Origin: Bacteroidales bacterium
Lineage (GTDB): Bacteria; Bacteroidota; Bacteroidia; Bacteroidales; NBLH01
Length of the DNA: 62,173 bases
Assembly: GCA_016937695.1 (NCBI GenBank)
Contig: JAFGWC010000156.1
Coordinates: forward strand, 1-62,173
Reading direction: 5' to 3'
Every line of letters starts with the position of its first letter. Position 1 is the first letter of the stretch. Below the pieces are notes generated by a model. The model was given only the letters and a program-made list of their open reading frames with translations. It did not search any database and was not told where the DNA came from. A program made the position numbers and the translations under genes. Shown here piece after piece: positions 1-62,173 of this stretch.

Positions 1-85
1 TACCCGGGGCCGGGATCGAACCGGCACGACCGCAATGGTCACTGGATTTTAAGTCCAGCGCGTCTACCAATTCCGCCACCTGGGC
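1..85 (-). tRNA. tRNA-Leu (anticodon UAA)
   Basis: The reverse strand reads as a long-variable-arm tRNA. It has a D-loop GGTAGACGCG, an anticodon stem CTGGA/TCCAG around TTAAA with anticodon TAA, a variable arm, and the T-loop GGTTCGATCC. The long variable arm and TAA anticodon identify leucine. The 3' end touches the window edge, so whether CCA is encoded cannot be seen. One acceptor-stem pair looks like an A-C mismatch. It lies 23 bases after tRNA-Gly and probably shares its transcript. Confidence 0.95.
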
Positions 86-108
86 ATTCATTTAAAAACA
101 TAAAAAAG

Positions 109-181
<73 letters not shown>

Positions 182-192
182 TTTTGGTGCGA

Positions 193-222
193 CAAAATTA
201 AATTAAAATTTCTTTTTGCAAA
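193..222 (-). promoter_or_regulatory. Bacteroidota-type promoter of the tRNA pair
   Basis: On the reverse strand TTTG (219-222) is followed after 18 bases by TAATTTTG (193-200), which fits the Bacteroidota -33 TTTG / -7 TAnnTTTG pattern. The predicted start of transcription is a few bases before tRNA-Gly. Single -7 matches are common by chance in DNA this AT-rich. The paired -33 element and the position make this one credible. Confidence 0.5.
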
Positions 223-364
223 AATAAATCGCATAAAAATTTACATTTTTTTTGTTTTATTTTGATTTTTGTGTGTAAAATATTGATTTCCAGCTTTTTT
301 AATTAAATATGATAAAGAATAATACGTAGATTTTAATATTTTATTAGTTATTCTTTAATGCTTT

Positions 365-757
365 TTAATAAGGTATAAATTCAAAAGGTAAGTCAATTGT
401 GTCTGAAAAATCTTCACCAACTTCTAGCATGTCTTCATCGTATTTTTCATAAAACCATAGGATTTTAATTTTAGCAAAACCTTTGTATAGTTTTTCAAGT
501 TCAATTAAAATTTCATATATCATTTTATGAGAGGCTGAACTTATAACTTTAAATTTAAACTTACATTCAAGTCCACTCACAAATTTGCTTTCTGTGTTTT
601 TTATCCATTCCAAAACGGTTGTATAAACAGTAAAAGCATCTTCAGGATATGAAGGACCTTCAATTGAAAAAATTGATTTTCTTTCATCAAGTATAATTCT
701 TGGTGTATCTTCGGTCATTTGAATATCTACAACCTTCTTTTGCAAATTATTTTCCAT
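365..757 (-). CDS. SiaC-like regulatory phosphoprotein (DUF1987 family)
   Basis: 130 residues, spanning essentially one DUF1987/SiaC domain. The visible family pattern is an early ISG/SIEG-SYPE segment (SIEGPSYPEDA), a central FKFKVISSAS segment, and a C-terminal acidic block WFYEKYDEDMLEVGEDFSD. In the Pseudomonas SiaABCD pathway, SiaC binds and activates a diguanylate cyclase and is switched by phosphorylation of a Thr/Ser in the central segment. Here S73/S74 are the likely equivalents. No SiaA phosphatase, SiaB kinase or SiaD cyclase gene lies nearby, so its partners are encoded elsewhere. It stands alone between the tRNAs and a divergent gene. The family call is firm; the signalling role is inferred from the family. 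Confidence 0.8.
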   Translation of the reverse strand: MENNLQKKVVDIQMTEDTPRIILDERKSIFSIEGPSYPEDAFTVYTTVLEWIKNTESKFVSGLECKFKFKVISSASHKMIYEILIELEKLYKGFAKIKILWFYEKYDEDMLEVGEDFSDTIDLPFEFIPY

Positions 758-960
758 AGAAAACTCAAATTTTTTATGCTAAAATTAATATTAAATTAAA
801 AATAAACTTTTAAAAGTATATAATTTATGCTTAAAATAAAAATACAAAATATTATTTTGCTAAATGTTTTTAATTATTTATTATTTTTGATTATCTAAAT
901 AAAATAAATAATGTTTTTGTAAGTTTAAGTTTTATAAATATTAAATAAAATAATAAAATC

Positions 961-1509
961 ATGAATATGCTTAAAAAGTTGAATGTCAGACTTATAGTTC
1001 TCTCATTTTTTGTTTTTAATATAGGCATAGCTAATGCTCAATATTATGAAAATGTAAATGTAAATAAAAAGTCATCAGTAAAAGATAAACTTTATTTCGG
1101 TGGAGGAATAGGTTTGCAGTTTGGTACATTAACAATTATAGATTTAAAGCCGTTAATTGGTTATAGAATAACTCCAAAATTTAATGTGGGTATGCAATTT
1201 ACATATAGTTACATTCAAAATAATACCACCCAATTTTCAACAGATGTATACGGAGGGAGTATTTTTACAGAATATTATATTTATGAGGGGATTTTCGCTC
1301 ATGCCGAAATTGAAGCTTTAAATATGGAGTATTATGATAGTAATTGGGAATTACAACGCAAATGGTTTGATAATTATCTTGTTGGAGGTGGATATTTTCA
1401 AAAAATGGGACAAAGAGGTGGAGTTTATTTTATGATATTATGGAATTTAAACCAAAATGAACTTTCGCCATATTCAAACCCATTACTGACAATTGGTTTT
1501 ACTTTTTAG
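961..1509 (+). CDS. small outer-membrane beta-barrel-like protein
   Basis: 182 residues with a signal peptide (hydrophobic stretch ending IANAQ, cleavage near residue 26). The mature part alternates short glycine- and aromatic-rich strands, such as LYFGGGIGLQFGTL and KFNVGMQFTYSYI, and ends in a terminal Phe (TIGFTF). This is typical of an eight-stranded OmpW/OmpA-barrel-sized protein inserted by BAM. No specific family is recognised. It is a single gene followed at once by a strong hairpin terminator. The function is unknown; a small porin or structural barrel is plausible. Confidence 0.6.
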   Translation: MNMLKKLNVRLIVLSFFVFNIGIANAQYYENVNVNKKSSVKDKLYFGGGIGLQFGTLTIIDLKPLIGYRITPKFNVGMQFTYSYIQNNTTQFSTDVYGGSIFTEYYIYEGIFAHAEIEALNMEYYDSNWELQRKWFDNYLVGGGYFQKMGQRGGVYFMILWNLNQNELSPYSNPLLTIGFTF

Positions 1510-1530
1510 TGATATTATTTGATTTAATTT

Positions 1531-1579
1531 AAAAAATCACCTTTCCTATAGGATAATTCTATTTTTAAGGTGATTTTTT
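1531..1579. terminator. bidirectional terminator hairpin
   Basis: A 13-bp perfect stem, AAAAAATCACCTT with AAGGTGATTTTTT, sits around a loop of about 23 bases. It has A and T runs on both sides. It lies between the convergent ends of the barrel protein gene and the nitrilase gene and can serve both. Confidence 0.8.
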
Positions 1580-1598
1580 ATTTTAGGATTCAAAAAAA

Positions 1599-2381
1599 TT
1601 ATAATAAGATTTCAAATTGATCAGAATCTTTATTAAAAGGTAAATTATTTCTTGTTTTTGTTAAATTATCTTTATCTAAAACAATGGTTTCAACAGATTG
1701 AATCCCTGCTTTTGTAAAACTTATTTTATTACCCATAGAATCATATACTGCTGAATAGCCAGAGTGAGCTATATCGTTACCATCTTTCCCAATTCTATTA
1801 ACTCCAACTGTATATGACTGATTTTCAATAGCTCTGGCTTTTAGAAGTGTTTTCCAGTGTTTTATTCTTTTGTCTGGCCAGTTTGCAATATAAATTAAAA
1901 GGTCATAGTTTTCATCGTTTCTACTCCAAACAGGGAAACGTAAATCATAACAAATTAGAGCCTTAATTTTCCAATTTTTGTAATCAAATAAATTTCTTTT
2001 ATCTCCTGCTTTATAAAATATATCTTCACCGGCCATTCCAAACAGATGTCTTTTGTCGTAAAAATCTAATTTAGAGTTTGGCTTCGCAAAAATAAGTCGG
2101 TTGAAATAATTATTATTTTCTTTAATAATTAAGCTTCCTATAATTGCAGAATTGCTTTCGTCAGCCATTTTTTGCATCCAGTTCAAGGTAAGTCCATCCA
2201 TTTTTTCTGCAAATTTATTAGGATGCATAGAAAATCCGGTAGTAAACATTTCTGGTAAAACTATCAGTTCTGTTTTATCTTTAAGATTTTCAATTATTTG
2301 CTGAAAATGCGTTATGTTTTTTTCTTTATTCTCCCAAAAAAGATTTGATTGAATGATAGTTATAGCTAGATTTTTACTCAT
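1599..2381 (-). CDS. nitrilase-superfamily amidase (omega-amidase/YafV type)
   Basis: About 260 residues spanning a single carbon-nitrogen hydrolase domain. The catalytic triad is visible: Glu in LPEMF, Lys in YDKRHLF and Cys in ICYDLRFP. The sequence around these (TTGFSMHP, RHLFGMAGED, CYDLRFPVWSRN) matches the YafV/omega-amidase branch, which hydrolyses alpha-keto acid amides such as 2-oxoglutaramate and repairs deaminated side products. The ATG at 2381 is preferred. The longer reading from 2414 would add a non-family tail and overlap the upstream acyltransferase gene. The two genes run in the same direction 22 bases apart and may be cotranscribed. Confidence 0.85.
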   Translation of the reverse strand: MSKNLAITIIQSNLFWENKEKNITHFQQIIENLKDKTELIVLPEMFTTGFSMHPNKFAEKMDGLTLNWMQKMADESNSAIIGSLIIKENNNYFNRLIFAKPNSKLDFYDKRHLFGMAGEDIFYKAGDKRNLFDYKNWKIKALICYDLRFPVWSRNDENYDLLIYIANWPDKRIKHWKTLLKARAIENQSYTVGVNRIGKDGNDIAHSGYSAVYDSMGNKISFTKAGIQSVETIVLDKDNLTKTRNNLPFNKDSDQFEILL

Positions 2382-2403
2382 GGAATTTATTAAAAATATG
2401 TTT

Positions 2404-2949
2404 TTAAGTTGCAAACTTATCTCTATGATATCCTTTCATATCTTTGAAAAAGTCTTTAATTTCTTTAATGTCTTTTTCAAAATCGCCGGTTGGATCAAAT
2501 CTTTTATCCATTCCCATAGTTTTGGTTGCAAAGTCAATATAAGCAAAATATATAGGAACTTTAGCACCAACAGCAATTCGGTAAAAACCAGTTTTCCATT
2601 CAGGATTTTTTTTTCTTGTCCCTTCAGGTGTAATTGCTAGAATAAATTCATCTTTTTCGTTAAATAATTTAATAATATCTTCAACTACTGTTCCAGTATC
2701 TGATCTGTCAAGCGGAACACCGCCCCACATGCGAATAAAAGGGCCTTGAAAAAAAGTAAATGCTTCTTTTTTTACAATTATTTGAGTTTTTGTTCCGGCT
2801 ATCCAACTGGCAAGTTTGCCTAAAAATACATCTAAATTACTCGTATGTGGAGCAATTGCTAAAACAAGTTTTTTTGCATCTGGAGCACCTCCAATAAACT
2901 TCCAACCGAAAATCCAAAGAATAAACCTTGATATTAATTTTAAAATCAT
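2404..2949 (-). CDS. PlsC-family 1-acylglycerol-3-phosphate acyltransferase-like protein
   Basis: 181 residues. The HX4D acyltransferase motif is PHTSNLD near residue 35, the substrate loop WGGVPLDRS follows, and a PEGTR block is present (TPEGTRKK). A short hydrophobic N-terminus (ILKLISRFILWIFGWKFIGG) would anchor it at the inner membrane. It is shorter than classical PlsC (about 240 residues). This fits the small Bacteroidota branch of the family, whose exact acceptor is not established. It probably transfers an acyl group to a lysophospholipid or related lipid. It sits just upstream of the nitrilase gene on the same strand. Confidence 0.8.
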   Translation of the reverse strand: MILKLISRFILWIFGWKFIGGAPDAKKLVLAIAPHTSNLDVFLGKLASWIAGTKTQIIVKKEAFTFFQGPFIRMWGGVPLDRSDTGTVVEDIIKLFNEKDEFILAITPEGTRKKNPEWKTGFYRIAVGAKVPIYFAYIDFATKTMGMDKRFDPTGDFEKDIKEIKDFFKDMKGYHRDKFAT

Positions 2950-2955
2950 AATTTT

Positions 2956-3040
2956 AGTATATTGGTAATTAGTATATTGGTAATTAGCTTATTAGCCATT
3001 AGTTTATAGTAATTACCAATGACTAATACACTAATGACTA
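2956..3040. repeat. short direct and inverted repeats upstream of the acyltransferase gene
   Basis: A perfect tandem pair of the 15-mer AGTATATTGGTAATT occupies 2956-2985. Its inverted core AATTACCAAT follows at about 3011-3020, and GACTAATACACTAATGACTAAT comes next. The tract fills the short gap between the acyltransferase gene and glyA. It looks like slippage-prone intergenic repeat DNA; a role as an operator is not supported by anything seen. Confidence 0.6.
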
Positions 3041-3048
3041 ATTTAAAA

Positions 3049-4329
3049 TTAATGTGTTGTAAGAGGAAAATCTTTCATCATTTTATTAACTTTTGCTTTA
3101 ACTTGATTAACAATATTTTCATCTTCTGTATTCATTATAACTTTGTCAATTAAGTCAACAATTTTAAGCATATGTTCTTCTTTTAAGCCTCTAGTTGTAA
3201 CAGCAGGAGTTCCAACTCTTAAACCAGAAGTTTGAAATGGTGAACGAGAATCAAAAGGAACCATGTTCTTATTAACAGTAATATCGGCTCTTTCAAGAGT
3301 TTTTTCTACAATTTTACCTGTAATTTCAGGAACTTTTGTTCTTAAATCAATAAGCATTGAATGATTATCGGTTCCCCCGGAAATAACTTTATATCCTTTT
3401 TCTACAAATGCTTTAGCCATAACTACAGCATTTTTAAGTACTTGTTTTTGATATTCTTTAAATTCATCGGTTAAAGCTTCGCCAAAAGCAACAGCTTTAG
3501 CTGCAATAACATGCTCTAAAGGCCCGCCTTGAGTGCCTGGAAAAACACCAGAATCAAGCAAAGAAGACATCATTCTGACTTCTCCTTTAGGTGTTTTTTT
3601 ACCATAGGGATTCTCAAAATCTTCACCCATCATAATTACGCCACCTCTTGGACCTCTTAATGTTTTATGAGTAGTTGTTGTTACAATATGAGCATAAGGT
3701 AATGGGTTTTTTAATAATCCGGTTGCAATTAGCCCTGCAGGATGTGAAATATCAAACATAAGTAATGCGCCAACTTTATCTGCAATTTCTCGCATTCTCT
3801 TATAATCCCAGTCTCTTGAATAAGCAGAAGCACCACCAATAATAAGTTTAGGTTTTTCTGTTAATGCTAATTCTTCCATTTCGTCATAATCAACCATACC
3901 TGTTTCTTCTTTTACATTATAAGAAACTGCTCTATAAAGTATCCCTGAAAAATTAACGAATGATCCATGAGTTAAATGACCACCATGTGAAAGATTTAAA
4001 CCTAAAAAAGTATCTCCTGGTTTTAAGCAAGCTAACATAACAGCAGCATTCGCTTGAGCGCCAGAGTGAGGTTGTACATTTGCCCATTTTGCACCAAAAA
4101 GCTCTTTTAATCTGTCAATTGCAAGTTGCTCTGTTTGATCAACAATTTGGCAGCCACCATAATATCTGTTTCCAGGATAACCTTCGGCATATTTATTTGT
4201 CAACCAAGAGCCCATTGCTTTCATAACTTGTTCACTAACAAAGTTTTCAGATGCAATTAATTCAATCCCATTTAATTGACGTTGATGTTCTTTTTCAATT
4301 AAATCAAAAACTAATTTATCTCTTTCCAT
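3049..4329 (-). CDS. glyA: serine hydroxymethyltransferase
   Basis: 426 residues, the normal bacterial length. It catalyses the reversible conversion of serine and tetrahydrofolate to glycine and methylene-tetrahydrofolate, using pyridoxal phosphate, in the cytoplasm. Diagnostic segments are [10 protein letters not shown] near the N-terminus, [11 protein letters not shown], the substrate loop [11 protein letters not shown], and the cofactor lysine in [14 protein letters not shown]. The start ATG lies about 28 bases after a predicted promoter start. It is transcribed alone, with a different gene family on either side. Confidence 0.98.
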
Positions 4330-4362
4330 ATTTGTTTATTTTATAAATTCTTTATGTTTTGG

Positions 4363-4370
4363 CAAATTTA
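4363..4370 (-). promoter_or_regulatory. possible -7 promoter element of glyA
   Basis: Reverse-strand TAAATTTG matches the Bacteroidota TAnnTTTG -7 element and would start transcription about 28 bases before the glyA ATG. No convincing -33 TTTG is seen at the right distance, so this is a weak call. Confidence 0.35.
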
Positions 4371-4470
4371 TATAATATTGTTTGAAGTTCCATAATATGA
4401 ATTATGAATTGCAAATTTAAAGATAAAAGTTTTAATAATTTAAGAGTGATTTTATTGAAGTATACTTATG

Positions 4471-4513
4471 AAAAAAAACTCAGTAAAGCAGATTTCTCTT
4501 CATTTTACTGAGT
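4471..4513 (-). terminator. terminator of the S8 peptidase gene
   Basis: On the reverse strand a 10-bp perfect stem (ACTCAGTAAA / TTTACTGAGT) is followed by eight U residues. It begins about 30 bases after the stop codon of the peptidase gene. Confidence 0.85.
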
Positions 4514-4541
4514 CTTCATTTGTTTTAATAATTCTTAACTA

Positions 4542-6047
4542 TTATAAAACAGCTTGGTATGCGTCTATATTTCCATAACCAAAGCTAGAACTAGGATTAT
4601 TGTATAATTCGGCAGATTGTTTCATTTTGTCAAAAACTTGTGCTCTTGTCCAACTTGGATGTCTAGCCCAAATTAAAGCGGCAATACCTGCTGTTGTTGA
4701 TGTGGCAACTGAAGAACCACCAACATAATCTTTAGTGTTATTGTAATATCCTAGACAAACAGAGTTTCTATTTTCATCCCAATATCTTGACATCACAACA
4801 GTAAAATCAATTTGGCTGCCTTCATGACAAACATCGCATTCGTTATATGAGTTATCGCTTGTAATTCCCGTAACAGCAACAGTTTCATTCATGTTTGCTG
4901 GGAAAATTACTCCTACAAAGTTTGTGAAAGTAGTAGATGTTCCACCGGCAGCTATTATCATTTTGCCTTTTGCATAAGCATATTTAACAGCATCTTCAAT
5001 TCTACCAACTGTGAAAATGTGACCAATAGACATTGAAATTACTTTAACGCTTGAATTATTTGCAAGTCCTGTTAAAGCATTTGCAACACCCTTTTGTTCC
5101 TGATATCCGTCTAAAACAACATCTGAAGTTCCTCTGTAAGAAACTAAGTTACAGTTATATGCAACTCCAACAGGCATTCCGTTATCATTTCTAGGGCTTG
5201 CAATTGTAGCTGCCATTGAAGTACCATGTCCACATTTATCATGATAACCATCAGTTGTTGTTGACCACCATTTCCAAGAATCGACATATGATCCATATTT
5301 TTGAATATATCTACCAGAAGAATAACCATCGTTAAAGCCTGAACCTAATAAAGATTGATAATCAGAAACGCCTGTGTCAATAAGACCAACAGTAATGCCT
5401 TGACCTGTACTTAAAGTCCAAGCTTGTGTTATATTATGCTCATCGTAAGTCCATGAAACAAGGCAATTTGGACTAATTGTTCTATAATCACCTGAATTAA
5501 CAGCGTCGGCAGTTGTTGTACATCCGCTTGAACTTTTCATTTGGGTTTCATAGGCAAAAAATTGATAACCAGCTGGTTCGATATAACGAACATTTTTATC
5601 TGTTCTTAGTTCTTTGATTGTTTCAATGCTTTTAACTTCAATATCGATGAAATTTAAATCTTCATCTTCGTAAAGAAGAATTGCATTTCCAGACTTATTT
5701 TTAGAATTGCTGATGTTTTCTAAGTCTGAGATTTTTTGAATTAATTGACTTTTAATTGCTTCGTTTTCAGTGCTTTTAGTTTCTGAGAATGAAGAATTTC
5801 CATATCCCACAGTAACTACGTTTTGACCATGTACAGATGCACTCCAAAGCATATAATCGCTTGCATCATTCCAATTAAAATTACCTGTTTCTTTTAGAAA
5901 TGTTTTGATTTCCTGATTTATTTCAGCAGGATCCATTGGAACTAAATTCTCAATGTTTTGATTGTCTGATTTAATAACAAAATCATCATTTTTAGAACAT
6001 GCGCCAATTATAAGCAGCACAAAAAAAATTGCAAAATTTTTTTTCAT
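4542..6047 (-). CDS. secreted subtilisin-like serine peptidase (S8), predicted lipoprotein
   Basis: 501 residues. The lipobox IIGAC places the lipidated Cys at residue 17. Residues about 30-180 form an inhibitor-like propeptide ending in RYIEPAG. The S8 domain then runs to the C-terminus, with Asp224 (GLIDTGV), His274 (CGHGTSMAA) and Ser446 (GGSSVATS). The segment that normally holds the oxyanion-hole Asn (AAGN) reads AAGGT, so that Asn seems replaced by Gly. Several Cys pairs (C176/C195, C272, C404/C407) suggest an exported, disulfide-bonded enzyme. No T9SS sorting domain is present, so it is probably anchored as a lipoprotein. Its own promoter (6082-6113) and terminator bracket the gene. 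Substrate unknown. Confidence 0.88.
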   Translation of the reverse strand: MKKNFAIFFVLLIIGACSKNDDFVIKSDNQNIENLVPMDPAEINQEIKTFLKETGNFNWNDASDYMLWSASVHGQNVVTVGYGNSSFSETKSTENEAIKSQLIQKISDLENISNSKNKSGNAILLYEDEDLNFIDIEVKSIETIKELRTDKNVRYIEPAGYQFFAYETQMKSSSGCTTTADAVNSGDYRTISPNCLVSWTYDEHNITQAWTLSTGQGITVGLIDTGVSDYQSLLGSGFNDGYSSGRYIQKYGSYVDSWKWWSTTTDGYHDKCGHGTSMAATIASPRNDNGMPVGVAYNCNLVSYRGTSDVVLDGYQEQKGVANALTGLANNSSVKVISMSIGHIFTVGRIEDAVKYAYAKGKMIIAAGGTSTTFTNFVGVIFPANMNETVAVTGITSDNSYNECDVCHEGSQIDFTVVMSRYWDENRNSVCLGYYNNTKDYVGGSSVATSTTAGIAALIWARHPSWTRAQVFDKMKQSAELYNNPSSSFGYGNIDAYQAVL

Positions 6048-6081
6048 TTTAAATTAGTTTATAGGTTAGTAAATATGTTAT

Positions 6082-6113
6082 CAAACATAATGAATAATAA
6101 TTAAATAAGCAAA
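6082..6113 (-). promoter_or_regulatory. promoter of the S8 peptidase gene
   Basis: On the reverse strand TTTG (6110-6113) lies 20 bases before TATGTTTG (6082-6089), a complete Bacteroidota -33/-7 pair. The octamer TATGTTTG occurs twice; the upstream copy supplies the -33 element. The predicted start leaves an untranslated leader of about 30 bases. Confidence 0.55.
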
Positions 6114-6190
6114 CATATAAATATTTATATTTTTATAATTTAGATCTAAGCCTTATAAAATAACAGAACGTAAAAGAATTTTTTTATATA

Positions 6191-6226
6191 AAAAAAACAG
6201 GCTTGAATATTAAACTCAAACCTGTT
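6191..6226 (-). terminator. terminator of the IENWM-repeat gene
   Basis: On the reverse strand a stem of 11 pairs (AACAGGTTTGA with TCAAGCCTGTT, one wobble) is followed by a run of eight U. It lies about 80 bases after the stop codon at 6309. Confidence 0.8.
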
Positions 6227-6308
6227 GTCCCCAAATGAATATATGTAAGTTTTTATGTTGAAATTTTTAATTGTTTATTTGAAATTCATATAATTAATGT
6301 TTTTTTGA

Positions 6309-6857
6309 TTAGATTTTCCATAAATTTGTGTTATACATCCAGTTTTCAATTTGTAATTGATTTTCAGTTTCAAAATTATCGTTAGTTGAATATTTCTTCC
6401 AAAAGCTTGTGTTATTCATCCAATTTTCAATTTTTAGTGAATTTTCAATTTCTAAATTATGTTGATAATTCCAGAAATTTGTTTCATTCATCCAACTTTC
6501 TATTTGAAGAGAAGTTTCTGTTTCGTTATTTATTAAATTGTCTTTTAGCCAAAAGTTTTTATTTATCATCCAGCTTTCAATTTCAAGTTCTTCTTCGATT
6601 TCAATATTCTTTTTTTTATTCCAAAAATTTTGATCAAACATCCAATTTTCAATGTTTAAACTTTTTTCATCATCAAAAGAAACAGGATTGTTAGTGTTTT
6701 GCTTATATAATAATGAAACTTGGTTTGATTTAGTAGATTTTGAAATCATAGTTAAATAGTTTTCTTGAGCATGCAAAAAACTATATGAAAAAAACATCAT
6801 TAAGCTTAAAGCTATAGTTTCGATTAGAACTTTTTTATTTGTAATATTTGTTTTCAT
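6309..6857 (-). CDS. secreted protein with five IE[NS]WM...[FL]W repeats, function unknown
   Basis: 182 residues from the preferred ATG. A signal peptide ends near FLHAQ. The mature protein is almost entirely five copies of a unit of about 25-33 residues whose core is L-x-IE-[NS]-WM-x(2)-[NT]-x-[FL]-W, for example LNIENWMFDQNFW and LQIESWMNETNFW. Spacers are Asn-, Glu- and Lys-rich. The conserved Trp-Met and Phe-Trp pairs suggest short amphipathic helices, perhaps binding a membrane or a partner surface. The ATG at 6857 is chosen because GGAGG lies 8 bases upstream; the longer reading starts at a TTG that overlaps this site. I know similar acidic WM repeats from other Bacteroidota proteins but no assigned function. 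Its own terminator follows. Confidence 0.75.
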   Translation of the reverse strand: MKTNITNKKVLIETIALSLMMFFSYSFLHAQENYLTMISKSTKSNQVSLLYKQNTNNPVSFDDEKSLNIENWMFDQNFWNKKKNIEIEEELEIESWMINKNFWLKDNLINNETETSLQIESWMNETNFWNYQHNLEIENSLKIENWMNNTSFWKKYSTNDNFETENQLQIENWMYNTNLWKI

Positions 6858-6865
6858 TTTTTGGT

Positions 6866-6870
6866 CCTCC
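6866..6870 (-). promoter_or_regulatory. strong Shine-Dalgarno GGAGG deciding the start at 6857
   Basis: GGAGG on the reverse strand ends 8 bases before the ATG at 6857. Clear Shine-Dalgarno sites are rare in this window and in Bacteroidota generally, so this one both fixes the start and suggests strong translation. Confidence 0.65.
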
Positions 6871-7040
6871 AAATTTGTTTATTAGTTGTTTTACAGAATT
6901 TGTGCCAATTGATTTAAAGTCTTGTTGTAGAGACAGTTATTGAATATTAACCTTATGTCGTTTAATTAAATACTTGAACGTTTTTGAAACAATTGGTGTT
7001 CGCAATTGAACAAACTATCCTTAAAAAATGTTAATATTTT

Positions 7041-9461
7041 TTATTCGTCTCGAAGAGCTTTAACCGGATTTGAATTTGAAACTTTGAAAGCTTGAAGCCA
7101 AACAATAAGAAGAGTTTGGAAAAGCATTAACAGAGCAGCCAATAGAAAAATAAAAAAGTTTATTTCGACCCGATATGCAAAAATGCTAAGCCATTTATTA
7201 ATTAAAAAGTAGGCAATCGGCCATGCAAATATGTTTGCAATTAGAATCATTTTAATAAAATCTTTAGAAAAAAGATTAATAATATCAAAAACAGAAGCGC
7301 CAATAGCTTTTCTAATTCCAATTTCTTTGGTTCTTTGCACAGAAAGGAAATATGTTACGGCCCAAATTCCTAATCCGCTAATTATTATAACAAGTAAAGA
7401 TTGCATCCAGAGGAAAAAATTCAGTAAATCTTCATTTTTGTATTGTTTATTTAAAATTTCAGATAAAAACTTGATTTCAAATGGTCGTTTTTTTTCAAAT
7501 CTCCTCCAAACTTTATATATGTATTTTAAATCATTGTTTGTAAAGTTTTCGTTCAGTTTAATTGCTAAGTATTTTGTGTTTTCAATTGCATCATTTTCAT
7601 TATTGTCAACTCTTATAACAAGAGGACTAAGTGGATTGTGTAAGGAATTTGTATTGAAATCTTTAATTACGGCTGCAATTTTTTCATTTCCTTGAAAACG
7701 AAATAATTTTTTATTAATAACATTTTTGATATGTGAATTATTAAAAGAGGAAGCTAAAGTTTTATTTATTATAATTTTATCGTTAACAATAGTATCTGAA
7801 AAAAAATTTTGATTATTATCAAAATCATTACCTTCTAAAATTTTGATATTAAAAGTTTGTAAAAAATTATCTCTAACAGTTATTTCAGGGAAAAACTGTA
7901 CTTTTTTTTCATTATTTAGATAATAAAAGTATCTTTTGTGAAAGCACTTAGTGCCTATAATATTATCCATTGCTGTTGCACTAACAATATTTTTATTTTT
8001 TAAAAGTAGAGATTTAACTTTTTTGTAATTTTCGCTAAGAGAAGTATTTCCTACAGGAATAACAACTATATTTTTTTCGTTAAATCCAAGGTCTGAGTTT
8101 TTTAAAAACAGAAGTTGGTTAAAATTTATTAAAACTAATATCAGTAAAATTAGTGATATGGTGTATTGCAAAAGAATTAGGAATTTACCGGAAATCCATT
8201 TTAAATTACCCATTCGTGTTTTATTTCTGATGATTTTTAGCAATGAAAATCCAGACGTGTAAAGTCCTGTATTTAAACCAACAATAATACTTGTAAATAC
8301 AATAATTGAAAACAAGACAGTGAAAGCATTATAATTAAAGACTAAGCCTATATTGAATTGATTATCAGTGATTTTACCTGCTACAGATATTGATGTTTCA
8401 ACAAAAAACAAAGCAATTAGTAAAGAAAAAAAGCTTAATAAAAAAGCTTCTGTCATAAAAAGAAGAATTAGTTGGAATTTGTTTGCTCCAAGTACTTTTC
8501 TAACGCTGATTTCCTTTATTCTTGATACAGAGCCTACTATTGAAAGATTTATGAAATTTATCATCGCTATTAAAAGCAAAAAAATTGAGGTGCCAAGAAT
8601 AACATAAATATAAATTGATCTGTTATTCTCTTCAATTTCATCTTCTAATTCAGATTTTAAATGTATATCAGAGAGTTTTTGTAGATAAAGTGAAGAATAG
8701 TTTCTGATATCTTTATCAAAATACTTATTAACAAAAGCCGGAAGTTGCTTTTCAAGTTTTTCTTTATTGATGTTCGGTTTTGTTAAAACGTATGTCCAGC
8801 AAGCATTCCAAAGCCAAGTTTGAGGTTCGTTTCCAATAATATTTGATAATGTAGAAATTGGTGTAATAAAATCGAAATGTAAATGAGATTGTTTAGGATA
8901 ATCTTTAAAAACGCCTGTAACTTTAAGTCTAATCCCTTCATTTACAGTTATTTCTTTGCCTAAAGGATTATATTTTCCAAAATATTTTTCTTTTGCAGAT
9001 TCTGAAATGATAACAGAATTAGAGATAAAAAATGATTCTTTTTTACTTTGTTGAACAAATTTAAAATCAAAAACTTCTAGAATACTTGAATCAGCAAAAA
9101 AGAAATTTTTTTCGTTGAAATTTCTATTGTTATATTCTACAAGTTGGAATGGCTCTTGAAAATTAAAAATCCGAAAAGAAGATTCAATAAATTCAGGATA
9201 TTCATTTAATAAAGATTTTGAAAGTGGAAAAGGTGTTGTTGCATATTTGTTTAAAGTGCTGTCTTTTTCATAAATATTTGCTATACGATAAATTCTGTTT
9301 GATTTATGGTGGAATTTATCAAATGATAAGCTGTTACAAGTATAAATATATGCAAGTAAAAAAGCGGATAAACCAATAGAAAAGCCTAAAATATTTATAA
9401 TTGAATAAAATTTATATCTAAACAAATTACGATAAGCAATTTTAAGGAAATTTTTAAGCAT
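7041..9461 (-). CDS. MacB/FtsX-type ABC transporter permease
   Basis: About 806 residues. The start MLKNFLKIAYRNLFRYK is the usual opening of the Bacteroidota ABC permease family. It has two halves. Each has a membrane segment, a large periplasmic MacB-type core domain, and FtsX-type helices with the typical KEI[SG][VI]RK-GA signature (KEISVRKVLGANKFQ near the middle, KEIGIRKAIGASVFD near the end). These proteins work with a LolD/MacB-type ATPase to move lipoproteins, peptides or drugs out of the inner membrane by mechanotransmission. The cognate ATPase gene lies 120 bases upstream on the same strand. Substrate not deducible. Confidence 0.9.
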   Translation of the reverse strand: MLKNFLKIAYRNLFRYKFYSIINILGFSIGLSAFLLAYIYTCNSLSFDKFHHKSNRIYRIANIYEKDSTLNKYATTPFPLSKSLLNEYPEFIESSFRIFNFQEPFQLVEYNNRNFNEKNFFFADSSILEVFDFKFVQQSKKESFFISNSVIISESAKEKYFGKYNPLGKEITVNEGIRLKVTGVFKDYPKQSHLHFDFITPISTLSNIIGNEPQTWLWNACWTYVLTKPNINKEKLEKQLPAFVNKYFDKDIRNYSSLYLQKLSDIHLKSELEDEIEENNRSIYIYVILGTSIFLLLIAMINFINLSIVGSVSRIKEISVRKVLGANKFQLILLFMTEAFLLSFFSLLIALFFVETSISVAGKITDNQFNIGLVFNYNAFTVLFSIIVFTSIIVGLNTGLYTSGFSLLKIIRNKTRMGNLKWISGKFLILLQYTISLILLILVLINFNQLLFLKNSDLGFNEKNIVVIPVGNTSLSENYKKVKSLLLKNKNIVSATAMDNIIGTKCFHKRYFYYLNNEKKVQFFPEITVRDNFLQTFNIKILEGNDFDNNQNFFSDTIVNDKIIINKTLASSFNNSHIKNVINKKLFRFQGNEKIAAVIKDFNTNSLHNPLSPLVIRVDNNENDAIENTKYLAIKLNENFTNNDLKYIYKVWRRFEKKRPFEIKFLSEILNKQYKNEDLLNFFLWMQSLLVIIISGLGIWAVTYFLSVQRTKEIGIRKAIGASVFDIINLFSKDFIKMILIANIFAWPIAYFLINKWLSIFAYRVEINFFIFLLAALLMLFQTLLIVWLQAFKVSNSNPVKALRDE

Positions 9462-9581
9462 TTTGTGGCAAATTACAATTTGCATTTAACAAATTACAAA
9501 TTAAATTATTAAATGAGACTGAATTAATTAGCAAGTTACAAATTATGTTAATCATAATTAATTTCTATCAAAATAAATGGA

Positions 9582-10262
9582 TTAAGCTTTTCTAATGCTT
9601 TCAGTAACTATATGACCATCAAATAATTGTACAATTCTATGCGCCTTATCAGCATCAATAGGAGAGTGAGTTACCATTACTATTGTAGTACCGTTATTAT
9701 TAAGTTGTGTTAGTAATTTCATAACCTCTTCGCCATTAGCAGAATCCAAATTACCAGTAGGTTCATCAGCAAGAATTAGTTTTGGATTTGTAACAACAGC
9801 TCTTGCAACAGCAACTCTTTGTTGTTGTCCTCCAGATAATTGCTGTGGGAAATGTTTTTTTCTGTGAGCAATTTGCATATAATCTAAAACCTCCATTACT
9901 TTTTGTTTTCTTTCAGCTTTTGAATTCTTTAGATATAAAAGAGGAAGTTCAACATTCTCATAAACAGATAGTTCGTCGATTAAATTAAAGCTTTGAAAAA
10001 CAAATCCTACATTGTTTTTTCTAAGTTTGGTTCTATTTCTTTCAGAAAAGTATGAAACATCAGTGCCATTAAAAAATAGTTCGCCGCTTGTAGGATTATC
10101 AAGAAGTCCTAGAATATTTAATAATGTAGATTTCCCACAACCGGAAGGTCCCATAATAGCAACAAATTCTCCTTCAGAGATATCGAGATTTATATTATTT
10201 AGCGCCATTGTTTCAACTTCGTCGCTGCGAAATATTTTAACAAGCTTTTTTGTTTTAAGCAT
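9582..10262 (-). CDS. ABC transporter ATP-binding protein (LolD/MacB type)
   Basis: About 226 residues, one ATPase domain. Walker A is GPSGCGKST, the Q-loop is FVFQSFNLID, the signature is LSGGQQQRVAVARA, Walker B with the D-loop is LILADEPTGNLDS, and the switch His lies in MVTHSP. The QSFNLID and GNLDS forms are typical of the LolD/MacB/FtsE subgroup. The ATG at 10262 (MLKTKKLVKIF) is preferred to the longer reading, whose extra residues are not family-like. It forms an exporter with the permease encoded just downstream. Confidence 0.93.
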   Translation of the reverse strand: MLKTKKLVKIFRSDEVETMALNNINLDISEGEFVAIMGPSGCGKSTLLNILGLLDNPTSGELFFNGTDVSYFSERNRTKLRKNNVGFVFQSFNLIDELSVYENVELPLLYLKNSKAERKQKVMEVLDYMQIAHRKKHFPQQLSGGQQQRVAVARAVVTNPKLILADEPTGNLDSANGEEVMKLLTQLNNNGTTIVMVTHSPIDADKAHRIVQLFDGHIVTESIRKA

Positions 10263-10380
10263 ATTTATTAATTTAAATTTTTTAGATAAAATAGGTTCAC
10301 TAAAAAACAATCACAATATAAAAAAAAATCAAATATTTACTTTATAAATAATAAAATTGAATTTATTAAGTATTTCAAAT

Positions 10381-10680
10381 CTATTTTTTCCGTCTTAATT
10401 TTCTATATAAAACTCTTATTCTATTATTATTTTCAATAGGTGCAAAAATTTGAACTAAGTCCCAATTTTTATCATATTCTTCAATTGATTTTTTTAATCT
10501 TGTAATTCTAGCTAAAGATATAGAAGTATTGTCTCTTATTTTTGAAAGTTCGTCATCAGTTTCCCAGAGAAAAGATTCTAAGCGAAATTCATATTTCTTT
10601 TTATCAAGTCCAACAAATAATTCAATATCAATAATTTCATCTTCATTATTAGCGGGTAAAGGTATCGTTAAAGTTTTCAT
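10381..10680 (-). CDS. small conserved-looking protein of unknown function
   Basis: 99 residues, starting MKTLTIPLPANNEDE and ending in a basic tail (VLYRKLRRKK). There is no signal peptide or membrane segment. The middle is predicted alpha-helical (SISLARITRLKKSIEEYDKN), followed by a strand-like WDLVQIFAPI. The acidic N-terminal half and strongly basic C-terminus could suit nucleic-acid or partner binding, but no family is recognised. It lies 118 bases upstream of the ATPase gene on the same strand. Codon use is like the neighbours, so it is taken as real. Confidence 0.55.
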   Translation of the reverse strand: MKTLTIPLPANNEDEIIDIELFVGLDKKKYEFRLESFLWETDDELSKIRDNTSISLARITRLKKSIEEYDKNWDLVQIFAPIENNNRIRVLYRKLRRKK

Positions 10681-11005
10681 TTAAAAATATTTCAAATTTG
10701 TAAAATCAGAAGATTTAGACCAAAGGATATGCCATAAACTATAATATATAGATAATCAGATGTTTGTGATATTTTTATCTTGAAAATATGTTCGCAAATG
10801 CACAAAATATGTACGAAAATGAACATTCTAAAATTAAATAATAAATATCAAGAATTTTATTAAATATTAATAAAGAATATTATTAAATTGTAAATTTTGT
10901 TTAGTAAATTTTAATATTGAATTATTGTATAGAAATCACTTTTTTGGTATTATAATTGTCCAAAAAACACATGTGCTTTATTTTTTTGAACAAAAAAATG
11001 TATCT
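10681..11005. other. intergenic region between divergent genes
   Basis: 325 bases separate the small protein gene (reverse) from the HEAT/cyclophilin gene (forward). Apart from the 21-bp direct repeat at 10783-10824, it holds only AT-rich DNA. No good -33/-7 pair, hairpin or additional reading frame was found. Confidence 0.6.
10783..10824. repeat. tandem pair of 21-bp repeats
   Basis: Two adjacent 21-mers (10783-10803 and 10804-10824) both begin AAAATATGT and agree at 18 of 21 positions. The 21-bp period equals two helical turns, so paired protein-binding sites on one DNA face are possible. It lies in the divergent promoter region. No regulator is identified. Confidence 0.5.
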
Positions 11006-12991
11006 GTGAAAAACTCATTTTATATCATAGCAATAATTATTTTTATTGCTTCTTCTTGTAATAGTAATGATCTGATTAATAATGGATTATTAAATGTAAA
11101 TAAATTTTCTGATGAAACTTTTAGAGAAATTTATAATTTTCAGGATGAAAGAAATACTAAAGAGTTATTAAAATTTTTAACTAATAGAAAGGATAAATAT
11201 CGCGAAGCTGCTGCTCTGGCTTTTGCTTCTGTACAAGACAGTAATGCAATTGAACAGCTATTTGAGTTATTATTTAATGATGATAGTGAAAATGTTAGAA
11301 TTGCCGCTGCTTTTGCAATTGGACAAATAAATTCGCAAATATCAGAAAATCAATTAATTAAGGCTTTTGATAATGAAAAATCTGATATTGTTAAAAAATA
11401 TATTCTTAAGGCTTTAGGCAAAACAGGAAGTAATAAATCTTTAAGCTTTGTTAATAATTTATTTAAAGAAAAAAGTAATGAAATAATTGAGCAAGCTAAA
11501 TTATTGTCTATCAGCAGATTTGCGATAAAAGGAATTTCAGACAGCATTTGTGTTGAAAATATAATAAAAATTATTTCAGACAGTAAAAGTTCAGATACAT
11601 GTAATTATTTGGCTTCCATAGCATTAGGCAGAATAAAAAATCAGAATTTCGATAAGTATTCAGATAAAATTACTAATTGCTTAAAACACACAAAAAATAT
11701 ATTTACACAAAGCAATTTGTGTTTGGCTTTGGCAAATTCAACAATAAAAAATAGTTTTAATTTTTTAGACTCAATTATTAAAAGTGATATAGATTATCGT
11801 GTAAAAATAAGTGCAATACGTGCAATATCAAATTATGAAAATGAAAATACAGAAAAGAGCGTATATAGTTCATTATCAGATAGTAATGTAAATGTTGCAA
11901 TTTCAGCTTCAGAATATTTTATTTTAAAGGGGAAAGAAGAAAATGCTACTAATTATTTTAAATGGGCTAAAAAGCAAAAAAACTGGCGTGTTAGAACTAA
12001 TTTATTATCTGCTGCAATTAAATATTCAAAAAACAAAAAAGAGATAACAAATGCAATAATTTCCGGTTATAATATTTCTGAAAATATATATGAAAAAGCA
12101 AATTTGTTAAAAGCACTTGGAGGAAATCCAAATGAATATGTTTTTGTGAGCAAGGAAGTGTATAATGCTGATAATGTAGTGATTAGTACTTATGGAATGG
12201 AAGCTTTGGCTGAAATGAGAAGGAATAAGGATTTCGAACAATTTAATAATATCAGCATAAAGCACAATAAAATAAATTTAGAAGAAGAATTTGCAATTAT
12301 TTTTAAAAGAGCAATATTATCAGGCGATGTGGCTATGATATCGATAGCTGCAGAAATAATTAGAGATCCGGAATTAAATTTTATAAATCAGTATAAAAAC
12401 ACATATTTTTTAACTCAAGCAATGAATAATTGTATTTTGCCAAAAGAAATTGAAGCATATATTGAGATAAAAAAAACTGTTTCGTATATAAACGGAACTG
12501 AAGAAAAAGAAAATCCAAAATTTACTGAATATAAACTTGATTGGAAATATATAGCCAAAATTAATAAAAATCAGAAAGTAATAATTCAAACATCGAAAGG
12601 AAATATTGAGCTGGAATTATGTGTAGAAAAAGCGCCATTAACGGTTTCTACATTTTTGAAATTAATAGACCAAGGTTTTTATAAAAACAAGAAAATACAC
12701 AGAGTTGTTCCTAATTTTGTAATTCAGGATGGTTGTCCAAGAGGTGATGGTTGGGGAAGTCCCGATTTTTCAATTCGCTCAGAGTTTTCGATGATAAATT
12801 ATGAAGAAGGCTCAATAGGAATGGCGTCTGCAGGAAAAGATACAGAATCGAGTCAATGGTTTATAACTCATTCGCCAACACCACATTTAGATGGCAGATA
12901 TACAAATTTCGGGAAAGTTATTTCAGGAATTGGAATAGTTCATCAAATTGAAGTTGGTGATGAAATATTAGATATGGAAATTGTTGAATAA
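11006..12991 (+). CDS. HEAT-repeat lipoprotein with C-terminal cyclophilin domain
   Basis: About 661 residues from a GTG at 11006. This start gives a lipoprotein signal with lipobox ASSC; a longer reading from a TTG at 10925 adds a tail with no signal features. Residues about 50-500 are HEAT-like helical repeats (for instance EAAALAFASVQDSNAIEQL and VRIAAAFAIGQIN). The last 140 residues are a cyclophilin-type peptidyl-prolyl isomerase. It carries IHRVVPNFVIQDG with the catalytic Arg, GSIGMASAGKDTESSQWFIT and HLDGRYTNFGKV. The combination suggests a periplasm-facing folding factor that holds clients on the HEAT scaffold. No same-strand neighbour is close, so it is probably transcribed alone. 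Confidence 0.85.
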   Translation: MKNSFYIIAIIIFIASSCNSNDLINNGLLNVNKFSDETFREIYNFQDERNTKELLKFLTNRKDKYREAAALAFASVQDSNAIEQLFELLFNDDSENVRIAAAFAIGQINSQISENQLIKAFDNEKSDIVKKYILKALGKTGSNKSLSFVNNLFKEKSNEIIEQAKLLSISRFAIKGISDSICVENIIKIISDSKSSDTCNYLASIALGRIKNQNFDKYSDKITNCLKHTKNIFTQSNLCLALANSTIKNSFNFLDSIIKSDIDYRVKISAIRAISNYENENTEKSVYSSLSDSNVNVAISASEYFILKGKEENATNYFKWAKKQKNWRVRTNLLSAAIKYSKNKKEITNAIISGYNISENIYEKANLLKALGGNPNEYVFVSKEVYNADNVVISTYGMEALAEMRRNKDFEQFNNISIKHNKINLEEEFAIIFKRAILSGDVAMISIAAEIIRDPELNFINQYKNTYFLTQAMNNCILPKEIEAYIEIKKTVSYINGTEEKENPKFTEYKLDWKYIAKINKNQKVIIQTSKGNIELELCVEKAPLTVSTFLKLIDQGFYKNKKIHRVVPNFVIQDGCPRGDGWGSPDFSIRSEFSMINYEEGSIGMASAGKDTESSQWFITHSPTPHLDGRYTNFGKVISGIGIVHQIEVGDEILDMEIVE

Positions 12992-13094
12992 CAGTTAATT
13001 ATACAATTAATCAATGGTTTAATGGTTCAATATTTTTTAATTGCAAATTACGAACTTTCAATCTATAATTTTAATTCTTAATTTCTAATTTTAA

Positions 13095-13134
13095 AATCGA
13101 TTGCTGGCGATAAATCTACCACTAGCAATCGATT
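13095..13134 (-). terminator. terminator of the nitroreductase-DoxX-MarR operon
   Basis: A perfect 11-bp stem (AATCGATTGCT / AGCAATCGATT) with an 18-base loop. The reverse-strand product ends in a short U-rich tract. It lies about 20 bases past the stop codon of the MarR gene. Confidence 0.7.
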
Positions 13135-13154
13135 CAATTTCTCAATTTGTTTTA

Positions 13155-13610
13155 TTATTCCTTTAATCTAATTTTGTCTAAAAGACGATTCATGTCTTCA
13201 ACTTCAGTCTGTGTTAAATTATTAAGCAAAGTGTCTACTTCCAGTTCACATTTAAGCATCTTATCAAGCAAATCTAATCCCTTTTCAGTAATTTCAATTG
13301 ATTTTTGACGTCTGTCGTTAGGATTTTCTATGCGGCTAACAAGTCCTTTTTCAAAAAGCCGATCAATAATTCTACTTACATCAGAGTCTTTGTCAAGCAT
13401 ACGCTCTTTAATAAAACCAATTGAAAGTGGAGCTTCATAACTAAATCCTCTTAGTATTCTTAGTACATTGTATTGAGGTTCAGCAAGTCCATGTTCTTTA
13501 AGAGATTTATTAAACTCATAACTTAGTTGCCTTGTTGTATATTTCAGATTTATTAATCCTTTGTGATATTCATTCCTAAATCTTCCTTTTATTTCGTCTT
13601 CAATTCTCAT
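13155..13610 (-). CDS. MarR-family transcriptional regulator
   Basis: 151 residues with the MarR winged helix in the middle. The recognition region is LSIGFIKERMLDKDSDVSRI, and the wing follows with the family pattern GLVSRIENPNDRRQKSIEIT. Long helices at both ends form the dimer interface. A single Cys at position 121 (MLKCELE) could sense thiol-reactive compounds, although one Cys is weak evidence. Its start overlaps the DoxX stop by four bases (ATGA), so the two are translationally coupled. MarR proteins usually repress their own operon. The palindrome at 14639-14654 over the operon promoter is the natural candidate site. Confidence 0.9.
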   Translation of the reverse strand: MRIEDEIKGRFRNEYHKGLINLKYTTRQLSYEFNKSLKEHGLAEPQYNVLRILRGFSYEAPLSIGFIKERMLDKDSDVSRIIDRLFEKGLVSRIENPNDRRQKSIEITEKGLDLLDKMLKCELEVDTLLNNLTQTEVEDMNRLLDKIRLKE

Positions 13611-13963
13611 ACAATTTTAAAAAAATCAGGATTTCTTAGATATAAAACTATCCAAACTACAATAAGAACCACACTTGGTACTAAAATACTTATGCCGGTA
13701 GTCATATGAATAATTATAGCGCCGCCCATATACGAACTAAGCAATAAGGTTCCAATTCTATTTGTTTTTGTGAATAAAAATAACAAAGCGGAAGCAATTT
13801 CACCTAATGCAATGATTATTCTCCAATCTCCTAACTTCATTTGCGCCATTTGTTCTGGATGTAAGAATAGTTTTCCTGTTGCACTGAATAAAAAAAGAGC
13901 TGTCAATAAACCAGCTAATATCCAGGCTACAATTTTTCTAGTGTTCGAAATTTCTGTGTTCAT
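13607..13963 (-). CDS. DoxX-like family membrane protein
   Basis: 118 residues from the ATG at 13963, which starts 13 bases after the nitroreductase stop. A longer reading would overlap that gene. Four membrane helices are visible (IVAWILAGLLTALFLF; IIIALGEIASALLFLF; IGTLLLSSYMGGAIII; ILVPSVVLIVVWIVLYL), with the family pattern SATGKL after the first. DoxX-type proteins are quinone- or redox-linked membrane proteins and often sit with MarR-type regulators in electrophile-stress operons (for example catD in Bacillus). It is the middle gene of the nitroreductase-DoxX-MarR operon. Confidence 0.85.
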   Translation of the reverse strand: MNTEISNTRKIVAWILAGLLTALFLFSATGKLFLHPEQMAQMKLGDWRIIIALGEIASALLFLFTKTNRIGTLLLSSYMGGAIIIHMTTGISILVPSVVLIVVWIVLYLRNPDFFKIV

Positions 13964-13976
13964 AATTTTGTTAAAA

Positions 13977-14594
13977 TTAAATGATTGTTGTAATTTCTTT
14001 ATATAAACGTCGTGGTCTTCGAGGATAAAGTTGTTTTGAAGCATCAAAATATCCTAAGCAAATTAACATAACTACTGTTTCACTATTTTTTAAACCAAAC
14101 TCTTTGTGTATTCCATCGAAATCTATACCGCTCATAGGATGTGAATCAACTCCGTACTCTTTTGCAGCAATCATTAGTGACATAGCTAGTAAACCAACAT
14201 TGCTTTCGGCAAATTTAAGCTTTCGCTCTTCGCTTGAACCATAAAGAAAAGCAGCGGCTTGTTTTGCGCCTTCAACCATTTCATTATTTCCACTTACACT
14301 TTTTAACATTTCATTCCATACCGGATTACTCTCGGCATATCCATCTTTATCTCCGATTAGTATTAAAGTAACCGAAGCATCCGAAATTTTTTCCTGCTTA
14401 TTTGCTAGGTTTAAAAGTTTCTGTTTGCTAGAATCAGTTTTTACCGCTAATATTCTCCAAGGTTGTAGATTAAAAGCTGATGGAGCAATAACAGCCATAT
14501 CTATTATTTCTTTTAAAAGCGTTTCATCAATAGATTTTTTATTGTCAAAAAAATTGACGGAACGACGCTCGTTAAATATTTTTTTTGTAGCCAT
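13977..14594 (-). CDS. nitroreductase-family flavoenzyme
   Basis: 205 residues, the normal length. The FMN-binding N-terminal pattern RRSVNFFDNKKSI and APSAFNLQPWR are clear. So are a central GLLAMSLMIAAKEYGVDSHPMSGID block and the C-terminal GYFD...PRRPRR segment. Such NAD(P)H-dependent flavin enzymes reduce quinones, nitro compounds or other electrophiles in the cytoplasm. It is the first gene of an operon with DoxX and MarR, which supports a detoxification role. The promoter at 14619-14649 lies 25 bases upstream. Confidence 0.9.
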   Translation of the reverse strand: MATKKIFNERRSVNFFDNKKSIDETLLKEIIDMAVIAPSAFNLQPWRILAVKTDSSKQKLLNLANKQEKISDASVTLILIGDKDGYAESNPVWNEMLKSVSGNNEMVEGAKQAAAFLYGSSEERKLKFAESNVGLLAMSLMIAAKEYGVDSHPMSGIDFDGIHKEFGLKNSETVVMLICLGYFDASKQLYPRRPRRLYKEITTII

Positions 14595-14618
14595 AACATA
14601 ATTATATTAATTTTTTTG

Positions 14619-14649
14619 CAAATATAAGTATAAACATAATATGTTGCAA
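14619..14649 (-). promoter_or_regulatory. promoter of the nitroreductase-DoxX-MarR operon
   Basis: On the reverse strand TATATTTG (14619-14626) is a perfect -7 element. A TTG at 14647-14649, 20 bases upstream, serves as the -33. Transcription would begin about 15 bases before the nitroreductase ATG. Confidence 0.55.
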
Positions 14650-14654
14650 CACAT
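14639..14654. promoter_or_regulatory. candidate MarR operator palindrome
   Basis: TATGTTGCAACACATA is an inverted repeat matching at 7 of 8 pairs, with a perfect TGTTGCAACA core. It covers the -33 element of the operon promoter, so a bound dimer would block RNA polymerase. TTGCAA-centred palindromes of this size are typical MarR-family sites. The link to the MarR gene two genes downstream is inference. Confidence 0.5.
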
Positions 14655-14966
14655 AAATAGATGTTTTTTTTAATATTTTAATATACATCAAATTAGTAAT
14701 AATAAATTCTAAAAATTTTTAATGTTTTAGACTTTTTTATGCTAAGTAGGAAAGGGAAAGTAAATTTAACATGTTTCACATAAAATATTATTTTAAGAAA
14801 AGTTTTAGAAGAATTAAATTTAATTTATTGAACACTTTTTGAGAAAAGACAAACTAAACTGAAGGTACAGATTTAAAATTACATGGTATTTAAGTTGCTG
14901 CAATATCATTTGCTGAGCATTTGCGTCAAACGTTCAACTTAATATTGAAACTGCTGCAATAATTTT

Positions 14967-15005
14967 AAAAAAAAGCCTTAACCGGTTTTAAAACCAGTCA
15001 AGTCT
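14967..15005 (-). terminator. terminator of the LRR lipoprotein gene (palindrome family copy 1)
   Basis: On the reverse strand an imperfect stem around GGTTTTAAAACC, flanked by CTTGA and CTTAA, is followed by eight U. It shares its outer arms, and the preceding GCTGCAATAA segment, with the hairpin at 17042-17073. Confidence 0.7.
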
Positions 15006-15024
15006 ACTGAAATTGAACAATTGC

Positions 15025-16074
15025 TCAATCACCTACTTCAATTTCAAATTCAATGTTTACATCTTGGTTAAACCATGAACGTATAATTTCCTGTTCTTCT
15101 TTACTAAACCTATTAGTACCGAGATATAAAGACTTTAATTTTTTAAGTTTCTTTATTTCTATAGGAAGATCTTCCAATTGATTGCCTTCCATGTTTAACA
15201 TTTCAAGATTACTTAACCTTTCAATATCAGCCGGAATATCGTATATCTGCCCAAAACTCAAACTTAATTCTGTTAATGCGCTAAGTTCGAAAATACAAGG
15301 CGGAATTTCTTGGAAAGAATTACTTGATCCGCCTCCGCTGTATCCTGAACCAATATACAAATGTTTCAATTTTTTTAATTGCCCTAGTTCATTTGGTAAA
15401 GAAACTATTCCGGGAGATGATTGATCGCTAATATATAGATTTTCAAGATTAACTAATTTGCTTATTTCTGCAGGTATAGTTGATAAATCATTTCCGCTTA
15501 ATGCAATAGTTTTAAGATTAGTTAATGCACATAGTTCAACCGGAATTTCGGTTAAATAATTATTGAACAACCAAATTTCTTTAAGATTTTTCATTCTAAA
15601 AATCACATCATCTAATTTTGTGATTTGATTATCGCTTAAATATAGAATTTCAAGGTCTTTCAAATACTCTAATCCTGTCGGACATTTATCTAACATGTTA
15701 TTTCCCATATCTAAACTTTTTAATTTAGATAAAAATTCAGGAATATGCCTAATTCTGTTTCTTCTGGCATCAATGTTTCGTAAATAATGTGCTTTTGCTA
15801 ATTCTTCGGGAAACTCTGTAAGCCTATATTCTTCTTCGCCTAATAAAGCAACCGAACAAAAACTATCGGGCGTTGCAATAAGTTCTTTTAAACTCCATGC
15901 TTTTGGACAATTATCGAAATTAAAATCAGGATTAGGAACAAATGTTGCTTCAGTTTCAACAATAGTGTCTTCAATTGATTCAGATTTTGATTTATTTGCA
16001 TTTGAACAAGATAAAACCACAAACTGCAAACTTATTAAGATGATTAGTAATTTGAAATTTTCTTTTTTTGCCAT
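15025..16074 (-). CDS. leucine-rich-repeat lipoprotein
   Basis: 349 residues from the ATG at 16074. A lipobox (VVLSC near residue 23) is followed by an acidic linker and nine or so LRR units from about residue 80. They follow L..L.L..N.L..IP..I/L, for example LEILYLSDNQITKLDDVIF and LEMLNMEGNQLEDLPIEI. LRR lipoproteins of this kind in Bacteroidota are surface or periplasmic binding proteins. There is no enzyme domain. It is followed by its own hairpin terminator. The two small membrane protein genes upstream are 186 bases away and probably separate. Binding partner unknown. Confidence 0.85.
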   Translation of the reverse strand: MAKKENFKLLIILISLQFVVLSCSNANKSKSESIEDTIVETEATFVPNPDFNFDNCPKAWSLKELIATPDSFCSVALLGEEEYRLTEFPEELAKAHYLRNIDARRNRIRHIPEFLSKLKSLDMGNNMLDKCPTGLEYLKDLEILYLSDNQITKLDDVIFRMKNLKEIWLFNNYLTEIPVELCALTNLKTIALSGNDLSTIPAEISKLVNLENLYISDQSSPGIVSLPNELGQLKKLKHLYIGSGYSGGGSSNSFQEIPPCIFELSALTELSLSFGQIYDIPADIERLSNLEMLNMEGNQLEDLPIEIKKLKKLKSLYLGTNRFSKEEQEIIRSWFNQDVNIEFEIEVGD

Positions 16075-16112
16075 TTCTTTCAATTTTAGGATATTAATGT
16101 ATTGATTAATTT

Positions 16113-16120
16113 CAAATATA
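16113..16120 (-). promoter_or_regulatory. possible -7 element of the LRR lipoprotein gene
   Basis: Reverse-strand TATATTTG, 38 bases before the ATG, matches TAnnTTTG. No -33 TTTG is seen at a fitting distance. Confidence 0.3.
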
Positions 16121-16260
16121 ATTCTTTAATATATAATATTTAAACTTTTAAAAAGAGAATTAAAACTTATAATAATATTTGTTAATTTATTAGATTTTTT
16201 ATTACTGATTTTTTTTAATTAAAATATGATTTAGTTTGCTCATTTTCAACAAATACGTTC

Positions 16261-16491
16261 TCATTTTTTACTTGCAAAATAAGCCAAGAATAGTGCTATC
16301 AAAAACAAAATGAATGTAATCAGTCCATAAACAAAAACCGATTGTGCATGATATACAATTGTAGTAGTTTTATCAAAATAGTTTCCGTTTGAATTATAGG
16401 GTAATGCAAATCTGTTTTTAAATTCTAATCCTACAATAGCTGTTAAAAATGTGAAGATTAAAGCAATTATTATCCAAATTGTTTTTTTCAT
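16261..16491 (-). CDS. small two-helix membrane protein, unknown
   Basis: 76 residues with two hydrophobic helices (TIWIIIALIFTFLTAIVG and VYGLITFILFLIALFLAYF) joined by a loop of about 35 residues with several Asn and Tyr. The C-terminus is basic (ASKK). Its start overlaps the stop of the preceding gene by four bases (ATGA), so the two are coupled and probably act together. No family recognised. Confidence 0.6.
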   Translation of the reverse strand: MKKTIWIIIALIFTFLTAIVGLEFKNRFALPYNSNGNYFDKTTTIVYHAQSVFVYGLITFILFLIALFLAYFASKK

Positions 16492-16886
16492 TTTGCTTTA
16501 TTCATTTTTGGCTTCTGTTCAATCTGCTTTAAAATCTTCTTAACTAACTTTTGCACTTCTGCCTTTTTAACTTGGTTGTAGAAATTATTACCTAAAGTGT
16601 AATTTGTTTTTTCAGGAACAAAATGTTTGTAAATCAATTCCTGCAAATCTAATTGGTTCTCTTTTCCTTTATAATTGCTGTACTTTATATTTTTCAACTG
16701 TTCTTTAGGCAAATTAATAATATCTGCTAAAGCTTTAACAATATTTTGTTCTTGCATTTTTCCTTCATATTGTAATTCTGCATTATTCAAATAATTAAAA
16801 ACTGCATTCTCATTTATTTTACAAGCTATTATTGTACTTATAAAAACTAATATTGTTATAAAAATAATGTTTATTTTTTCTTTCAT
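16488..16886 (-). CDS. membrane-anchored or lipidated small protein, unknown
   Basis: 132 residues from the ATG at 16886. An N-terminal hydrophobic segment ends FISTIIACK, which could be a weak lipobox or a simple membrane anchor. The rest is helical and Lys/Gln/Asn-rich, ending EQKPKMNKAK. Coupled by a four-base overlap to the downstream two-helix protein. The pair may form a small envelope complex. No family recognised. Confidence 0.55.
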   Translation of the reverse strand: MKEKINIIFITILVFISTIIACKINENAVFNYLNNAELQYEGKMQEQNIVKALADIINLPKEQLKNIKYSNYKGKENQLDLQELIYKHFVPEKTNYTLGNNFYNQVKKAEVQKLVKKILKQIEQKPKMNKAK

Positions 16887-17033
16887 CGTCAAACAATTTA
16901 TCTGTTTTTCAGTAATTATTTTATAAAAGTAAAAGTACCTCTAAAATAGTAAATCAAAAAATTAATTTTTTATGTTAATATTCAAAACAAAAATTACGTA
17001 AATTACTGATTTATAATTTGCTGCAATAAATTT

Positions 17034-17073
17034 CAAAAAAAAGACTTAACAGATTTTATCGTCTGTTAAGTCT
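17034..17073 (-). terminator. terminator of the Tim44-like gene (palindrome family copy 2)
   Basis: Perfect 12-bp stem AGACTTAACAGA / TCTGTTAAGTCT with an 8-base loop, followed on the reverse strand by nine U. It lies about 50 bases past the stop at 17125. Confidence 0.85.
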
Positions 17074-17124
17074 AAAGCTAGAATATTTTAAATATAAAAT
17101 ATCTTAACTAATTAATTATTAAAT

Positions 17125-18675
17125 CTAACCTGTATATTCTTCGTCCTGCACAATTGATGCAAGTATCCACGAAAAATCTCCATTGCTTATTTTTGTGTTG
17201 CAATATTCACAAACAGCAGCTTGTCCCATTTTATCGGCAGGCGCACCGCAGTTTGGGCAGTTATGTAGGCTAAATTCTTGTTTTTTATTTTCAACACCGG
17301 TTCTTCTTATAAATGTCCAGTATTCGCTAAACAATCGCGGATTTTTCTTAGAGCCTCCAATTACTTTGCCTTCTTTATTAACTACATAATCCATGCACGA
17401 AGCATAAATTCTAACTGTAAACGATTCATAGAATTTATCAACATCAATTGCCGACATGTCTATTCGCTTAATTTGTATATTGTCTAGTTTATTTGTTAGA
17501 TTTTCTTTTTGATATGCGCTTAACCAAAAGCTGTACGATTCGTATAATCTGTCTGAAACCAAATGTCTGATATTATTCCATTGCTTAGAAGACCAAGCTT
17601 TATAAATTTCAGTAAAGTAATTAACAGCAATATTATCAGTAAAATCAGTCCAAAAGGTATCCCAGTTTACAAGATTATGATTAGATGTGAATTTTGCAAT
17701 GTAGTTTCCAATTGCAGGCTGAATTATTGTAGGATAATCTGTTCCAATTTCCTGTTCGTAATGTGCTAGTCCCTTTGTGCTAAATGTTTCTTGAGCCAAA
17801 ATACTAATATTATTAACCGACCATTGCATTGTACCGGCTTCGATAAAAGTTTCGCAATATTCACATTTTCCGGCATCAGTAAAATTACTTGCAGCACCAC
17901 AATTAGGGCATTTTAAATCTCTCATACTGTCGGGTTCTAAAGAAAAAATGCCTTTTTTTCGGCTAAACTGCCAACGCTCTGTTAAAATGTGACGAGTGCT
18001 TTTACCGGCAATTGATTTTGTATAATTAGATTTTATATCAACAGCAATAGAAGTGTAATCGCCACCTTCAAAAACAGAAATAATGTTAATATTACCAATA
18101 ACTATTTCGTTAATACTGCTTTGCTGATTAATGTTTTTTGTAGAATTATCCCAAATATTCTTAAAAAGAAATGGCTTAATGTTTTTGAACTCTGATTTAC
18201 CAAAATATGTATAATATTTATTATATAATGATGAAACAAAATCAAGAAATAGAGTTTTTGAAAAGTTTGGGTCGCTGTTTTTTAAATTATCAATTTGATT
18301 TTCGGCGCGTTGATATTCGTTGCTTTTATTTTGATAAGTTGGTGAAGAACTGATAGTTTGTTTGCTGCCTGATTTTCTTTTGTTTTTGTAATAATATACC
18401 ACAATAATTAAAATAACCAGAGGAATAGAAATTTCGGGTGATAATGATAGAAGTATCCAAATAATAAGGTTTGCAATACCATCGCCACCGCCACTGTTTC
18501 CGCTGCTTCCGCTCGAATATGAATGTCCGCCTCCCGGGCGCGAGTACATTAAATCAGGAATAAACAAAAATGCAATTAAAAATATTACTGATATTACTAC
18601 AGAATATGATAAAAACTTAATTGTTTTTTTATTGTTTTCGATAAATTTTTTATTTAAAAAAGGATATTTTCTCAT
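17125..18675 (-). CDS. membrane protein with two Tim44-like/zinc-ribbon modules
   Basis: 516 residues. A membrane helix at about 20-42 is followed by a Gly/Ser-rich loop (45-66) with the motif GGGHSYSSGSSG, and a second helix at 67-96. Two similar modules follow. Each has a Tim44-like domain (about 130-240 and 320-460), ending in a WxFxRKxG/WTFIRRTG strand, and then a zinc ribbon. Ribbon 1 uses C256, C259, C271 and C274. Ribbon 2 uses C473, C476, C489 and C492. The internal duplication is evident from the shared order. Bacterial Tim44-like proteins are thought to be membrane-associated scaffolds. The TPM-domain gene 67 bases upstream on the same strand is a probable partner. Confidence 0.82.
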   Translation of the reverse strand: MRKYPFLNKKFIENNKKTIKFLSYSVVISVIFLIAFLFIPDLMYSRPGGGHSYSSGSSGNSGGGDGIANLIIWILLSLSPEISIPLVILIIVVYYYKNKRKSGSKQTISSSPTYQNKSNEYQRAENQIDNLKNSDPNFSKTLFLDFVSSLYNKYYTYFGKSEFKNIKPFLFKNIWDNSTKNINQQSSINEIVIGNINIISVFEGGDYTSIAVDIKSNYTKSIAGKSTRHILTERWQFSRKKGIFSLEPDSMRDLKCPNCGAASNFTDAGKCEYCETFIEAGTMQWSVNNISILAQETFSTKGLAHYEQEIGTDYPTIIQPAIGNYIAKFTSNHNLVNWDTFWTDFTDNIAVNYFTEIYKAWSSKQWNNIRHLVSDRLYESYSFWLSAYQKENLTNKLDNIQIKRIDMSAIDVDKFYESFTVRIYASCMDYVVNKEGKVIGGSKKNPRLFSEYWTFIRRTGVENKKQEFSLHNCPNCGAPADKMGQAAVCEYCNTKISNGDFSWILASIVQDEEYTG

Positions 18676-18742
18676 GATATTTTTATTTTATCAGTTAATA
18701 AAACTGTAAAAATTAGTTTTTAATGTAAAATTTCTGATATTA

Positions 18743-19366
18743 TTATAAATTAACATCTAAATCGTCCGGCAATTCATTTATATCGTTTTCAACAGGAGGA
18801 ATATATTTCGAGAATATGTCTTTGCATTTTTCTAATTGCACAACAAGTTCATCAGCAATATTGTTTGATTTAAAAACAGCATTAAAATTTTCGTTGATAT
18901 TTTCCCATTCTTCTTCAGGAACAGATGTTTTTGCGCCTCTGTCTGGCAAAATATAAATTTGTTTTTCAAACTCAGATAAGTAGATTAAAGTACCAATTCT
19001 GTTATTTGTAAATCTTATTCCGCCTTTTTGAAAAGTTGCTCTTGCTGCAATTTCAACAGCTTTAACTTTTCGTGATTTTTTTATTAGTAAAGCATGTAAA
19101 AAAGGAACAGAAGCAAATAAACCAAAAACAGCAAAAAAACTAAGAATAGTAAAAGCATAAATACTATAAACTCCAAATTCTAAAGGCGAAAACATAAAAA
19201 AAGTATATAACAAAAAGGAAAAAATAATTCCTGCCAAAAGCGGAATGTCTTTATACTTATCAGATTGAGCTTTTATAATAACAACAATTTCAATAAACGA
19301 GTTGTTTTCAATATCTTCAATAGTTTCGTATAATTTAGTTCTGAAATCTTCATTAAATTGTTTCAT
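18743..19366 (-). CDS. TPM-domain membrane protein
   Basis: 207 residues. An N-terminal TPM-type start (ENNSFIEIVVIIKAQSDKYKD) is interrupted by two membrane helices (IPLLAGIIFSFLLYTFFMF and the following YAFTILSFFAVFGLFA). The second half of the domain then follows (RIGTLIYLSEFEKQIYILPDRGA). The order matches the DUF2207/TPM-associated putative phosphatase-like proteins that sit beside LemA or Tim44-like genes. No LemA gene is seen here. Acidic C-terminus. Cotranscription with the downstream Tim44-like gene is likely. Biochemical role unknown. Confidence 0.75.
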   Translation of the reverse strand: MKQFNEDFRTKLYETIEDIENNSFIEIVVIIKAQSDKYKDIPLLAGIIFSFLLYTFFMFSPLEFGVYSIYAFTILSFFAVFGLFASVPFLHALLIKKSRKVKAVEIAARATFQKGGIRFTNNRIGTLIYLSEFEKQIYILPDRGAKTSVPEEEWENINENFNAVFKSNNIADELVVQLEKCKDIFSKYIPPVENDINELPDDLDVNL

Positions 19367-19481
19367 TATTATATATTTAAGTTGAGGTTTTTAATTATCA
19401 GAATCCTAAATACTGAATTCTGCTTTTATTATTTTAGATTTTATGCAAATTACTTATTACATAATTGTATTTTATCTATTA

Positions 19482-20567
19482 TTACAGTTTTGGATTTATT
19501 TTCATTATATCCTTGATTAATAATTCTAAAGATTCTCTTTTATACTTAGGGATTTTTCTATTATCCGCATTAATAACTATTACTATATCTAATTCAGGAA
19601 TTATATTTATTATTTGTCCTCCATTTCCCGGAATAAACCACGAATTAAAACCATACTCTGTTTTCACCATTTGCCACTGATAACAACTATAAAAAGGATG
19701 TTTAATTTCAATATAAGGACTAAATATTTCTTCAATCCATTTTTCTGAAACAATTTCTTTCTTATTCCATTTTCCTTTATTCAAATGTAAAAGTCCATAT
19801 TTAGCTATATCTCTTGATTTTAGAAATAATCCGCCGCCACTGTCGTAAACTCCGTTTTTCTCAAGCCAATTATATTTGTTTATTCCAAGCGGTTCAAAAA
19901 GATATTTTTCTGCAAAATCAGCAATATTTTGTCCCGTTTCCCTTTTTATAATTTCACTTAAAATAATATTGTTTGGTCCACTATACACATATTTAGTTCC
20001 CGGAATTGTTTCCATAGGTAACATTATGGCTGATTTTAACCAATCATCAGTTAAATCCATTTTTCTGCCCATATTATTTGAATCAATAAGAGGTAAAGAT
20101 TGTTCATCCCATTTAAAACCGGAAGTCATTGTCAACAAATCTTTTATGGTTATTTTGCTTTTTAGTGTGTCTCTTTTGAGATTTTGAAATTCGGGAAAGA
20201 AGTCTAACATTTTTTGGTCAACGTTTTTGATATAACCTTTCTCTATTGCCACACCAATTAACAAAGAATTAAAACTTTTAGTATTTGATGCTAAAAAATG
20301 AAGTTGGTCCTTTTCCCATCCATTATAATATTGTTCTATTACAAGTTTGTTGTTTACAATCACAAGCAAACTGTGAATGTTCCCATATTTGCCTGAACAA
20401 ATATCTTTGTTTGTTTTAATAAAGGCATTCGTGTCAAGATTTTGTATCTCAAGACTAGAAACTTGTATACCATCATTAATATCAATTGGTTGTTGATAAG
20501 AGCAATCATTTTTTGTATTGCAAGATATTAAAGCTAAAATAATTAAACCACCTATTATTTTTTTCAT
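19482..20567 (-). CDS. beta-lactamase-fold serine hydrolase lipoprotein (S12 type)
   Basis: 361 residues. Lipobox near residue 16 (ALISCN). The S-x-x-K catalytic motif is SNTKSFN, the Y-x-N/G element is YSGPNN, and a late GNGGQIINIIPE segment corresponds to the third (HxG/KTG-like) motif. The family includes esterases, D-aminopeptidases and DD-peptidases. It acts in the periplasm on an ester or peptide substrate that cannot be told from sequence. One base separates its start from the stop of the upstream membrane protein gene, so the two form an operon. Confidence 0.88.
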   Translation of the reverse strand: MKKIIGGLIILALISCNTKNDCSYQQPIDINDGIQVSSLEIQNLDTNAFIKTNKDICSGKYGNIHSLLVIVNNKLVIEQYYNGWEKDQLHFLASNTKSFNSLLIGVAIEKGYIKNVDQKMLDFFPEFQNLKRDTLKSKITIKDLLTMTSGFKWDEQSLPLIDSNNMGRKMDLTDDWLKSAIMLPMETIPGTKYVYSGPNNIILSEIIKRETGQNIADFAEKYLFEPLGINKYNWLEKNGVYDSGGGLFLKSRDIAKYGLLHLNKGKWNKKEIVSEKWIEEIFSPYIEIKHPFYSCYQWQMVKTEYGFNSWFIPGNGGQIINIIPELDIVIVINADNRKIPKYKRESLELLIKDIMKINPKL

Positions 20568-20568
20568 A

Positions 20569-21024
20569 TTAATTGGTTCGATTTTTCAATGATACCTTCA
20601 GAGATAAATATATTTTTTCGGCTATATTGAAAATATAATCTTTTTCACCCGACATAATTTCAATCTTTTTATCATGCAAAACCATGAAAAGTTTGTAAAC
20701 ATCGTTCGTTTCTATTCTGCTTATAGAAAGAACATTCATTCTTTGTGTTTCTCTAGTTTTTATTATTTGAAGATTAAGTATAGATTTTATACTATCCCAT
20801 TTTCCTTTCTTAATTTCAAAAAAAGAAGTATAAATTTTTAATCTTCTATTATCAGTATCTATTATTATACCAGCTCTTATAAAAAGCAATAGCAATGATA
20901 TCAAGAAAAATAATATTCCTGCCCAGTCCAAGACTAACATTCGCCAGATACTAATAACGAATAACATTATTCCTAAATAAATAAAATTTAGAGGCAGTTT
21001 GTTTGTTTTGTAATTCAAAATCAT
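20569..21024 (-). CDS. two-helix membrane protein with PH-like domain, unknown
   Basis: 151 residues. Two adjacent membrane helices (LNFIYLGIMLFVISIWRML and WAGILFFLISLLLLFIRAG) are followed by a cytoplasmic beta-rich part (RRLKIYTSFFEIKKGKWDSIKSI). This resembles the bacterial PH-like domains found behind helical hairpins. First gene of a tight two-gene unit with the serine hydrolase, which starts one base after this stop. Function unknown. Confidence 0.65.
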   Translation of the reverse strand: MILNYKTNKLPLNFIYLGIMLFVISIWRMLVLDWAGILFFLISLLLLFIRAGIIIDTDNRRLKIYTSFFEIKKGKWDSIKSILNLQIIKTRETQRMNVLSISRIETNDVYKLFMVLHDKKIEIMSGEKDYIFNIAEKIYLSLKVSLKNRTN

Positions 21025-21184
21025 TTTGAGGTTTTTTATTATGTTGTTGATTTTTCTTTCAATAAACTTTAAATTATATCAACATTAATTATTAAAATTT
21101 TTATTTTCAACAATTAAAATAATTAATAAATATACAAAAATTATTATAAAACTAAGTTTAGATTTTCAATTAACATTTACTTTT

Positions 21185-21192
21185 TATCTTTG
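21185..21192 (+). promoter_or_regulatory. possible -7 element of the gmk-nadD unit
   Basis: TATCTTTG matches TAnnTTTG and ends 20 bases before the gmk ATG. No -33 TTTG is seen at 17-21 bases. The leader would be very short. Confidence 0.35.
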
Positions 21193-21212
21193 TGTATAAA
21201 AAAATATTTAAA

Positions 21213-21776
21213 ATGGGTAAATTAATAATATTTTCAGCACCTTCTGGCTCAGGAAAAACAACAATTGTAAAAAAAGTATTGCAGCATTTTAATAATTTAG
21301 AGTTTTCAATATCAGCATGTAGTAGATTGCCGCGCGGAAACGAAAAAAACGGAATAGATTATTATTTTTTATCTGCAGAAGAATTTAGAAACAGCATACA
21401 AAGCAATAAATTTGTTGAATGGGAAGAAGTTTATGAAAATCAGTATTACGGAACTTTAATTTCGGAATTAGACAGAATTTGGAAAAAAGGAAATAGTGTT
21501 GTTTTTGACGTTGATGTTGTTGGCGGATTAAATATTAAGAAAAAATATCAGCAAAATTCATTAGCAATTTTTATACAACCACCTTCAATTGATGAGTTAG
21601 AAAAAAGGCTAAGAAAGAGAGCAACCGACAATGAAGAGCAAATAAAAAAACGAATTAATAAAGCAGAAAAAGAACTGCTTTATTCAAAAGATTTTGATAA
21701 AGTTATATTAAATGATGATTTAGATATAGCTGTTAATCAAACAATTAAGCTTATTGAGAATTTTATATCTATTTAA
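21213..21776 (+). CDS. gmk: guanylate kinase
   Basis: 187 residues from the ATG at 21213. It phosphorylates GMP to GDP with ATP in the cytoplasm. The P-loop is SAPSGSGKTT. The GMP-binding region shows CSRLPRGNEKNGIDYYFL and FVEWEEVYENQYYGT, and the lid has RLRKRATDNEEQIKKRI. The longer reading from 21192 adds residues that do not belong to the family. nadD begins 3 bases after the stop, a gene order common in Bacteroidota. Confidence 0.97.
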   Translation: MGKLIIFSAPSGSGKTTIVKKVLQHFNNLEFSISACSRLPRGNEKNGIDYYFLSAEEFRNSIQSNKFVEWEEVYENQYYGTLISELDRIWKKGNSVVFDVDVVGGLNIKKKYQQNSLAIFIQPPSIDELEKRLRKRATDNEEQIKKRINKAEKELLYSKDFDKVILNDDLDIAVNQTIKLIENFISI

Positions 21777-21779
21777 ACA

Positions 21780-22358
21780 ATGAAAGCTAAGATAGGATTA
21801 TATTTCGGTTCGTTTAATCCAATACACAACGGACATTTGGCTATAGCAAATTACATGCTCGAATTTACTGATATTGAGCAAATTTGGTTTGTTGTTAGTC
21901 CACAAAATCCGTTTAAACAAAAACAAAATATATTGCCTGATTATCAGCGACTTGAAATGGTAAATTTAGCAATAGAAGATAAGAATGGATATTATGCTTC
22001 AAATATTGAATTTAATTTGCCAAAGCCATCATTTACAATAGATACGTTAACATATTTATACGATAAATATCCTGATAAAGAATTTGTTTTAATAATGGGA
22101 ACAGATAATTTAATAAATTTCCATAAATGGAAGAATTTTAATGAGATTTTGAGATATTATCACATATATGTTTATCCAAGACCCGGAAGCGTAAATACAG
22201 AATTAATGAAACATCCGCAAGTAAAACTTGTTGATGCGCCTCTTATGGAAATTTCATCGAGTTTTTTGCGTAATTCGATAAAAGAGAAAAAAAATGTGCA
22301 GTTTTTTATGCCGCAAAAAGTATATGATTTTATTAAAGAAATGCATTTTTATGAATAA
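21780..22358 (+). CDS. nadD: nicotinate-nucleotide adenylyltransferase
   Basis: 192 residues. It transfers AMP from ATP to nicotinate mononucleotide in NAD synthesis. The nucleotidyltransferase signature GSFNPIHNGHLAIA and the C-terminal ISSSFLRNSI segment (the SSTxIR motif) are present, as is FVLIMGTDNLINFHKW. It starts three bases after gmk and is cotranscribed with it. Confidence 0.96.
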   Translation: MKAKIGLYFGSFNPIHNGHLAIANYMLEFTDIEQIWFVVSPQNPFKQKQNILPDYQRLEMVNLAIEDKNGYYASNIEFNLPKPSFTIDTLTYLYDKYPDKEFVLIMGTDNLINFHKWKNFNEILRYYHIYVYPRPGSVNTELMKHPQVKLVDAPLMEISSSFLRNSIKEKKNVQFFMPQKVYDFIKEMHFYE

Positions 22359-22391
22359 AAGTATCAAATTATACAATTAAACTGCAAAAAT

Positions 22392-22970
22392 ATGGGAACA
22401 GAAAAAATCAGATGTGCTTGGACAGGCAACAATGAATTTAATAATGTATATCATGATAAAGAATGGGGAGTTCCGATACATGACGATAAAAAATTGTTTG
22501 AGTTTTTGATTTTGGATGCTTTTCAGGCAGGTTTAAGCTGGTTAACGATATTAAAAAAGAGAGAAAACTTCAGGAAAGCTTTTGATGGTTTTAATGCAGA
22601 AAAAATTGCAAAATATAATCAGACTAAAATAGATGAATTGCTTAATAATGAGGGAATTATTAGAAATAAATTGAAAATAAATGCTGCTGTAACAAATGCA
22701 AAAGCTTTTTTAGAAGTAAAAAAGGAATTTGGCAGTTTTGATAAATACATTTGGCAATTTGTTGATTATAATACAATTACAAACAAATGGAAAACCATAA
22801 AAGAGGTACCTGCAAGTAGAAAAGAATCAGATTCAATGAGTAAAGATTTGAAAAAGCGAGGTTTTAAATTTGTGGGAACAACAATCTGTTATGCATTTAT
22901 GCAAGCAGCCGGACTGGTAAACGACCATACAACCGACTGCTTTAGATATTCTGAAATTGACTTTGATTGA
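22392..22970 (+). CDS. tag: DNA-3-methyladenine glycosylase I
   Basis: 192 residues. It removes 3-methyladenine from alkylated DNA. The opening RCAWTGNNEFNNVYHDKEWGVP is diagnostic, including a zinc-binding Cys. DAFQAGLSWLTILKKRENFR contains the family helix, and the end has HTTDCFR with zinc ligands His and Cys. It lies 33 bases after nadD on the same strand and may be read through from that unit. Confidence 0.95.
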   Translation: MGTEKIRCAWTGNNEFNNVYHDKEWGVPIHDDKKLFEFLILDAFQAGLSWLTILKKRENFRKAFDGFNAEKIAKYNQTKIDELLNNEGIIRNKLKINAAVTNAKAFLEVKKEFGSFDKYIWQFVDYNTITNKWKTIKEVPASRKESDSMSKDLKKRGFKFVGTTICYAFMQAAGLVNDHTTDCFRYSEIDFD

Positions 22971-23002
22971 TTGTTCTATTTATCAAGTTCATAAAATTTA
23001 AA

Positions 23003-23614
23003 TTATTTTACTTCAAAATCAAGCATAAGATTGTTTTCAATGCTTGCCGAAAGTTTGTCGCCAACTTTTACTTGACCAACACCGGCTGGAGTGCCTGTAA
23101 AAATTAAATCGCCAATTTTTAATGTTACAAACCTTGAAACATATGCAATTAAAGTGTCAAAATTGAAAATCAGATCTTTAGTATTTCCATTTTGCACAGT
23201 ATTTCCATTAATATCTAAATTAAAATTAATATTGTTTAAATCCGGAAAATTTGTTTTTGGAACAAATTCGCTTATTGGAGCGGCGCCGTCAAAAGCTTTT
23301 GCAATTTCCCACGGTTGTCCTTTTTCTTTGCAGATATTTTGTAAATCACGAGCAGTAAAATCAATTCCAATACCAATTTCATCATAATATCTGTTTGCGA
23401 ATTTTTCTTCAATATTTTTACCAACTTTACAGATTTTTATTACAATTTCTGTTTCGTAATGTACATCTTTAGAAAAATCAGGATAAAAGAAAGGATTATT
23501 ATTTCTAATTATTGAAGTTTCTGGCTTCATAAAAAACATTGGTGCTTTAGGAACAGGATTATTAAGTTCCTTTGCGTGTTCAATGTAATTTCTTCCAATT
23601 GCTATTATTTTCAT
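23003..23614 (-). CDS. fumarylacetoacetate hydrolase family protein (FAHD1/YcgM type)
   Basis: 203 residues covering the short FAH fold. It opens with the IAIGRNYIEHAKEL pattern of the FAHD1 group and has a metal-binding segment HYETEIVIKI (two Glu). It also carries IGIDFTARDLQ and GDLIFTGTPAGVGQV. Members act as oxaloacetate tautomerase/decarboxylase or acylpyruvate hydrolase with Mg or Mn. The short length and lack of an N-terminal extension favour this housekeeping type. Upstream on the same strand is the exonuclease gene, 48 bases away. Confidence 0.9.
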   Translation of the reverse strand: MKIIAIGRNYIEHAKELNNPVPKAPMFFMKPETSIIRNNNPFFYPDFSKDVHYETEIVIKICKVGKNIEEKFANRYYDEIGIGIDFTARDLQNICKEKGQPWEIAKAFDGAAPISEFVPKTNFPDLNNINFNLDINGNTVQNGNTKDLIFNFDTLIAYVSRFVTLKIGDLIFTGTPAGVGQVKVGDKLSASIENNLMLDFEVK

Positions 23615-23662
23615 ATTTTGATTTTTTATTGTCTGATTATTAAATGATTAGTGTGCTTTTTT

Positions 23663-24442
23663 TTATTTGACACTATCGCCGAAACTCATTCTAAGTTTAA
23701 CTGAAGTAAGAACTTTTTTTGTATAAAGAGGAAAATCGGCGTTCATTATCCAACTATAATATCCAGGTTCTTTGTTGAAAATTTCTTCTACAGTTTTACC
23801 TTTATGCTTTCCAAAATTAAAAGTTTCTTGTTTTTTATCATTAAAAATAATCATTCCAGCAAAATCGGCACTTTTAACTTGATGAGAAAATTTTGAAACT
23901 TGGTTAATGTCGTTAGTTAATTCTTCATATTTTTCAATTTGAGCTTTTAATACTTCATATGTAGCATTAACATCAGCTTCAGCAGTATGTGCATTTTCAA
24001 GATCTTTTCCACAATAAAATTTATATGCTGCCGATAAAGTTCTGGGTTCCATTTTAAAGAAAATAACTTGAGAATCTACTAATTTTCTTTTTTTGATATC
24101 AAAATCTATATCTGCTCTTAAAAATTCTTCTAAAAGCAAAGGAACATCGAACTTATTAGAGTTGTAGCCTCCCAAATCACAATTCTCTAAAAATGAATTA
24201 ATTTCTCTTCCAACATCAGCAAATGTTGGTTTGTCTTTTACATCCTTATCGTAAATACCATGAATTTTCGAAACTTTTTCTGGAATTGGAATTGTTGGGT
24301 TAATTACCCATGTTTTTGATTCTTTTTTTCCTTCAGGCATAATCCTTAGAATTGAAATTTCAACAATTCTGTCTTTGGCAATATTAATTCCTGTAGTTTC
24401 TAAATCAAAAAAAGCTATAGGTTTTGATAAGTTTAATTCCAT
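23663..24442 (-). CDS. DnaQ-type 3'-5' exonuclease with ExoX-like C-terminal domain
   Basis: 259 residues. The DEDDh nuclease domain (about 1-165) shows FFDLETTG (Exo I), GGYNSNKFDVPLL (Exo II) and AHTAEADVNATYEV (Exo III, catalytic His and Asp). After a linker, residues about 205-250 form a small domain with FNFGKHKGKTVEEIF and GYYSWIMNADFP. This is the pattern found at the C-terminus of exodeoxyribonuclease X and related proteins. It probably degrades single-stranded DNA in repair. It lies 19 bases downstream of the PD40 protein gene. Confidence 0.88.
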   Translation of the reverse strand: MELNLSKPIAFFDLETTGINIAKDRIVEISILRIMPEGKKESKTWVINPTIPIPEKVSKIHGIYDKDVKDKPTFADVGREINSFLENCDLGGYNSNKFDVPLLLEEFLRADIDFDIKKRKLVDSQVIFFKMEPRTLSAAYKFYCGKDLENAHTAEADVNATYEVLKAQIEKYEELTNDINQVSKFSHQVKSADFAGMIIFNDKKQETFNFGKHKGKTVEEIFNKEPGYYSWIMNADFPLYTKKVLTSVKLRMSFGDSVK

Positions 24443-24461
24443 AAATTTAATTTTAAGATAT

Positions 24462-25991
24462 TTATTGTTCGGGCAATAATTTTATAGTAAGTTTTCTTCT
24501 TTTGTCTTTATAATGATTTTCATTAATTGTAATTTTTTTGTTATAAGTTTTATATCCATCAGCTTCAACTTCAATGATATATTCTCCTGGAATTAAAGCC
24601 ATTATGAAAGAATTTTTAAGTCTGTCGTACGAATAAAGTCCGTAAATTACATCATCATTATATACAGAAACATTTACTGGAATATTTAAATCACAAAATG
24701 GAGTATTTTTTTCATTGTCTATAAAAATACTTGATGTAACTATTAAATAATCAGGCTCTTCATTTAAAAATATTGCTTTATAAATATCAAAATCACCAAA
24801 TCCTTTTTTTAGAAAAGAAGAAATATAAGCATATCTTGGACTATCTGTAAATGTAATAGTTTTGTTGTCGTAAACATTATTTAGCGGATATCCAATATTT
24901 GTGATATTTTGCCATTTTTCATTTACATCATCGTATTCAGCTTTGAAAATATCATAACCACCAATAGATTGATGTCCTTTTGACGAAAAATATAGTGCTT
25001 TTCCATCTATTGATAAATTAGGATAATTTTCGTCAAATTCTGTATTAATCTCAGGACCAAGATTTTGAGCTTCGCCCCATTGTCCGTTTGGTAATTTTAG
25101 TGAATAATACAAATCGAAGCCACCAAATCCACCAATTCTGTCGCTGGCTATAAATAGTGTGTCGCCGCTTACTGAAATACAAGCACCTTCCTCTTTATAA
25201 GGAGAATTTACTTTATTTCCAAGATTTCCCAATTCGTTATAAATACCTTTAACTCTTTGGCTTGTATTAATATCTATAAATTCGTTTGTTTGATTATAAT
25301 GCACAAGTAAATCATTTCCGTCTAAAGATAACCCAGATACAAATTCATCAACTTTTGTGTTAACGTAATTTCCTGCAGATATTGGTGTTTCCCAGGCTGT
25401 TTTGTAATTCTTTTTTTTACTGACGAATATATTAAAATCATTAATTCTGTTTGAGCTGAAAACTAATAAATCTTCCTCGAAAGAAACGAATGGCGTAACT
25501 TCTGCAAATTGGCTGTTAATATTTTTACCAAGATTTAATAGTTGGATATTTAAAGATTTTTCAAAAATATTTTTAGCATTTTCATAAATAATTAAATCAT
25601 CTTTTGCTTCTTTTTTTAGTTTTATGTTTTTAGTATTTTCAATAAACTTATTAATTATTTCAATTGCAAAATCAAATTGTTCGATAAAATAATATGCTTT
25701 TGCAAGCAAAATTTCAATGTTTTCTTTTTTATATCCTTCCTTATTAACGATATATTCCAGATATGGAATTGCTTTAGATTCTTCATGTTCTTTTTCCAAT
25801 AACTTTTGCGCTATGCTAAAGCTTTCGTTAATGCTAATACCTTGATTTACAATGTGTTTGAAGTTTTTTTCTGATGGTGTGTAGGAGTTTCGGTTTAGTG
25901 TACTTGTTAGCATTTTTTGATCTTGAGCAATTGAAAGTAAATTGATAAATGTAATAATCAATAATGGCCCAATAATTTTTTTTGCTATCAT
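24462..25991 (-). CDS. secreted PD40/WD40-like beta-propeller protein with C-terminal PEGA-like domain
   Basis: 509 residues with a signal peptide ending about LLSIAQ. Residues about 55-140 look like TPR helices (LEKEHEESKAIPYLEYIV; LAKAYYFIEQFDFAIEII). The middle holds several PD40 units such as SGDTLFIASDRIGGFGGFDL and SIDGKALYFSSKGHQSIGGY. The last 60 residues form a PEGA or carboxypeptidase-regulatory-like strand domain (PGEYIIEVEADGYKTYNKKI). The order resembles the PorE-type T9SS envelope proteins but lacks the OmpA peptidoglycan-binding domain. It is probably a periplasmic or outer-membrane-associated structural protein. Confidence 0.75.
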   Translation of the reverse strand: MIAKKIIGPLLIITFINLLSIAQDQKMLTSTLNRNSYTPSEKNFKHIVNQGISINESFSIAQKLLEKEHEESKAIPYLEYIVNKEGYKKENIEILLAKAYYFIEQFDFAIEIINKFIENTKNIKLKKEAKDDLIIYENAKNIFEKSLNIQLLNLGKNINSQFAEVTPFVSFEEDLLVFSSNRINDFNIFVSKKKNYKTAWETPISAGNYVNTKVDEFVSGLSLDGNDLLVHYNQTNEFIDINTSQRVKGIYNELGNLGNKVNSPYKEEGACISVSGDTLFIASDRIGGFGGFDLYYSLKLPNGQWGEAQNLGPEINTEFDENYPNLSIDGKALYFSSKGHQSIGGYDIFKAEYDDVNEKWQNITNIGYPLNNVYDNKTITFTDSPRYAYISSFLKKGFGDFDIYKAIFLNEEPDYLIVTSSIFIDNEKNTPFCDLNIPVNVSVYNDDVIYGLYSYDRLKNSFIMALIPGEYIIEVEADGYKTYNKKITINENHYKDKRRKLTIKLLPEQ

Positions 25992-26039
25992 AAAGATATG
26001 TTCAAATTAAATTAAAAATCCCGAAACCTTTTAAGTTCG

Positions 26040-26071
26040 CAAAAGTATAAAAAATATTACATTTATTGCAA
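26040..26071 (-). promoter_or_regulatory. possible promoter of the PD40 protein gene
   Basis: Reverse-strand TACTTTTG (26040-26047) matches TAnnTTTG. A TTG (26069-26071) lies 21 bases upstream as a possible -33. The distance to the ATG is about 50 bases. Confidence 0.4.
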
Positions 26072-26075
26072 TAAA

Positions 26076-26106
26076 AAAACGCCGTCAAATCAATTGACGA
26101 CGTTAA
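26076..26106 (-). terminator. terminator of dnaN
   Basis: A stem pairs AACGTCGTCAA with TTGACGGCGTT (one mismatch) around a short loop, with a U-run on the reverse strand. It lies about 20 bases past the dnaN stop. Confidence 0.8.
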
Positions 26107-26124
26107 AAATTCTTAATAATCTTA

Positions 26125-27252
26125 TTAGTTAATTGTCATTGGCATTAAAAGCATAAGTTCATCTTCTGAATCATTATTTTTATCGACAGGTAAAATAAGA
26201 CCTGCTCTTACTGCATCTAAAAGTTCAAAAACTACATCAGTAGATCCTAAATTTGAAAGTATTTCATTTAAAAATACAGATTTAAAACCTATTTCTAATT
26301 CGTCGCCATCATATTGACATTTAATTTTTTCGTATGCCGATATAGAGAAATCAATATCTTGAGCAGAAATAACCATTTCATTAGTTGACAGTTTTAATTT
26401 TATCAAATTGCTTGCTTGATTTGAGAAAACAGCAACTCTTTTTATAGTATTGTAAATACTAACTCTGTCAACTATAATTTTATTTGGACTGTCGTTAGGA
26501 ATAACTGTGCTATAGTTAGGATACTCGCCTTCAACTAATCTACTTATAAGTTGATATCCATTAATTGAGAAAAACGCATTGTTCTTGTCTGTATGTATCT
26601 CAATTTCAGTATTATCACTTGGTAAAATAGCTTTTAAGAGCGATGCCGGTTTTTTTGGCAAAATAAATTTAACATTGATATCTGTATTTATATCAGTTCT
26701 TCTGTATCTCACAAGTTTATGAGAATCTGAAGCAACAAATGTTATGTTTTCAGGAGAAATTTCAACGAAAATGCCGTTCATAACAGGTCTTAATTCATCA
26801 TCGGCAGTTGCAAAAATGGTTTTGCTAATTCCTAATGAAAGTATTGATGCTGTCAACTTTATTGATTTGCTTTCTTCTTCCTTAATTTCAGGTAATTGTG
26901 GAAAATCATCGCCTTGCTGACCAACAATACTGAATTTTCCATTCTCAGTAAGAATATCAACATTTAAATTATCCATATTCGCATCAAAAGTAAGAGGCTG
27001 TTCAGGAAATTCTTTAAGCATGTTTGTTAATCTTCTTGCTTCAAGTGCTAAAGTACCTTCACCTTCAGCATTATCCAATTCAATTTTAGTAATCATTGTT
27101 GTTTCCAAATCTGTACCGGTAATGGTTAATTCATTACCTTCTAATTTGAATAAAAAGTTATCTAAAATAGGTAAAGTATGTTTTCCACTTATAACTTTAC
27201 TTACCGATGATAGGTGTCCTAAAAGCTCTGTACTTGATATTACGAATTTCAT
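26125..27252 (-). CDS. dnaN: DNA polymerase III subunit beta (sliding clamp)
   Basis: 375 residues from the ATG at 27252 (MKFVISSTELLGHLS), the usual length. The three clamp domains are present. Conserved spots include SGKHTLPILDNF, GTDLETTM, FVASDSHKLVRYRR, and the C-terminal LILPVDKN..LMLLMPM. The ring encircles DNA and tethers polymerase III and other replication and repair proteins. It is not beside dnaA here but lies next to the DUF4340-gldG-gldF group. I believe a gldG-dnaN adjacency occurs in other Bacteroidota, but could not check. A terminator follows. Confidence 0.97.
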   Translation of the reverse strand: MKFVISSTELLGHLSSVSKVISGKHTLPILDNFLFKLEGNELTITGTDLETTMITKIELDNAEGEGTLALEARRLTNMLKEFPEQPLTFDANMDNLNVDILTENGKFSIVGQQGDDFPQLPEIKEEESKSIKLTASILSLGISKTIFATADDELRPVMNGIFVEISPENITFVASDSHKLVRYRRTDINTDINVKFILPKKPASLLKAILPSDNTEIEIHTDKNNAFFSINGYQLISRLVEGEYPNYSTVIPNDSPNKIIVDRVSIYNTIKRVAVFSNQASNLIKLKLSTNEMVISAQDIDFSISAYEKIKCQYDGDELEIGFKSVFLNEILSNLGSTDVVFELLDAVRAGLILPVDKNNDSEDELMLLMPMTIN

Positions 27253-27508
27253 GAGTTTATGTTTTTGTCGTTTTAATTGCAATTTTTATTTCAAGCTAAA
27301 ATAATTATTTTTCTAATTGACAGTAACTTAGCTTTTGTTTTTGACAATTAATTCTAGTAATTATTTTCAACTTGCTTCTTTTTATAATTGATTGATAATC
27401 AAATTTATATGTTTTCTAATTTATCAAATATTATTTTTTAAGAATGACAAAAATAATTAATTTTTTGTAGTATTCTTAGTATAAAATAATAATTGTTAAT
27501 AACTTTTT

Positions 27509-28474
27509 CTATTTTTTAAAATAATCCGGTTCTTTTAAAATAGCGTCAATATTAAAGTACTGTATTATCAGTAAATTAGAGTCGTTATTATACAAAGCAT
27601 AAATATTATTTAGGTCGTATTTATATTCAGATTTAGAATCGTTATTTGGTTTGAAAATTAGTTTTAACTTATAATTAATATTATTAATATCAGTTACAGT
27701 AATATCAAAGGCTTTATTTGTTTTTATAATCGAATCTTTTTCAGATTTTGAAATATTATTTTCAATTGCAGAAAAATTAATATTTTTAAAATAGCTTAAA
27801 TACCTCATAATCTGATTATTATCTGTTTCAAATTTTTCGTGTTTACTATTTTTTACTGTATATGAATCAGTTTCTTTTTTTATATAAAATGATTTTTTAT
27901 TATTGCTGAAATTATGGAACTCAATGTTTTTTATTTGTTCAATATTTAAATTAAAGATGCTTTTGTTTCGCCAGAATAAGCTATTTGTTGAAATTATTTT
28001 TGAAATATCATTAGTAATACCAGGCGCATTAATAATTACCGGTTCAGAATCTTTTTTTTTAACATAAGTTCCTGTTGCATAATTATTTGCAAGCCCAATA
28101 TAAAATTTGTTTATTTCTTTATTTTTTGATTTTAAAATAAGTTTTATTGCGTTTTTTTCTAAATCATCAGAAATACTGTCTTTTAAATTTTCATCAACGG
28201 TGCTCACAAATTCTAAATTGCTGAAAATTCTTAAAAATAATTTTATTGCATCTTTATTAGCATAAAAGTTGTTGTTAAGCATCCAAACATTGTCTGTTTT
28301 ACTTAAAATCAATTTGTTATGTTTATTCTCAAGTATTATTAAATCAATTTTACTTGTGTCTTTTATTTCAAAATCATATTTATTAAATGCAGAATTATTT
28401 CCTTTAAAAAACGCAAAATATACAGCAATTACAACTAATACAGCGCTAATTATAAAAATAAATTTTAATTTCAT
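27509..28474 (-). CDS. DUF4340-like envelope protein
   Basis: 321 residues. One N-terminal membrane helix (FIFIISAVLVVIAVYFAF) anchors a large periplasmic part. The start of that part fits DUF4340 (KIDLIILENKHNKLILSKTDNVWMLN, then NNFYANKDAIKLFLRI). It lies 37 bases after gldG on the same strand, a pairing often seen for this domain with GldG-type transport accessory proteins. A role in the same complex is likely. Biochemistry unknown. Confidence 0.75.
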   Translation of the reverse strand: MKLKFIFIISAVLVVIAVYFAFFKGNNSAFNKYDFEIKDTSKIDLIILENKHNKLILSKTDNVWMLNNNFYANKDAIKLFLRIFSNLEFVSTVDENLKDSISDDLEKNAIKLILKSKNKEINKFYIGLANNYATGTYVKKKDSEPVIINAPGITNDISKIISTNSLFWRNKSIFNLNIEQIKNIEFHNFSNNKKSFYIKKETDSYTVKNSKHEKFETDNNQIMRYLSYFKNINFSAIENNISKSEKDSIIKTNKAFDITVTDINNINYKLKLIFKPNNDSKSEYKYDLNNIYALYNNDSNLLIIQYFNIDAILKEPDYFKK

Positions 28475-28511
28475 TTATTCACAATTTGTTAAATTACAGA
28501 TTTACACATTG

Positions 28512-30221
28512 TTACCAATCTTTTGTGTATTTTCTTTTTCTTAAAAAATAAGCAATTAAACCAAAAAATATAATAGCAAAAATTGGAAGTATTGTATTCA
28601 GCGATTTCCAGAATAATTTTTCGTGTACTAGTTTATCTTTATTCAATAATCTTAATTTAATTTCTCTAAGTCTAATGCTCATAAGTCCTTCATCATCACA
28701 TAAATAGTTAATTGAATTTAGAATAAACTCTTTATTTCCATTAAATGTTTTTTTTGTGTGCAAATCGAAACCAATTGGGTAAATTTCACCTTTTGCAGAA
28801 ATATTATTTTTAAGAATATCGCCACTTGAAACAATTATCATTTTAGTATTGCTGCTTTGTTTTAAAAATGTATCAGGATTTACTGATATTCCATCAATAG
28901 TTCTGTTTTTAAAATTTGAATCAAATTTACCTTCCAAAAGAACAGCAATTGCAATGTTTTTTTGTGTAAATCCTGATTCATCTATTTGATTTTGAACGTT
29001 TTCGATACTAACCATGGTTGGCGAGTAATCAAACTTTGATTTTACAGAGCTGTGTAATAAAACGGTTTTTTTTACATAATCCGAATTACCAACAGTATCG
29101 ATTGATGCCGGAAATTCTAGTCTGATTATGCTTAGGTATTTATTAATTTCGTGATTGTTATCGGATAAAATTACAGGAAAATAAGTCCATGGAAACAAAT
29201 CTATTCTAGTTTGTCCGGAATTGTCTTGTCTTGTCATCCCAATTGCAGAACATTGCAAATCCTGAACTAATCCTTGATTTATTCTAACACCATATCTAAA
29301 GAGCTGATCTTCAAGATTTAAGTTTAAAGGCATCGCAACATTAACCGGAGTCGATTTCAAACTATCTAAAATAATGTTTGCACCATCAATAAGCCACAAA
29401 ACTTTACCGCCTTTCATAATATATTGGTCAATAACTAGCTTGTCTTGTTCCGTAAACTCTTTAATTGGCTGAGCAATAATTATTGCAGAAAATGCATCAA
29501 GAATTCCAATTGTTCCATTAATAAATCCTCTTTTTACGTCGTAATACTCTGAAAGAGTGTTGCTTATGTCCATTACACTATATTCATCAAGTTCGCCGTG
29601 GCCTTCTATAAAAGCAATTTCTTGTTTTTTATCATTACTAAGCTTTTTTATAGCGTTTGTAAATTCATATTCAAGAGATTGTATCGAATTATTAATATTT
29701 TCTTCACTGTCGGCTCGATATCTTGGATCGTTTTTCAATAAGCTAATACCAAGCTCTTTACCTTTGTAAACTACAATAGCGCCGGGAAAAATCATTTTTT
29801 GCATCGATTTTCCTTCGTCTGTTGTTTCATGAGATTCGATAGGGACAATGCCTTTATCGAAAAGCTGTTTGTATAAACCGAATCTCGCTTTTTTATCTGG
29901 GTTTTCGCTAGGATTAATAAACTGATAATCAATGTTTTTATTTGCATATATCTGAAATTCTTCTAATAAATCGTTAATTGCTCGACGCATTTTTTTAAAA
30001 GAAATAGGAAGATCATCTCCTTCGAGATAAATTTTTATGTAAACTTCATTATTTAGATTTGATAAAAATTCTTTAGAATGATTTGATAATGAGTATTTTC
30101 GCTCCGAAGTAAGGTCTATTCTGTAAAGGAAAAAAGAGCTTATGTAATTTACTAAAATTATTATTATAAAAACAAATAATAAATTTGTTAAACTTTGCTT
30201 TTTAAGATTTTTTTTACTCAT
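28512..30221 (-). CDS. gldG: gliding-associated ABC transport auxiliary protein GldG
   Basis: 569 residues. It has an N-terminal membrane helix (NLLFVFIIIILVNYISSFFLY), then LTSERKYSLS, the typical GldG opening. A large periplasmic ABC_transp_aux domain follows (SNDKKQEIAFIEGHGELDEY; GGKVLWLIDGANIILDSL), and a final helix precedes a basic tail. GldG works with GldF and the ATPase GldA. The complex is needed for gliding in some Flavobacteriia, yet many non-gliding Bacteroidota keep it. gldF lies 54 bases upstream. No gldA is present in the window. Confidence 0.92.
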   Translation of the reverse strand: MSKKNLKKQSLTNLLFVFIIIILVNYISSFFLYRIDLTSERKYSLSNHSKEFLSNLNNEVYIKIYLEGDDLPISFKKMRRAINDLLEEFQIYANKNIDYQFINPSENPDKKARFGLYKQLFDKGIVPIESHETTDEGKSMQKMIFPGAIVVYKGKELGISLLKNDPRYRADSEENINNSIQSLEYEFTNAIKKLSNDKKQEIAFIEGHGELDEYSVMDISNTLSEYYDVKRGFINGTIGILDAFSAIIIAQPIKEFTEQDKLVIDQYIMKGGKVLWLIDGANIILDSLKSTPVNVAMPLNLNLEDQLFRYGVRINQGLVQDLQCSAIGMTRQDNSGQTRIDLFPWTYFPVILSDNNHEINKYLSIIRLEFPASIDTVGNSDYVKKTVLLHSSVKSKFDYSPTMVSIENVQNQIDESGFTQKNIAIAVLLEGKFDSNFKNRTIDGISVNPDTFLKQSSNTKMIIVSSGDILKNNISAKGEIYPIGFDLHTKKTFNGNKEFILNSINYLCDDEGLMSIRLREIKLRLLNKDKLVHEKLFWKSLNTILPIFAIIFFGLIAYFLRKRKYTKDW

Positions 30222-30275
30222 GGTTGAGTTTATTTTAAATAGTTTATTGTAGCTAAAAAAGAGTGTTTTATTATT

Positions 30276-31010
30276 TCACCTCCATTTTCTACTTTCTAAA
30301 ACAGTTTTTGTAGAATATAGAAAAAGAAAAATCACAGAAATAAAGTAAATCAAATCTCTAAAATCAATAACACCTCTGCTCATAGATTTATAATGTTCGT
30401 TAATTCCCAAATTTATAACTATATCAGAAATTATTTCGAAAAAAGGAATTGAGCTGATTGATTCAAAACCAATGTATAAAAAGAATGATAAAATCATGGC
30501 AATTAAAAATGCAATTATCTGATTTTCAGTTATTGATGAAGCAAAAATGCCGATAGAAACATAAATTGCCGAAAGAAAAAATAAGCCGAAATAAGATCCC
30601 CATGTTCCGCCTAAATCAACATTTCCTATCGGATTTGCTAAAAGATATATTGATAAAAAATATATTAAAGTTGGTAATAATGAAAACAGAACTAATAATA
30701 GTCCTGCAAAATATTTTGCAAGAATTATTTGAATATCTGTAAATGGTTTTGTTAATAAAAATTCAATTGTTCCGCTTTTTTTTTCATCTGCAAATAATCG
30801 CATTGTTATTGCAGGAACTAAAAAAAGAAAAACCCAAGGCGATAAAATAAATAAAGAATCCAGACTTGCGTATGAATTTTCAATAATATTGAACTGACCC
30901 GGGAAAAACCATAAAAATATGCCATTTGCCAATAAAAAAACGATTATAACGATATATCCGATTAATGAACTAAAAAATCCATTTAATTCTTTTTTTAATA
31001 AATTTAGCAT
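30276..31010 (-). CDS. gldF: gliding-associated ABC transporter permease GldF
   Basis: 244 residues with six hydrophobic segments. It opens with LLKKELNGFFSSLIGYIVII and has the ABC-2 permease block PAITMRLFADEKKSGTIEFLLTKP (positions about 64-88), the hallmark of GldF. It forms the inner-membrane part of the GldAFG transporter and is the first gene of the gldF-gldG-DUF4340 unit. The ATPase must come from elsewhere in the genome. Confidence 0.92.
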   Translation of the reverse strand: MLNLLKKELNGFFSSLIGYIVIIVFLLANGIFLWFFPGQFNIIENSYASLDSLFILSPWVFLFLVPAITMRLFADEKKSGTIEFLLTKPFTDIQIILAKYFAGLLLVLFSLLPTLIYFLSIYLLANPIGNVDLGGTWGSYFGLFFLSAIYVSIGIFASSITENQIIAFLIAMILSFFLYIGFESISSIPFFEIISDIVINLGINEHYKSMSRGVIDFRDLIYFISVIFLFLYSTKTVLESRKWR

Positions 31011-31093
31011 TTTATTAATTTTTGTTGGAAGGCAAATTTATCTTAAATTTTAAAATAAAGCAAAAGCAAATTTTTAATTTCTATTTGCGAATT

Positions 31094-31876
31094 TTAATGC
31101 AAATTAAAAATCAAACCTCCGTTTGCAGCCCAAATGTCATGTGCAGAATAATAATTTTGATAAATACCGCCTATTCTAATATAAACATCAGCAAAATTAA
31201 AATTGATAATTCTTGTATTATAACTGATTGCGCCTTCGAAAAACGGTAATTTATTTGATGCGTAATCCATTGATAATCTGGTATCTGCCTCGATATAGTC
31301 TCTTCCTTCAAAAGTTCCGATTTTGAAACCCAAATAATGCTGATTATAAAATTTATCAGTAAATTCTTCCTTTTGTATTCCTGTCCCAAAAGTAATTCTA
31401 AATGTTTCAACTGGTTCTATATTCAATAAAAAAAGCCATTCCCACGAAGTAAAAGAATTAGGCATATCATCAGTATTTTCAGTTAAAATATTAAATCTGA
31501 AATCGCTTGCAAAAACACCAGCATTAGCTCTAATACCAGGCAAATAATTAACATAAATGTAATTTTTATCTAAGCTGTGATGCAATCCTAAAGCAAAATT
31601 AAATTTTAGTTCTAATGATAAAACTGATGGATCTACATTTCTTAAATCCAAAATTTCTTTATGATGCTCTATAATAAAAGCTGTAAACATCTGAAATCCA
31701 ACATCCCAGCAACAACTGAAAGCTGAACATCCTGCGTCAATAACATCAGGCGAGATATCAGAAATAACGTCTTTGCTGCTGTCGGCTAAGTCTTTTATTA
31801 CATCAATTTGTGCATTTAAATTTATATTTATTAAAATGTAGATAAATGTAACTGCAATTTTATTTAATGTCTTCAT
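31094..31876 (-). CDS. secreted protein, probable outer-membrane barrel, unknown
   Basis: 260 residues with a signal peptide ending INLNAQ. After about 20 residues comes a Cys-rich segment AGCSAFSCCWDVGFQMF (three close Cys plus one). The rest alternates short amphipathic strands (LELKFNFALGLHHSLD; YIYVNYLPGIRANAGVFAS; ADVYIRIGGIYQNYY), as in a small outer-membrane barrel. It ends in LIFNLH rather than the usual Phe. The cysteine cluster is unusual for a barrel and could carry a disulfide or metal. It lies 83 bases upstream of gldF. No family recognised. Confidence 0.6.
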   Translation of the reverse strand: MKTLNKIAVTFIYILININLNAQIDVIKDLADSSKDVISDISPDVIDAGCSAFSCCWDVGFQMFTAFIIEHHKEILDLRNVDPSVLSLELKFNFALGLHHSLDKNYIYVNYLPGIRANAGVFASDFRFNILTENTDDMPNSFTSWEWLFLLNIEPVETFRITFGTGIQKEEFTDKFYNQHYLGFKIGTFEGRDYIEADTRLSMDYASNKLPFFEGAISYNTRIINFNFADVYIRIGGIYQNYYSAHDIWAANGGLIFNLH

Positions 31877-32076
31877 TATTAATGATTTAATGTTTTATCT
31901 AAGATTTTATATGTAGCTAAAATGATTATTTTCATAGCTTTATTCTAAAAATATTATTTTATCAAAATTAGTATAAATTTGTTGAAAAATAATCAGACAA
32001 CTTACAATATGTTAACTAAACTATGCAATGTTAATAACTAAATTACTAAAAATTTAATGATATTTATATTTCTATT

Positions 32077-32084
32077 TAAATTTG
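32077..32084 (+). promoter_or_regulatory. possible -7 element of mltG
   Basis: TAAATTTG matches TAnnTTTG and lies 39 bases before the mltG ATG. A second match lies at 31974-31981. No -33 TTTG is present for either, so the evidence is weak. Confidence 0.3.
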
Positions 32085-32122
32085 TAGAATCATAGTTGAT
32101 TTATTAATTAAAATTTACATTA

Positions 32123-33175
32123 ATGATTAAAAAGAGTGATTTTAGAAAAACGTTGATTTTTACATCAATATTATTGCTAAGTATAGTTATGATAGTTGTA
32201 TTGTATTTTTATAATATCATTTATGCTAATAACACAAATCTAAAAAAGGGACAAAATTTTAATTTATATATATCAACAGGCTCAAATTTCGGATCAGTAA
32301 TAGACTCATTATCAGCAAATAAGGTTTTAATTGATACCGCCGGTTTTATTTGGGTTGCAAATAAAAAATCTTATATTACAAAAGTTAAAGCCGGAAGATT
32401 TTTGATAAAAAGCAGTATGAGCAATAATGAAATTGTAAATATGCTTAGAATTGGTGCTCAAGAGCCAATTAATTTGACTTTTAATAATATAAGAACTAAA
32501 GAAGAATTAGCTTCTGCTGTTTCCAAAAAAATAGAATTGGATTCAATAGATTTAATTAATTTACTTAATGATGATGACTTTTTAAAAGAATATCATTTAA
32601 ATAAAAAAAATGTGCTAAGTATGTTTATTCCAAATACTTACCAATTTTATTGGAATACCTCGGCAGATTATTTTTTAAAAAAAATGAATGCCGAGTACAA
32701 AATGTTTTGGACAAAATCAAGATTGGAAAAAGCCAAGAAATTAAAAATGAATTTAGTCGAAATATCAACTTTGGCTTCAATTGTTCAGGCAGAGCAGTCT
32801 GTTCATAACAGCGAAAAAGCAAAAGTAGCAGGATTATATATTAATCGTTTGAAAAAAGGAATGTTGCTTCAATCAGACCCAACAGTTGTTTATGCAATTG
32901 GCGATTTTTCGATAAGGCGAGTTTTAAACAGAGATAAAGAGATAGATTCGCCTTATAATACATACAAATATGTTGGTTTACCACCAGCACCAATCAATTT
33001 ACCCGAAATTAGTTCAATTGATGCAGTTTTAAATTATGAAAAGCATAATTATATTTTCATGTGTGCTAAAGATGATTTTTCCGGTTATCACTACTTTTCA
33101 ACAAATACAACACAGCATAATTTATATGCACGTTTATATCAAAATGCTTTAAATAAAAGAGGAATTAAGCGATAA
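32123..33175 (+). CDS. mltG: endolytic murein transglycosylase
   Basis: 350 residues. One N-terminal membrane helix (TLIFTSILLLSIVMIVVLYFY) is followed by a LysM-like segment and the YceG/MltG catalytic domain. The catalytic Glu region is LASIVQAEQSVHNSEKAKVAG, followed by YINRLKKGMLLQSDPTVVYA and YNTYKYVGLPPAPINLP, all typical. It cuts nascent peptidoglycan strands near the inner membrane and sets strand length. It stands alone on the forward strand between reverse-strand genes. Confidence 0.95.
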   Translation: MIKKSDFRKTLIFTSILLLSIVMIVVLYFYNIIYANNTNLKKGQNFNLYISTGSNFGSVIDSLSANKVLIDTAGFIWVANKKSYITKVKAGRFLIKSSMSNNEIVNMLRIGAQEPINLTFNNIRTKEELASAVSKKIELDSIDLINLLNDDDFLKEYHLNKKNVLSMFIPNTYQFYWNTSADYFLKKMNAEYKMFWTKSRLEKAKKLKMNLVEISTLASIVQAEQSVHNSEKAKVAGLYINRLKKGMLLQSDPTVVYAIGDFSIRRVLNRDKEIDSPYNTYKYVGLPPAPINLPEISSIDAVLNYEKHNYIFMCAKDDFSGYHYFSTNTTQHNLYARLYQNALNKRGIKR

Positions 33176-33231
33176 AACCACATTAAGTTGGGTCTGCGAA
33201 TTATCTGTGAATTTTTCAATAAGGGAAATAA

Positions 33232-34944
33232 CTAATAACTAATTTCGTCAATTATTTGTTTTGTTACATTTAAAAATTCTACTTCTGCCAGTTTGATTGT
33301 TACCGGATTTTTTAAATTCCATTTTGCAATTACTTTTTCAATAAAATTTTCCCTAACAACAATTAATAAATGATTTTTGTTAAATTTTAATAGCTCGTCT
33401 AAGCTTTTTGCCCAGCCTTTCTCCGAAAGTTCAAAATTCCCTACTTCATCTATTATAAGAAGCTGATTTTCTATGTTATTATCAGGACTTAAACTTTCAA
33501 CACCAAGTTCAATAGCTTTTGGAAATAGGCAAAAAGCACCTATTTTTTGATGATTACCAATGATGTTCTTTCTTAAAAACGGTTCCGATTTATTGGTATT
33601 GATATCTACCAAATCGTAACCCACCCGTTTGTGGTTCTCAATAATTTTTTGCGAATAAATTCCACCGATTTTTATATTTTTTACTTTCAGATTTTCAATT
33701 AAGTTCTTAACAAAAGTTGTTTTACCACTATCAATTTTACCTGTAATCAGTATTGTTTTTTGAACAAAGTTTTGTTCTTTTTTTAGTTCTAAAAATCGGT
33801 GTTCTGAGTAGGCAATTAATTGAGAAACTACCGAAACCGGATTTTTGATAATTGTTTTAAAATCTGGAATATTGGCAATAACTAAAGGTAAACTTTCTAC
33901 TGAAAGTTCCAATGCCAAAGGTAATTGCTTGAATCGTGTTTTATTAAAAAAATTTCTGATTTTGGGGTTATATAATTCTGTTCCCAAAACCGAAAATCCT
34001 AAGATTAAAACTGTTGCTCTAAAATTCATTTCCAGTCCGATTAAAACAGCATCTAATATTGGTTTTGATTGTAATTTTGTGAACACAAATGCTGTAAGCA
34101 TAGTAATTACAACAAAATAAATCCAAAACCTAGGCTTTGATAATTGGCGTAATGCACGTTTATACCTAAAAATCCAAATAGATACAATAACAAATACTGA
34201 AATGCTCCAAATTTTCCAATCAGACAAGCTTATTAGAATTATTGATGTTATAATAAATAAAATGTTGGATATAAGCCAAAGTATTGAATAGTTAAAACCG
34301 TTTTTTGAATTCGATGAGTTTAAAAAACGTTGATTGTTATACTGCTGTGGCTTGTATTCAAGCGGTTGCAAAATAAGTTTTTTACCGGTTTTTATTCCGA
34401 TTATGGCTGAAATTAGGCCTATTAAAACATAACCCGAAAACAAAATTAAAATCGGTATCCAAAGTGTATTAAGTTGTATATTAAGCTGTTTTTCTGTAAA
34501 TTTCATTAAGCTTTTATACAATTCAACAATATTAAATCCATAAAAAATTAAATAATTAATAATTTTCTGAATAAAACTCCAAGAAACGGCTAAAATAGAA
34601 CCAATGATAAAGCCCAGATAATTCTTGCCCAATGTTTTTACAGAAATTTCAAGCAATAGGCTTTCTGTAAAAATGGCAATCATAGGTCCAAAAATCACTG
34701 CACTTGGCGACATAGTTTTCATTAAAGCACAAATTAAACCTGCTCGCCAAAAAATCCCTTTGTCTTTCCAAACATGACTAGCCGAAATTAAAATAATTAC
34801 ACCTATTGAAGTTAGTATACTTCCGGAAAAAGGAACTTTTAAATTATGCAAAAAACTTCCGAGTACAATTTCAGAAGAAGCCCAAACTGTTCCTATTATT
34901 GCTGATTTTAACCAAGTTTCGCTTAATTCGGTTTTATTACTCAT
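33232..34944 (-). CDS. fused S-like/T-like membrane protein with THEP1-type P-loop NTPase
   Basis: 570 residues from the ATG at 34944. Residues about 1-200 form six hydrophobic segments (WLKSAIIGTVWASSEIVLGS; FSGSILTSIGVIILI; AVIFGPMIAIFTESLLLEI), like an ECF-type S-component. Residues about 225-375 resemble a CbiQ-type T-component (SVLGTELYNPKIRNFF, then LPLALELSVESLPL). Residues about 395-570 are a THEP1/NTPase_1-type nucleoside-triphosphatase: Walker A ITGKIDSGKTTF, then KIGGIYSQKI, Walker B LLIIDEVGNFELS and a late LIVVRENF. This order in one chain differs from ECF transporters, which use ABC ATPases. The start overlaps the DUF364 stop by eight bases. Probably a metal or cofactor uptake device; substrate unknown. 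Confidence 0.7.
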   Translation of the reverse strand: MSNKTELSETWLKSAIIGTVWASSEIVLGSFLHNLKVPFSGSILTSIGVIILISASHVWKDKGIFWRAGLICALMKTMSPSAVIFGPMIAIFTESLLLEISVKTLGKNYLGFIIGSILAVSWSFIQKIINYLIFYGFNIVELYKSLMKFTEKQLNIQLNTLWIPILILFSGYVLIGLISAIIGIKTGKKLILQPLEYKPQQYNNQRFLNSSNSKNGFNYSILWLISNILFIITSIILISLSDWKIWSISVFVIVSIWIFRYKRALRQLSKPRFWIYFVVITMLTAFVFTKLQSKPILDAVLIGLEMNFRATVLILGFSVLGTELYNPKIRNFFNKTRFKQLPLALELSVESLPLVIANIPDFKTIIKNPVSVVSQLIAYSEHRFLELKKEQNFVQKTILITGKIDSGKTTFVKNLIENLKVKNIKIGGIYSQKIIENHKRVGYDLVDINTNKSEPFLRKNIIGNHQKIGAFCLFPKAIELGVESLSPDNNIENQLLIIDEVGNFELSEKGWAKSLDELLKFNKNHLLIVVRENFIEKVIAKWNLKNPVTIKLAEVEFLNVTKQIIDEISY

Positions 34945-35746
34945 ATACGATACATATTTTTTCGGCACAATATTTATACAAATGATAACCTGCGCCGGCT
35001 TGACTAACAACTTTTAACATCAATTCCGGATTTGTTGCTTTTACAGCACCAATTATATTTACATTATTAGAAAATAAAACATCAGGAATAAAGCTGCTTG
35101 ATGGACCAGTTACAATTATTTGTGTTTTAGGTTTTATTGATTTTAATAAATTTTCAAAAGTATTATTTACCAGCGTGAGTCCGGTAATAATTACAATATC
35201 TGAAATTGGTAAAACTGTTTTATAATCTTTAGCAGGAACAAAAAACTTTTTGTCGTCTCCAATGAGTGCGTTCTCATTAAATTCCAACACAAACAATTTG
35301 TTGTCGGTTTTAGAAATTCTATCTATATACGATTGAAATGCACCTACCATGGTAATTGTTTTTCTTGAATGTAAGTCTATTAAATCTATCGGATCGCTAT
35401 TTTCTAAGATTTTATAATCTGAATTTTCTAAAAGTTTTGAAGAAATGGCATTTAGAACGGCAATTTTCAGGCTTTGAATAATGGAATTTTTATTTGGAAA
35501 CTCGATTAATTCCAAAACACTTTTCCCTGTGATATTCAATGGACTAAAATCACCAAAATCACGATTGGATTTTTTGCAATGTACATCGGATTCTTCAGGC
35601 ATAGCTACGCTTGAAACACCAACTGTTCCGTCTGAAAGTTGTATGGCTGTCATAAAAAGTCCAATTCTGACATCAGAAATGGATAAGGTTTCAATGTAGT
35701 CTTTATATTTGTTTTTCAACAAATTAATAGTCTCTTGTAAAATCAT
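34937..35746 (-). CDS. DUF4213/DUF364 putative metal-chelation protein
   Basis: 269 residues. The N-terminal part (about 1-95) matches DUF4213 (VRIGLFMTAIQLSDGTVGVSSVAMPE). The rest matches DUF364 with a Rossmann-like start (KTITMVGAFQSYIDRI) and the segments FVLEFNENALIGDDKKFFVPAKDY, DIVIITGLTLVNNTFENLL and ATNPELMLKVVSQAGAGYHLYKYC. These proteins are described as heavy-metal-chelation domains and are often found beside metal transporters. No signal peptide, so it acts in the cytoplasm. It is the first gene of a coupled pair with the fused membrane NTPase. Confidence 0.85.
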   Translation of the reverse strand: MILQETINLLKNKYKDYIETLSISDVRIGLFMTAIQLSDGTVGVSSVAMPEESDVHCKKSNRDFGDFSPLNITGKSVLELIEFPNKNSIIQSLKIAVLNAISSKLLENSDYKILENSDPIDLIDLHSRKTITMVGAFQSYIDRISKTDNKLFVLEFNENALIGDDKKFFVPAKDYKTVLPISDIVIITGLTLVNNTFENLLKSIKPKTQIIVTGPSSSFIPDVLFSNNVNIIGAVKATNPELMLKVVSQAGAGYHLYKYCAEKICIVYE

Positions 35747-36145
35747 ATTTCTTTTGATTCTGATAATTTATTTTATACTTTAATTTATTCTTGATGCCAG
35801 AGACTCTGTTTACAAAATCACTGTTTTGTTTTTGGTTTCTTTATTTACGATATATTCTGCTAGTGCTTTTTTATTTTAAAACGGGTACAAAAATAGATAA
35901 TATTTTTAATTACGCAGGAATATTAAATATTTTCAATAAGTTATAATAATATTATTGTTTCACGCTGCAGAGAGGAATGATACTTTACTGCTTATTAAAA
36001 AAAAATCATTCAAAATATTATCATTCAAAAAAGGCTTAACAGATTTTTAGAACCTGTTAAGCCTTTTAAATATTATGCCATCGTCAATTGACATGGCAGC
36101 GTTTAATATAATAATGATAGTAAAACCTATAAATAATTTATTTTA
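35747..36145. other. intergenic region with a repeat-family terminator and a small palindrome
   Basis: 399 bases without a gene. A terminator (36027-36065) belongs to the C25 peptidase gene. A second short inverted repeat, TGCCAT...ATGGCA around GTCAATTGAC, lies at 36076-36097. The part upstream of the DUF364 gene (35750-35950) was searched for a riboswitch-like fold or a complete promoter, and none was convincing. Confidence 0.55.
36027..36065 (-). terminator. terminator of the C25 peptidase gene (palindrome family copy 3)
   Basis: Perfect 12-bp stem AAGGCTTAACAG / CTGTTAAGCCTT with an 11-base loop; the reverse-strand product ends in U. It lies about 80 bases past the stop at 36146. Confidence 0.8.
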
Positions 36146-39100
36146 TTATTCAATTATAATTTTAGATTTATAAGCTTTACCATTATTGCTAAATTCAATA
36201 AAGTATATACCTTTTGATTTATCAGATAAATTTATTTCATTTGTTTTAGAGAATATTACTTTATCTAAAACTGTTTTACCTGTTATATCTTTTATTGTAA
36301 CTTTTGCATTTGTTATTTTACCATCAAAAACAAGTTTAAAAACACCGTTTGAAGGATTTGGATATACATTAAAGCAATCAGTTTCAACTTCAACAACATC
36401 TTTAACATCAGTAGTAGAAGCTTCGGTAATATTTAATGTATAATCTTCAACTTCGCCGTAAGATGTTTCGCCGCAAGATCTTCCGCAATCATCATCATTA
36501 TATTTTATTCTAATTCTCATTCTGTGCTCTCCAAGTGTTGCATTTGACGGTATAGTTAAGTTAAAAATTCCGTTTGCATTGCCTGAATAACTACAAATAA
36601 CATCTTCATCAAAATCATCAAAACTATAATTATCATTAAAATCAACCCAAATACCTAAATCATCGCCTGTATATGCATTTCCGTTTGTAATAGTGATAGC
36701 ATAAGTTTTGCCTGCAGCTAAATCTGTTGATAAATCAGTATGGTTTTCGTAGCCATTATCGCCTGTTCCTGAAGTTGAAATATCGCCTATAGAAACACCG
36801 CCAATAAATTCATCGCCGCCGCCTGATGCTGCACAATATCCTGTAGTAGATGCATTTCCTGTTGCCGGCGAAACGGTATTATAGCACATTTCGGCATCAT
36901 TGTATTTATAAATTGCAAAATAATAATCAGTACCTTCGTTTAAATTAGTAATTGTAATGCTTTGATTTGTTCCACTGTAAACTGCAATACAGTTAGAACC
37001 GATGTTTTCGCCAAGGGTAAAATTAGCATTTGCAGAATATGTATCTCCGCTATTTGGACTATAATCAACAGCACTACCTTGTTTAGCTAAAACTAAAACA
37101 TATTCGCCATCGCTTGTCCAATTAATTGAAACATCATTATCGTTAATATCTGATGCCGAAAATTCAGTTGCTTGTGTAGTAGGTGAAATACAATCAGTAT
37201 CAAAATTTATTTCGTTAGAATATGCAATGCCATTTGCATTAATAGCATAAGCTCTGTAATAATACGAAGAGCTTGAGTTTAATCCTGTAATATCTTCAGA
37301 ATAAGTACCTGATGTAATTGTTGGCGATGTTTGTACTTGAATTACTCCGCTGCCGCCAATTGCAGGTGCTTGTGTTGTAGCATATACAAAGCCGCTTTCT
37401 GTAACAGCAGCACCATTATCGCTTAAAATTTCTGCATTAAAAGTTGCCGAAGTTGCAGTAATCTGTTCAGCAATATAGCTTTCAACTATTGGCGAATAAT
37501 TACAAGAGCCTGTTTGAGAAAGTTCTACAACATAAGGCTTGCAATTATGCTTAGATACAGTTAAAATTATATTTTCATTTGATGATAAAGAATAGTTTAA
37601 ACTGCCGTTTCCTGAGCCATCTAAAACAGCCTCTGCAATTAATTTGTTGTTTTGAACAAGAGTTGCAGTAGCATAGGGCATTGAGCTTATAATTGCAAAT
37701 GCAGAAGCAGAACAATCAATATTAGCAGAATGGCTAGCTGTAATTACATTATCATTTGGATTTGAGGTGTAAATTTTCATTGCAGGATCGCCAAAGTAAT
37801 GAAATAACTCGTGAGTGTATTTGTTATCACCAATGTTTTGTATCATAGCATTAAGCCCCTGATTAACAATATCTCCCATTGTATAAATATTATTACCTGC
37901 ACCAATTGTGTAATTAGTACCTGTTCCATAATTGCCAAACACAGGAAAAAGTCCAGGGTCAGACCAAATAGCATCTATCATCCCTTCAGAAAGGGCATCG
38001 TTATATCCGCTATAACTATAATAAGCAGCAGCAATAACACCAACAGCACCTTTGTTTTCCATTCGTAAAAACTTCTCGGCAAAACAATTGCTTAATTGAA
38101 ACTCGCCTGTGTGGCAGTTCATACTAAAAACAACAGGTAAATTAGAGCCATTGCTCAAACTTTCCATTGATGTTGTTGTAAAATAAGGATGTGCCCAACC
38201 GCTACCGCCAACATAACCATGATCTCTATGAAATACCATAAATTTACCTTCGTTAATTTCATTAGTGATATCAGTTGCACCGCCACTCCAATTAAAACCA
38301 GGGCTTCTTAATTCTTCGGGCAATAATTGGCCGTTTGAAAAACCTGTGTTATTATATTTTAAAATTGAAACATCGGCAGTTCCGCTACCTGTTTCTCTGT
38401 AATACACCCTTGTAGAAGTGTAATTATTTGGTGCAGCTTGTAAATAATCTCTTATATCTTCACTGGTATGGCAAAATCTTCTATCAGCATATCCGTCGTT
38501 ATTATCAGTATCTTGCCACTGCGCACAACTTAGCATATTTGTATAGTAAGAAGCATCAGTAGGAGGGTTTTTTTCATAATTTATAATTTTATTAATAACC
38601 ACAGTAGCTTCCGCAGATGAAGAAACAGAAATTCTACCGTGAGCCATATCAGGATAGTAATCGTCTTGGCTATCTATACAAGCATAATAAAGGTCAGTAG
38701 CAAAATCATCGCCGGCATCAGGGTCTTGATGCATTTCACCCGGAACAGCGTAACTACCAGTATGATCACCAATTATCAAAAAATAGTCGGGCTTTGTTGT
38801 CCATACATCATATCTGTCGTGTATTTCTTTTTTTACATCAAAAGAAGTCCAAGTGCTTTTAGAAACAACCTCTACCGTATAGCCTAGTTGTCTTTTCCAA
38901 TTAGCCAGAGCTTCGGCTTGAGCTAAATATTCAGAATGTGTAATAATGATATAATTTTTGGCATCAGTACTTAAACTTTTATACTCGTTTAATATTGAGC
39001 TGCTAGGGATACTTTCTGAATTTATAACACCACGTTTTAGTAATTGTATAAATCTGGTAGAATTTTCTTTTGTAATATAATCAAATGAAGATTCGCCGCC

Positions 39101-39733
39101 TACAAAATCAACTTTATACTTAATGTTTGTGTAAACTCTAACTACACCTGTAACCGGATTAAATTGTACAGGTCTTAATTGTACATTTGCTAATGGCGTT
39201 CCTCTTTTTACACCAACACTGGTAATTTGAACAATATCTTTAGGAAAAAAAGCATTGTTTGAATATATTTTTTGATCTTTTTTAAACTTAGGTGGTTTAG
39301 CTCCTTCAGTATCACGTGCAGGCTCAAGTGCCGGATGTATCATGAAGCCGCTATATTCTTTATAATCGGCAGAAATAATTACAATTTTGCCTTTAGAGCC
39401 TTTAGGCATTGCAATTATTTCATTTTTAGCAGGTAGGGCAGGTGCACCTATTTGTGTCATCTTTGAAAGTCCTGTAATATTCAAGAAATTATAAATATAA
39501 CCATCAACTTTTTTTTCTGCGATATAAGCGCCGTCAAAAGAGTAACTTAACTCAACACCGTTTGCATAATAATTATTAAAATCTCTTGTAGGTAAAATCT
39601 CTTTTTCGACTAAGGATTTTTTTTCACCGGAGTTAAATTTTAAATATTTATTCTGCGAGAATATATTTACAGAATAAAACAATAAAAGCATAATAAATAT
39701 ACTTTTTAAAGAAAACAATCTTTTAAAGTTCAT
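36146..39733 (-). CDS. gingipain-family (C25) cysteine peptidase with T9SS sorting domain
   Basis: 1195 residues. Signal peptide ends near residue 26 (VNIFSQ). A propeptide runs to about 250. The C25 domain (about 255-655) has the catalytic His505 (HRDHG) and Cys540 (SMNCHTG), plus an AHGRISV segment near 364. Fibronectin-type modules follow at about 750-850 and 855-965. A GEVED domain (about 970-1103) ends in SYGEVEDYTLNI. The last 75 residues are a type A T9SS sorting domain (YPNPSNGVFKLVF, then LSDKSKGIYFIEF). It should be secreted by T9SS and held at the surface as a large protease. No other T9SS machinery gene is nearby. Confidence 0.93.
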   Translation of the reverse strand: MNFKRLFSLKSIFIMLLLFYSVNIFSQNKYLKFNSGEKKSLVEKEILPTRDFNNYYANGVELSYSFDGAYIAEKKVDGYIYNFLNITGLSKMTQIGAPALPAKNEIIAMPKGSKGKIVIISADYKEYSGFMIHPALEPARDTEGAKPPKFKKDQKIYSNNAFFPKDIVQITSVGVKRGTPLANVQLRPVQFNPVTGVVRVYTNIKYKVDFVGGESSFDYITKENSTRFIQLLKRGVINSESIPSSSILNEYKSLSTDAKNYIIITHSEYLAQAEALANWKRQLGYTVEVVSKSTWTSFDVKKEIHDRYDVWTTKPDYFLIIGDHTGSYAVPGEMHQDPDAGDDFATDLYYACIDSQDDYYPDMAHGRISVSSSAEATVVINKIINYEKNPPTDASYYTNMLSCAQWQDTDNNDGYADRRFCHTSEDIRDYLQAAPNNYTSTRVYYRETGSGTADVSILKYNNTGFSNGQLLPEELRSPGFNWSGGATDITNEINEGKFMVFHRDHGYVGGSGWAHPYFTTTSMESLSNGSNLPVVFSMNCHTGEFQLSNCFAEKFLRMENKGAVGVIAAAYYSYSGYNDALSEGMIDAIWSDPGLFPVFGNYGTGTNYTIGAGNNIYTMGDIVNQGLNAMIQNIGDNKYTHELFHYFGDPAMKIYTSNPNDNVITASHSANIDCSASAFAIISSMPYATATLVQNNKLIAEAVLDGSGNGSLNYSLSSNENIILTVSKHNCKPYVVELSQTGSCNYSPIVESYIAEQITATSATFNAEILSDNGAAVTESGFVYATTQAPAIGGSGVIQVQTSPTITSGTYSEDITGLNSSSSYYYRAYAINANGIAYSNEINFDTDCISPTTQATEFSASDINDNDVSINWTSDGEYVLVLAKQGSAVDYSPNSGDTYSANANFTLGENIGSNCIAVYSGTNQSITITNLNEGTDYYFAIYKYNDAEMCYNTVSPATGNASTTGYCAASGGGDEFIGGVSIGDISTSGTGDNGYENHTDLSTDLAAGKTYAITITNGNAYTGDDLGIWVDFNDNYSFDDFDEDVICSYSGNANGIFNLTIPSNATLGEHRMRIRIKYNDDDCGRSCGETSYGEVEDYTLNITEASTTDVKDVVEVETDCFNVYPNPSNGVFKLVFDGKITNAKVTIKDITGKTVLDKVIFSKTNEINLSDKSKGIYFIEFSNNGKAYKSKIIIE

Positions 39734-39752
39734 AATTTAAGTTTTAATATAT

Positions 39753-39785
39753 AAAAAAAAGTCTAAATATTAAGCTATTTAGACT
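39753..39785 (-). terminator. terminator of the methyltransferase gene
   Basis: Perfect 10-bp stem AGTCTAAATA / TATTTAGACT, 6-base loop, followed by eight U on the reverse strand. It begins about 40 bases past the methyltransferase stop and separates it from the C25 peptidase gene. Confidence 0.85.
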
Positions 39786-39826
39786 ATAATTGAGTTTTGA
39801 TGAGCTATAAAAAATGCAAATATAAA

Positions 39827-40792
39827 TTATTTTCTGATAATTAAATCAAGACTTTTATCATAAAAGCCATCGTGTAATCCATTGTATGCTAATTTCAAAA
39901 ACGATTTGTATTTTTTATCAAGTTTTGCATTTTTCAACCATTCGTATTTTTCAAATTGCACTTTACTGCTAACAACATTAAGTTTTTTAGCATCATTTAT
40001 GGATAAATCAAATTCATGAAAACTTAATCCGCGTCCTCTTCTTAAAAAATGCAATTTAGTTTTGTCATTATACTCTCTGTAAATTCCCGAAAATTCATTT
40101 CGTGGGCTAAATTTTGAGTATTTAAAAGCTAAATCATCAGGCAACCATTGAAAAAAAGGTAATCCTGAAGTATGTCCGTCGAAATACCATAATCTGTTTG
40201 GTGTTTCCAGCACAACCCACATTCCACCTTCGTTAAGCATATTCCATGTTGAAGCCATCGCATTTATTCTTTCTTCATGAGTCATGTGCTCTAATGTGGC
40301 AAAAAAGATAATCATATCAAATTTTTCATATTTAAATTTTTCGTGTGCATCAACAGCATTTAAAAAATAAAAATTCATATCTAAATTGTAAGCTTTTGCT
40401 CTGTCTTCTGCAACTTTTAAAGCGCCTTCGTCAAGGTCTATCCCATAAACTTTTGCGCCTTGTTCGGCCAATGCTATTGACGACGAACCTGTTCCGCAGC
40501 CAATTTCAAGAATTTTTTTTCCTTTTAAAGGCATAGAATTATTAAGCCAAGGAATTATTCTGCGTCTGTCGTTTTCTAATCTGTTAATTATATGGTCTTG
40601 TAAATCTACATTATAAGCTTCTTTAGTAAAGTTATTTTCCGAACGCCATCCAATATGAAAATTTTCCTTAATCGATTTTTCAATTAAATTCATTTTTTCT
40701 TTAGATAGATGAATGTGATTTTTTTTCAAATCATCAGGAATGGAGAAAAAATGGTTTTTAAGTTTATTTTTTAATTTAGTTTTTATGCTCAT
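39827..40792 (-). CDS. class I SAM-dependent methyltransferase
   Basis: 321 residues. The SAM-binding motif I is ILEIGCGTGSSSIALAEQGA, followed by acidic VYGIDLDEGAL and motif post-I FDMIIFFATLEHMTHEERI. The C-terminal third has a helical cap with no recognised domain. The setting, next to a hexapeptide acyltransferase gene 44 bases upstream, fits modification of a surface glycan or lipid. Substrate not deducible. A terminator follows. Confidence 0.88.
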   Translation of the reverse strand: MSIKTKLKNKLKNHFFSIPDDLKKNHIHLSKEKMNLIEKSIKENFHIGWRSENNFTKEAYNVDLQDHIINRLENDRRRIIPWLNNSMPLKGKKILEIGCGTGSSSIALAEQGAKVYGIDLDEGALKVAEDRAKAYNLDMNFYFLNAVDAHEKFKYEKFDMIIFFATLEHMTHEERINAMASTWNMLNEGGMWVVLETPNRLWYFDGHTSGLPFFQWLPDDLAFKYSKFSPRNEFSGIYREYNDKTKLHFLRRGRGLSFHEFDLSINDAKKLNVVSSKVQFEKYEWLKNAKLDKKYKSFLKLAYNGLHDGFYDKSLDLIIRK

Positions 40793-40835
40793 TTTATTTG
40801 TTTTAGGTTTATTAAGATCTAAAAAGCTTTATTGT

Positions 40836-41375
40836 TCAAATATTGAAATGCTTTAAAAGAGCAATTTTCCTTTTTCCTGGAGTCATCTGTTTTGTATCTA
40901 CTCTGTGCCTATTATTCAACATAAATTTTTCTGCAACACTAGTTTTCATAACAACTTTAGCCGGATTTCCCATCACAACAGAATCATCAGGAATTTTGCC
41001 TCTAACAACGCTTCCTGCACCAATTATACAATTAGAACCAATTTCTGAATTTGGTAATATTATACAATTCATTCCTATAAAAGTATTATCGCCAATTGTA
41101 ATTTTCCCGAATATTGTCAGATTTGGGTTTTCTTTTCTAAATAGCCAAACCGAGCCGTCGTGAGTAATAAAAATTGTTCCGTTTGAAACAACAACATGAT
41201 TTCCAATTTCAACTAAATAAGGCTCTGTAGAAAAGGCGAATGTAAAAATCAGACAATCATTCCCTATTTTAACACCTTGCTTTTTTAGGTAATTAATCCT
41301 ATATTGATTACTTCCGGATTTTAATCTTGCTCTTATTAATGGATTTTTGACTTTTTTATAAACACCTGCTATCAT
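40836..41375 (-). CDS. hexapeptide-repeat acyltransferase
   Basis: 179 residues, mostly left-handed beta-helix repeats of the [LIV]-G-x(4) type (IGNHVVVSNGTIFI; IGDNTFIGMNCIILPNSEIG; IGAGSVVRGKIPDDSVVMGNPAKVV). The VVMGNPAKV ending is typical of O-acetyltransferases of the WbbJ/Maa type, which act on surface sugars. A His in the expected active loop is visible (FITHDGS). Probably cotranscribed with the methyltransferase gene, 43 bases downstream. Confidence 0.85.
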   Translation of the reverse strand: MIAGVYKKVKNPLIRARLKSGSNQYRINYLKKQGVKIGNDCLIFTFAFSTEPYLVEIGNHVVVSNGTIFITHDGSVWLFRKENPNLTIFGKITIGDNTFIGMNCIILPNSEIGSNCIIGAGSVVRGKIPDDSVVMGNPAKVVMKTSVAEKFMLNNRHRVDTKQMTPGKRKIALLKHFNI

Positions 41376-41435
41376 TAATTCATATTAATTAAAAGATTTT
41401 CAAAATTTAATTTCATATTTATTAAAAGTTTTTGA

Positions 41436-42281
41436 TTAATATTTTCCCGTAATAGGTTTTTCATCACCTAAACCGCTTAAAACATCAACAATTCGTTGAC
41501 CGAAATAAGGAGCAATACTACCTGAGAATATTTTATTAGGATGAGAATCTGATAAACTTTCTGCAAAATCATCTTTTAAATAAATTCCGCCTTCAGTTTC
41601 CAGTTCGTAAAAATCCCACAAAAATATATTATCGCCTTTTTCATTCCATTCCGCTCTAACCCAATTAACGAATTCATTCATTCTTTTTGCCGATTCTTCA
41701 TTAGTTCCGCCTTTTACATGAGTTGCACCTGTCCAAACTAAAAATTTTGTTTCAGGAAATTCATGCATTTTTTCTTTTAATGCAATATACTGAAGTTTAT
41801 AATTTTCCACAGTTCTTTCTTCAGAATTTATATCAGCAGTATCTTTATTTTTAGAAATTGCACTTACCGGATAACAATGTTTCCAAATTATAAGCTCATA
41901 TTTTTTTGATAGTATTTCAAGAGTTGGCTCTTCCATAAATAGCTCATTACCACCATTTTTAACCCAGATATTGTAATAATCGAAAGGCATATTTTTCCAT
42001 CCGTATGGTTGTTTTTTGGGAAATGCCTTTTCTTCAACTTTAAAATCTGTCTTGTTTTTTTTATTGTATTTTTTAATCCATTTTAAAACATCACCTTCTT
42101 TAAAGAGTTTATATGAGTATTTTGAAACATTTCCTTTCCAAATATTACTTCCTGTGCTATGATGTAGAAATATTGCTCTTTTTTGTTTTTTCATATCATT
42201 TTCATTTTTAATGTGGTTACATGAAAAAAATAAGCTGATTAGCAAAATTAATGATAAAAGATAATTCATTATCATTTTCAT
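41436..42281 (-). CDS. lipoprotein of a divergent SGNH-hydrolase-like family
   Basis: 281 residues. Lipobox about SLFFSC. The mature protein shows FLHHSTGSNIW, a likely SGNH block I with nucleophile Ser, then LIIWKHCYPVS, FLVWTGATHVKGG and a block V-like DSHPN near residue 250. These points line up with the two larger proteins encoded next door on the other strand (FRRSHGSQI, VVMWAW, VFQTACG, DNSRLH). I infer all three are one family with a lipase/esterase fold. Its closest context is surface-polysaccharide genes. Precise substrate unknown. Confidence 0.65.
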   Translation of the reverse strand: MKMIMNYLLSLILLISLFFSCNHIKNENDMKKQKRAIFLHHSTGSNIWKGNVSKYSYKLFKEGDVLKWIKKYNKKNKTDFKVEEKAFPKKQPYGWKNMPFDYYNIWVKNGGNELFMEEPTLEILSKKYELIIWKHCYPVSAISKNKDTADINSEERTVENYKLQYIALKEKMHEFPETKFLVWTGATHVKGGTNEESAKRMNEFVNWVRAEWNEKGDNIFLWDFYELETEGGIYLKDDFAESLSDSHPNKIFSGSIAPYFGQRIVDVLSGLGDEKPITGKY

Positions 42282-42552
42282 AAAAATATATTTTTAAATT
42301 ATACTAAAATGTCAAATGTAAATTTTAATAAAAACTATATTACCAATTTTTGGTTAATCATGTCGATTTTTTGACTATTTATTATAAATAATATGATAAC
42401 AATATATTAAATTTATATCTATAATCAAATATTTCCTAAATATTAATTTTCAAAAAATTACTTTTACATTTTTAAATTAGTGATGCAACTTTATTTAGTA
42501 TAAAATTGTCATTAAAATTATTAAGCCAATTATTAACAAAACCTAAACTATA

Positions 42553-44754
42553 ATGAAAACATTAATTACTTTAGTGTTTTACCTCATTTTCTCACAATTT
42601 TCTATTGCCCAAAATGGATTTGTTATCGATCACAGACATGCAGATTTAGCTCAAATTCCTGAATCATATATAAACCTGGCAAAGCAAAATTTGAAAATAA
42701 GGTATTTCAGGCGATCACACGGAAGCCAAATTGATATTGGCGGAATGGCTGCATTAAGAAGATTTTCATCAGATTACAATACTTTGTACTCATACAATAG
42801 TACTGGCGCAAATGGCGAATTATTTTTGGATGTAGAATGGCATAGTTTAGATATAGAAAATAGCACTTGGGTTCAAATTACCAGAGATTACCTTAATAAT
42901 GCTGCAAATTCACAAGTTAATGTTGTTATGTGGGCTTGGAGTAGCGGCTTTTTTGATTGTGATGTTGACCAATACTTAAGCGATATGGAAATGCTTATTG
43001 GAGAATATGGCCCAGTCGGAAGTATGATAACATCAGGCCAAAGAACTGTGCCTGTTACGTTTGTTTTTCAAACAGCTTGCGGGCAAAGTTCCACTGATCG
43101 GAATCAACTGGTTTATGAAGGTAACAAACAAATAAGACAATTTTGTGTTGATAATAATAGAATTTTATTTGACTTTAACGATATTGAATGCTATAATCCC
43201 GATAACCAATATTTTGGAGATGGGAATCCAGATGGTTCTTACACAAATGAAAGACTACTAAATGATGATTTATCATATAATGTTGCTAGTGGAAGAGGTA
43301 ATTGGGGAATAGAATGGAATAATGCAAACCCAACAAGTGAATTAAAGCTTCTTTCTGCTGATAATATTTGTACTGAATGTGCTCATTCTATGGGTGAGGA
43401 TGAAGGTGAAATTAAGGACAACTCTCGTTTACACTGTGTTTTAAAAGGCCGAGCTGCATGGTGGCTTTGGGCTAAACTTGCAGGTTGGGGAGTTGAAAAT
43501 GCATCTTCGCAAAGTTCTACTTCTGAAAGCTTAAGCGAAAATAATTTAAATGGTGCTGTAATTAATTTTTCTCTTTTTAATGAAACTTTTGCTGATAATA
43601 ATTTATCTGCTGTTAATTTCATTTTAAACAACGCACCAAACGGAACTGCAATTGAATCAATTGATTACATAAATTCTACACACGCTGATATAAATCTCAG
43701 TTTTAATGGAACTGATTTTGATACAAATTATAATAATTTTTCAATTACAGTTTTAAATCAAGAACTTATTGGGAATAACAATTTACAAAGTAATTCAATT
43801 TCTATTGATGCCGTTGTCGAAGATAATCCTTCTGTAAATATTTCTTCTGCAACTCAACTTACTGAAAGCAATTTAGATAATGCAATCATCAATTTAAGTT
43901 TAAATTATGAAACTTTTGCTGATAATAATTTATCAACAAATAATTTTATTTTAAACAATATTCCAAACGGAACTGCAATTGAATCAATTGATTACATAAA
44001 TTCCACTCATGCAGATGTAAATCTCAGTTTTGACGGAACAGACTTTGATACTGATATTAATAATTTTTCAATTACAGTTTTAAATCAAGAACTTAACGGA
44101 AATAACAATTTACAAAGTAATTCAATTTCTATATTTGCTGAAGATGAAAACTCAGCTTCAGCAATTGCTATTCCAAACCAAGAATTATCTGAATCAAATT
44201 TAGAAAATTCAGAAATTGCAATAAACCTTACAAATGAAACATTTTCTTTAACCGGGCGTGGCGAAATTGAAAGCTTTGTTTTAAACAATGCACCGGCAGG
44301 TCTAAGTATTGAAACTATCAGTCAAATAAGCGATTCAGAAATTAATCTTCAGTTAAGCTTTTCGGGTCAGGATTTTGATAATGATATTGATGATTTTTCA
44401 ATTACAATTCTTTCAAATCAATTAACAGGAAATCAAGACTTAACAACAAATAACTTAAGTATTGAAGCCGATATTAACACTAAAATTATTGACGATTTTA
44501 ATAGAGAAGAAAAAAAAATCTCTTTATTTCCAAATCCAAATAATGGAATTTTTTATTTGAAATTTAATTCCAATTTTTACGGAAAAGTAACATTTGTAAT
44601 TTTAAATCAAAGCGGAACTAAAGTCTATGAAAATAATTTTAACGTAATAAAAGGCGAACAAACATTATCTCTTGATTTACAAAAGCTTAAAAAAGGAGTA
44701 TATTTAATTTATTCAGATATAATTAAAAAATCAAGAAAAATTATAATAAAATAA
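42553..44754 (+). CDS. SGNH-like secreted protein with three repeat domains and T9SS sorting
   Basis: 733 residues. Signal peptide ends SIAQ. Residues about 20-315 form the SGNH-like domain (FRRSHGSQIDIGG; VVMWAWSSGFFDCDVD; VFQTACGQ; DNSRLHCVLKGRAAWWLW), nearly identical to the next gene. Three beta-rich repeats of about 109 residues follow; the first two are nearly identical. Each runs SENNL/SESNL ... DFDTDINNFSITVL. A type A T9SS sorting domain (SLFPNPNNGIFYLKF ... KGVYLIYSD) ends the protein. It is probably exported to the cell surface, where the repeats act as a stalk. The next gene, 44 bases downstream, is a paralogue without the repeats. Confidence 0.75.
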   Translation: MKTLITLVFYLIFSQFSIAQNGFVIDHRHADLAQIPESYINLAKQNLKIRYFRRSHGSQIDIGGMAALRRFSSDYNTLYSYNSTGANGELFLDVEWHSLDIENSTWVQITRDYLNNAANSQVNVVMWAWSSGFFDCDVDQYLSDMEMLIGEYGPVGSMITSGQRTVPVTFVFQTACGQSSTDRNQLVYEGNKQIRQFCVDNNRILFDFNDIECYNPDNQYFGDGNPDGSYTNERLLNDDLSYNVASGRGNWGIEWNNANPTSELKLLSADNICTECAHSMGEDEGEIKDNSRLHCVLKGRAAWWLWAKLAGWGVENASSQSSTSESLSENNLNGAVINFSLFNETFADNNLSAVNFILNNAPNGTAIESIDYINSTHADINLSFNGTDFDTNYNNFSITVLNQELIGNNNLQSNSISIDAVVEDNPSVNISSATQLTESNLDNAIINLSLNYETFADNNLSTNNFILNNIPNGTAIESIDYINSTHADVNLSFDGTDFDTDINNFSITVLNQELNGNNNLQSNSISIFAEDENSASAIAIPNQELSESNLENSEIAINLTNETFSLTGRGEIESFVLNNAPAGLSIETISQISDSEINLQLSFSGQDFDNDIDDFSITILSNQLTGNQDLTTNNLSIEADINTKIIDDFNREEKKISLFPNPNNGIFYLKFNSNFYGKVTFVILNQSGTKVYENNFNVIKGEQTLSLDLQKLKKGVYLIYSDIIKKSRKIIIK
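43537..44517 (+). repeat. three 327-bp tandem repeat units inside the SGNH-like gene
   Basis: Units begin at 43537, 43864 and 44191, a constant 327 bp (109 codons). Units 1 and 2 are nearly identical over long stretches (for example AATTTTTCAATTACAG at the same offset). Unit 3 is more diverged and contains a small GRGEIES insertion. This points to recent duplication of unit 1/2. Confidence 0.85.
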
Positions 44755-44798
44755 ATATCAGTAAATTATAAAAAACTAACAACAAAACACATAAAATA

Positions 44799-46034
44799 AT
44801 GAGAACAATTTATCTATTAATCTTAGTTTTAATAAGCCAAACTATTTTTTCACAAAATGGTTTTATTGTTGATCACAGACACACAGATTTATCTCAAATT
44901 CCTGAATCATACATTACAGCAGCAAAACAAAACCTGAAAATAATGTATTTCAGGCGTTCTCACGGAAGCCATATAGATGTTGGCGGAATGTCTGCATTAA
45001 GAAGATACTCAACAGCTTACAATACTTTATACTCATACAATAGCACCGGCGCAAATGGCGAGTTATTTATGGATGCAGAATGGCATAGTTTAGATATAGA
45101 AAACAGCTCTTGGGTTCAAATAACTAAAGATTATCTTGATAATGCGGCAAATTCGCAAGTTAATGTTGTTATGTGGGCTTGGAGTAGTGGCTTTTTTGAT
45201 TGTGATGTTGATCAATATTTAAGCGATATGGAAACGCTTATTAATCAATATGGAACAAACAGCTGCAGAGCTGTTCCTGTAACTTTTATTTTTCAAACAG
45301 CATGTGGACAACGCTCTTTAGATAGGAATCAATTAGTTTATAATGGAAATAAAAAGATTAGAGATTATTGCAAAACATTTAACAAAATACTTTTTGATTT
45401 TAATGATTTAGAATGCTTCGATCCTGACGGAAACTATTATGGCGACGGAGTTACAAATAATGGTTCATACACAAGCCTCAGAAGATTAAATGATGATTTA
45501 GCCTATATTTCAGACTCAACTAATGTGTCTATTTATTCTGGATTTGGAAACTGGGGAATTGAATGGATGAACAGAAACCCAAATGCAGAGCTAACAAAAT
45601 TATCTGCCGATAATATTTGTCAAGTTTGCGAACATTCTATGGGATATCACGAAGAAGAAACTAAAGACAATTCACGTTTACACTGTGTTTTAAAAGGTCA
45701 GGCTGCTTGGTGGCTTTGGGCAAAACTTGCAGGTTGGGACGATGGCTATGTTGGAACATCAGATGTAAAAAACGACATAAAAAGCAATTTAAAAAATTAT
45801 CCAAATCCTTTTACTCAAAATACAACAATAGAATATTTTATTGAAGACAGCTCGCATGTAAAGCTTGAATTATATGATAGTCAAGGGAAAAAATTAAAAA
45901 CCTTAGTCGATGAAAATCAAACAAAAGGCAATCATACTATTCCTTTTGTTTTAAATAATAAAAACGGAATGTATTTTTATACTTTAAGCATAAACGGAAA
46001 ACAAATAGTAAATAAAATGCTTAAAATTAATTAA
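44799..46034 (+). CDS. SGNH-like secreted protein with T9SS sorting, paralogue without repeats
   Basis: 411 residues. Signal peptide ends IFSQ. The SGNH-like domain (to about 325) closely matches the preceding protein, with the same FRRSHGSHIDVGG, VVMWAWSSGFFDCDVD and DNSRLHCVLKGQAAWWLW. Instead of repeats it goes straight into a sorting domain (YPNPFTQNTTIEYFI ... KNGMYFYTLSINGKQ) that differs in sequence from its neighbour's. It also has a longer insert after the Asp/Gly-rich loop (YISDSTNVSIYSG). The pair is a tandem duplication with different C-terminal modules. A terminator follows. Confidence 0.75.
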   Translation: MRTIYLLILVLISQTIFSQNGFIVDHRHTDLSQIPESYITAAKQNLKIMYFRRSHGSHIDVGGMSALRRYSTAYNTLYSYNSTGANGELFMDAEWHSLDIENSSWVQITKDYLDNAANSQVNVVMWAWSSGFFDCDVDQYLSDMETLINQYGTNSCRAVPVTFIFQTACGQRSLDRNQLVYNGNKKIRDYCKTFNKILFDFNDLECFDPDGNYYGDGVTNNGSYTSLRRLNDDLAYISDSTNVSIYSGFGNWGIEWMNRNPNAELTKLSADNICQVCEHSMGYHEEETKDNSRLHCVLKGQAAWWLWAKLAGWDDGYVGTSDVKNDIKSNLKNYPNPFTQNTTIEYFIEDSSHVKLELYDSQGKKLKTLVDENQTKGNHTIPFVLNNKNGMYFYTLSINGKQIVNKMLKIN

Positions 46035-46060
46035 TTGCAAATTAATTACTAAAAAAAATC

Positions 46061-46103
46061 AAACACTCTATTAAAGAATTCTCTTTATTTGAGTGTTTTT
46101 TTT
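46061..46103 (+). terminator. terminator of the SGNH-like gene pair
   Basis: A stem of AAACACTC with GAGTGTTT, extended internally by AAAG/CTTT, is followed by eight T. It lies about 27 bases past the stop at 46034. The csaA ATG at 46139 comes after it. Confidence 0.85.
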
Positions 46104-46138
46104 ATATGTTTGAATTTAATCAAAAATATAAAAAATTT

Positions 46139-46477
46139 ATGGACAAAATTAACTGGCAAGATTTTGAAAGAGTAGAATTAAGAGCCGGAACAATAATTAA
46201 TGCTGAAAACTTTCCTGAAGCTAAAAAACCTGCGTATAAACTCACAATTGATTTTGGTGAAAATATAGGAATAAAAAAATCAAGTGCACAAATTACTGAT
46301 TTATATGCAATTAATGAATTAATCGACAAACAAATAATTGCTGTTGTCAATTTCCCTGCAAAACAAATCGGCAATTTTTTATCAGAATGTTTAGTTTGCG
46401 GATTTTATAACGAAAACAATTCGGTTGTACTTGCAGTACCTGAAAAAAAAATTGAAAACGGTTCTAAACTTGGATGA
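46139..46477 (+). CDS. csaA: tRNA-binding protein CsaA
   Basis: 112 residues from the ATG at 46139. A longer reading would begin inside the upstream terminator. It is one OB-fold tRNA-binding domain, with RVELRAGTIINAENFPEAKKPAYKLTIDFG at the start and FLSECLVCGFYN and VLAVPEKKIENGSKLG at the end, the normal CsaA pattern. CsaA binds tRNA and has been reported as a chaperone-like factor linked to protein export. It forms a dimer in the cytoplasm. It is a single gene. Confidence 0.94.
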   Translation: MDKINWQDFERVELRAGTIINAENFPEAKKPAYKLTIDFGENIGIKKSSAQITDLYAINELIDKQIIAVVNFPAKQIGNFLSECLVCGFYNENNSVVLAVPEKKIENGSKLG

Positions 46478-46604
46478 TTTTTATAATAAAACATAATACT
46501 TAAAAACAAACAGTTTATATTCATTTTGTAATTTTAAATTTATAATTTTAAACTGATTTTAATTACTTTTATACTTTATAATTGTTTTACAAATAATAAA
46601 AACC

Positions 46605-47273
46605 ATGTTTTTCTTTAGAATTAACAAATTAAAAATTATTGACAACAAGGAAATGCCTAGTTTTCTTGGTATTTTTGGTCCTGATATTGCTCAAGTTAAA
46701 TTAATTAGCTTTGTTACAACCGACCAAATGTCCTTACCCGACATGACTGAATTCCTTAAGACAAAAGACCCAATTGTAAAAAAAAATATTTTAAAAGTAG
46801 CTGTAACCCAAGTAGTTGATGCCAGAATTTTAACAATGGTTGAAAATGTAAAAGATAATCACCTAATGTATTTTGGCGATACAGGTTATGTTTTATATAA
46901 ATCAAAAATAATACCTGATCATTTTGATTGGCAACTAGTTGTTTATGAGAGTGATATGGCAATAAGAGATACTGCAATGATGATTGAAGACATTGTTAAT
47001 GATGAAGAATTTGACGAATTCTCGGACAATTTGCTAAAACTTATATCTAAAGCTAAAAATCCCGGATATATGGCTGCCGTTGCAATTGGGAAGTTTGCTT
47101 CAAAAGTAACTCTTAAAGTTGCCAGTAAAAATAAAGACGATATGATTGGTATTGTTTACATGTCGTTAAACAGATGGGAGCACTATCCTTTTGGTGAAAG
47201 AAAAAAAGACGACATGCCGGATATGACAAATAATATGCTTATCGATTATTCTATTTTCGGTTTTGATGAATAA
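46605..47273 (+). CDS. conserved-looking cytoplasmic protein, unknown, upstream of NfeD
   Basis: 222 residues with no signal or membrane segment. A first part of strands (PDIAQVKLISFVTTDQMSL) is followed by MTEFLKTKDPIVKKNILKVAV and then VVDARILTMVENVKDNHLMYFGDTGYVLYKSK. An acidic helical part (IEDIVNDEEFDEFSDNLLKL) precedes the end. No motif known to me fits. It sits 73 bases upstream of the NfeD-type gene on the same strand, which suggests a shared membrane-quality-control role, but that is inference. Confidence 0.55.
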   Translation: MFFFRINKLKIIDNKEMPSFLGIFGPDIAQVKLISFVTTDQMSLPDMTEFLKTKDPIVKKNILKVAVTQVVDARILTMVENVKDNHLMYFGDTGYVLYKSKIIPDHFDWQLVVYESDMAIRDTAMMIEDIVNDEEFDEFSDNLLKLISKAKNPGYMAAVAIGKFASKVTLKVASKNKDDMIGIVYMSLNRWEHYPFGERKKDDMPDMTNNMLIDYSIFGFDE

Positions 47274-47346
47274 TTTAACTTAAATATTTTAATCGTTAAA
47301 CAGATTAAAATCATAAAATTAACTGAAAAATTAATTCTAAATTCAA

Positions 47347-48765
47347 ATGAAAAACAAACTTTTTATTAAAATAATTGTATTGGCAATAATATTTTATATT
47401 GTTGATTTTCATGCAAATGCACAGGACACAATAATAAAAAAAAATAAAATCATTCTAAAATTTGACATTAAAGAAATGATTGGCCCGGCAATTTGGCGAA
47501 AAACAATCCAAGCATTTAACAAAGCAAATGAAATTAATGCAGATTTAATTTTAATTCACATGAATACTTACGGCGGATTAGTTGATGCTGCTGATTCTAT
47601 TCGAACTAAAATTTTAAATAGTGATATTCCCGTATATGTTTTTATTGATAATAATGCAGCATCAGCCGGTGCTTTGATTGCCATTTCCTGCGATAGTATA
47701 TATATGAGACCGGGAGCAAATATTGGTGCAGCTACTGTTGTTAATCAAACAGGCGAGGTTGTTCCCGATAAATATCAATCATACATGCGTTCTACAATGC
47801 GTGCAACTGCTGAAGCTCATGGAAAAGATACAATTATAAACGGAAAAGATACAACATACAAATGGTTTCGCGACCCGAAAATTGCTGAAGCAATGGTTGA
47901 TCCTAAAAAATATATTGAAAACGTAATTGATTCGGGCGAAGTACTGACTTTTACAGCTAACGAAGCAATAAAATACAATTATTGCGAAGGAATTGCCGAA
48001 AATATTGACGAGCTTATAAAATTAGCCGGTATTCATGAATATACAATTACTCAATATGAACCTAGTAATTTAGAAAAAATAATTGGAGTTTTAGTAAGTC
48101 CATATCTTCAAGGCATTTTGATAATGATAATTATAGGTGGAATTTATTTTGAACTGCAAACTCCGGGAGTTGGATTTCCTCTAATGGCGTCAATTTTAGC
48201 AGCTGTTTTATATTTTGCACCTCTTTATCTTGAAGGAATTGCTGAGCATTGGGAAATATTAATTTTCTTTATAGGAATTGTTTTGCTTTTGATAGAAATA
48301 TTTGTGATTCCGGGATTTGGAGTTGCAGGTGTTTCAGGCATTTTACTCGCTATTACAGGCTTAGCATTAAGCATGTCGGAAAGTGTAATTTTTGAAGTTG
48401 ATGGTGAATTTGCAATCAATATTGAACCTTTTTTCCGCTCTCTTTTTGTAGTCTTATTGTCTGTTTTTCTGTCTATCGGATTGTCTGTAGCTTTAAGCCA
48501 AAGAATTGTAAAATCTAAGCTTTTTTCTGCAATTGCTTTAAATAAAACCCAACAAATTACTGATGGTTATTTAAGCGTTACTCAAAGTTTAGGGAACTTG
48601 GTTGGCAAACAAGGCATCACATACACTATTCTTCGTCCTGCTGGAAAAGTTGAAATTGACGGCCAAATTTTTGATGCTAAATCTTTAACCGGTTATATTG
48701 ATAAAGATGAGAAAATTGAAGTTGTAAAGTTTGAAGTAGCTCAACTTTATGTTAAGAAAATATAA
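47347..48765 (+). CDS. NfeD-family membrane serine protease (ClpP-class)
   Basis: 472 residues. Signal peptide ends HANAQ. A ClpP/crotonase-like protease domain (about 30-235) has the catalytic Ser106 in FIDNNAASAGALIA and GGLVDAADSIRTKI. Four to five membrane helices (about 245-400) follow, then an NfeD OB-fold end (VGKQGITYTILRPAGKVEIDGQIFDA). Long NfeD proteins act at the membrane, often beside stomatin-like proteins, and degrade hydrophobic substrates. No stomatin gene is adjacent. The unknown gene directly upstream is the likely partner. Confidence 0.88.
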   Translation: MKNKLFIKIIVLAIIFYIVDFHANAQDTIIKKNKIILKFDIKEMIGPAIWRKTIQAFNKANEINADLILIHMNTYGGLVDAADSIRTKILNSDIPVYVFIDNNAASAGALIAISCDSIYMRPGANIGAATVVNQTGEVVPDKYQSYMRSTMRATAEAHGKDTIINGKDTTYKWFRDPKIAEAMVDPKKYIENVIDSGEVLTFTANEAIKYNYCEGIAENIDELIKLAGIHEYTITQYEPSNLEKIIGVLVSPYLQGILIMIIIGGIYFELQTPGVGFPLMASILAAVLYFAPLYLEGIAEHWEILIFFIGIVLLLIEIFVIPGFGVAGVSGILLAITGLALSMSESVIFEVDGEFAINIEPFFRSLFVVLLSVFLSIGLSVALSQRIVKSKLFSAIALNKTQQITDGYLSVTQSLGNLVGKQGITYTILRPAGKVEIDGQIFDAKSLTGYIDKDEKIEVVKFEVAQLYVKKI

Positions 48766-48840
48766 ATTTTCAGAGAGATAAATTAATTAGTATTTAGAAT
48801 TGCAAAATTGCTAAATTGTTAATTGTAAATTGTAGTATAT

Positions 48841-49281
48841 ATGAAACAGTATATTGTAAGAGATTACAAAACTGAAGATTACAATAGATTAATGGAAGTT
48901 TGGCAACAAACAAATTTAAGTACTCCCGGACGTGGCGACAACGAAATAACTATTGAAAACACTTTAAAACTCGGCGGCAAATTATTATTGCTTGAAGATT
49001 TATCTAACAATAAAATTATTGGCACATCATGGATGACAACTGACGGAAGAAGATTGTATTTACACCATTTCGGCATTTTGCCTCAATATCAAGGTAAAGG
49101 TTTAAGTAAACTGCTTTTATCAGAATCTAATAAATTTGCAATTAAACTCGGGCAGCAATTTAAATTAGAGGTTCATAAAGATAATCATATTGCAAAAAAA
49201 CTTTATATAAATTACGGATTTAAGTATCTTGGTGATTATGAGGTTTTTATTGTTAGAAATTTAAACGAATTAAAACATTAA
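48841..49281 (+). CDS. GNAT-family N-acetyltransferase
   Basis: 146 residues. Single GNAT domain. The acetyl-CoA loop is GILPQYQGKGLSKLLL (R/Q-x-x-G-x-G type), followed by the motif A helix, and the end has VHKDNHIAKKLYINYGFKYLGDYE, the usual motif B. Cytoplasmic. The acceptor may be a small amine, an amino acid or a protein terminus. It stands alone between the NfeD and membrane protein genes. Confidence 0.88.
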   Translation: MKQYIVRDYKTEDYNRLMEVWQQTNLSTPGRGDNEITIENTLKLGGKLLLLEDLSNNKIIGTSWMTTDGRRLYLHHFGILPQYQGKGLSKLLLSESNKFAIKLGQQFKLEVHKDNHIAKKLYINYGFKYLGDYEVFIVRNLNELKH

Positions 49282-49350
49282 TTTATATCGAAACTCATAA
49301 GTTTTAATATTTTTAAATAAAATAATTATACCTAAATTAAAAGATATTAA

Positions 49351-50187
49351 ATGAAAAAACTTGTTTTATGGATTTTGGCTGTTATTATTACTTTAAGTGC
49401 AGCTGTTTATCAAAAACTTACAGGCCCAACTTATCCGAAAAGAGAGAAAATTGAACTTAACGGAGATATTTATAATATAAAACTATTAAGAAGCTACGGC
49501 GGAACAGCAGATGCGCCAATTGAATTAGAAATTGAAGATGGTCTTATATCAGCAAAATTATACTATAAATATTTTCCTGAGCACGAAAACGAACAGTGGA
49601 AAACAATAGATTTTGTTAGAAAAGGAGATTTTATAATTGCAGAATTGCCAAATCAACCAATGGCCGGAAAATTAATGTATTATATTAGTTTTTATACCGA
49701 AAAAGGAATTGTGAATTTATTAAATAAAGAACCTGTTGTTATACGATTTAAAGGCGAAGTGCCAAAATATATATTGTTTCCGCATATTTTCTTTATGTTC
49801 TTTTCAATGTTGCTTGCCAATGTTGCCGGATTGTTTGCAATTTGGAATATATCGAAATATAAATTATATACTTATCTAACTTTCAGCTTTTTATTATTAG
49901 GAGGAATGATTTTAGGACCTTTAGTTCAAAAATATGCTTTTGGCGAATTATGGACAGGCATTCCTTTTGGCTGGGATTTAACTGATAATAAAACCCTTAT
50001 TGCTTTTGTTTTTTGGATAATTGCTCTTATTGGAAACTTAAAAAAAGACAGAAAATATTTAACTATTATTGCAGCTGTTGCTGTTTTAATTATATTTTCA
50101 ATACCACACTCAATGTTTGGTTCTGAATTAGACAGAACTACAGGTGAAGTAACTCAAGGATTTATAAATTTAATTAGAATGCTGTAA
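49351..50187 (+). CDS. membrane protein with periplasmic beta domain, unknown
   Basis: 278 residues. An N-terminal helix (LVLWILAVIITLSAAVY) precedes a beta-rich extracytoplasmic domain (about 25-135, IYNIKLLRSYGGTADAPIELEIE, Ig-like). Four membrane helices follow to the C-terminus (YILFPHIFFMFFSMLLANVAG; LYTYLTFSFLLLGGMIL; ALIAFVFWIIALIG; LTIIAAVAVLIIF). A conserved-looking loop LWTGIPFGWDLTDNKT sits between helices. No family is named, but the layout suggests a structured envelope protein. A bidirectional hairpin ends it. Confidence 0.65.
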   Translation: MKKLVLWILAVIITLSAAVYQKLTGPTYPKREKIELNGDIYNIKLLRSYGGTADAPIELEIEDGLISAKLYYKYFPEHENEQWKTIDFVRKGDFIIAELPNQPMAGKLMYYISFYTEKGIVNLLNKEPVVIRFKGEVPKYILFPHIFFMFFSMLLANVAGLFAIWNISKYKLYTYLTFSFLLLGGMILGPLVQKYAFGELWTGIPFGWDLTDNKTLIAFVFWIIALIGNLKKDRKYLTIIAAVAVLIIFSIPHSMFGSELDRTTGEVTQGFINLIRML

Positions 50188-50192
50188 AATAG

Positions 50193-50228
50193 AAAAACAT
50201 CGATGTAAATAACACCGATGTTTTTTTA
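50193..50228. terminator. terminator hairpin between convergent genes
   Basis: An 11-bp stem, AACATCGATGT with ACACCGATGTT (one mismatch), is followed by T7 on the forward strand. It can serve the membrane protein gene and possibly the convergent hotdog gene. Confidence 0.75.
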
Positions 50229-50238
50229 TCATTAAAAT

Positions 50239-50730
50239 CTATAATTTCTTTTTAGGAATCCAAGCCCAAAGAGCTTCAACTTTTATTGGCTCTTCGCCAG
50301 CTTCATCAGTAACAACTACAGGAATAATAAGTTCTCCTTTTTCGGTTGATAAAATATGGTCGATTTGTTCTTTGCTTAAATTAGCTTTTGCTTGCATTGC
50401 TCCGCTTGAACGCCATACAAAATCGGTGTGTAGTTTTTTTACCAACATAATTCTATCGTCAGGCACATTCATTCCTACAACCATTCCTGTGGCTGTTTCG
50501 GCTAAAAGCATCATTGCGGCTGCATGTAATTGACCAATATGGTTTTGAACTTCGGTTTTGTTTGGCAAAGATACTATTACTTCTTCTTTTGTCATTTTTT
50601 CGTAAACAACTCCTGTAAAGCCGGTAAATTTAACAAATCCGCCTACTGCTTTACTAGTTGCAGCAATACGATCTTCGTTGTTAAGATTATCAAACTGTCT
50701 AACTAATTTGCTTAACATGTTATCTTCCAT
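50239..50730 (-). CDS. DUF4442 hotdog-fold thioesterase-like protein
   Basis: 163 residues. Hotdog-fold signature: VSLPNKTEVQNHIGQLHAAAMMLLAETATGM with the Gly-containing helix, and LHTDFVWRSSGAMQAKANLS. It matches the DUF4442/PaaI-like branch. A catalytic residue is probably within the HIGQLHAAAMMLLAE helix. The usual role is hydrolysis of acyl-CoA or acyl-carrier thioesters; the substrate is unknown. A second hotdog enzyme of the PaaI type lies at 59194-59631. Confidence 0.8.
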   Translation of the reverse strand: MEDNMLSKLVRQFDNLNNEDRIAATSKAVGGFVKFTGFTGVVYEKMTKEEVIVSLPNKTEVQNHIGQLHAAAMMLLAETATGMVVGMNVPDDRIMLVKKLHTDFVWRSSGAMQAKANLSKEQIDHILSTEKGELIIPVVVTDEAGEEPIKVEALWAWIPKKKL

Positions 50731-51185
50731 AAATTTATAATTTTATTTGACTCTAGTTTAAATATTCTGTAATACTTATTTTTTTCATGTTTTACATTAA
50801 ATATCAGCAATTTAAAAATTGTAATTAAAAATGAATATTGATTAGATTTAATTACTAATTACTTACCAAGATATAAGCGAAACCGGTATTGAAAAATTAT
50901 CATATAATCTAAACTATAGTTTTTAGTTTTTAAATATCAAATATATTATGCAAACATAATAAATTTGAATTGTTTTTTAGAGTTTATTTTAAATTTTTAT
51001 TGTTAACTTTAGTTATATTTTAATTTATTTAGTTATTATTAACGTTTGTAATGGCGATTAATGGTGAAGTTAATTCTTTAATATATAATCAGCAAAACTA
51101 TAATACATTACATTTTAGAAAGTATTTTAAACTAAATAAATTTTAATATATTTATAAACTTTAAAACTAAAACTTTGATTTTGGT
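50731..51185. other. intergenic region without recognised elements
   Basis: 455 bases between the divergent hotdog and oxidoreductase genes. The sequence is AT-rich without hairpins, repeats, open frames or a complete -33/-7 pair that I can support. Confidence 0.55.
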
Positions 51186-52702
51186 ATGAATTACGATGTT
51201 ATAATAATTGGTGCAGGTTTAGGCGGATTAACAGCAGGCGCAAAACTTGTTAAAGAAGGAAAAAAAGTTTTATTAATTGAGCAACATTATGTTCCGGGCG
51301 GCTGCGCAACCACATTTCAACGAAAAGGTTATACTGTGGAAGTTGGCTTGCACGAATTAGATGGTTTTAGCGATTCTAGTTTTAAAACAAAAATATTTAA
51401 AGAATTTGATGTCTTTAATAATGTTGAATTTGTAAAGCTACCCGAATTTTATGAAACTAACTGGAAAGGTAAAAGTTTTGTGCTTCCTGAAAATATTGAA
51501 AAAGCATCGCAAAAGCTTATAAATGAATTTCCTGATGAAGAAAAAGGAATTATTAAGTTTTTATATTTTATAAAAGGCATTGATAATGAAATTAAGAATA
51601 TGCCGAAAACTAAATCTGAAAAAATTATAAAATCAATACTTTTTCCTGCTTTTTACCCTAAATTAGTTAAAAGTAGCAAAACTGATGTTGGTACTTTTAT
51701 AGATTCAATTATAAAAAACGAATGGCTTAAAATTATTCTACTCTCAAATCTTAGTTATTATCATGATAATCCTTACACTGCATCGCTTTTTTATTTTGCC
51801 GCAGGGCAAGCAAGTTATTATTTAAACGGCAGTTATTTTATTAAAGGTGGCTCGCAAAAGCTTTCGGATTATTTAATGAAATATATTAAAGATAATGGCG
51901 GCGAAGTAAAATTAATGAATATGGTTAATGAAATTATTATCGAAAAAGGAAAAGCTGTGGTGTAAAATATAAACACAGCATAAAAAAAGAAGACAAAGAG
52001 CTAACCGCATATGGCAGAAAAATTATTGCAAATGCCGCAATACCAAATGTTATAAACAATTTACTAAGTACTGATAATTCAATTTTGCTAAAAAAACAAA
52101 TCAGCAAAATTGAAAATGGTCCATCTATTCTTACAATTTACATTGGGTTTAAAAAATCGCCTAAAGAGATTGGAAATAATGTGTATTCTAAATTTATTTT
52201 TGACAATAGCATTTCAGGAATTAATGATTTACATGAAAACAGCTTGGCCGATTTCGATAAACGCTCATTTGTGTTTGTTGATTACAGTCAAATAGATTCA
52301 GCTCTAGCGCCAGAAGGAAAAGCACTTGGTGTAATTTGTACTATGGATTATATCAGCAATTGGAATAATCTTAACACAGAAGAATACAGATTAAAAAAAG
52401 AGGAAGTTGCTACAATATTTATTGACAGACTTAATATAGAATTGCCCGGAATTAAAGAGCTTATTGGCTACGTGGAAGTAGCAACTCCAAAAACCATTGA
52501 GCGATACACATTAAATCCCGACGGCTCGCCATACGGATTTGCACAAACAGTAAAACAATCGGCCAGAAATAGAATTAACAACAAAAGCAAAATACCAAAT
52601 CTATTTTATGCCTCTGCTTGGACATCGCCGGGTGGTGGATTTAGCGGTGCAATTTTAGCCGGATATACTTGTGCACTTAAAGTAAAAAAAGAACTTTCCT
52701 AG
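51186..52702 (+). pseudogene. CrtI/RetSat-type FAD oxidoreductase split by a one-base deletion
   Basis: Part 1 (51186-51965, 259 residues) begins with the Rossmann FAD motif IIGAGLGGLTAGAKLVKEGKKVLLIEQ and GGCATTF and stops abruptly at EKGKAVV. Part 2 (continuing to 52702) carries YKHSIKKEDKELTAYGRKI onward and ends with the family finish YASAWTSPGGGFSGAILAGYTCA. The frames differ by one base near 51959-51965. One extra G at GCTGTGGTGTAAA would restore an unbroken frame of about 505 residues, the usual length for carotenoid desaturase or retinol-saturase relatives. So this is a damaged gene, a base missed by sequencing, or a programmed shift. The first is preferred. No stop or frame change elsewhere in the gene. 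Confidence 0.8.
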
Positions 52703-52732
52703 TAGATTATTAAATTGTTTAATGTTTAGTAG

Positions 52733-52768
52733 ACTTAACAGGCTTTAAAAACCTGTTAAGTTTTTTTT
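52733..52768 (+). terminator. terminator of the oxidoreductase gene (palindrome family copy 4)
   Basis: Stem ACTTAACAGG / CCTGTTAAGT around GCTTTAAAAA, followed by eight T. Its arms match those of the hairpins at 17042, 36031 and 14974. Confidence 0.85.
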
Positions 52769-52879
52769 GAACAATAACATTTTGAACAAATATTTTTAAA
52801 ATATATAGTAAGCAATTGTGCCACGCTTCAGTCTGATAAGATAATGATATGAAAATATGCTGCTTCTGTTGACAGCAAG

Positions 52880-53072
52880 CTTTCAACCATTAATGAAATG
52901 CTGCCGCTGATGCGAGCATGCTTTCAACCATTGCAGAAATGTTGCCGCTGATGCGAGCATACTTTCAAACATTGATGAAATGTTGCCGCTGATGCGAGCA
53001 TACTTTCAACCATTGCAGAAATGTTGCCGCTGATGCGAGCATGCTTTCAACCATTACAGAAATGTTGTCGCT
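52880..53072. repeat. five tandem copies of a 41-bp repeat
   Basis: CTTTCAACC or a variant begins at 52880, 52921, 52962, 53003 and 53044, an exact 41-bp period. Each unit contains CCATT-CAGAAATGTTGCCGCTGATGCGAGCAT with a few changes. The units are GC-richer than the surroundings. Copies differ at only a few bases, so it is a young minisatellite. No spacer variation is seen, so it is not a CRISPR array. Confidence 0.9.
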
Positions 53073-53236
53073 ATAGTGCAGCAAGCTGTTTGTCAGTACT
53101 TTAATCATTAAAGATAACTTTTTTAGATAATAAATATTAATAACCGTCAAATTATATTGTTAATATATTATTTTCATTATATATTAGTCTGTAATTTTAA
53201 ATATTTTAATTATTAATAAATAAAACCCAAATAATT

Positions 53237-53974
53237 ATGTTACAAACAATAAAATTATACAACTTACGAAATGGCGAGTTTTTACAGTTTTTTATTGATG
53301 CTATTACAATATCATTAAAATTTAATACCGAAGAACTTGGTATTAAAGAACAAATAAATTCTATAATAAGCGAAATAGAAAGCTTTAAAAGTATTTATGG
53401 TCAAAATCGCGGAAGCGATATTTCTGATGAGCTAAAAGATATTGACATACGCAGAGATAATTGCATCACAGGTATTAGAATAGTTCTTGAAGGATATAAA
53501 CACCATTATAATACTGCATTTAGTGAAGCTGCAACTATTCTACTTAATAAAATTGACAGTTTTGGTTCGGCCATTGCACGTCAAAATTATCAAATAGAAA
53601 CAAGCTCTATTAACGGTATTATTAATAGTTTTAATAAAGAAGAAAACCTATCTAATGCAATATTAACTCTTAGCTTAACAGACTGGATAAATAAAATGGA
53701 CGAAGAAAATAAACTATTTAATCGTAGATATTTAGACAGAATAGATGAAGCATCTAAACAATCAGAAGATAAAGTAAAAGAACTGCGCAAAACAACTATT
53801 GAGAAATATCGTATATTTAGCAATCACTTAACAGCACATATCACACTAAAAGGCGAAGAATCCTATAAACCCATAAGCGACCAGTTAAACGAGCTAATAG
53901 ACAAATATAATTTAATAATCAGCCGAAGAGTAAACACAAAAACAGAGGAAGAAGCTGAAACATCTGCTATGTAA
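53237..53974 (+). CDS. DUF6261-like protein, unknown function
   Basis: 245 residues. The opening IKLYNLRNGEFLQFFIDAITI resembles the Bacteroidota DUF6261 family (NLRN-E pattern). It is nearly all alpha-helix with coiled-coil stretches (IDEASKQSEDKVKELRKTTIEKYRI) and a polar tail with TEEEAETS. No signal peptide. These proteins often occur in several copies per genome and are sometimes near tandem repeats. A repeat array lies directly upstream here. Function unknown. Confidence 0.65.
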   Translation: MLQTIKLYNLRNGEFLQFFIDAITISLKFNTEELGIKEQINSIISEIESFKSIYGQNRGSDISDELKDIDIRRDNCITGIRIVLEGYKHHYNTAFSEAATILLNKIDSFGSAIARQNYQIETSSINGIINSFNKEENLSNAILTLSLTDWINKMDEENKLFNRRYLDRIDEASKQSEDKVKELRKTTIEKYRIFSNHLTAHITLKGEESYKPISDQLNELIDKYNLIISRRVNTKTEEEAETSAM

Positions 53975-54286
53975 AAAACATAAATTAGGAATTAGAAATT
54001 TAAGATTATAAATTTTTAATTCCTTTTCTTATATTTAAATTTATGAATGCTGTATAATCAAAACTTAAGCATTACTTAGCTACAAATTAACTACAAATAG
54101 CATATCAAAGTAATAGTAAATTGCTTTAATATGCTTAATAAATTTATATAACCTTCCTGTGTATTTACATCACAAATAAATCAAATCATTAAAATATAAT
54201 ACTGTTTTTATAAAAAAGATGAATAAAAATTTATTCCCACATCATTTTTTTTAAGAACTTTATATAAATCAATAAAAAACATAGCT
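53975..54286. other. intergenic region with a weak hairpin
   Basis: 312 bases. A weak inverted repeat GGAATTA-AAATTT / AAATTTTTAATTCC at about 53988-54023 could terminate the preceding gene. The rest is AT-rich, with no promoter pair or frame supported. Confidence 0.4.
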
Positions 54287-55617
54287 ATGAAATTTAAAAA
54301 ATTAACATTTTTACTAATTATTCTGTTGAGTAATTTATATTTAAATGCTCAAATTAACTCAAACGGAAGAGATCAAAACGCACTACAAAATCCTGTAATT
54401 ATCGACAAATTAATTGTTTTAAAAGCCAACAACATTTCTATTTCGAATCAGGATTATCCTACAAAAGATCAATTAATTTATGATGATTTAATTGTTACTG
54501 GCGGAATATCAGTCGGGTATGATGCAATTGACGGAGAAGATTTTAATTTTAAAACTATAACCTTAAAAGAAAACAATGTTAGATTATACTTTGATGATAC
54601 AAGCGTTGATGGAGGAACTTTCCCTAACAATGATTGGCAAATAGTTGTAAATTCAAACGTAAGTGGAGGTGAAAATTACTTTGCAATTGAAGACTATACT
54701 GCCGGTGTAATGCCTATTAAGTTTATGGCAGGTGCGCCTGCAAACTCTCTATATGTTGCTTCAGATGGCGATGTGGGTTTAAACACATCAGCACCGGGAT
54801 TAGAATTTCACATTAAAGATAATGATAGCCTGGAATTAGATTAGAACAAGACGGAAGCTCAGGATGGACACCTCAAACATGGGATATTGCAGCTAATGAA
54901 TATAGTTTTTTTATTAGAGATATTACTAATAGCAATGCATATCCTTTTATAATAAGACATGGCGCTCCAACAAATTCAATATACATTACAAATACAGGGA
55001 ATGTGGGTTTTGGAACTTCAACACCTTCGGAGCAAGTACATTTAACAAAATCTGCAAAAATTAACAATTCATTAATTTTTGGTTCAACATCAAGTTTACC
55101 GGTTTCTCCACAAATAGGTGAAATATTATTTGATGGAAACGATAATAATCTAAAATTTTACAATGGCACAACTTAAAAATTCATATCAAATCAGGGATTA
55201 GTTGATGCTACATTAGTTGGTACTGTTTTAAATCTTGATTTAGGATACGGACAAACTGTTTACGTTGATATTTATCCTTTAATTGAAGATCTAGAAGACA
55301 GAGTTTCTGCACTTGAAAGTCAAATTTCAGGAACAAAAGATAATTTAGAATACTCAAGCGCCAGATTATTCCAAAACTACCCAAATCCTTTTACAGATGA
55401 AACCTCAATTCCTTTGTATATTCCTCAAAGTGTTTTAACAGCTCAACTTATTATTTATGATTTAAAAGGTGCAAAAGTTAACAGTTTTATTATTACAGAA
55501 AGAGAACACTGCGCTTTTACATTAAAAAGCAGCAATATTAATAGCGGAACCTATTTTTACACTTTAATTCTGGATAATAACGAACTAGAATCAAAAATAC
55601 TTATAAAAATTGACTAA
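54287..55617 (+). pseudogene. broken secreted protein with T9SS sorting domain
   Basis: Part 1 (54287-54844) has a signal peptide (LYLNAQ) and a tail-fibre-like domain ending ...DVGLNTSAPGLEFHIKDNDSLELD, then stops. Reading on with one base added near 54839 gives LRLEQDGSSGWTPQTWDIAA and ITNTGNVGFGTSTPSEQVHL. An in-frame TAA at 55174 interrupts LKFYNGTT-KF, where the family usually has a Trp. The same frame then continues to the T9SS sorting domain LFQNYPNPFTDETSIPLYI, ending at 55617. With one frameshift and one stop the gene is very likely non-functional. The original would have been about 440 residues, surface-exposed. Confidence 0.8.
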
Positions 55618-55624
55618 AACCAAT

Positions 55625-55657
55625 AGAAAAACGGGCTAATAATTTAGCCCGTTTTCT
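55625..55657. terminator. bidirectional terminator hairpin
   Basis: Near-perfect stem AGAAAAACGGGCTA with TAGCCCGTTTTCT around a short AT loop. The A/T runs at both ends let it serve the broken T9SS gene and the convergent mnmE. Confidence 0.85.
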
Positions 55658-55676
55658 ATGTTCTGCTAATTCTTAT

Positions 55677-57053
55677 TTACTTTCCGATACAAAAATTCTT
55701 AAAAATATTGCCAAGTATTTCGTCATTAGTTATTTGTCCTGATATTTCGCCAAGATAATGCAGTACTTCTTTTATGTCTATTGATAAAAAATCGCTCGAA
55801 ATTTGGTTTTGCAAAGATATTTCTACTCTTTCAATTGCTTCGTATGACTTTGTTAGTGCCTCGTAGTGCCGCAAATTAGTTATTACTGTTTCGTTTTTAT
55901 TAATTTTCTCAACACCCGAAACTTCAATCAATAAATTTATTAATTTTTCGATATTGGTTTTGTTTTTTGCAGAAATGCTTATCAATTTTAAATGTTCAGT
56001 TTTCTCAAATTCTTTTTTATCTTTTATCTGATCTATTTTATTAACTACCACAACTAAATTTTTGCTCGTTAGTTTGGCACTCAATAAGTTTACTTTTTCA
56101 GATATATTTTTTTCGTTAACATCAACGAGCATTAGCACTATTTCGGCTTTTGATATTTTTTCGTAAGTTTTTTTAATGCCTAAATTTTCAATAATATCTT
56201 CGGTATCTCTTAAACCGGCAGTGTCGATAAATCTAAAAAGAGTTCCTTTCAAATTCACAACATCTTCTATCGAATCTCTTGTTGTTCCTGCAATTTCAGA
56301 CACAATAGCTTTATCTTCATTCAATAAAGCATTAAGCAAAGTAGATTTTCCAACATTTGGCTCGCCTATAATTGCAACAGGAATTCCGTTTTTAATAACA
56401 TTTCCATACTTAAACGATGAAATTAATTTTTCCAGAAAATTTTTAATTTCATCAACCAAGGTTTTTAATTGCTTTCTATCTGCAAACTCAACATCTTCTT
56501 CACTAAAATCCAGTTCCAACTCAATTAATGAAATAAAGTTTAATAAACGTGAGCGTAAATATTTAATATCTTCAGAAAAACCACCTCTAATTTGATTAAA
56601 AGCTATTTTTCTTGAAGCTTCAGAAGTTGAGGCAATAATATCTGCAACTCCTTCAGCCTGCGATAAATCCATTTTTCCATTCAAAAATGCTCGCATAGTA
56701 AACTCGCCCGGCTTAGCAATTCTGGCACCATTTTTTATTAATATTTCTAAAACTCGATGTTGAATATAATTTGAACCATGACAAGAAATTTCAACAGAAT
56801 TTTCGCCTGTATATGAATGTGGAGATTTAAAAATACTAACTAAAACTTCATCAACTATTTCATTTTCAAAGCTAATTGTTCCAAAATGAATTGTATTTGC
56901 CTTTAAATTGGTTAAAATTTTATTTTTATTTGCCGATACAAATACTTTTGAAGCAATATTTATAGCATCATCACCTGAAAGTCGAATAACAGCAATAGCC
57001 GCAGAACCTTCTGCAGTAGCAATTGCGCAAATTGTATCTGAATTATTTATCAT
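55677..57053 (-). CDS. mnmE: tRNA-modification GTPase MnmE
   Basis: 458 residues from the ATG at 57053. N-terminal folate-binding-like domain (DTICAIATAEGSAAIAVIRLSG). Central helical part with the inserted Ras-like G domain: Walker A GEPNVGKSTLLNALL, then VSEIAGTTRDSIED, DTAGLRDTED and the VVNKIDQ element. The C-terminal FCIGK is the conserved cysteine motif. With MnmG it installs 5-carboxymethylaminomethyl on U34 of several tRNAs. A -7 element (57070-57077) precedes it. Adjacent sucD is divergent and unrelated. Confidence 0.97.
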   Translation of the reverse strand: MINNSDTICAIATAEGSAAIAVIRLSGDDAINIASKVFVSANKNKILTNLKANTIHFGTISFENEIVDEVLVSIFKSPHSYTGENSVEISCHGSNYIQHRVLEILIKNGARIAKPGEFTMRAFLNGKMDLSQAEGVADIIASTSEASRKIAFNQIRGGFSEDIKYLRSRLLNFISLIELELDFSEEDVEFADRKQLKTLVDEIKNFLEKLISSFKYGNVIKNGIPVAIIGEPNVGKSTLLNALLNEDKAIVSEIAGTTRDSIEDVVNLKGTLFRFIDTAGLRDTEDIIENLGIKKTYEKISKAEIVLMLVDVNEKNISEKVNLLSAKLTSKNLVVVVNKIDQIKDKKEFEKTEHLKLISISAKNKTNIEKLINLLIEVSGVEKINKNETVITNLRHYEALTKSYEAIERVEISLQNQISSDFLSIDIKEVLHYLGEISGQITNDEILGNIFKNFCIGK

Positions 57054-57069
57054 CAATATTTTTTTTTCG

Positions 57070-57077
57070 CAAATATA
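57070..57077 (-). promoter_or_regulatory. possible -7 element of mnmE
   Basis: Reverse-strand TATATTTG, 17 bases before the ATG, matches TAnnTTTG. A -33 TTTG is not clear. Confidence 0.35.
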
Positions 57078-57272
57078 ATGCTTTTTACTCTAAACTACTT
57101 GTTTTACAGCTACATTGTTAATTAATGAAAAGTAATTTAAAATAAAAAATTGAATAAAAATTATAATAAAAACACATCTAATTATTAAAACGTGTCGAAA
57201 CTTGTATTTTTACTTTGATATAAAAAAGAAAAAATATACTTTTGAAAAAAATTACAAAACAAAGATAAAGCA

Positions 57273-58142
57273 ATGAGTATTTTAGTAAATAAAAATTCAA
57301 AAGTAATAGTACAAGGCTTTACAGGCGGTGAAGGCACATTTCACGCAGGCCAAATGATTGAATACGGAACTAATGTAGTTGGTGGAGTTACACCTGGCAA
57401 AGGTGGTCAAAAACATATTGACAAACCTGTTTTTAATACAGTAAAAGAAGCTGTTGATGCTACCGGTGCAGACGTTTCTATTATTTTTGTTCCACCTGCA
57501 TTTGCTGCAGATGCAATAATGGAAGCTGCTGATGCAGGAATTAAAGTAATTATTACTATTACAGAAGGTATTCCTGTTCAAGATATGGTAAAAGTTAAAG
57601 ATTTTCTTAAAGGTAAAGATTCTAGATTAATTGGACCAAACTGTCCTGGAATTATTACTGCAGGAGAAGCCAAAATTGGAATTATGCCTGGTTTTATTTT
57701 CAAAAAAGGAACTATTGGAATTGTTTCTAAATCAGGAACTTTAACATACGAAGCTGTTGATCAGATTACTAAAGCAGGTTTAGGACAATCTACTGCTATT
57801 GGTATTGGCGGCGACCCAATTATTGGCACTTCAACTTTAGATGCCGTTAAATTATTTATGGCTGATCCTGAAACGGAAGGAATTATTGTTATTGGTGAAA
57901 TTGGCGGAAATATGGAAGCCGAAGCAGCTGAATGGATTAAAGAACATGGAACTAAACCTGTTGTAGGATTTATTGCCGGAGAAACTGCTCCTAAAGGTAA
58001 AAGAATGGGACATGCAGGTGCTATTATTGGTGGCGCTAACGATACAGCTCAAGCAAAAAAACAAATTATGAGAGATTGCGGAATTCACGTTGTTGATTCG
58101 CCTGCACAAATTGGTGCTAAAATGTTAGAAATTTTGAAATAA
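57273..58142 (+). CDS. sucD: succinyl-CoA synthetase alpha subunit
   Basis: 289 residues, normal length. The N-terminal CoA-binding domain has [31 protein letters not shown], the central part [21 protein letters not shown], and the active phosphohistidine lies in GHAGAIIGG near residue 245. It converts succinyl-CoA to succinate with substrate-level phosphorylation in the TCA cycle. The beta subunit (sucC) is not in the window. A terminator follows directly. Confidence 0.97.
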
Positions 58143-58162
58143 TATTTTTATATAAATTTATT

Positions 58163-58203
58163 AAATCCATTAACTTTTAATTAAAAGTTAATGGATTTTT
58201 TTT
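58163..58203 (+). terminator. terminator of sucD
   Basis: Perfect 16-bp stem AAATCCATTAACTTTT / AAAAGTTAATGGATTT with a 4-base loop, followed by T8. It begins 21 bases past the sucD stop. Confidence 0.9.
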
Positions 58204-58303
58204 GTTTATTATTCTACTAAATATCAATTAATTACAATACAAGTTTAAATTTTCAATCATAATTTTTTGCTTCCTATTAAACTATTTTACTTTATTTATG
58301 TCT

Positions 58304-58311
58304 TATATTTG
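58304..58311 (+). promoter_or_regulatory. possible -7 element of the WXXGXW protein gene
   Basis: TATATTTG matches TAnnTTTG, about 70 bases before the ATG at 58380. No -33 TTTG seen. Confidence 0.3.
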
Positions 58312-58379
58312 TAATATTTCGATAAAACAAAAGTTTAATATTATAAAGAATTAAATTTTAAATTAAAGAATTTATAATT

Positions 58380-58694
58380 ATGAGAAAACTTATTATTATT
58401 TTATTATTTTCTTTTTTGGGATTCTCAATTTCTACAGATGCTAATGCTCAATTCGTAAAAGAGAAACCATCTCATCCAAAGCAAATTAGAGTTAGAGCTA
58501 AACATCCAAAACCATCTGAAAGCAATGATTGGGTTTGGGTTCCCGGACATTGGAAATGGAAAGCTAAAAGCAATAAATACGATTGGGTAAAAGGTGATTG
58601 GAAAAAACCACCTAAAAACAAAAAGAATTGGATTGAAGGAAATTGGAAAAAAGAAAAAAAAGGTTGGGTTTGGAATGAAGGCCGCTGGGACTAA
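58380..58694 (+). CDS. secreted WXXGXW-repeat protein
   Basis: 104 residues. A signal peptide ends TDANAQ. The mature part holds four WxxGxW units: WVPGHW, WVKGDW, WIEGNW and WNEGRW. They are set in a Lys-rich chain (KWKAKSNKYDW, KKPPKNKKNW). The family is recognised but of unknown function. The aromatic Trp and Lys-rich pattern suggests binding to a polymer or membrane in the periplasm. It is followed by a strong bidirectional terminator, so it is expressed alone. Confidence 0.8.
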   Translation: MRKLIIILLFSFLGFSISTDANAQFVKEKPSHPKQIRVRAKHPKPSESNDWVWVPGHWKWKAKSNKYDWVKGDWKKPPKNKKNWIEGNWKKEKKGWVWNEGRWD

Positions 58695-58734
58695 TAAAAA
58701 AAAGACTGTTTATGATTAAAACAGTCTTTTTTTA
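58695..58734. terminator. bidirectional terminator hairpin
   Basis: Stem AAAAAAGACTGTTT / AAACAGTCTTTTTT, A and T runs at both ends. It separates the convergent WXXGXW and EF-hand-like genes. Confidence 0.85.
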
Positions 58735-58747
58735 TTTTGTCATCTAA

Positions 58748-59008
58748 TTACTTTGTAGAAGCCCATTTTCTAATTTCTGTTCTAAACCAAGCATCTGCTT
58801 CTTTTGTCCATTTGTAATTATCTCTGATATAAGCCATTGTATCTTTTTCAATATCAGTATAAGAATTTCCGTCTTTAACTTTGCCTAATAATTCTTCAGC
58901 ATCTTTTAAAGATATTCTGCCATCGCCAGCGCCTGCTACAGCAGCATCGGCAAACTCTAATAATTCACCATCGTATTTTTTGCCATCAATAGTTTTGTAA
59001 TAAGCCAT
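58748..59008 (-). CDS. small EF-hand-like protein, unknown
   Basis: 86 residues, cytoplasmic-type start (MAYYKTIDGKKYDGELLEF). Residues about 27-40 read GDGRISLKDAEELL, close to a calcium-binding EF-hand loop (D-x-[DN]-G-x-I). The rest carries VKDGNSYTDIEKDTMAYIRDNYKWTKEADAWFR and IRKWAS. Similar short proteins appear in varied bacteria. No signal peptide or membrane helix. It has its own complete promoter (59039-59070) and terminator. Calcium binding is a prediction. Confidence 0.7.
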   Translation of the reverse strand: MAYYKTIDGKKYDGELLEFADAAVAGAGDGRISLKDAEELLGKVKDGNSYTDIEKDTMAYIRDNYKWTKEADAWFRTEIRKWASTK

Positions 59009-59038
59009 AATTTTTATTCTTTTTAGTTAGTAATTAAA

Positions 59039-59070
59039 CAAATTTAAAAATTTAAATATCTATTTACAAA
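59039..59070 (-). promoter_or_regulatory. promoter of the EF-hand-like protein gene
   Basis: On the reverse strand TTTG (59067-59070) precedes TAAATTTG (59039-59046) by 20 bases, a complete Bacteroidota -33/-7 pair. The ATG follows about 25 bases after the predicted start. Confidence 0.55.
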
Positions 59071-59193
59071 AATAGCTCAAATAAATTGACAAAGTTTTTT
59101 TTTTTAGAAGTTCATCTTTAAAATACATAAAGCTTTATTCTTTTTTGATTAATCGATAATTTTTCCTAATTAAGTCTGTTTTTATAATAAATA

Positions 59194-59631
59194 TCACTTT
59201 TCAATTTCAATGTTTTTTATAAGATTAGAGCTACCTTTGGCTAAAAGTTTATTATCTAAATTATAAATTTGACATTCTACATTTATTATTTTTTTACCTT
59301 GTTTTACGATTTTTGAAACGGCTTTAATTGTGTCGCCAATTTTAACATTTGCAAAATAATCAACACTTAAATTTACTGTAACAAAATGGTTATCAAGATT
59401 TAATGTAAAAACAGTAGCTCCTATTATTTCATCAATTATTAAAGAATATATTCCGCCATGTACATATCCCATAGGATTTGCCATTTCGGGTCTTATTTTA
59501 AATTCTATCGTAAGTTCTCCTTCTTCTGCATTTTTTAAAACACCTTTTAACCAATTTCCAACTGGAGATAGTGAATTTGTTATTTGCTTGTTGATATTGT
59601 TTTTAAAAAAATTAAGTGCTTTATTTTCCAT
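59194..59631 (-). CDS. PaaI-family thioesterase
   Basis: 145 residues. Hotdog fold with the PaaI pattern: NPMGYVHGGIYSLIIDEIIGATVF (HGG motif followed by the acidic catalytic Asp) and VTVNLSVDYFANVKIGDTI. It hydrolyses acyl-CoA thioesters, likely of a general or phenylacetyl type. Cytoplasmic. It lies 83 bases downstream of the six-helix membrane protein gene on the same strand. Confidence 0.88.
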   Translation of the reverse strand: MENKALNFFKNNINKQITNSLSPVGNWLKGVLKNAEEGELTIEFKIRPEMANPMGYVHGGIYSLIIDEIIGATVFTLNLDNHFVTVNLSVDYFANVKIGDTIKAVSKIVKQGKKIINVECQIYNLDNKLLAKGSSNLIKNIEIEK

Positions 59632-59714
59632 GTTTTTAAATTTTCTTGTAATTTTAATTTTTGTTAGCCATTTTTGGAATCGAACATTTTTTCTTGTATC
59701 TACTTTTTATCATT

Positions 59715-60518
59715 TCACTTTTGCTCTTTTTCTAGTTTAGATAAATTATCAATTTCTTTTTGGATTTCTTTGTTTAAATTTACAAATTGAGCAGATTTGT
59801 CTTTAATTTTAGCATCCAATCGTTGATTCAAAGTTCTCAGTTTTACTTTTTCGATTTTTAGTAATTGATTTGAAAAATAGTTTTTACGCGCATAATATTC
59901 AAAATTGTACGCAATAAACATTCCGATTATATTTAAACTTACTAAGAAAAAACTATTCACAACAGCAAGTAAGAAAGGCATTTGAATAAAATTAAATGCA
60001 ATAATTATGTATCCGACAGTTACCATAAATCCGGCAATTGTAGCCCAAATAAATCTTAATCGTAAAAATCCATAATTCATTATTATAACTAAAAGCAAAC
60101 CGGCAAAATAATAATTGCTTAAATCGGGCGGTGCAAACCAAATTATTAATATTATTCCAAAACCTGAAATATTTACTAAGGTTCCGGAGATAATTTGCAT
60201 ATATCTTTTAAAAATCCTAGTAAAAGTAAGAATCAGCAATCCTAATAATGAAGGAATTATTATCAAATATCTGATAGTCCAAAATTTATATTTAAAATCA
60301 GGAATTAGAGCTGCATCTAATATTCCAAAAAAAGCATATAATATTAATGCTAAAAAAAGAGCTAATCTTATTTGATTTACTGATTTATTATGATATTCGA
60401 CTAAAAAATGTTTTTCAAATTCACGATTATCTCCAGAAAATTTTATAGTTAATTTATTAGGATTAAATTTTCTAACATTGTCTTTTAAATCATAAAAATC
60501 ATTTTCATCTTCGTTCAT
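59715..60518 (-). CDS. six-helix membrane protein with C-terminal coiled coil
   Basis: 267 residues. A cytoplasmic N-terminal segment (about 1-48) is followed by six membrane helices at about 50-205 (IRLALFLALILYAFFGIL; TIRYLIIIPSLLGLLILTF; FAGLLLVIIMNYGFL). A charged coiled coil (LKIEKVKLRTLNQRLDAKIKDKSAQFV) ends the protein. This is the N-terminal input part usually found in front of cyclase, GGDEF or histidine kinase domains, but here there is no output domain. It starts 32 bases after the hybrid histidine kinase stop and is probably its cotranscribed partner. Whether it was once part of a longer sensor cannot be judged. Confidence 0.7.
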   Translation of the reverse strand: MNEDENDFYDLKDNVRKFNPNKLTIKFSGDNREFEKHFLVEYHNKSVNQIRLALFLALILYAFFGILDAALIPDFKYKFWTIRYLIIIPSLLGLLILTFTRIFKRYMQIISGTLVNISGFGIILIIWFAPPDLSNYYFAGLLLVIIMNYGFLRLRFIWATIAGFMVTVGYIIIAFNFIQMPFLLAVVNSFFLVSLNIIGMFIAYNFEYYARKNYFSNQLLKIEKVKLRTLNQRLDAKIKDKSAQFVNLNKEIQKEIDNLSKLEKEQK

Positions 60519-60550
60519 ATTGCTTAATATTTATAAATATCAAAAAATCA

Positions 60551-62173
60551 CTATTTTAAAAATTCAGAAATTGAATTCAGAAGTTGATTAATATTAAAAG
60601 GTTTACTTATAAATTCATCGAAACCTATTTCTTCACATTTTTCTTTTTCGCTATGCATTGCATAAGCTGTTAAAGCGATTACAGGAATATTTTTGTCTAT
60701 GTTTTTAATTATTTTTGTGGCTTCAAATCCGTTTAATTTAGGCATTTGAATATCCATTAATATTAAATCTATTCTTTTGTTATTTTTAAAAATATCAATA
60801 GCTTCTTCTCCTGTTTTTGCCCTTATTGTTTGAACCAAAGTTTTTTCCAATGCATGTTTTAATAATTTATAATTCATTTCATCGTCTTCTGCAATCAATA
60901 TTAATTTATCGTGCCAATCTGAATTTATTTCAATTTCTAGCGGAATTGAGTTTTCTACATCAGTACTTTCATTAAATTCTACAGAAAGTTTAATATAAAA
61001 TGTAGAACCTTTTCCTGGCAATGAATCAAGCCATAATTCGCCACCAAGCAAATTTATTATACTACTTGATATTGCAAGTCCTAATCCTGTGCCTTTATAA
61101 TTTCGAGTATATGTATCTTCAACTTGGCCAAATCGTTCAAATATTTTTTTTTGTTCTGATTCAGGAATTCCAATTCCGGTATCTTTTGTGTAAAATAATA
61201 TCTTTGAATCCGGAAGTATTTCATATCCAAATTCTATATAACCATTATCTGTGAATTTAAGCGAATTACTAATAAAATTAGATAAAACTTGTTTTATTCG
61301 AAATTCATCTGAATTTATAAAAACCTTTTTATTATTATCCGGAATTTTTAAATGTATTGATACTTTTGTGTTTTGACTTTTATTTATAATTGTTTGAAAA
61401 GAAACATATAAATTTTTCAGCATTTCATTTAAATCAAATGGCTCTTTTCTAATTTTAATTTGTCCTGCTTCAATTTTTGCAATGTCAATTATATCATCAA
61501 TTAAATGCAAGAGATTATTTCCGCTTTGGCTGATGTAATTAATATACTCTTTTAATTCATCTTCTAATTTAAATGAATCAAAAATTAACTGACTAAAGCC
61601 TATAATTGCGTTCATCGGAGAGCGAATTTCGTGCGACATATTAGCTAAAAATGCTGATTTTAATCTATCAGCTTCTTCTGCTTTTTCTTTTTGTTTAATC
61701 AGCTCATTTTCAGTTAAATGCTGCGCTGTTATGTCTAAACTTATGCCTGTTATTCCTATTATGTTATTTTCGTTATCAAAAAACGGAACTTTAATTGTGT
61801 CTAACAATACATCTTTACCACTGTATGAAGAATCCCACATTACATCTCTTTTTGCCTTTTTAGTTGCTATAATAACTTTATCTGAATTTTTATATACCGA
61901 TACTTTTCCTTTTGGAAATATATCTTCATCTTTTTTACCAATCAAAGTTTCTTCATTTAATCCAGTATGCTCATAAAATCTAGGATTAGCACCTAAATAT
62001 CTACATTCAAAATCTTTATAAAAAATTGGATGTGGTATTGAATTAATTATTGAATTTAAAAGTGCTTTTTCTCTATTTAATGATTTTTCAAACTGGTTTC
62101 TTTCTGTTACATCAATTCCGATTATCCATTCTGTTGATAATTCAACTCTTACTTTGCTGCTTAAATTTGACCA
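60551..62173 (-). CDS. hybrid sensor histidine kinase (5' end beyond the window)
   Basis: At least 540 residues; the frame stays open to the last base, so the true start lies outside. From the N-terminal side: the end of a first PAS domain (ELSTEWIIGIDVTERNQFEKSL), a second PAS domain (SIPHPIFYKDFECRYLGAN ... IIGITGISLDITAQHL), and HisKA with phosphorylated His in FLANMSHEIRSPMNAIIGFS. HATPase_c follows (FTDNGYIEFGYEI; GTGLGLAISSSIINLLGG) and then a receiver domain with Asp in LILMDIQMPKLNGFEA. It senses through PAS domains and passes phosphate to an unknown partner. The downstream six-helix protein may be its membrane partner. Confidence 0.92.
   Translation of the reverse strand, partial: WSNLSSKVRVELSTEWIIGIDVTERNQFEKSLNREKALLNSIINSIPHPIFYKDFECRYLGANPRFYEHTGLNEETLIGKKDEDIFPKGKVSVYKNSDKVIIATKKAKRDVMWDSSYSGKDVLLDTIKVPFFDNENNIIGITGISLDITAQHLTENELIKQKEKAEEADRLKSAFLANMSHEIRSPMNAIIGFSQLIFDSFKLEDELKEYINYISQSGNNLLHLIDDIIDIAKIEAGQIKIRKEPFDLNEMLKNLYVSFQTIINKSQNTKVSIHLKIPDNNKKVFINSDEFRIKQVLSNFISNSLKFTDNGYIEFGYEILPDSKILFYTKDTGIGIPESEQKKIFERFGQVEDTYTRNYKGTGLGLAISSSIINLLGGELWLDSLPGKGSTFYIKLSVEFNESTDVENSIPLEIEINSDWHDKLILIAEDDEMNYKLLKHALEKTLVQTIRAKTGEEAIDIFKNNKRIDLILMDIQMPKLNGFEATKIIKNIDKNIPVIALTAYAMHSEKEKCEEIGFDEFISKPFNINQLLNSISEFLK

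Follow-up and report, generated by a model that had tools for sequence, protein, structure and literature searches.

A bacterial transporter family with ECF-like membrane domains and a THEP1-type NTPase: a candidate importer of the molybdenum cofactor

The window, that is the whole 62,173-nucleotide stretch of DNA analysed here, carries a gene for a DUF4213/DUF364 protein that is translationally coupled to a gene for a single-chain fusion of an S-like membrane domain, a T-like membrane domain and a THEP1-type NTPase (Table 1). The fusion belongs to an undescribed bacterial transporter family that is composed of these three parts. We are confident that the role of this family lies in the supply of molybdenum or of the molybdenum cofactor (Moco), and we propose that it probably imports the cofactor itself, either as Mo-MPT, the pterin with its metal already loaded, or in a closely related form. 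Judged from sequence, Moco import is the most likely reading of three lines of data: the Moco riboswitches that precede relatives of the fusion, the molybdoenzyme genes found next to them and the biosynthesis genes that are missing from their genomes.

Table 1. Features of the gene pair, in window coordinates
Feature	Position	Strand	Basis or remark
DUF4213/DUF364 protein, 269 aa, first gene of the pair	34937..35746	(-)	PF04016, PF13938, 3npg
DUF4213 domain, residues 13-102	35441..35710	(-)	enolase-N-like in solved relatives
DUF364 domain, residues 118-264	34955..35395	(-)	Rossmann-like in solved relatives
S-T-NTPase single-chain fusion, 570 aa	33232..34944	(-)	ORF, translation, family alignment
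ECF S-component-like domain, residues 1-195	34360..34944	(-)	AF2 model vs 5edl; Pfam; invariants
CbiQ/EcfT-like T domain, about residues 225-391	33772..34272	(-)	hhalign; motif M-x2-R-A
THEP1/NTPase_1 domain, residues 396-570	33232..33759	(-)	PF03266; 1ye8 fold match
Walker A GKIDSGKT, residues 402-409	33718..33741	(-)	sequence
Walker B region DEVGNFEL, residues 499-506	33427..33450	(-)	sequence

That the two-gene arrangement is real is certain. Both open reading frames are present on the minus strand where a preliminary description of this DNA had placed a two-gene unit, and the eight-base overlap that it had noticed is there, as the ATG at 34944, with which the fusion starts, lies within the DUF364 gene, 8 bp short of its end. 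The automatic ORF call for the fusion opens upstream, at a TTG. The assignment of the first protein to DUF4213/DUF364 stands as well: in Pfam it matches PF04016 (E=2.2e-38, 131.6 bits against a gathering score of 23) and PF13938, the DUF4213 model (E=1.8e-11, 44.6 bits against a gathering score of 23.5), and phmmer matches it to the solved DUF364 protein 3NPG (E=7e-11). The genome, of 3.95 Mb, holds one DUF364 gene and one fusion gene. Downstream of the pair lies a YceG-family gene on the opposite strand, and upstream a gene whose product, from reading its sequence, is large, probably a secreted protease, and has a region of sorting type at its C-terminus; neither of the two flanking genes suggests the function of the pair. 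No TonB receptor gene adjoins the pair in the window, and a domain search found no ModA/WtpA-type binding-protein domain or ABC-component domain in either of its proteins.

The arrangement is not due to chance, as the fusion or one of its domains was matched in 30 other genomes of a 395-genome phylum sample and the DUF364-fusion pair occurs in five further genomes from a separate collection. The system or part of it is present in 31 genomes of the sample, the window genome included, and these together with the five make up the set of 36 system-bearing genomes to which we refer below. All five are Bacteroidota (L003, L004 and L005 at ~75% identity, L006 at 47% and L007 at 34%), so that the gene-order search across Bacteroidota proposed at the outset did yield further cases, and in L003, L004 and L005 the two genes again overlap by 8 bp. 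A ModE-type DNA-binding protein (TIGR00637 1e-22, under the cut-off of that model) and a TonB-dependent receptor precede the pair in L003 and L004, and a TonB receptor lies directly upstream of it in L005. The L005 fusion keeps S and T and carries a short unrelated tail instead of the NTPase domain.

The identity of residues 1-195 as an S component is well supported. Since the NTPase domain filled the match list when the full-length model was compared with the PDB, the S domain was folded alone (AF2, six sequences, pLDDT 63). The model shows seven helices in residues 1-195, where about six N-terminal membrane segments had been counted before, and it matches the ECF S-component 5EDL with Z 14.9 (166 aligned, rmsd 3.0), in agreement with the earlier impression of an S-like part; 13 other ECF S entries, RibU, PanT, BioY, ThiT and NikM among them, score Z 9-11. 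A pMMO subunit, which is an unrelated bundle, scored Z 12.9 against the same model, indicating that helical bundles can score high. The window sequence by itself gives no Pfam match for the membrane part. Among 32 S-like members, however, two Pfam families alone are matched more than once: six members match ABC_cobalt (PF09819), with 4e-4 as the best value, and five match Trep_Strep (PF09605), with 2e-4 as the best. We take both to be ECF S-component families. Residues E25, G29, P38, G41 and G136 are invariant in the S family and L32 and H33 nearly so. The S profile had no match among the sequences of solved structures, and a PF09605 search of the phylum gave a single weak match, hence no usable set for comparison with the S profile.

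For the T domain, it is profile comparison alone that supports a relation to CbiQ/EcfT. In a comparison set of 29 polytopic membrane families from the fetched loci, hhalign placed one CbiQ family first against the T-family profile (91.6%, P 8e-7), followed by a second CbiQ family at 2.4%, with all others, including one divergent CbiQ set, at 1.1% or below; against pooled CbiQ the value was 79.6%. The same profile retrieved unrelated chains only from the sequences of solved structures. The middle part of the chain had been called CbiQ-like from the start, and so had the last part been called a non-ABC P-loop domain of THEP1 type. The latter matches PF03266 at residues 398-542 (E=8e-26, 91.3 bits against a gathering score of 23.9) and its model matches THEP1 1YE8 with Z 16.9 over 165 residues. 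The Walker A residues G11, G16 and K17 and the Walker B-region residues D108, E109 and E114 (A4 numbering) are invariant in 25 family members. All four motifs quoted in the preliminary description, SVLGTELYNPKIRNFF, LPLALELSVESLPL, ITGKIDSGKTTF and LLIIDEVGNFELS, are found in the fusion translation, and neither of the outcomes that it had named as speaking against it, no ECF S or T fold and no second genome with the DUF364-fusion pair, was encountered.

While the single-chain fusion was recognized early, it is just one of several layouts in the family, and this as well as the TonB receptor partner had been missed. Eight operons are split (L037-L044), with separate S, T and TonB receptor genes; in five of them (L037, L038, L040, L041 and L042) an NTPase gene follows the receptor, and in L039, L043 and L044 no NTPase gene adjoins. 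Elsewhere S and T are fused and the NTPase gene is separate (e.g. L053, L055, L056), the NTPase precedes S on one chain (L045-L047, L020, L022), or the order is S-T-NTPase as in the window, L003, L004 and L006-L009. In the S-domain tree the layouts group cleanly: the S-T-fused type forms one clade, the NTPase-S type another, and the S-T-NTPase type of the window one clade of eight (99/98). As the NTPase is fused to the membrane domains in both orders, a Rosetta-stone argument suggests that they act together.

Whether this joint action amounts to powering transport is a matter on which we see about even chances. The S-T-receptor operons showed no gene for an ABC ATPase, and the fusion chain carries NTPase_1 instead. 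Against a family-wide role of the NTPase, none lies beside L039, L043 and L044, and L005 has S and T without it. Some S components reportedly function without A and T units. It is possible, at distinctly less than even chances, that S and T carry out the transport and that the THEP1 NTPase acts on the cofactor once it is imported, by modifying it, trapping it or passing it on, perhaps together with MobA, an arrangement that would be compatible with any substrate. The mobA gene directly behind the NTPase gene in L040 would suit such a role, as would the presence of thymidine kinases (Z 7.3) and MobB (4oyh, Z 6.1) among the distant P-loop relatives in the fold search. Speaking against it are the fusions in both orders and across clades that bind the NTPase to membrane domains, the invariant Walker residues, the operons in which no ABC ATPase gene is seen, and the likeness to MobB, which is merely of P-loop level and no higher than that to other P-loop proteins, so that a kinship of the NTPase with MobB was dropped. 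It is highly improbable that the system is an ordinary ECF transporter relying on a canonical ABC (EcfA) module borrowed from elsewhere in the genome. The S fold, the T relation and the operons with no adjoining NTPase gene would agree with borrowing, and yet a genome search found no CbiQ/EcfT match in the window genome, and the family carries its own T and, mostly, its own NTPase.

A Moco riboswitch (RF01055) precedes all eight split operons, about 40-190 nt ahead of the S gene or, where a small CMD gene comes first, ahead of that gene. Ten RF01055 matches exceed the gathering score across the 36 system-bearing genomes; eight are those at the split operons and the remaining two precede operons with moaA, moaC, moeA and mobA, that is, with genes of Moco biosynthesis. 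None was found at the window locus or at L003-L007, nor did a permissive scan of the DNA immediately ahead of the window pair reveal one. Moco riboswitches control both supply and use of the cofactor (biosynthesis, molybdate uptake, enzymes), and the genes are repressed when Moco is plentiful (PMC2408646), because of which an exporter is not favoured. The preliminary description had proposed an importer or exporter of a metal or metal cofactor; on this published regulation we set the exporter aside, while import is kept. A metal or metal cofactor as substrate is supported too, but the molybdenum cofactor as its class, to which riboswitches, neighbours and missing genes all point, had escaped notice.

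The surroundings of the system are rich in molybdoenzymes. A full-size molybdo-oxidoreductase (PF00384) is encoded within 8 kb of it in 14 of 31 genomes, compared to 0.26 expected from random positions. Full-size oxidoreductases alone were counted here, and the finding that 34 of the 36 genomes have a PF00384 match was set aside because NuoG-type proteins match PF00384 too. The neighbours comprise NapA-like, arsenate-reductase-like, DMSO-reductase-II-like and PhsA-like subunits, with xanthine-dehydrogenase-type genes near the system in L048 and L044; in addition, MobA adjoins the fusion in L049 and a MOSC-domain gene follows the NTPase in L054. Neighbouring molybdoenzymes of L039 and L056 bear Tat-type SRRxFL signals, and as proteins exported by Tat are loaded with their cofactor in the cytosol before export, it is there that the cofactor would be needed. 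For the TonB receptors, the highest-scoring models are those of B12- and heme-type receptors, with scores under the cut-offs of those models; a TonB receptor suits a large and scarce ligand better than molybdate.

The search for MoaA used an NCBIfam model; for MoaC, MoeA, MobA and MogA, sequences of Bacteroidota relatives were joined into one concatenated query. MoaE was dropped as a marker because the E. coli query missed even moaA-positive genomes. Neither MoaA over the cut-off nor MoaC was found in 22 of the 36 genomes, which are 97-100% complete and one of which (G124) is a single 3.7-Mb contig. This count covers the system-bearing genomes only, and it leaves out G014, which has no MoaC and a sub-threshold MoaA match. 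Since the MoaC of G119 was found at only 36% identity, distant copies should have been detected. MobA is kept in 13 of these 22 genomes, in 10 of them alongside a full-size molybdo-oxidoreductase, and MoeA in three (G006, G051 and G353). ModA is over the cut-off in 2 and WtpA in 8 of the 36, and all 22 genomes negative for MoaA and MoaC are among those that have neither. Having molybdoenzymes and MobA in the absence of the pterin-forming and metal-inserting steps would imply a need for a pre-formed, metal-loaded cofactor.

The remaining two alternatives concern the substrate. Import of molybdate or tungstate, either free or bound in a metallophore complex, with the DUF364 protein handling the metal, is in our judgement unlikely, even though several observations agree with it. 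ModA and WtpA over the cut-off are both lacking in 28 of the 36 genomes, ModA is over the cut-off in 140 of the 395 phylum genomes as opposed to 1 of the 31 with the system (numbers that are uncorrected for kinship), and the ModE-type protein stands before the receptor gene in L003 and L004. Furthermore, modABC is also found behind Moco riboswitches in other bacteria (PMC2408646), and DUF364 genes adjoin molybdate and tungstate transporters (PMC2954201). However, as MoaA and MoaC are absent from 22 of the 36 genomes and MoeA from 19 of those 22, the metal alone cannot give Moco by the known route, and receptors of B12/heme-like type are at odds with a small oxyanion, for which a TonB receptor is unexpected. 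Quite improbable is import of a metal-free precursor, cPMP or molybdopterin. cPMP is a stable intermediate (PMC9370521) and the three genomes that keep MoeA would fit this route, but with 19 of the 22 having no MoeA and all 22 neither ModA nor WtpA, most of them would have no use for a metal-free pterin.

We therefore return to the import of metal-loaded Moco, for which we propose the following route. Moco would cross the outer membrane through the TonB receptor and be bound by the S domain. The T domain would couple to the NTPase, which, in the role that ABC ATPases have in ordinary ECF transporters, would drive release into the cytosol. Where the guanine-dinucleotide form is used, GMP would next be added by MobA, and the DUF4213/DUF364 protein of the subfamily to which the window belongs may receive or process the pterin or the metal. 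A structural paper placed the active-site ligand of DUF364 among flavin- or pterin-like molecules, and genome context ties its relatives to the transport of molybdate, tungstate and vanadium (PMC2954201), so that the protein would fit a cofactor- or metal-handling step after import. Given the description of free Moco as very unstable (PMC9370521), the donor would have to be protected or protein-bound. Taken as a whole, a new importer class in which ECF-like S and T, a THEP1 NTPase and a TonB receptor together import intact Moco, some bacteria being Moco auxotrophs, is a tentative proposal to which we give somewhat less than even chances.

For the window's own copy, metal-loaded Moco as the substrate falls just short of an even chance. 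Its genome has MoaA, MoaC, MoeA, MogA, MobA, MoaE, ModA and WtpA, the ModA and WtpA genes lying away from the pair, and, on other contigs, two genes for molybdo-oxidoreductases. Among the five further DUF364-type genomes, WtpA is present in 5/5, MoaC in 5/5 and MoaA over the cut-off in three. As the window genome can make Moco and no riboswitch is present at the locus, salvage is less certain for the DUF364-type copy. In this subclade the system may salvage the cofactor to spare synthesis, or it may have shifted to a metal or another pterin. The nearest members of the subclade that have no DUF364, G014 and G093, have neither MoaC nor MoeA; G014 has MobA and a molybdo-oxidoreductase beside the fusion, and G093 a xanthine-dehydrogenase-type gene. 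These features lead us tentatively to favour a shared cofactor substrate.

Peng et al. (2018) described about 300 bacteria, 292 without and 13 with nitrogenase, that have Moco enzymes and no complete Moco pathway ("orphan molybdoenzyme"); most of these have no known Mo transporter, and incomplete genomes were named as a possible cause for some (PMC6147048). If our proposal is true, a Moco importer explains genomes that possess molybdoenzymes and yet are unable to make Moco, and Moco is a shared good in microbial communities, in which auxotrophs use cofactor released by others. THEP1 NTPases and DUF364 proteins would also gain a first, testable role, and it would be evident that membrane parts of ECF type can work with a non-ABC NTPase. 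C. elegans takes Moco from bacteria, with membrane passage described as unknown (PMC9793310), and a transporter would thus be at hand for a cofactor whose passage is undescribed even there. A targeted search of open-licence literature, which is weak evidence, found no description of a bacterial importer of Moco or molybdopterin; a 2025 paper suggested, and no more than suggested, certain T11SS outer-membrane proteins for uptake of cobalamin or molybdopterin.

Compared with known systems, the first protein of the pair shares the two-domain family of the solved DUF4213/DUF364 proteins (3L5O, 3NPG), being above the cut-off for both domains, and known members have been linked to Mo/W transport and pterin-like ligands. 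The neighbours published for DUF364 are ABC transporters, whereas in the window DUF364 is translationally coupled to the S-T-NTPase fusion. With ModABC, WtpABC and TupABC, some of which are under the same riboswitch class in other bacteria, the family would have molybdenum or tungsten supply in common; these are ABC oxyanion importers with a periplasmic binding protein, to which we found no sequence relation. The NTPase shares sequence family, fold and Walker motifs with THEP1/NTPCR (PF03266; 1YE8, 2I3B), but those of solved structure are free-standing soluble proteins on whose role there is no agreement, while here the domain is fused or operon-linked to membrane transport domains. With the ECF transporters (YkoE 5EDL, RibU, BioY, PanT; CbiQ/EcfT) the family shares the S-component fold, a T-type membrane protein and the logic of cofactor uptake under riboswitch control, and the TonB receptor of the relatives is as in B12 uptake. 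In place of their two ABC ATPases this family has NTPase_1/THEP1, and in the window, unlike in ECF transporters, S, T and NTPase are carried on one chain, in a molybdenum-cofactor context.

At L005, one of the loci of relatives, an intact DUF364 gene adjoins a natural copy of the predicted molybdenum cofactor (Moco) uptake protein that retains the ECF S-component-like (S) and CbiQ/EcfT-like (T) parts and lacks the THEP1-type NTPase domain (Table). An additional S-like protein, lacking T and NTPase, lies near nitrate-reductase-type clusters at four loci, and the copy of L043 forms a long branch in the S-domain tree. S-T or S-T-NTPase genes are further contained in two clusters of probable purine or pyrimidine catabolism. 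In the window itself, two similar secreted proteins are encoded side by side, their differing C-terminal regions resembling sorting domains, and a GldF/GldG-like gene pair was recognized by eye.

Table. Features of the window and of relatives' loci (each locus in its own coordinates)
Feature	Locus	Coordinates	Remark
S-T copy, NTPase domain absent	L005	2252-3532	natural
Second S-like protein	L043	18888-19469	
Second S-like protein	L039	2-436	
Second S-like protein	L044	2-352	
Second S-like protein	L088	16582-17274	
Catabolism-type cluster (probable)	L048	1722-9319	xanthine-dehydrogenase-type enzyme
Catabolism-type cluster (probable)	L051	9451-19999	MocA/MobA-like transferase
CMD gene	L040	12162-12491	
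CMD gene	L053	4237-4587	
CMD gene	L088	6322-6639	
CMD gene	L089	9786-10172	
CMD gene	L090	11091-11453	
ChrA-like membrane protein	L088	6636-7160	by eye
ChrA-like membrane protein	L089	10169-10693	by eye
ChrA-like membrane protein	L090	10570-11094	by eye
Tungsten-type aldehyde ferredoxin oxidoreductase cluster	L092	6234-15227	enzyme by eye
Tungsten-type aldehyde ferredoxin oxidoreductase cluster	L093	7953-17602	enzyme by eye
Two similar secreted proteins	window	42553-44754, 44799-46034	side by side
GldF/GldG-like gene pair	window	28512-31010	by eye

Moco-biosynthesis operons and some S-T-NTPase operons begin with a small carboxymuconolactone-decarboxylase-family (CMD) gene, which is immediately preceded by a Moco riboswitch (RF01055) at three of the five loci listed. 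In riboswitch-linked moa operons a gene for a membrane protein, ChrA-like as judged by eye, is flanked by CMD and moaA, and its product is a candidate molybdate carrier. The tungsten-type clusters of L092 and L093 also hold WtpABC, moeA, a short moaA, moaC and MOSC genes. This arrangement suggests that in these genomes moaA may serve tungsten enzymes.
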